From Rugosibacter sp. (GTDB lineage Bacteria > Pseudomonadota > Gammaproteobacteria > Burkholderiales > Rhodocyclaceae): 9,986 bases of DNA. Positions 1 through 9,986 of the stretch are shown here, piece after piece. The notes under the pieces are model-generated. The model did no database searches, was not told the DNA's origin, and saw only the letters and a program-made list of their open reading frames with translations. The stretch is taken from the NCBI GenBank assembly GCA_023257495.1, contig JALRCC010000073.1:1-9986 (forward strand), read 5' to 3'. The position numbers were made by a program, and so were the translations under genes. Each line of letters opens with the position of its first letter. The first letter of the stretch is position 1.

Positions 1-215
1 TCGGTGCGACGGTCGAGCTTGAAGATGTCAACAGCGGGCAGCCCGTGGTGTATCAAATTGTTGGCGATGATGAATCCGATATCAAATCAGGAAAAATCTC
101 GTTCAGCTCGCCCGTCGCCCGTGCACTCATCAGCAAGTTCAGTGGCGATATTGTTGAAGTTCAAACGCCCGGTGGCGTGCGTGAGTACGAAATCCTCGAT
201 GTCAAATACATTTGA
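1..215 (+). CDS. greA: Transcription elongation factor GreA, C-terminal part (5' end outside window)
   Basis: The reading frame enters at base 3 and ends at TGA 213-215, giving the last 70 residues. They match the FKBP-like C-terminal domain of GreA: a strand region with YQIVGDDESD, then the SPVARALI segment and the closing TPGG..EYEI motif just before the stop. GreA binds in the secondary channel of RNA polymerase and stimulates cleavage of backtracked transcripts. The N-terminal coiled coil that reaches the active site lies left of the window, so its acidic tip cannot be checked. The position beside a DUF4149 gene, yhbY, rlmE and ftsH is the usual betaproteobacterial neighbourhood, and E. 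coli also keeps greA near yhbY-rlmE-ftsH. The GreA identification is firm. The related GreB is less likely because of this gene context. Confidence 0.93.
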   Translation, partial: GATVELEDVNSGQPVVYQIVGDDESDIKSGKISFSSPVARALISKFSGDIVEVQTPGGVREYEILDVKYI

Positions 216-259
216 CGCGCTGTCTCGCGCTATTCTGGCGGGTCTTGTTTAGTCTCCTG

Positions 260-733
260 ATGCGCATTGCGACTGCACTATATGCCCTTGTAACCGCCAT
301 CTGGCTGGGTAGCCAGATGGCGATTGGCTATATAGCCGCACCTGTTTTATTTTCGCAACTCGCTGATCGCACGCTGGCTGGCAATGTCGCTGGTGCGATG
401 TTTTCGGTTATGGCCTGGGTCAGCTTGGCTTGCGGTGCGTATCTTTTGTCCTATGTGATCACCATAAAACGCAGGGATGTTTTTCGCTCGAGTGTGTTCT
501 GGCTAGTTATCTGCATGCTGGGCATTACAGTTATTAGCCACTTTGGCATTCAACCGTTGCTGGCACAGATCAAACATGATGCGTTGCCCTTGCCTGTCAC
601 TGAAAGCGCTTTTCATGAGCGCTTTGCCCTGTGGCATGGGGTGTCTAGTGGGCTATACCTGTTGCAGACGATGTTGGGGGTCGCACTGGTTATTGTGCAA
701 AATGACGGCAAGTTCTCTGGCAAAAAAAGTTAG
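260..733 (+). CDS. DUF4149 family small integral membrane protein
   Basis: A 157-residue hydrophobic protein. Its N-terminal segment (A-x-W-L-G-S-Q, then G-Y-x-A-A-P-V-L-F and an AG repeat) is the signature of the DUF4149/TMEM205-like family, whose biochemical role is unknown. About four membrane segments can be read, near residues 7-30, 45-67, 78-97 and 126-144. A polar stretch before the last one carries H-E-R-F..WHG, which is conserved in the family. I chose ATG 260 because the family normally begins directly at the first membrane helix. In-frame TTG codons at 212 (overlapping the greA stop as TTGA) and 245 would extend it by up to 16 residues, but none of the three starts has a clear Shine-Dalgarno. 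It lies 44 bp after greA on the same strand, so co-transcription is likely. It ends 5 bp from the convergent yhbY stop. Confidence 0.8.
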   Translation: MRIATALYALVTAIWLGSQMAIGYIAAPVLFSQLADRTLAGNVAGAMFSVMAWVSLACGAYLLSYVITIKRRDVFRSSVFWLVICMLGITVISHFGIQPLLAQIKHDALPLPVTESAFHERFALWHGVSSGLYLLQTMLGVALVIVQNDGKFSGKKS

Positions 734-738
734 TTGTT

Positions 739-1119
739 TTAGTTTTTACGTTTGTTACGTAATTCATTACGCGCTGCTTCTTGTTTTTTTGTGCCTATTT
801 TTCTTGGTCGCCGTGTTACCAGCGCCGATTTTTCTGCAGTGTCATCGACCGGGTTTTTACGCCAGAGCACGAGTAAATTACCAATGTGCTGTACTTGGGC
901 ACACGCTAGCGAGTGGCAGATTTCATCGAAGAGCGCAGGGCGCGTATCGCGTTCTATCCCGTACAGGCGTACTTTAATGAGTTCATGGGCCTTGAGGCAG
1001 CGATCGATTTCAGCCAGGACAGTTGGCGTCAGCCCTTTTTGGCTGATCGATACAACAGGATTCAAGTGGTGTGCGGTAGCGCGAAGTGCGCGCCGCTGGG
1101 TAGGATTTAATTCAGTCAT
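739..1119 (-). CDS. yhbY: YhbY-type CRM-domain RNA-binding protein
   Basis: A 126-residue basic protein with a single CRM (CRS1-YhbY) domain over roughly residues 5-90. Visible landmarks are the N-terminal R-R-A-L-R-A-x-A-H-H-L-x-P-V helix, the G-L-T turn, the K-V-R strand and the closing I-G-N-x-L-V-L-W-R. In the GNxxLVLWR segment and the conserved Lys/Arg positions it matches the E. coli YhbY family, whose members associate with pre-50S ribosomal particles. E. coli YhbY is 97 residues. The extra length here is a lysine/arginine-rich tail (about residues 92-126), likely disordered and RNA-binding. It is transcribed divergently from rlmE with only 14 bp between the two start codons, so each promoter must sit inside the other gene. 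No convincing Shine-Dalgarno precedes ATG 1119. A ribosome assembly role fits the adjacent rRNA methyltransferase. Confidence 0.92.
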   Translation of the reverse strand: MTELNPTQRRALRATAHHLNPVVSISQKGLTPTVLAEIDRCLKAHELIKVRLYGIERDTRPALFDEICHSLACAQVQHIGNLLVLWRKNPVDDTAEKSALVTRRPRKIGTKKQEAARNELRNKRKN

Positions 1120-1133
1120 AGGCGAATTGTAAC

Positions 1134-1763
1134 GTGAGTGAGAAAGTCAAACGCAATAAAAAGAACAAAGCCTGGATGATGGAGCATGTCACGGATACTT
1201 ACGTGCAGCGTGCAAGGTCTGAAGGATGGCGTTCGCGCGCAGCATTCAAGCTGATTGAGATTGATGACAACGACAAGTTGTTACGACCAGGAATGACCGT
1301 GGTGGACCTTGGCTCAGCACCGGGGAGCTGGTCACAAGTCGCTTCCAAACGCATTCTGCCTGGCGGACGACTCATTGCGCTGGATATTCTGCCGATGGAC
1401 AGCTTGAACGGGGTCGATTTTATCCAGGGCGATTTTCGTGAGGATGAGGTGTTGCACGTATTAGAAGAAAAGCTGGCAGGTCGCAGAGTGGACCTTGTAC
1501 TTTCTGATATGGCCCCCAATATGTCAGGTGTTGAACTGGTCGATCAGACGCGTGTCATGCTGCTCGCCGAGCTGACACTCGATTTTTGCGAGAAAAATTT
1601 GAAACCGGGTGGGGCCATGCTGGTCAAAACCTTTCAGGGTGTTGGGTTCATGGAGTTACGTGCCGCTGTGTTGAAAATGTTTAAAACCGTGCAAGTCAGA
1701 AAGCCAGCCGCTTCGCGAGGTCGTAGCGCGGAAAGTTTTTTGTTAGCGCAGGGTAAGCGCTAA
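1134..1763 (+). CDS. rlmE: 23S rRNA (uridine-2552-2'-O)-methyltransferase RlmE (FtsJ/RrmJ)
   Basis: A 209-residue SAM-dependent methyltransferase. In this family the enzyme 2'-O-methylates U2552 in the A-loop of 23S rRNA on the 50S particle, a late assembly step. The SAM-binding motif [12 protein letters not shown], spans residues 58-68. The catalytic tetrad is complete: K39 (in A-A-F-K), D125 (in L-S-D-M-A-P-N), K165 (in L-V-K-T-F-Q-G) and E200 (in S-A-E-S-F). These are offset by one from the E. coli residues K38, D124, K164 and E199. Length equals the family norm. The start is a GTG at 1134 without an obvious Shine-Dalgarno. An initial Lys/Arg-rich stretch (residues 4-12) probably contacts rRNA. 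It is followed 97 bp later by ftsH, as in many proteobacteria. In E. coli this pair is heat-shock regulated; I saw no sigma32-like site here. Confidence 0.97.
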
Positions 1764-1801
1764 TTGCAGTGTGCGTGTTGCCCGGTAAGCCTCCGTAGCG
1801 T

Positions 1802-1830
1802 TTGCAGATTGTTATCCGCAGCAATAGAAT
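1802..1830 (+). promoter_or_regulatory. Candidate sigma70-type promoter for ftsH
   Basis: In the 97-bp rlmE-ftsH gap, TTGCAG at 1802-1807 and TAGAAT at 1825-1830 are separated by exactly 17 bp. The -10 matches the consensus at five of six positions, the -35 at three of six. The predicted start near 1837 would leave a leader of about 25-30 bases containing a small GGGC/GCCC inverted repeat (1831-1849). It was found by eye only, and the weak -35 makes it provisional. Confidence 0.4.
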
Positions 1831-1860
1831 GGGCCGTGTGCATAGCCCGTAGAAAGTAGA

Positions 1861-3753
1861 GTGATCGTGAATAATATTTTCAAAAACTTATTGATCTGGG
1901 TCGTCGTGGGCATTGTGCTGATGACGGTATTCAACCAGTTCAGCTCGCACCAGAATGCTCAGAACACCCTCGAGTACTCGCAATTTCTTGGCGAGGTCAA
2001 GCAAGGGCGTATCACCAAAGTCGTGATACAGGGGCGTACGCTGGAGGCAACGACGACCGACGGCAAAAAGCTCATTTCCTATGCCCCGCAAGATTTGTGG
2101 ATGGTGTCTGATCTACTGAAAAACAATGTAGCAGTGGTTGCCAAACCGGATGAGGAACAGTCTTTTCTGATGAACATTCTGGTCTCGTGGTTCCCGATGC
2201 TGCTGTTGATCGGTGTGTGGATCTATTTCATGCGCCAGATGCAGGGTGGTGGTAAAGGCGGTGCATTATCTTTTGGCAAAAGCAAAGCCCGGTTGATGGA
2301 TGAATCCGCTAACGTGATTACGTTTGTTGATGTGGCCGGGTGTGATGAGGCGAAAGAGGAAGTCTCTGAGCTGGTCGATTTTTTGCGCGACCCGACCAAA
2401 TTCCAAAAGCTTGGTGGGCGAATTCCGCGTGGCGTGCTGCTGGTCGGTAGCCCGGGTACCGGCAAAACGCTTTTGGCCAAGGCCATTGCTGGTGAAGCCA
2501 AGGTGCCGTTCTTTTCGATTTCCGGTTCTGATTTCGTGGAAATGTTTGTTGGTGTCGGTGCGTCGCGCGTGCGCGATATGTTCGAGCAGGCCAAGAAAGC
2601 TGCACCCTGTATTATTTTTATCGATGAAATTGATGCCGTAGGTCGCCAGCGCGGTGCTGGCCTGGGTGGTGGTAATGATGAGCGTGAACAGACACTAAAT
2701 CAGTTGCTGGTCGAGATGGATGGCTTTGAAGGCTCGGCGGGCGTGATCGTCATTGCCGCAACCAACCGACCGGATGTATTGGACCCTGCGTTGCTGCGCC
2801 CTGGCCGTTTTGATCGGCAGGTAGTGGTGCCGTTGCCGGATATTCGCGGTCGTGAGCAAATTATCAAAGTACATATGCGTAAAGTGCCGGCCGCACCGGA
2901 TGTCGATGCGTCTGTCCTGGCACGCGGTTGCCCGGGATTTTCGGGCGCTGACTTGGCGAACCTCGTCAATGAAGCGGCCCTGTTTGCAGCTCGTGGCAAC
3001 AAGCGCTTTGTCGATATGGAAGATTTTGAGCGTGCGAAAGACAAGATCATGATGGGCTCTGAACGTCGCTCAATGATCATGCAGGAAGAAGAGCGCCGCA
3101 ACACCGCTTATCATGAATCCGGCCATGCGGTCGTAGCCATGCTGTTGCCTAAAACAGATCCCGTGCATAAAGTCAGCATCATGCCGCGCGGTCGTGCTTT
3201 AGGAATCACCATGCAGCTGCCGGAAGAGGACCGCTTCAGTCAAGATAAAGAGCGTTTGCTGTGCACTGTGGCAGTTTTGTTTGGTGGCCGCATTGCTGAA
3301 GAGCTGTTCATGCACCAAATGACCACAGGCGCTTCCAATGACTTTCAGCGCGCGACCGACCTGGCTCGGCGGATGGTGACGCAGTGGGGCATGTCCGATG
3401 TGCTTGGTCCGATGGTTTATGGCGAAGAAGAGGGTGAGGTATTCCTGGGCCGGTCAGTCACGACGCATAAAAATATGTCTGAAGCTACCATGCAGACAGT
3501 CGATAAGGAAATTCGTCGTATTCTGGATGAACAATATGCCTTGGCGCGCCGTCTGCTGGATGAAAACTGCGACAAGGTTGAAGCCATGACGGCTGCCTTA
3601 CTGGAATGGGAAACCATCGATGCTGAGCAAGTCAAGGACATTATGGCAGGCAAACCTCCGCGTGCGCCCAAATTGCCTAGCACTCCGCCTGCGCCCAAAA
3701 TGGGCGATGGAGGTGCTGCAGACGGTGCTTCGACCGCGACAGCGCCAGCCTGA
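1861..3753 (+). CDS. ftsH: ATP-dependent zinc metalloprotease FtsH
   Basis: A membrane-anchored hexameric AAA+ protease that degrades misfolded membrane proteins and regulatory proteins; in E. coli it turns over LpxC and sigma32. The 630 residues carry membrane helices at about 10-24 and 103-124 around a short periplasmic domain. Walker A is G-S-P-G-T-G-K-T (196-203), Walker B I-I-F-I-D-E-I-D (251-258), and the second region of homology has arginine fingers R313 and R316. The zinc motif is H418-E-S-G-H422 with a third ligand D494 in G-A-S-N-D. All catalytic residues are present. Ser at the second Walker A position replaces the more common Pro and should be tolerated. The tail after about residue 600 is proline/alanine-rich and probably disordered. 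The start is GTG 1861; an in-frame GTG at 1867 gives the more typical N terminus M-N-N-I-F-K-N and may be the real one. Confidence 0.97.
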
Positions 3754-3830
3754 TTTTTAGACGCCGGGCATTCCTTTGCTTCTTTTCCTCTCGCCGACGA
3801 TGTCTGCCCTTGGTGGGAGGTTTTATCAAA

Positions 3831-3868
3831 GGGTTGCACCGGTGCATCTTTGCATCCCCTGTTTTTTT
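3831..3868 (+). terminator. Hairpin plus T7 downstream of ftsH, just before folP
   Basis: GGGTTGCA (3831-3838) can pair with TGCATCCC (3851-3858) over eight positions with one T-T mismatch, closing a 12-base loop. Three bases later comes a run of seven T (3862-3868). Part of the loop also belongs to a perfect 12-bp palindrome TGCACCGGTGCA (3835-3846), so two alternative folds are possible. It looks like a rho-independent terminator for ftsH or an attenuator for folP-glmM. Folding energy was not computed. Confidence 0.45.
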
Positions 3869-3882
3869 GACGCGTGTTCCCG

Positions 3883-4722
3883 ATGACTATCGGCAGCCCA
3901 TTGCGTTGCGGACGATTTTTTCTGGATACGCAACGTCCGCGCATCATGGGGATTGTTAACCTGACCGATGATTCATTTTCTGGCGATGGCTGGCAAGGTC
4001 GTGCGGATGCTGCTATTGCGCATGGTTTGCAGCTTGTGGCTGAGGGCGCACATATTCTTGACCTGGGTGCCGAGTCCTCGCGCCCTGGTGCGCAGCCAGT
4101 ATCCGTGCAGCAGGAAATTGATCGACTGCTGCCTGTGCTTGAGGGTTTGGCTGAGTGTGGCGTGCCGCTTTCAGTTGATACGATCAAGCTCGATGTCATG
4201 CGTGCAGCGCTTGCTGCCGGTGCCGACATGATTAATGATATCAATGCGCTGCGTGCGCCAGGTGCGCCTGAGTTGCTGGCGAAAAGTAATGCGGGCATTT
4301 GTCTCATGCACATGCAAGGCGCACCACAAAACATGCAACAGAATCCTCAATACACCCAAGTGGTAGGCGATGTCGCGGCTTTTCTCGCTGCGCGTGTCGC
4401 TGCGGCGCAGCACGCAGGTATTGCGCTTGATCGTCTATGTATTGACCCGGGATTTGGTTTTGGTAAAACGCCAGAGCATAATCTGCAATTGTTACGCCAT
4501 CTGGAAATGTTCTCCGCGATCGGGCTGCCGGTTTTGGTTGGCTTGTCGCGTAAATCAGTGCTAGGGGCTTTAACTGGCCGTGCGCCGGGTGAGCGTGTAT
4601 TTGCCGGCGTTGCGGCGCATATGCTGGCGATGGCACAAGGCGCACGCATTTTGCGGGTACATGACGTAGCTGCCACACGGGATGCGGTGGCGATATTTGA
4701 AGCGGTGGAGAGTGTGCAATGA
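3883..4722 (+). CDS. folP: Dihydropteroate synthase FolP
   Basis: Condenses 6-hydroxymethyl-7,8-dihydropterin diphosphate with p-aminobenzoate in folate synthesis, and is the sulfonamide target. This 279-residue cytosolic TIM-barrel protein has the expected motifs: I-M-G-I-V-N (N26) near the start, E-S-S-R-P-G (64-69), D-P-G-F-G-F-G-K (188-195), S-R-K-S (222-225) and R-V-H-D-V (258-262). Motif 1 is unusual: after N-L-T it reads D-D-S-F-S-G-D-G, where the common form is P-D-S-F-S-D-G-G. The loop 2 Thr is Ser (S66). The start is uncertain: an in-frame stop at 3868-3870 limits it to GTG 3874 or ATG 3883, and neither has a Shine-Dalgarno. I chose the ATG. It follows ftsH by about 130 bp across a terminator-like hairpin and overlaps glmM by 4 bp (ATGA), so the two are translationally coupled. 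The folP-glmM pairing is widespread in proteobacteria. Confidence 0.95.
4707..4712 (+). promoter_or_regulatory. Strong ribosome binding site for glmM inside folP
   Basis: GGAGAG lies six bases before the glmM ATG (4719) and within the end of folP. It decides the glmM start and supports coupled translation across the ATGA overlap. Confidence 0.75.
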
Positions 4723-6092
4723 GTCGAAAGTATTTTGGTACGGATGGTGTTCGTGGGCGTGTAGGGGAAGCACCCATTACGCCGGATTTTGTCATGCGTC
4801 TGGGCTACGCCGCAGGCCTGGTTTTAGCGGCAGGCCAAGACCATGCCGTTGAACACCCCGCCGTACTGATTGGCAAAGACACACGTATTTCTGGCTACAT
4901 GCTGGAAGCAGCCCTGGAAGCCGGCTTTACTGCCGCAGGCGTAGATGTCGTGCTCTGCGGCCCTATTCCAACGCCCGCGGTGGCTTACCTCACGCGCGCC
5001 CTGCGTCTTCAGGCCGGTGTGGTGCTCTCTGCTTCGCATAATCCTTATGAAGATAATGGCATCAAGTTTTTTTCTGCGCAGGGCACCAAGCTTTCTGACG
5101 CCATCGAGCTGGCTATAGAAGCCCAACTTGACCAGCCGATGCAGTGCATGACCTCCCGACGTTTGGGCAGGGCGCGACGTGTGGATGATGCGGCAGGACG
5201 CTATATCGAGTTTTGCAAGAGTACCTTCCCGAATGATCTGGATTTGCACGGCATGAAGATTGTGGTCGATAGCGCACATGGTGCAGCCTATCGTGTTGCG
5301 CCCAAAGTGTTCCACGAACTCGGTGCTGAAATAGTCGGCGTTGGTGATACGCCGAATGGATTCAATATTAATGATGCAGTAGGTGCCACAGCGCCACAAG
5401 CCATGCGTGAAGCTGTGCTGAAATCGAAAGCCGATTGCGGTATTGCGCTGGATGGCGATGGCGACCGATTGGTGATGGTCGATGCCGCTGGTGAGGTTTA
5501 CGATGGTGACCGCCTGCTATATCTCATCGCGCGGCACCGTATGCAGTCTGCACCCGTTGGCGGTATTGGTGGCACCTTGATGAGCAATCTGGGTTTTGAG
5601 CATGCCTTGTCGCGTCTCGGCATTCCGCTTGGCCGTGCCAAGGTGGGCGACCGTTATGTGCTGGAGATGATCCAAGAGCGGGGCTGGCTACTCGGCGGGG
5701 AAAATTCAGGGCACATTATTTGTCTTGACAGGCATAGCACGGGGGATGGCATTGTTGCTGCATTGCAAGTGCTGGCGGCCTTGCGTGCAAGCCAGGAGTC
5801 TTTGAGCGAAGCCTGCGCAGATCTTGTGCTCTATCCGCAAAAACTCATCAACATCCGTTTGTCCCCGGGTTTTGACTGGGCGAATGATCTGAACATCCGC
5901 GCCGCAGTCAAGTCAGCCGAAGCCAGTTTGGCGGGTACCGGTCGTGTCTTGCTGCGGCCCTCGGGGACCGAGCCCCTATTGCGCGTGATGGTTGAGGGTC
6001 GCGATGCGGACGTTGTTGCTGACCAGGCTGAGGCGATTGCTTCCACCATTCGTCGCGCCATGGACCGTGCGACGCTCAACGAACAGGCTTGA
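4719..6092 (+). CDS. glmM: Phosphoglucosamine mutase GlmM
   Basis: Interconverts glucosamine-6-phosphate and glucosamine-1-phosphate, the step feeding UDP-GlcNAc for peptidoglycan and lipid A. The 457-residue protein belongs to the alpha-D-phosphohexomutase family and opens with the GlmM-type [10 protein letters not shown]. The phosphoserine loop S-A-S-H-N-P places the active serine at S106 (E. coli S102). The metal loop D-G-D-G-D-R is at 245-250, the sugar loop G-E-N-S-G-H lies near 330, and the phosphate-binding loop R-P-S-G-T-E-P is at 413-419. All four loops are intact. Length is slightly above the 445 residues of E. coli. The start is fixed by the GGAGAG site and the 4-bp overlap with folP. 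Its last 117 bp are also coding on the opposite strand for the EAL/GGDEF protein. Confidence 0.97.
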
Positions 6093-7883
6093 GCCGGATA
6101 TTTTTTTCGCTTGATGCTTTGCCTCGGTGACGCCTGCCGCAATTTCATGATGCGAATGGTAGGTTCCGGGGTTGGCTATCAAACAGCCCAGGGAGAGCGA
6201 TGTCAGCGGGGTGAATACGTTTTCGCCGCGCCGGTTTTTTGAAGTGAAGCCTCCCGCGGCATAGTGTTCGTGTTCAACCAGGTGGATGATGCGGCTGTCG
6301 AAAAGCGCCAGCGCCTGCTGGCATCGGGCATGCCAGTCAGCGCTCTGGAACAGCAGCATGAAGTCGTCGCCACCGATATGACCGAGAAAATCTTCACGTC
6401 CATCAATGACTTCCCCCAGGGTTTTTGCCAGCATCAGAATCACGTCATCGCCACGGCGGAAACCATAGAGATCGTTGTAGGGTTTGAAGGCATCCAGATC
6501 GACATAGCAGGCGACAAAGGACGTATTGCTCGCCAGCAGGCGTTCAATATGTTCGTTGATCGGCACATTGCCGGGTAACTGGGTCAATGGGTTGGCGTAG
6601 CGCGCAGCCTTCATCTGCAGGTTGGTGATCATGCTCATCAGTGCGCGGCTGGAACCCATACCAAGATAGCGGCCATCACGGACAATGATGAAATAGTCGA
6701 GGAGATGGTCCTGTTCATCGTTGCTGATCCGCCGCGCGACTTCCTGCACGCTCTCCGTGTGCTCGACGATCAGTATCGCGTCGTTCATCAGCGTATGGCA
6801 GGGTTTCTTGCCATACAGCTCTCGCCGATAGGGACGGGCGAAATGGTCGATGATGGTGTAGCGATTGATCATGCCCAACGGTTTGCCCTCTTTGACGACA
6901 GGCAGCGACAAGAGCCTGGGCTCCCGCTCGAAACGTGCATAGACCTCGTCATTTTCGATGTCTGGCGATATGGGATCCATGGCGCGTAAAAGCTGTCTGA
7001 TGGGGACATAGCCTGCATTATTTGTTTCCTGCTGGGGAAAGACAATGATGCGTGCTCTGGTGCGCAACTGATTGATACAGTCAATCGGCTGGGCGAGCGG
7101 TTCGGCAGATGGACGTGCGATCAGGTAGCCTTGGGCAAAGCGGATGCCCAGGTCGCGGATGGTAGTGAATTCCGCTTCGGTTTCGATGCCTTCGGCAATC
7201 AGTTGGGAGCCACAGGTTTCCGCAATCTGGTGCATCGCGCGTACCAGCTGGAATTTCAATGGATCATCGGCAATGCCGGTGATGAAGTGGCGGTCAATCT
7301 TGACAAAGGCCGGGCGCACCTCGGACCACATGCGCAGGTTGGAGAATCCTTCACCGAGATCATCCATCGCCAGATCAAAACCAAAGCTGCGGTAATCCGC
7401 CAATACGTCGTGGAGGGCTGAAAAATCACTGACCAGATGGTTTTCGGTGATTTCGATAACGACTTGCCCAGGTGTCAGGCCCAGCGCTTGCAGATGGGGC
7501 AGGTCGCCATCCTGGCGGAAATGGACGTCAGTCAGGCAGGGAATGCTGGCATTGATGAACAACTTGCCTGGCAATTTGAGCCGGGCATAGTCCGCCATCA
7601 CGATTTCACGGCACAGGTGTTCAAACTGGCAGGTCATGTTGAGTTGCCTTGCGCAATCAAACAGCGCTTGTGGCGAATGTAGGGACGAACCCTGCGGGCC
7701 GCGAATCAGCCCTTCGAATGCGAAGTATTTGCCGGAATGCATGTCGAGAATGGGTTGGAAAACACCATGCAAGCGCCGCGCGGACACGAGTTCGATAAAT
7801 TCGCTGAGTTGAGTATGCATTGCGGGGGCTACGGAACAAAAACTTACGTCATGATGCTGCAATTCTATGAGTGAGGTTGGCAT
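5976..7883 (-). CDS. c-di-GMP phosphodiesterase-like protein, EAL-CBS-CBS-GGDEF
   Basis: A 635-residue cytosolic protein with no signal peptide or membrane segment. An EAL domain (about 35-260) comes first, with its catalytic set present: E57 (as E-G-L), N111, E144, D174-D175, K195, E231 and Q251. The paired CBS domains (about 292-346 and 360-418) probably bind an adenine nucleotide. A GGDEF domain (about 428-605) follows, with D462, N470-D471 and the signature G-G-D-D-F at 504-508. The fourth signature position is Asp where Glu is usual, and no RxxD product-inhibition site stands at the expected distance, so cyclase activity is doubtful. I infer c-di-GMP hydrolysis tuned by the CBS and GGDEF parts. 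AGGA five bases before ATG 7883 supports this start; Met22 is an alternative without a site. It follows the metallophosphoesterase by 14 bp, so it is likely the third gene of that operon. Residues 598-635 are encoded antisense to glmM. Confidence 0.9.
6084..6107 (+). terminator. Possible weak terminator at the glmM 3' end
   Basis: A short GGC-TTGA-GCC stem-loop spanning the glmM stop codon is followed six bases later by seven T (6101-6107). A stem of only three clear pairs is weak. The site lies inside the convergent EAL/GGDEF gene, so it cannot be a conventional intergenic terminator. Confidence 0.2.
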
Positions 7884-7887
7884 GGAT

Positions 7888-7892
7888 TTCCT
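7888..7892 (-). promoter_or_regulatory. Ribosome binding site of the EAL/GGDEF gene
   Basis: On the minus strand AGGA stands five bases before ATG 7883, inside the 14-bp gap after the metallophosphoesterase stop. It supports translation from a shared transcript and selects the first Met over Met22. Confidence 0.6.
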
Positions 7893-7897
7893 GAAGA

Positions 7898-8695
7898 TTA
7901 TTTGGAAGCAATCGTGACAAGGCCTTCTTTGTCCTCGTCATTTGTGGCAGCAGCCATGGCGGGTTGCCAGTGATGTTTTAACTCCATGCGGCCATCCAGG
8001 TGTTCGATGATGGCGGTGCAGCTATCGACCCAGTCGCCGCAGTTGATGTAGGTCATGCCGTCAACTTCCTTGATGGCGGCACTGTGGATGTGGCCGCAGA
8101 TCACGCCATCCAGGCCGCGGTCGCGTACAGCACGAATGACCGCATCTTCAAAATCGAAAATGAAGGAAACCGCGCGTTTGACGCGGCGTTTGGCATAACC
8201 GGCGAGTGACCAGTAATCGGCAATGCCGAACGTTCGACGCAGCCAGGCAACCCACACATTTGCGCGTACCAGCAGGTTGTAGCCGACGTCACCCAGCACG
8301 GCCAGCCATCGATGATGGCGGGTTACCTGGTCAAATTCATCGCCATGAATCACCAAGTACCGGCGACCGTCAGCAGCAACATGGATATGCTCGTTGGTGA
8401 TCACGATATCGCCGAAGGCAACACTGTGATATTCGCGTAGCGCTTCATCGTGGTTGCCAGGAACCAGCATCACTTTCTCGCCATGACGCGCGCGACGGAG
8501 GATTTTTTGCACCACGGTATTTTGTGCTGGCGTCCAGTGAATGCTGCGCTTCATGGCCCAGAAATCAATGATGTCGCCGACGAGGAATAGTTGGTCCGCT
8601 TCGTGAGTACGCAGAAATTCAAGCAAACGTTCGGCCTGACAACCCCGTGTTCCGAGGTGGATGTCGGAAAGAAAAATGGTGCGAACTTTTGTCAT
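7898..8695 (-). CDS. Metallophosphoesterase, PlcP-like (LpxH-related superfamily)
   Basis: A 265-residue calcineurin-like phosphoesterase with a complete two-metal site: D11 and H13 (S-D-I-H-L-G), D41 (V-G-D-I-I-D-F-W), N81-H82 (P-G-N-H-D-E), H117 (V-I-H-G-D) and H202/H204 (C-G-H-I-H). Automated annotation often names this family UDP-2,3-diacylglucosamine diphosphatase. LpxH of E. coli, however, has GNRD where this protein has GNHD. Other landmarks here (G-T-R-G-C-Q-A near the start, Y-W-S-L, and N-C-G-D-W-V-D-S-C-T-A near the end) are those I associate with PlcP, the phosphate-starvation phospholipase C of Sinorhizobium and marine bacteria, which releases diacylglycerol from phospholipids. 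I chose ATG 8695, which begins one base after the glycosyltransferase stop. A TTG at 8710 would add five residues and overlap that gene. Tight coupling to a GT4 enzyme favours PlcP. A lipid A role remains possible. Confidence 0.82.
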   Translation of the reverse strand: MTKVRTIFLSDIHLGTRGCQAERLLEFLRTHEADQLFLVGDIIDFWAMKRSIHWTPAQNTVVQKILRRARHGEKVMLVPGNHDEALREYHSVAFGDIVITNEHIHVAADGRRYLVIHGDEFDQVTRHHRWLAVLGDVGYNLLVRANVWVAWLRRTFGIADYWSLAGYAKRRVKRAVSFIFDFEDAVIRAVRDRGLDGVICGHIHSAAIKEVDGMTYINCGDWVDSCTAIIEHLDGRMELKHHWQPAMAAATNDEDKEGLVTIASK

Positions 8696-8696
8696 C

Positions 8697-9887
8697 TCAG
8701 TCGGGTGCAAAACGAAAGATCAGGTCGGCGTGTTGTTGTCGCTGGTGTGTTTTGATGGTGGTGTGCAAGATGTCGGCCAGCTGATTGCTGATATGCCCCC
8801 AGTCGAGATGACGCACACTGGTATGGGCACGCTGGCGCAAAGTGGCCAGCATTGCCGGGTTGCGCGCTAGTTCAAGCGCGGCAGCGATGAAGGCATCACT
8901 GTGGTTGCCAGGTACAACGCGGCCATTGTCACCATTGCGTATCAACTCGTTAGCTGCTGCGCAGTCATAGGCAACGACACCCAGGCCGCTCGCGAGTGCT
9001 TCCAGTGTGACGTTGCCGAAGGTTTCGGTTAGGCTGGGGAACAGAAACAGATCGGCGGAGGCGTAATGTGCTGCGAGATCTTCCTCGCGCCGCATACCGG
9101 CAAAAATATAGGTGGCGTCGCTGCGTTGAAGTTGTGTACGTAACGGGCCATCGCCGACGAAAAGCAGGCGCGCATTGGAATGCAACTCGCGGATGGCAGC
9201 AAAGGCTTGTGTTACCAGCAGCAGGTTTTTTTCTGCCGCCAAGCGGCCGACATAGGTGACGACAAGTTGCTCATCGCTAACACCCCACTGCGCGCGTAGC
9301 GCCTTGCTGCGCCGCTGCGGATTGAATAGTGCGATATCTACGCCACGTGATACGACACGCACCGTGCGATAGCCTGCGTCGGTGAGCTCTCGTGCCACGG
9401 CAAAAGTCGGCGCTAGTGTGACGGCGCTTTTGTTATGCAAACGGCGCAAATGCATGGCCACCAAGCCCTCTAACCAGCCAAAACCATAGTGACGGCTGTA
9501 AGCATGAAAATTAGTGTGAAATTCGGAGACTACCGGGATGTCTAGCTCGCGTGCCGCTGCAATGGCCGACGCACCTAGCGGTCCTTCGGTAGCAACCTGA
9601 ATGATATGGGGACGGTCTGCTCGCCAGGCCTTGAGCAGACGGGCTTTGGCGGGAAGGCCAAAACGCAGGCCGCGATACCCGGGGATAGGGCATCCGGCTA
9701 CCAGCACTTCGCGCAGATTGGTTTCGGTAGCAGGCAGGTCATTGGCATGCTGACGTGGGCGTACCAGCGTGAAACGGTGCCCTAGGTGGCGCAGTCCATC
9801 GGTCATACGGCCCAGCGTCATGGCGACGCCATTGATTTCTGGCCGCCAAGTCTCGGTGACCAGCGCGATGTGGAGTGGTATCGTCAT
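8697..9887 (-). CDS. GT4-type glycosyltransferase, probably acting on lipid (Agt/SqdX/MgtA-like)
   Basis: A 396-residue GT-B fold retaining glycosyltransferase. The N-terminal domain opens with I-A-L-V-T-E-T-W and the acceptor-side N-G-V loop (19-21), and contains E-F-H-T-N-F-H. The C-terminal domain has S-R-G-V-D (180-184), the donor-phosphate residues R215 and K220 in G-R-L-A-A-E-K, and the EX7E motif E288-x7-E296 followed by a small-residue loop. No signal peptide or membrane span is seen, so it is probably cytosolic or peripheral at the inner membrane. Relatives include Agt of Agrobacterium (glucosyl/glucuronosyl diacylglycerol), SqdX and mannosyltransferases; donor sugar and acceptor cannot be read from sequence. 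It is first in the minus-strand unit and ends 1 bp before the PlcP-like gene. ATG 9887 lacks a clear Shine-Dalgarno. Candidate PHO-box repeats lie 24-63 bp upstream. An exopolysaccharide or LPS role is the main alternative. Confidence 0.85.
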   Translation of the reverse strand: MTIPLHIALVTETWRPEINGVAMTLGRMTDGLRHLGHRFTLVRPRQHANDLPATETNLREVLVAGCPIPGYRGLRFGLPAKARLLKAWRADRPHIIQVATEGPLGASAIAAARELDIPVVSEFHTNFHAYSRHYGFGWLEGLVAMHLRRLHNKSAVTLAPTFAVARELTDAGYRTVRVVSRGVDIALFNPQRRSKALRAQWGVSDEQLVVTYVGRLAAEKNLLLVTQAFAAIRELHSNARLLFVGDGPLRTQLQRSDATYIFAGMRREEDLAAHYASADLFLFPSLTETFGNVTLEALASGLGVVAYDCAAANELIRNGDNGRVVPGNHSDAFIAAALELARNPAMLATLRQRAHTSVRHLDWGHISNQLADILHTTIKTHQRQQHADLIFRFAPD

Positions 9888-9910
9888 GTTGCGCAGTTTG
9901 CCAATTGCCT

Positions 9911-9950
9911 GTGGCAGATAGATGACGCCAAGGTGACGTTTTTGTTACTC
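9911..9950 (-). promoter_or_regulatory. Candidate tandem PHO box (PhoB sites) upstream of the glycosyltransferase operon
   Basis: Read on the minus strand, four 7-mers begin at 9950, 9939, 9928 and 9917, exactly 11 bp apart: GAGTAAC, ACGTCAC, GCGTCAT and CTGCCAC, with 4-bp linkers AAAA, CTTG and CTAT. A PhoB box is two CTGTCAT/C half-sites separated by four A/T-rich bases. The last pair agrees with the 18-bp consensus at 14 positions by my count. Three of the four half-sites share GT(C/A)A(C/T). No strong -10 hexamer is seen at the expected distance; TATCTG (9920-9915) and CAAACT (9900-9895) are weak options. Confidence 0.5.
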
Positions 9951-9959
9951 GATTTTCTA

Positions 9960-9975
9960 ATTGGTAAGCACCAAT
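9960..9975. repeat. Perfect 6-bp inverted repeat ATTGGT-AAGC-ACCAAT
   Basis: Arms 9960-9965 and 9970-9975 with a four-base loop, in the AT-rich gap right of the glycosyltransferase. No T-run follows on either strand, so it does not read as a terminator. It could be an operator for a gene beyond the right edge, or chance. Confidence 0.3.
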
Positions 9976-9986
9976 AGCCAGATAAT

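Follow-up and report, generated by a model that had tools for sequence, protein, structure and literature searches.

Why should a gene that probably encodes an enzyme breaking down the biofilm signal c-di-GMP, to judge from the protein it predicts, be the last of a gene cluster that appears to swap phosphorus-containing membrane lipids for other lipids? This question is raised by a stretch of 9,986 nucleotides of Rugosibacter sp. DNA (contig JALRCC010000073.1), hereafter called the window, which we compared with related and distant genomes.

The gene run and its EAL protein

Three genes lie head-to-tail on the minus strand: GTa (8697..9887), encoding a GT4 glycosyltransferase of 396 aa (Pfam GT4 match); plcP (7898..8710), encoding a PlcP-type phosphoesterase (Pfam calcineurin-like phosphoesterase; 270 aa when read from a TTG, an ATG at 8695, 1 nt past the upstream stop, being the likelier start); and the EAL gene (5976..7883), encoding an EAL-CBS-CBS-GGDEF protein of 635 aa (Pfam EAL, CBS and GGDEF) that we place in the RapA/PA3258 family. 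As the sequence-only reading had it, plcP and the EAL gene are separated by 14 bp (7884..7897, minus strand), and the EAL gene has a ribosome-site-like sequence of its own, AGGAAA, upstream of its ATG. The window closes with the 3' end of dgkA (diacylglycerol kinase; 9957..9986, minus strand), which reads IIWLLVLTN, then stop, in the same direction as GTa. On the other side, glmM (4719..6092, plus strand) converges on the EAL gene and overlaps its 3' end by the last 117 bp. Conservation in five genomes, with 67-86% identity over 94-100% of the residues, rules out a chance ORF.

The EAL protein aligns with a P. aeruginosa protein, also GGDDF, over 579 positions (39% identity; E 2e-141); we take its locus to be PA3258 from the gene context (prc upstream) and the gene numbers. 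PA3258, which is termed a putative RapA orthologue in the literature, has a reported EAL-CBS-GGDEF architecture and behaved as a phosphodiesterase in Salmonella, the effect of the wild-type protein being that of a net phosphodiesterase; with its EAL domain disabled, it showed residual cyclase-like effects. From this kinship, the window protein is, by sequence, a member of the RapA/PA3258 family by way of PA3258, not by direct alignment to RapA. The sequence-only reading had invoked RapA as a precedent in principle, which was relevant and yet understated the relation, since the kinship to PA3258 makes RapA a homologue, and not a mere analogy.

Both Pfam and a structure model place the domains in the order EAL, CBS pair, GGDEF. 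Pfam recognized the CBS part with a whole-protein E-value of 1.2e-7, but no individual stretch passed by itself, the best being 306-348. The model, made with 37 sequences (overall pTM 0.47), has two CBS-like units at about 295-349 and 362-415, and a pLDDT of 72-93 in the CBS block. The EAL motif reads EGL, and the catalytic residues of the EAL domain (E57, N111, E144, D174, D175, K195, E231, E234 and Q251) are present in the window protein, each position being filled as expected in 145 to 147 of the 151 family rows (rows shorter than 480 aa and identical proteins were removed before residue counting and tree building).

The GGDEF signature reads GGDDF (E replaced by D at the fourth position) in all 151 rows, and five GTP- or metal-site residues of this domain are likewise invariant (151/151; D464: 137/151). 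This invariance, together with the residual cyclase-like effects of the EAL-disabled PA3258, would fit a protein whose GGDDF domain synthesizes c-di-GMP, with the CBS pair setting the balance, phosphate starvation thereby making c-di-GMP metabolite-responsive rather than simply lower. We regard such a switch as unlikely, in view of the E to D change itself, the absence of the RxxD arginine (a Gly holds its position in the window protein) and the net phosphodiesterase effect of wild-type PA3258.

Concerning the CBS pair, the ribose-binding motif of adenine-nucleotide-binding repeats is G-h-h-T/S-x-x-D. The window protein has N340/T343 in CBS1 and S411/A414 in CBS2, so that both ribose-binding-type Asp positions lack the Asp, which occurs at the CBS2 position 414 in 107 of the 151 family rows. 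Because the ribose-type Asp is absent from both repeats (T343, A414), the AMP/ATP sensing that had been proposed from the sequence finds no support in the window protein; nor is binding of a CBS-pair ligand in the canonical adenosine mode supported, other modes being possible.

Pho-like boxes at the locus and across the family

A Pho-box-like site composed of four 7-nt units at an 11-bp pitch (GAGTAAC, ACGTCAC, GCGTCAT and CTGCCAC) lies upstream of GTa (9911..9950, minus strand). Scored against the published consensus, with weights of our choosing, its three- and four-unit scores were reached by none of 5000 shuffles and none of 2804 other 69-nt stretches. Its GTCA cores are kept in three relatives, and it is the only above-chance upstream signal found in the window. 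The 350 bp upstream of the window EAL gene contain no Pho-like box (best score, 9.7).

Across the family, a score of at least 11 was found upstream of the EAL genes themselves in 67 of 150 regions (2.1 expected; related and re-fetched loci were left unmerged), and in none of the 113 control regions (folP, ftsH, glmM, pstA, pstB and pstC). The same threshold was reached by GTa (10/39), PlcP (14/41), olsB (4/22), dgkA (3/30), GTb (2/32) and tpiA (1/8) regions, and by none of those of PAP2 (0/7), a zinc phospholipase (0/3) or olsA (0/2). Since the positive control pstS reached it in only 3 of 13 regions, the score misses sites. In the distant set, where 33 of 35 loci gave usable upstream regions, an own box was found for 19 of 33 EAL homologues, as compared to 14 of 376 neighbouring genes (themselves above their own shuffles, 3.9 expected) and to 1 of 20 EAL paralogues (one per genome from 20 distant-set genomes, taken from the top PF00563 matches). 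Together, these sequence data point to Pho control as a trait widely shared by RapA-family proteins across beta- and gammaproteobacteria, in which case biofilm exit would be part of the phosphate-starvation programme.

Own boxes differ with the position of the EAL gene. With related and re-fetched loci merged (145 left), a box scoring at least 10.5 was found for none of the 10 operon-distal EAL genes and for 88 of the 135 others (Fisher 5e-5, relatedness ignored), 7 of these 10 cases, window included, representing one lineage. Most operon heads upstream of the operon-distal EAL genes carry a box. The latter two findings and the narrow gap behind plcP argue against a transcription of the EAL gene mainly from a phosphate-independent promoter of its own, despite its place in the run, as does a sigma-70 scan, which found no site between plcP and the EAL gene and 2 sites in 5800-9986 as compared to 2.4 by chance. 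Such a promoter would agree with the separate ribosome-site-like sequence of the EAL gene and with the fact that the box scores at operon heads are not uniformly strong (9.2 and 9.9 upstream of GTa in L005 and G052, respectively); we nevertheless deem it very improbable.

Gene order in relatives and the proposed pathway

Because simple longest-ORF calls proved unreliable in GC-rich DNA, we located neighbouring genes with tblastn, using 17 query proteins; the map thus covers the genes of this set up to the contig ends. The arrangement of the window recurs in relatives: GTa, plcP and EAL follow one another in the same direction in the window and in six further genomes (L001-L005 and G052), the window and L001-L005 forming one clade (SH-aLRT 99, quick tree). 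The three-gene operon of the sequence-only reading therefore stands as a co-directional trio with a Pho-like box, but not in its extent, as close kin have a longer cluster of up to six genes (olsB, GTb, dgkA, GTa, plcP, EAL), of which the trio is the distal half. The full cluster adjoins a divergent pstSCAB in L002/L211, and PhoB occurs in all seven close genomes. Of 34 related genomes that have both an EAL and a plcP gene, 11 place the two no more than 10 kb apart, and for EAL and GTa the count is 13 of 34 (about 0.25 expected in each case); the tree requires 15 or more switches of the co-location label. Distant lineages have other lipid runs, namely GTa-PAP2-EAL (L281), EAL-GTa-PAP2 (L270) and plcP-GTb-dgkA-GTa-EAL (L219). 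Against the reading proposed below, 114 of the 150 EAL rows have no lipid, pst or glmM gene within 10 kb in the DNA examined, and in Oxalobacteraceae the EAL gene has a box-like motif but was not seen next to lipid or pst genes.

These gene orders suggest that in several lineages the RapA-family gene has joined a lipid or phosphate-uptake gene run. It is worth asking whether the EAL gene was merely an old neighbour of pst and glmM, the lipid genes having moved beside the same Pho region, so that adjacency came about with no shared function. First, EAL adjoins glmM and pst, with lipid genes not found nearby, in Accumulibacter, Propionivibrio soli and G073 (L008, L016, L040, L180). Second, the Rugosibacter-like G078 keeps olsB to plcP but yields no match to the EAL protein at E 1e-60, and the EAL-lipid coupling is therefore dispensable. 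Third, EAL also joins lipid genes where no glmM was seen nearby, and in the distant lineages above. Fourth, lone EAL genes often retain a Pho-like box. The first two points favour this history and the latter two count against it; we hold it to be improbable.

We propose instead, with a probability of about three in four, that the window gene encodes a RapA-family phosphodiesterase of the Pho regulon which, in this lineage, has become the last gene of an operon for lipid remodelling. In low phosphate, PhoB~P would bind the four-unit box observed before GTa, and GTa, plcP and EAL would be transcribed together, probably with read-through from the upstream olsB-GTb-dgkA. By homology, PlcP would split phospholipids to yield diacylglycerol, which GTa and GTb would glycosylate, and OlsB would start the synthesis of ornithine lipids. 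Meanwhile, the EAL domain, with its complete catalytic residues and the PA3258 data in mind, would hydrolyse c-di-GMP, and the fall of the signal would favour detachment or motility by a route distinct from LapD-LapG. As for the GGDDF domain, it is likely to bind GTP and to control the EAL domain, or else to retain a weak cyclase activity. With the EAL gene ending a lipid-swap cluster, and with a Pho-like site in many relatives, phosphate saving and biofilm loosening may be under one command in some bacteria. This would concern bacteria of soil and wastewater; Accumulibacter, for one, has the EAL gene next to pst and glmM.

A more far-reaching proposal, which we find rather unlikely, is that a recurring phosphate-starvation module of beta- and gammaproteobacteria couples c-di-GMP removal to lipid replacement through a shared sugar-nucleotide pool: the phosphodiesterase would stop c-di-GMP-driven polysaccharide synthesis, thereby leaving UDP-sugars for the glycolipids that the adjacent glycosyltransferases produce. 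If so, selection for this coupling would explain why RapA-family genes have repeatedly come together with glycosyltransferase, PAP2, dgkA, plcP and olsB genes.

Comparison with known systems

A similar c-di-GMP phosphodiesterase under Pho control has been described from Pseudomonas fluorescens Pf0-1, where RapA is made in low phosphate and its gene carries a Pho box. PA3258 and the window protein share the EAL-CBS-GGDEF architecture. However, the PA3258 locus has its own three-unit Pho-like box and, on the record examined, follows prc without adjoining plcP, whereas the window EAL gene lacks an own box and is the last of a lipid run. Furthermore, RapA acts through LapD-LapG, whereas no gene of the LapG protease family (PF06035) was found in any of seven close genomes, the completeness of which is not stated; a LapD-LapG output is thus unlikely for the window protein, and we do not assign it to that pathway. 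DdpB (BB2957) of Bordetella has ESL where the window protein has EGL, and the accessible part of its description reports no activity and states no Pho link.

In the PlcP-Agt lipid remodelling systems (PA3219-PA3218 and PA0842 of P. aeruginosa; Phaeobacter; Sinorhizobium), plcP and a glycosyltransferase gene are adjacent, with a Pho box ahead. The window likewise has a predicted PlcP homologue (52% identical, across 237 aa, to the protein of the P. aeruginosa PlcP locus) beside an Agt-type glycosyltransferase (GTa; 47% identity over 382 aa to the Agt2-locus protein) and a Pho-like box. The accessible parts of PMC8528852 and PMC4796936 make no mention of a c-di-GMP gene. The window differs from these systems in that dgkA and a c-di-GMP enzyme have joined the pair, to which its kin add a second GT4 glycosyltransferase and olsB.

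A probable lipid-remodelling cluster ending in an EAL gene

Three minus-strand genes of the window were delimited from ORFs and Pfam matches: GTa (8697-9887), a GT4 glycosyltransferase; plcP (7898-8710), a PlcP-type phosphoesterase, the probable ATG of which (8695) lies 1 nt past the GTa stop; and the EAL gene (5976-7883), which encodes a 635-residue EAL-CBS-CBS-GGDEF protein and starts 14 bp after plcP, with AGGAAA preceding its ATG. The closest EAL genes (86% and 82% identity) occur in Rugosibacter MAGs, and the source of the window is, by sequence, a Rugosibacter-like bacterium. The EAL gene overlaps the convergent glmM by 117 bp (5976-6092), as compared to 114 bp in the kin loci L001, L002 and L003 and zero in L004 and L005; the structure model predicts disorder for the extra C-terminal tail encoded by the overlap (pLDDT about 30).

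The window edge holds the final codons of dgkA (diacylglycerol kinase), and the 69-nt dgkA-GTa gap contains a candidate four-unit Pho box (9911-9950). It was scored against the consensus CTGTCATNNNNCTGTCAT, as quoted from PMC8528852, by pairs of 7-nt units with an 11-bp pitch; an A at place 5 earned half credit and a C at place 7 earned 0.7. Its three- and four-unit score was reached by 0/5000 shuffles, and its two-unit score by 9/5000; neither was reached elsewhere in the window, in 2804 other stretches of 69 nt. L001, L002 and G078 share the GTCA cores and score 11 to 12.

In the kin locus L002/L211, olsB (ornithine lipid N-acyltransferase-like), GTb (a second GT4 glycosyltransferase), dgkA, GTa, plcP and EAL follow each other in one direction, between a divergent pstSCAB and a convergent glmM-folP-ftsH; olsB, dgkA, GTb and pst were assigned to their families via homologues in L221. 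The same six genes were found by tblastn in L001, L003 and G052, and five of them in L004 and L005, where dgkA gave no tblastn match. The pst genes adjoin the cluster in G002 and, at lower identity, in G052; tpiA occupies their place in L004 and L005, and they had no match beside the cluster in the DNA examined of L001 and L003. The sequence-only reading had proposed a three-gene operon: the GTa-plcP-EAL order does recur in kin, but because these show a longer run and the window ends in dgkA, the three genes probably make up the distal half of a cluster of up to six genes for lipid remodelling.

PlcP is 52% identical over 237 residues to a P. aeruginosa protein adjoining a glycosyltransferase, and GTa 47% identical over 382 residues to a P. 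aeruginosa glycosyltransferase adjoining plcR and phospholipase C. These matches are PA3219 and PA0842 (numbered by gene context, not by locus tag), the pathway of which is reported in PMC8528852 to make glycolipids in low phosphate. Locus L225 of genome G078, with a 90% identical GTa, keeps olsB-GTb-dgkA-GTa-plcP, and no EAL match was found in this genome at E 1e-60. The place of EAL (L225 6652-8734) is occupied by ORFs of 172 and 191 residues, with no NCBIfam match at E 1e-8.

Recurrence of the association and location of the Pho-like boxes

A gene-neighbourhood survey, proposed earlier as a check, bore out the co-location of EAL and plcP. Among 101 genomes of the family, EAL occurs in 42 (E up to 1e-60), plcP in 66 (cut 1e-75) and GTa in 68 (E up to 1e-60); EAL lies within 10 kb of plcP in 11 of the 34 genomes with both, and of GTa in 13 of 34, versus about 0.25 expected in each case by random placement, kinship ignored. 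Since the presence or absence of a lipid gene within 10 kb switches at least 15 times along the EAL tree (gains and losses not separated), these meetings are not one unchanged inheritance. EAL stands behind plcP in the same direction in Rugosibacter kin; convergent with plcP in G108 and G053; directly behind pstSCAB, in one direction and before tpiA, in G038 (L216 8589-15037); beside olsB and a zinc phospholipase C in G109 and G054; as GTa-PAP2-EAL or EAL-GTa-PAP2 in the distant genomes G191 and G434; and 5 kb from a plcP-like gene, ppk1 and ppx on a Mitsuaria plasmid. As counter-evidence, a lipid gene lies within 10 kb in 28/150 EAL rows, and 114/150, Oxalobacteraceae among them, have no lipid, pst or glmM neighbour in the DNA examined; G078, with its cluster but no EAL match, also counts on this side.

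Unexpectedly, a Pho-like box often stands directly before the EAL gene across the family: 67/150 upstream regions score at least 11 (shuffle expectation 2.1), versus 0/113 for the controls folP, ftsH, glmM, pstA, pstB and pstC. Only 3/13 regions of the positive control pstS reach 11; therefore, the score misses sites. As the 150 rows are related, the test was redone on distant homologues, one per genome (matches in 36 of 369 genomes of the class). There, 19/33 usable EAL regions score at least 11 (0.27 expected), versus 14/376 regions upstream of other ORFs of the same loci (3.9 expected) and 1/20 for EAL paralogues, taken from 20 of the same genomes. Around PA3258, the P. aeruginosa relative, GCGTCATAAAACAGTCATGGGACTGTCGT is the sole stretch scoring at least 11 in 12.5 kb.

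Separately, in L008, L016, L040 and L180 (Accumulibacter, Propionivibrio soli and G073), EAL follows pstSCAB-glmM, divergent from glmM, and a box-like sequence, CCGTCATTGTACTGAAAC in L040 or one close to it, stands in front of the gene. The strongest control-gene box, CTGTCATCAAACTGTCAC (L280 10986-12338), precedes an unannotated ORF located before EAL in the same direction.

The own box (score of at least 10.5) occurs in none of the ten EAL genes lying closely behind a co-directional lipid or pst gene, versus 88/135 elsewhere (Fisher 5e-5, kinship ignored). These ten are those of the window, L001-L005 and G052, and those behind pstB in G038, GTa in G112 and PAP2 in G191; they represent about four events, because the first seven form one lineage. 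Most of their operon heads have a box: the one before GTa scores 10.7-12.2 in the window and in L001-L004, and 11.7 in G191, that before plcP 12.7 in G112, and that before pstS 12.5 in G038; those of L005 (9.2) and G052 (9.9) are weak. We read this as the EAL gene having traded its own box for that of the operon.

PhoB is present in 7/7 close genomes, flagellin in 6/7 and LapG in 0/7. We propose that low phosphate would jointly switch on the exchange of lipids and the removal of c-di-GMP, the output of which may be the control of motility or polysaccharides; transcription, PhoB binding and enzyme activity of the window genes are here presumed. Among the titles and abstract openings listed in open-access literature searches, none concerns a plcP or agt operon with an EAL or GGDEF gene, or a Pho box shared by RapA-type genes across the family.

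The EAL protein and its known relatives

The window protein has every EAL position for metal binding and catalysis, and in an alignment of 151 members of the family each of these is retained in 145 to 147. GGDDF replaces GGDEF/GGEEF without exception (151/151); the five GTP- or metal-site residues D462, F466, K467, N470 and D471 are likewise invariant, and D464 is kept in 137. The place of the RxxD arginine is Gly in the window. The second CBS repeat has Asp at place 414 in 107/151 members and Ala in the window, and the matching place of the first repeat is Thr. These Asp positions belong to the adenosine-binding motif; hence, canonical adenosine binding by the CBS pair is not supported in this protein, nor is the adenine-nucleotide sensing suggested by the sequence-only reading.

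The window protein is 39% identical over 579 positions to a protein encoded on two plasmid records of P. aeruginosa; the gene for it comes after one for a carboxy-terminal processing peptidase and is, by this context, PA3258. In a Marinobacter salarius plasmid (L352 7031-8845), the homologue is annotated as two genes, EAL and GGDEF. PA3258 is described in PMC9394441 as a putative RapA orthologue; the sequence-only reading had cited RapA as a precedent, and the window protein is, judging from its sequence, itself a RapA-family member, with kinship measured against PA3258. Untagged PA3258 reportedly acted in Salmonella as a phosphodiesterase, and residual effects of a cyclase kind were seen once its EAL domain was disabled; its deletion is reported to disrupt biofilm structures (PMC9355167), and earlier work, as cited, saw no phenotype.

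Similarly to the window protein, Bordetella DdpB combines GGDDF with two CBS repeats, according to PMC12805831. RapA is reported as a Pho-box gene, expressed in low phosphate, that depletes c-di-GMP (PMC3032545), and the PA3258 locus also has a Pho-like box, whereas in the window such a box is absent directly before the EAL gene.
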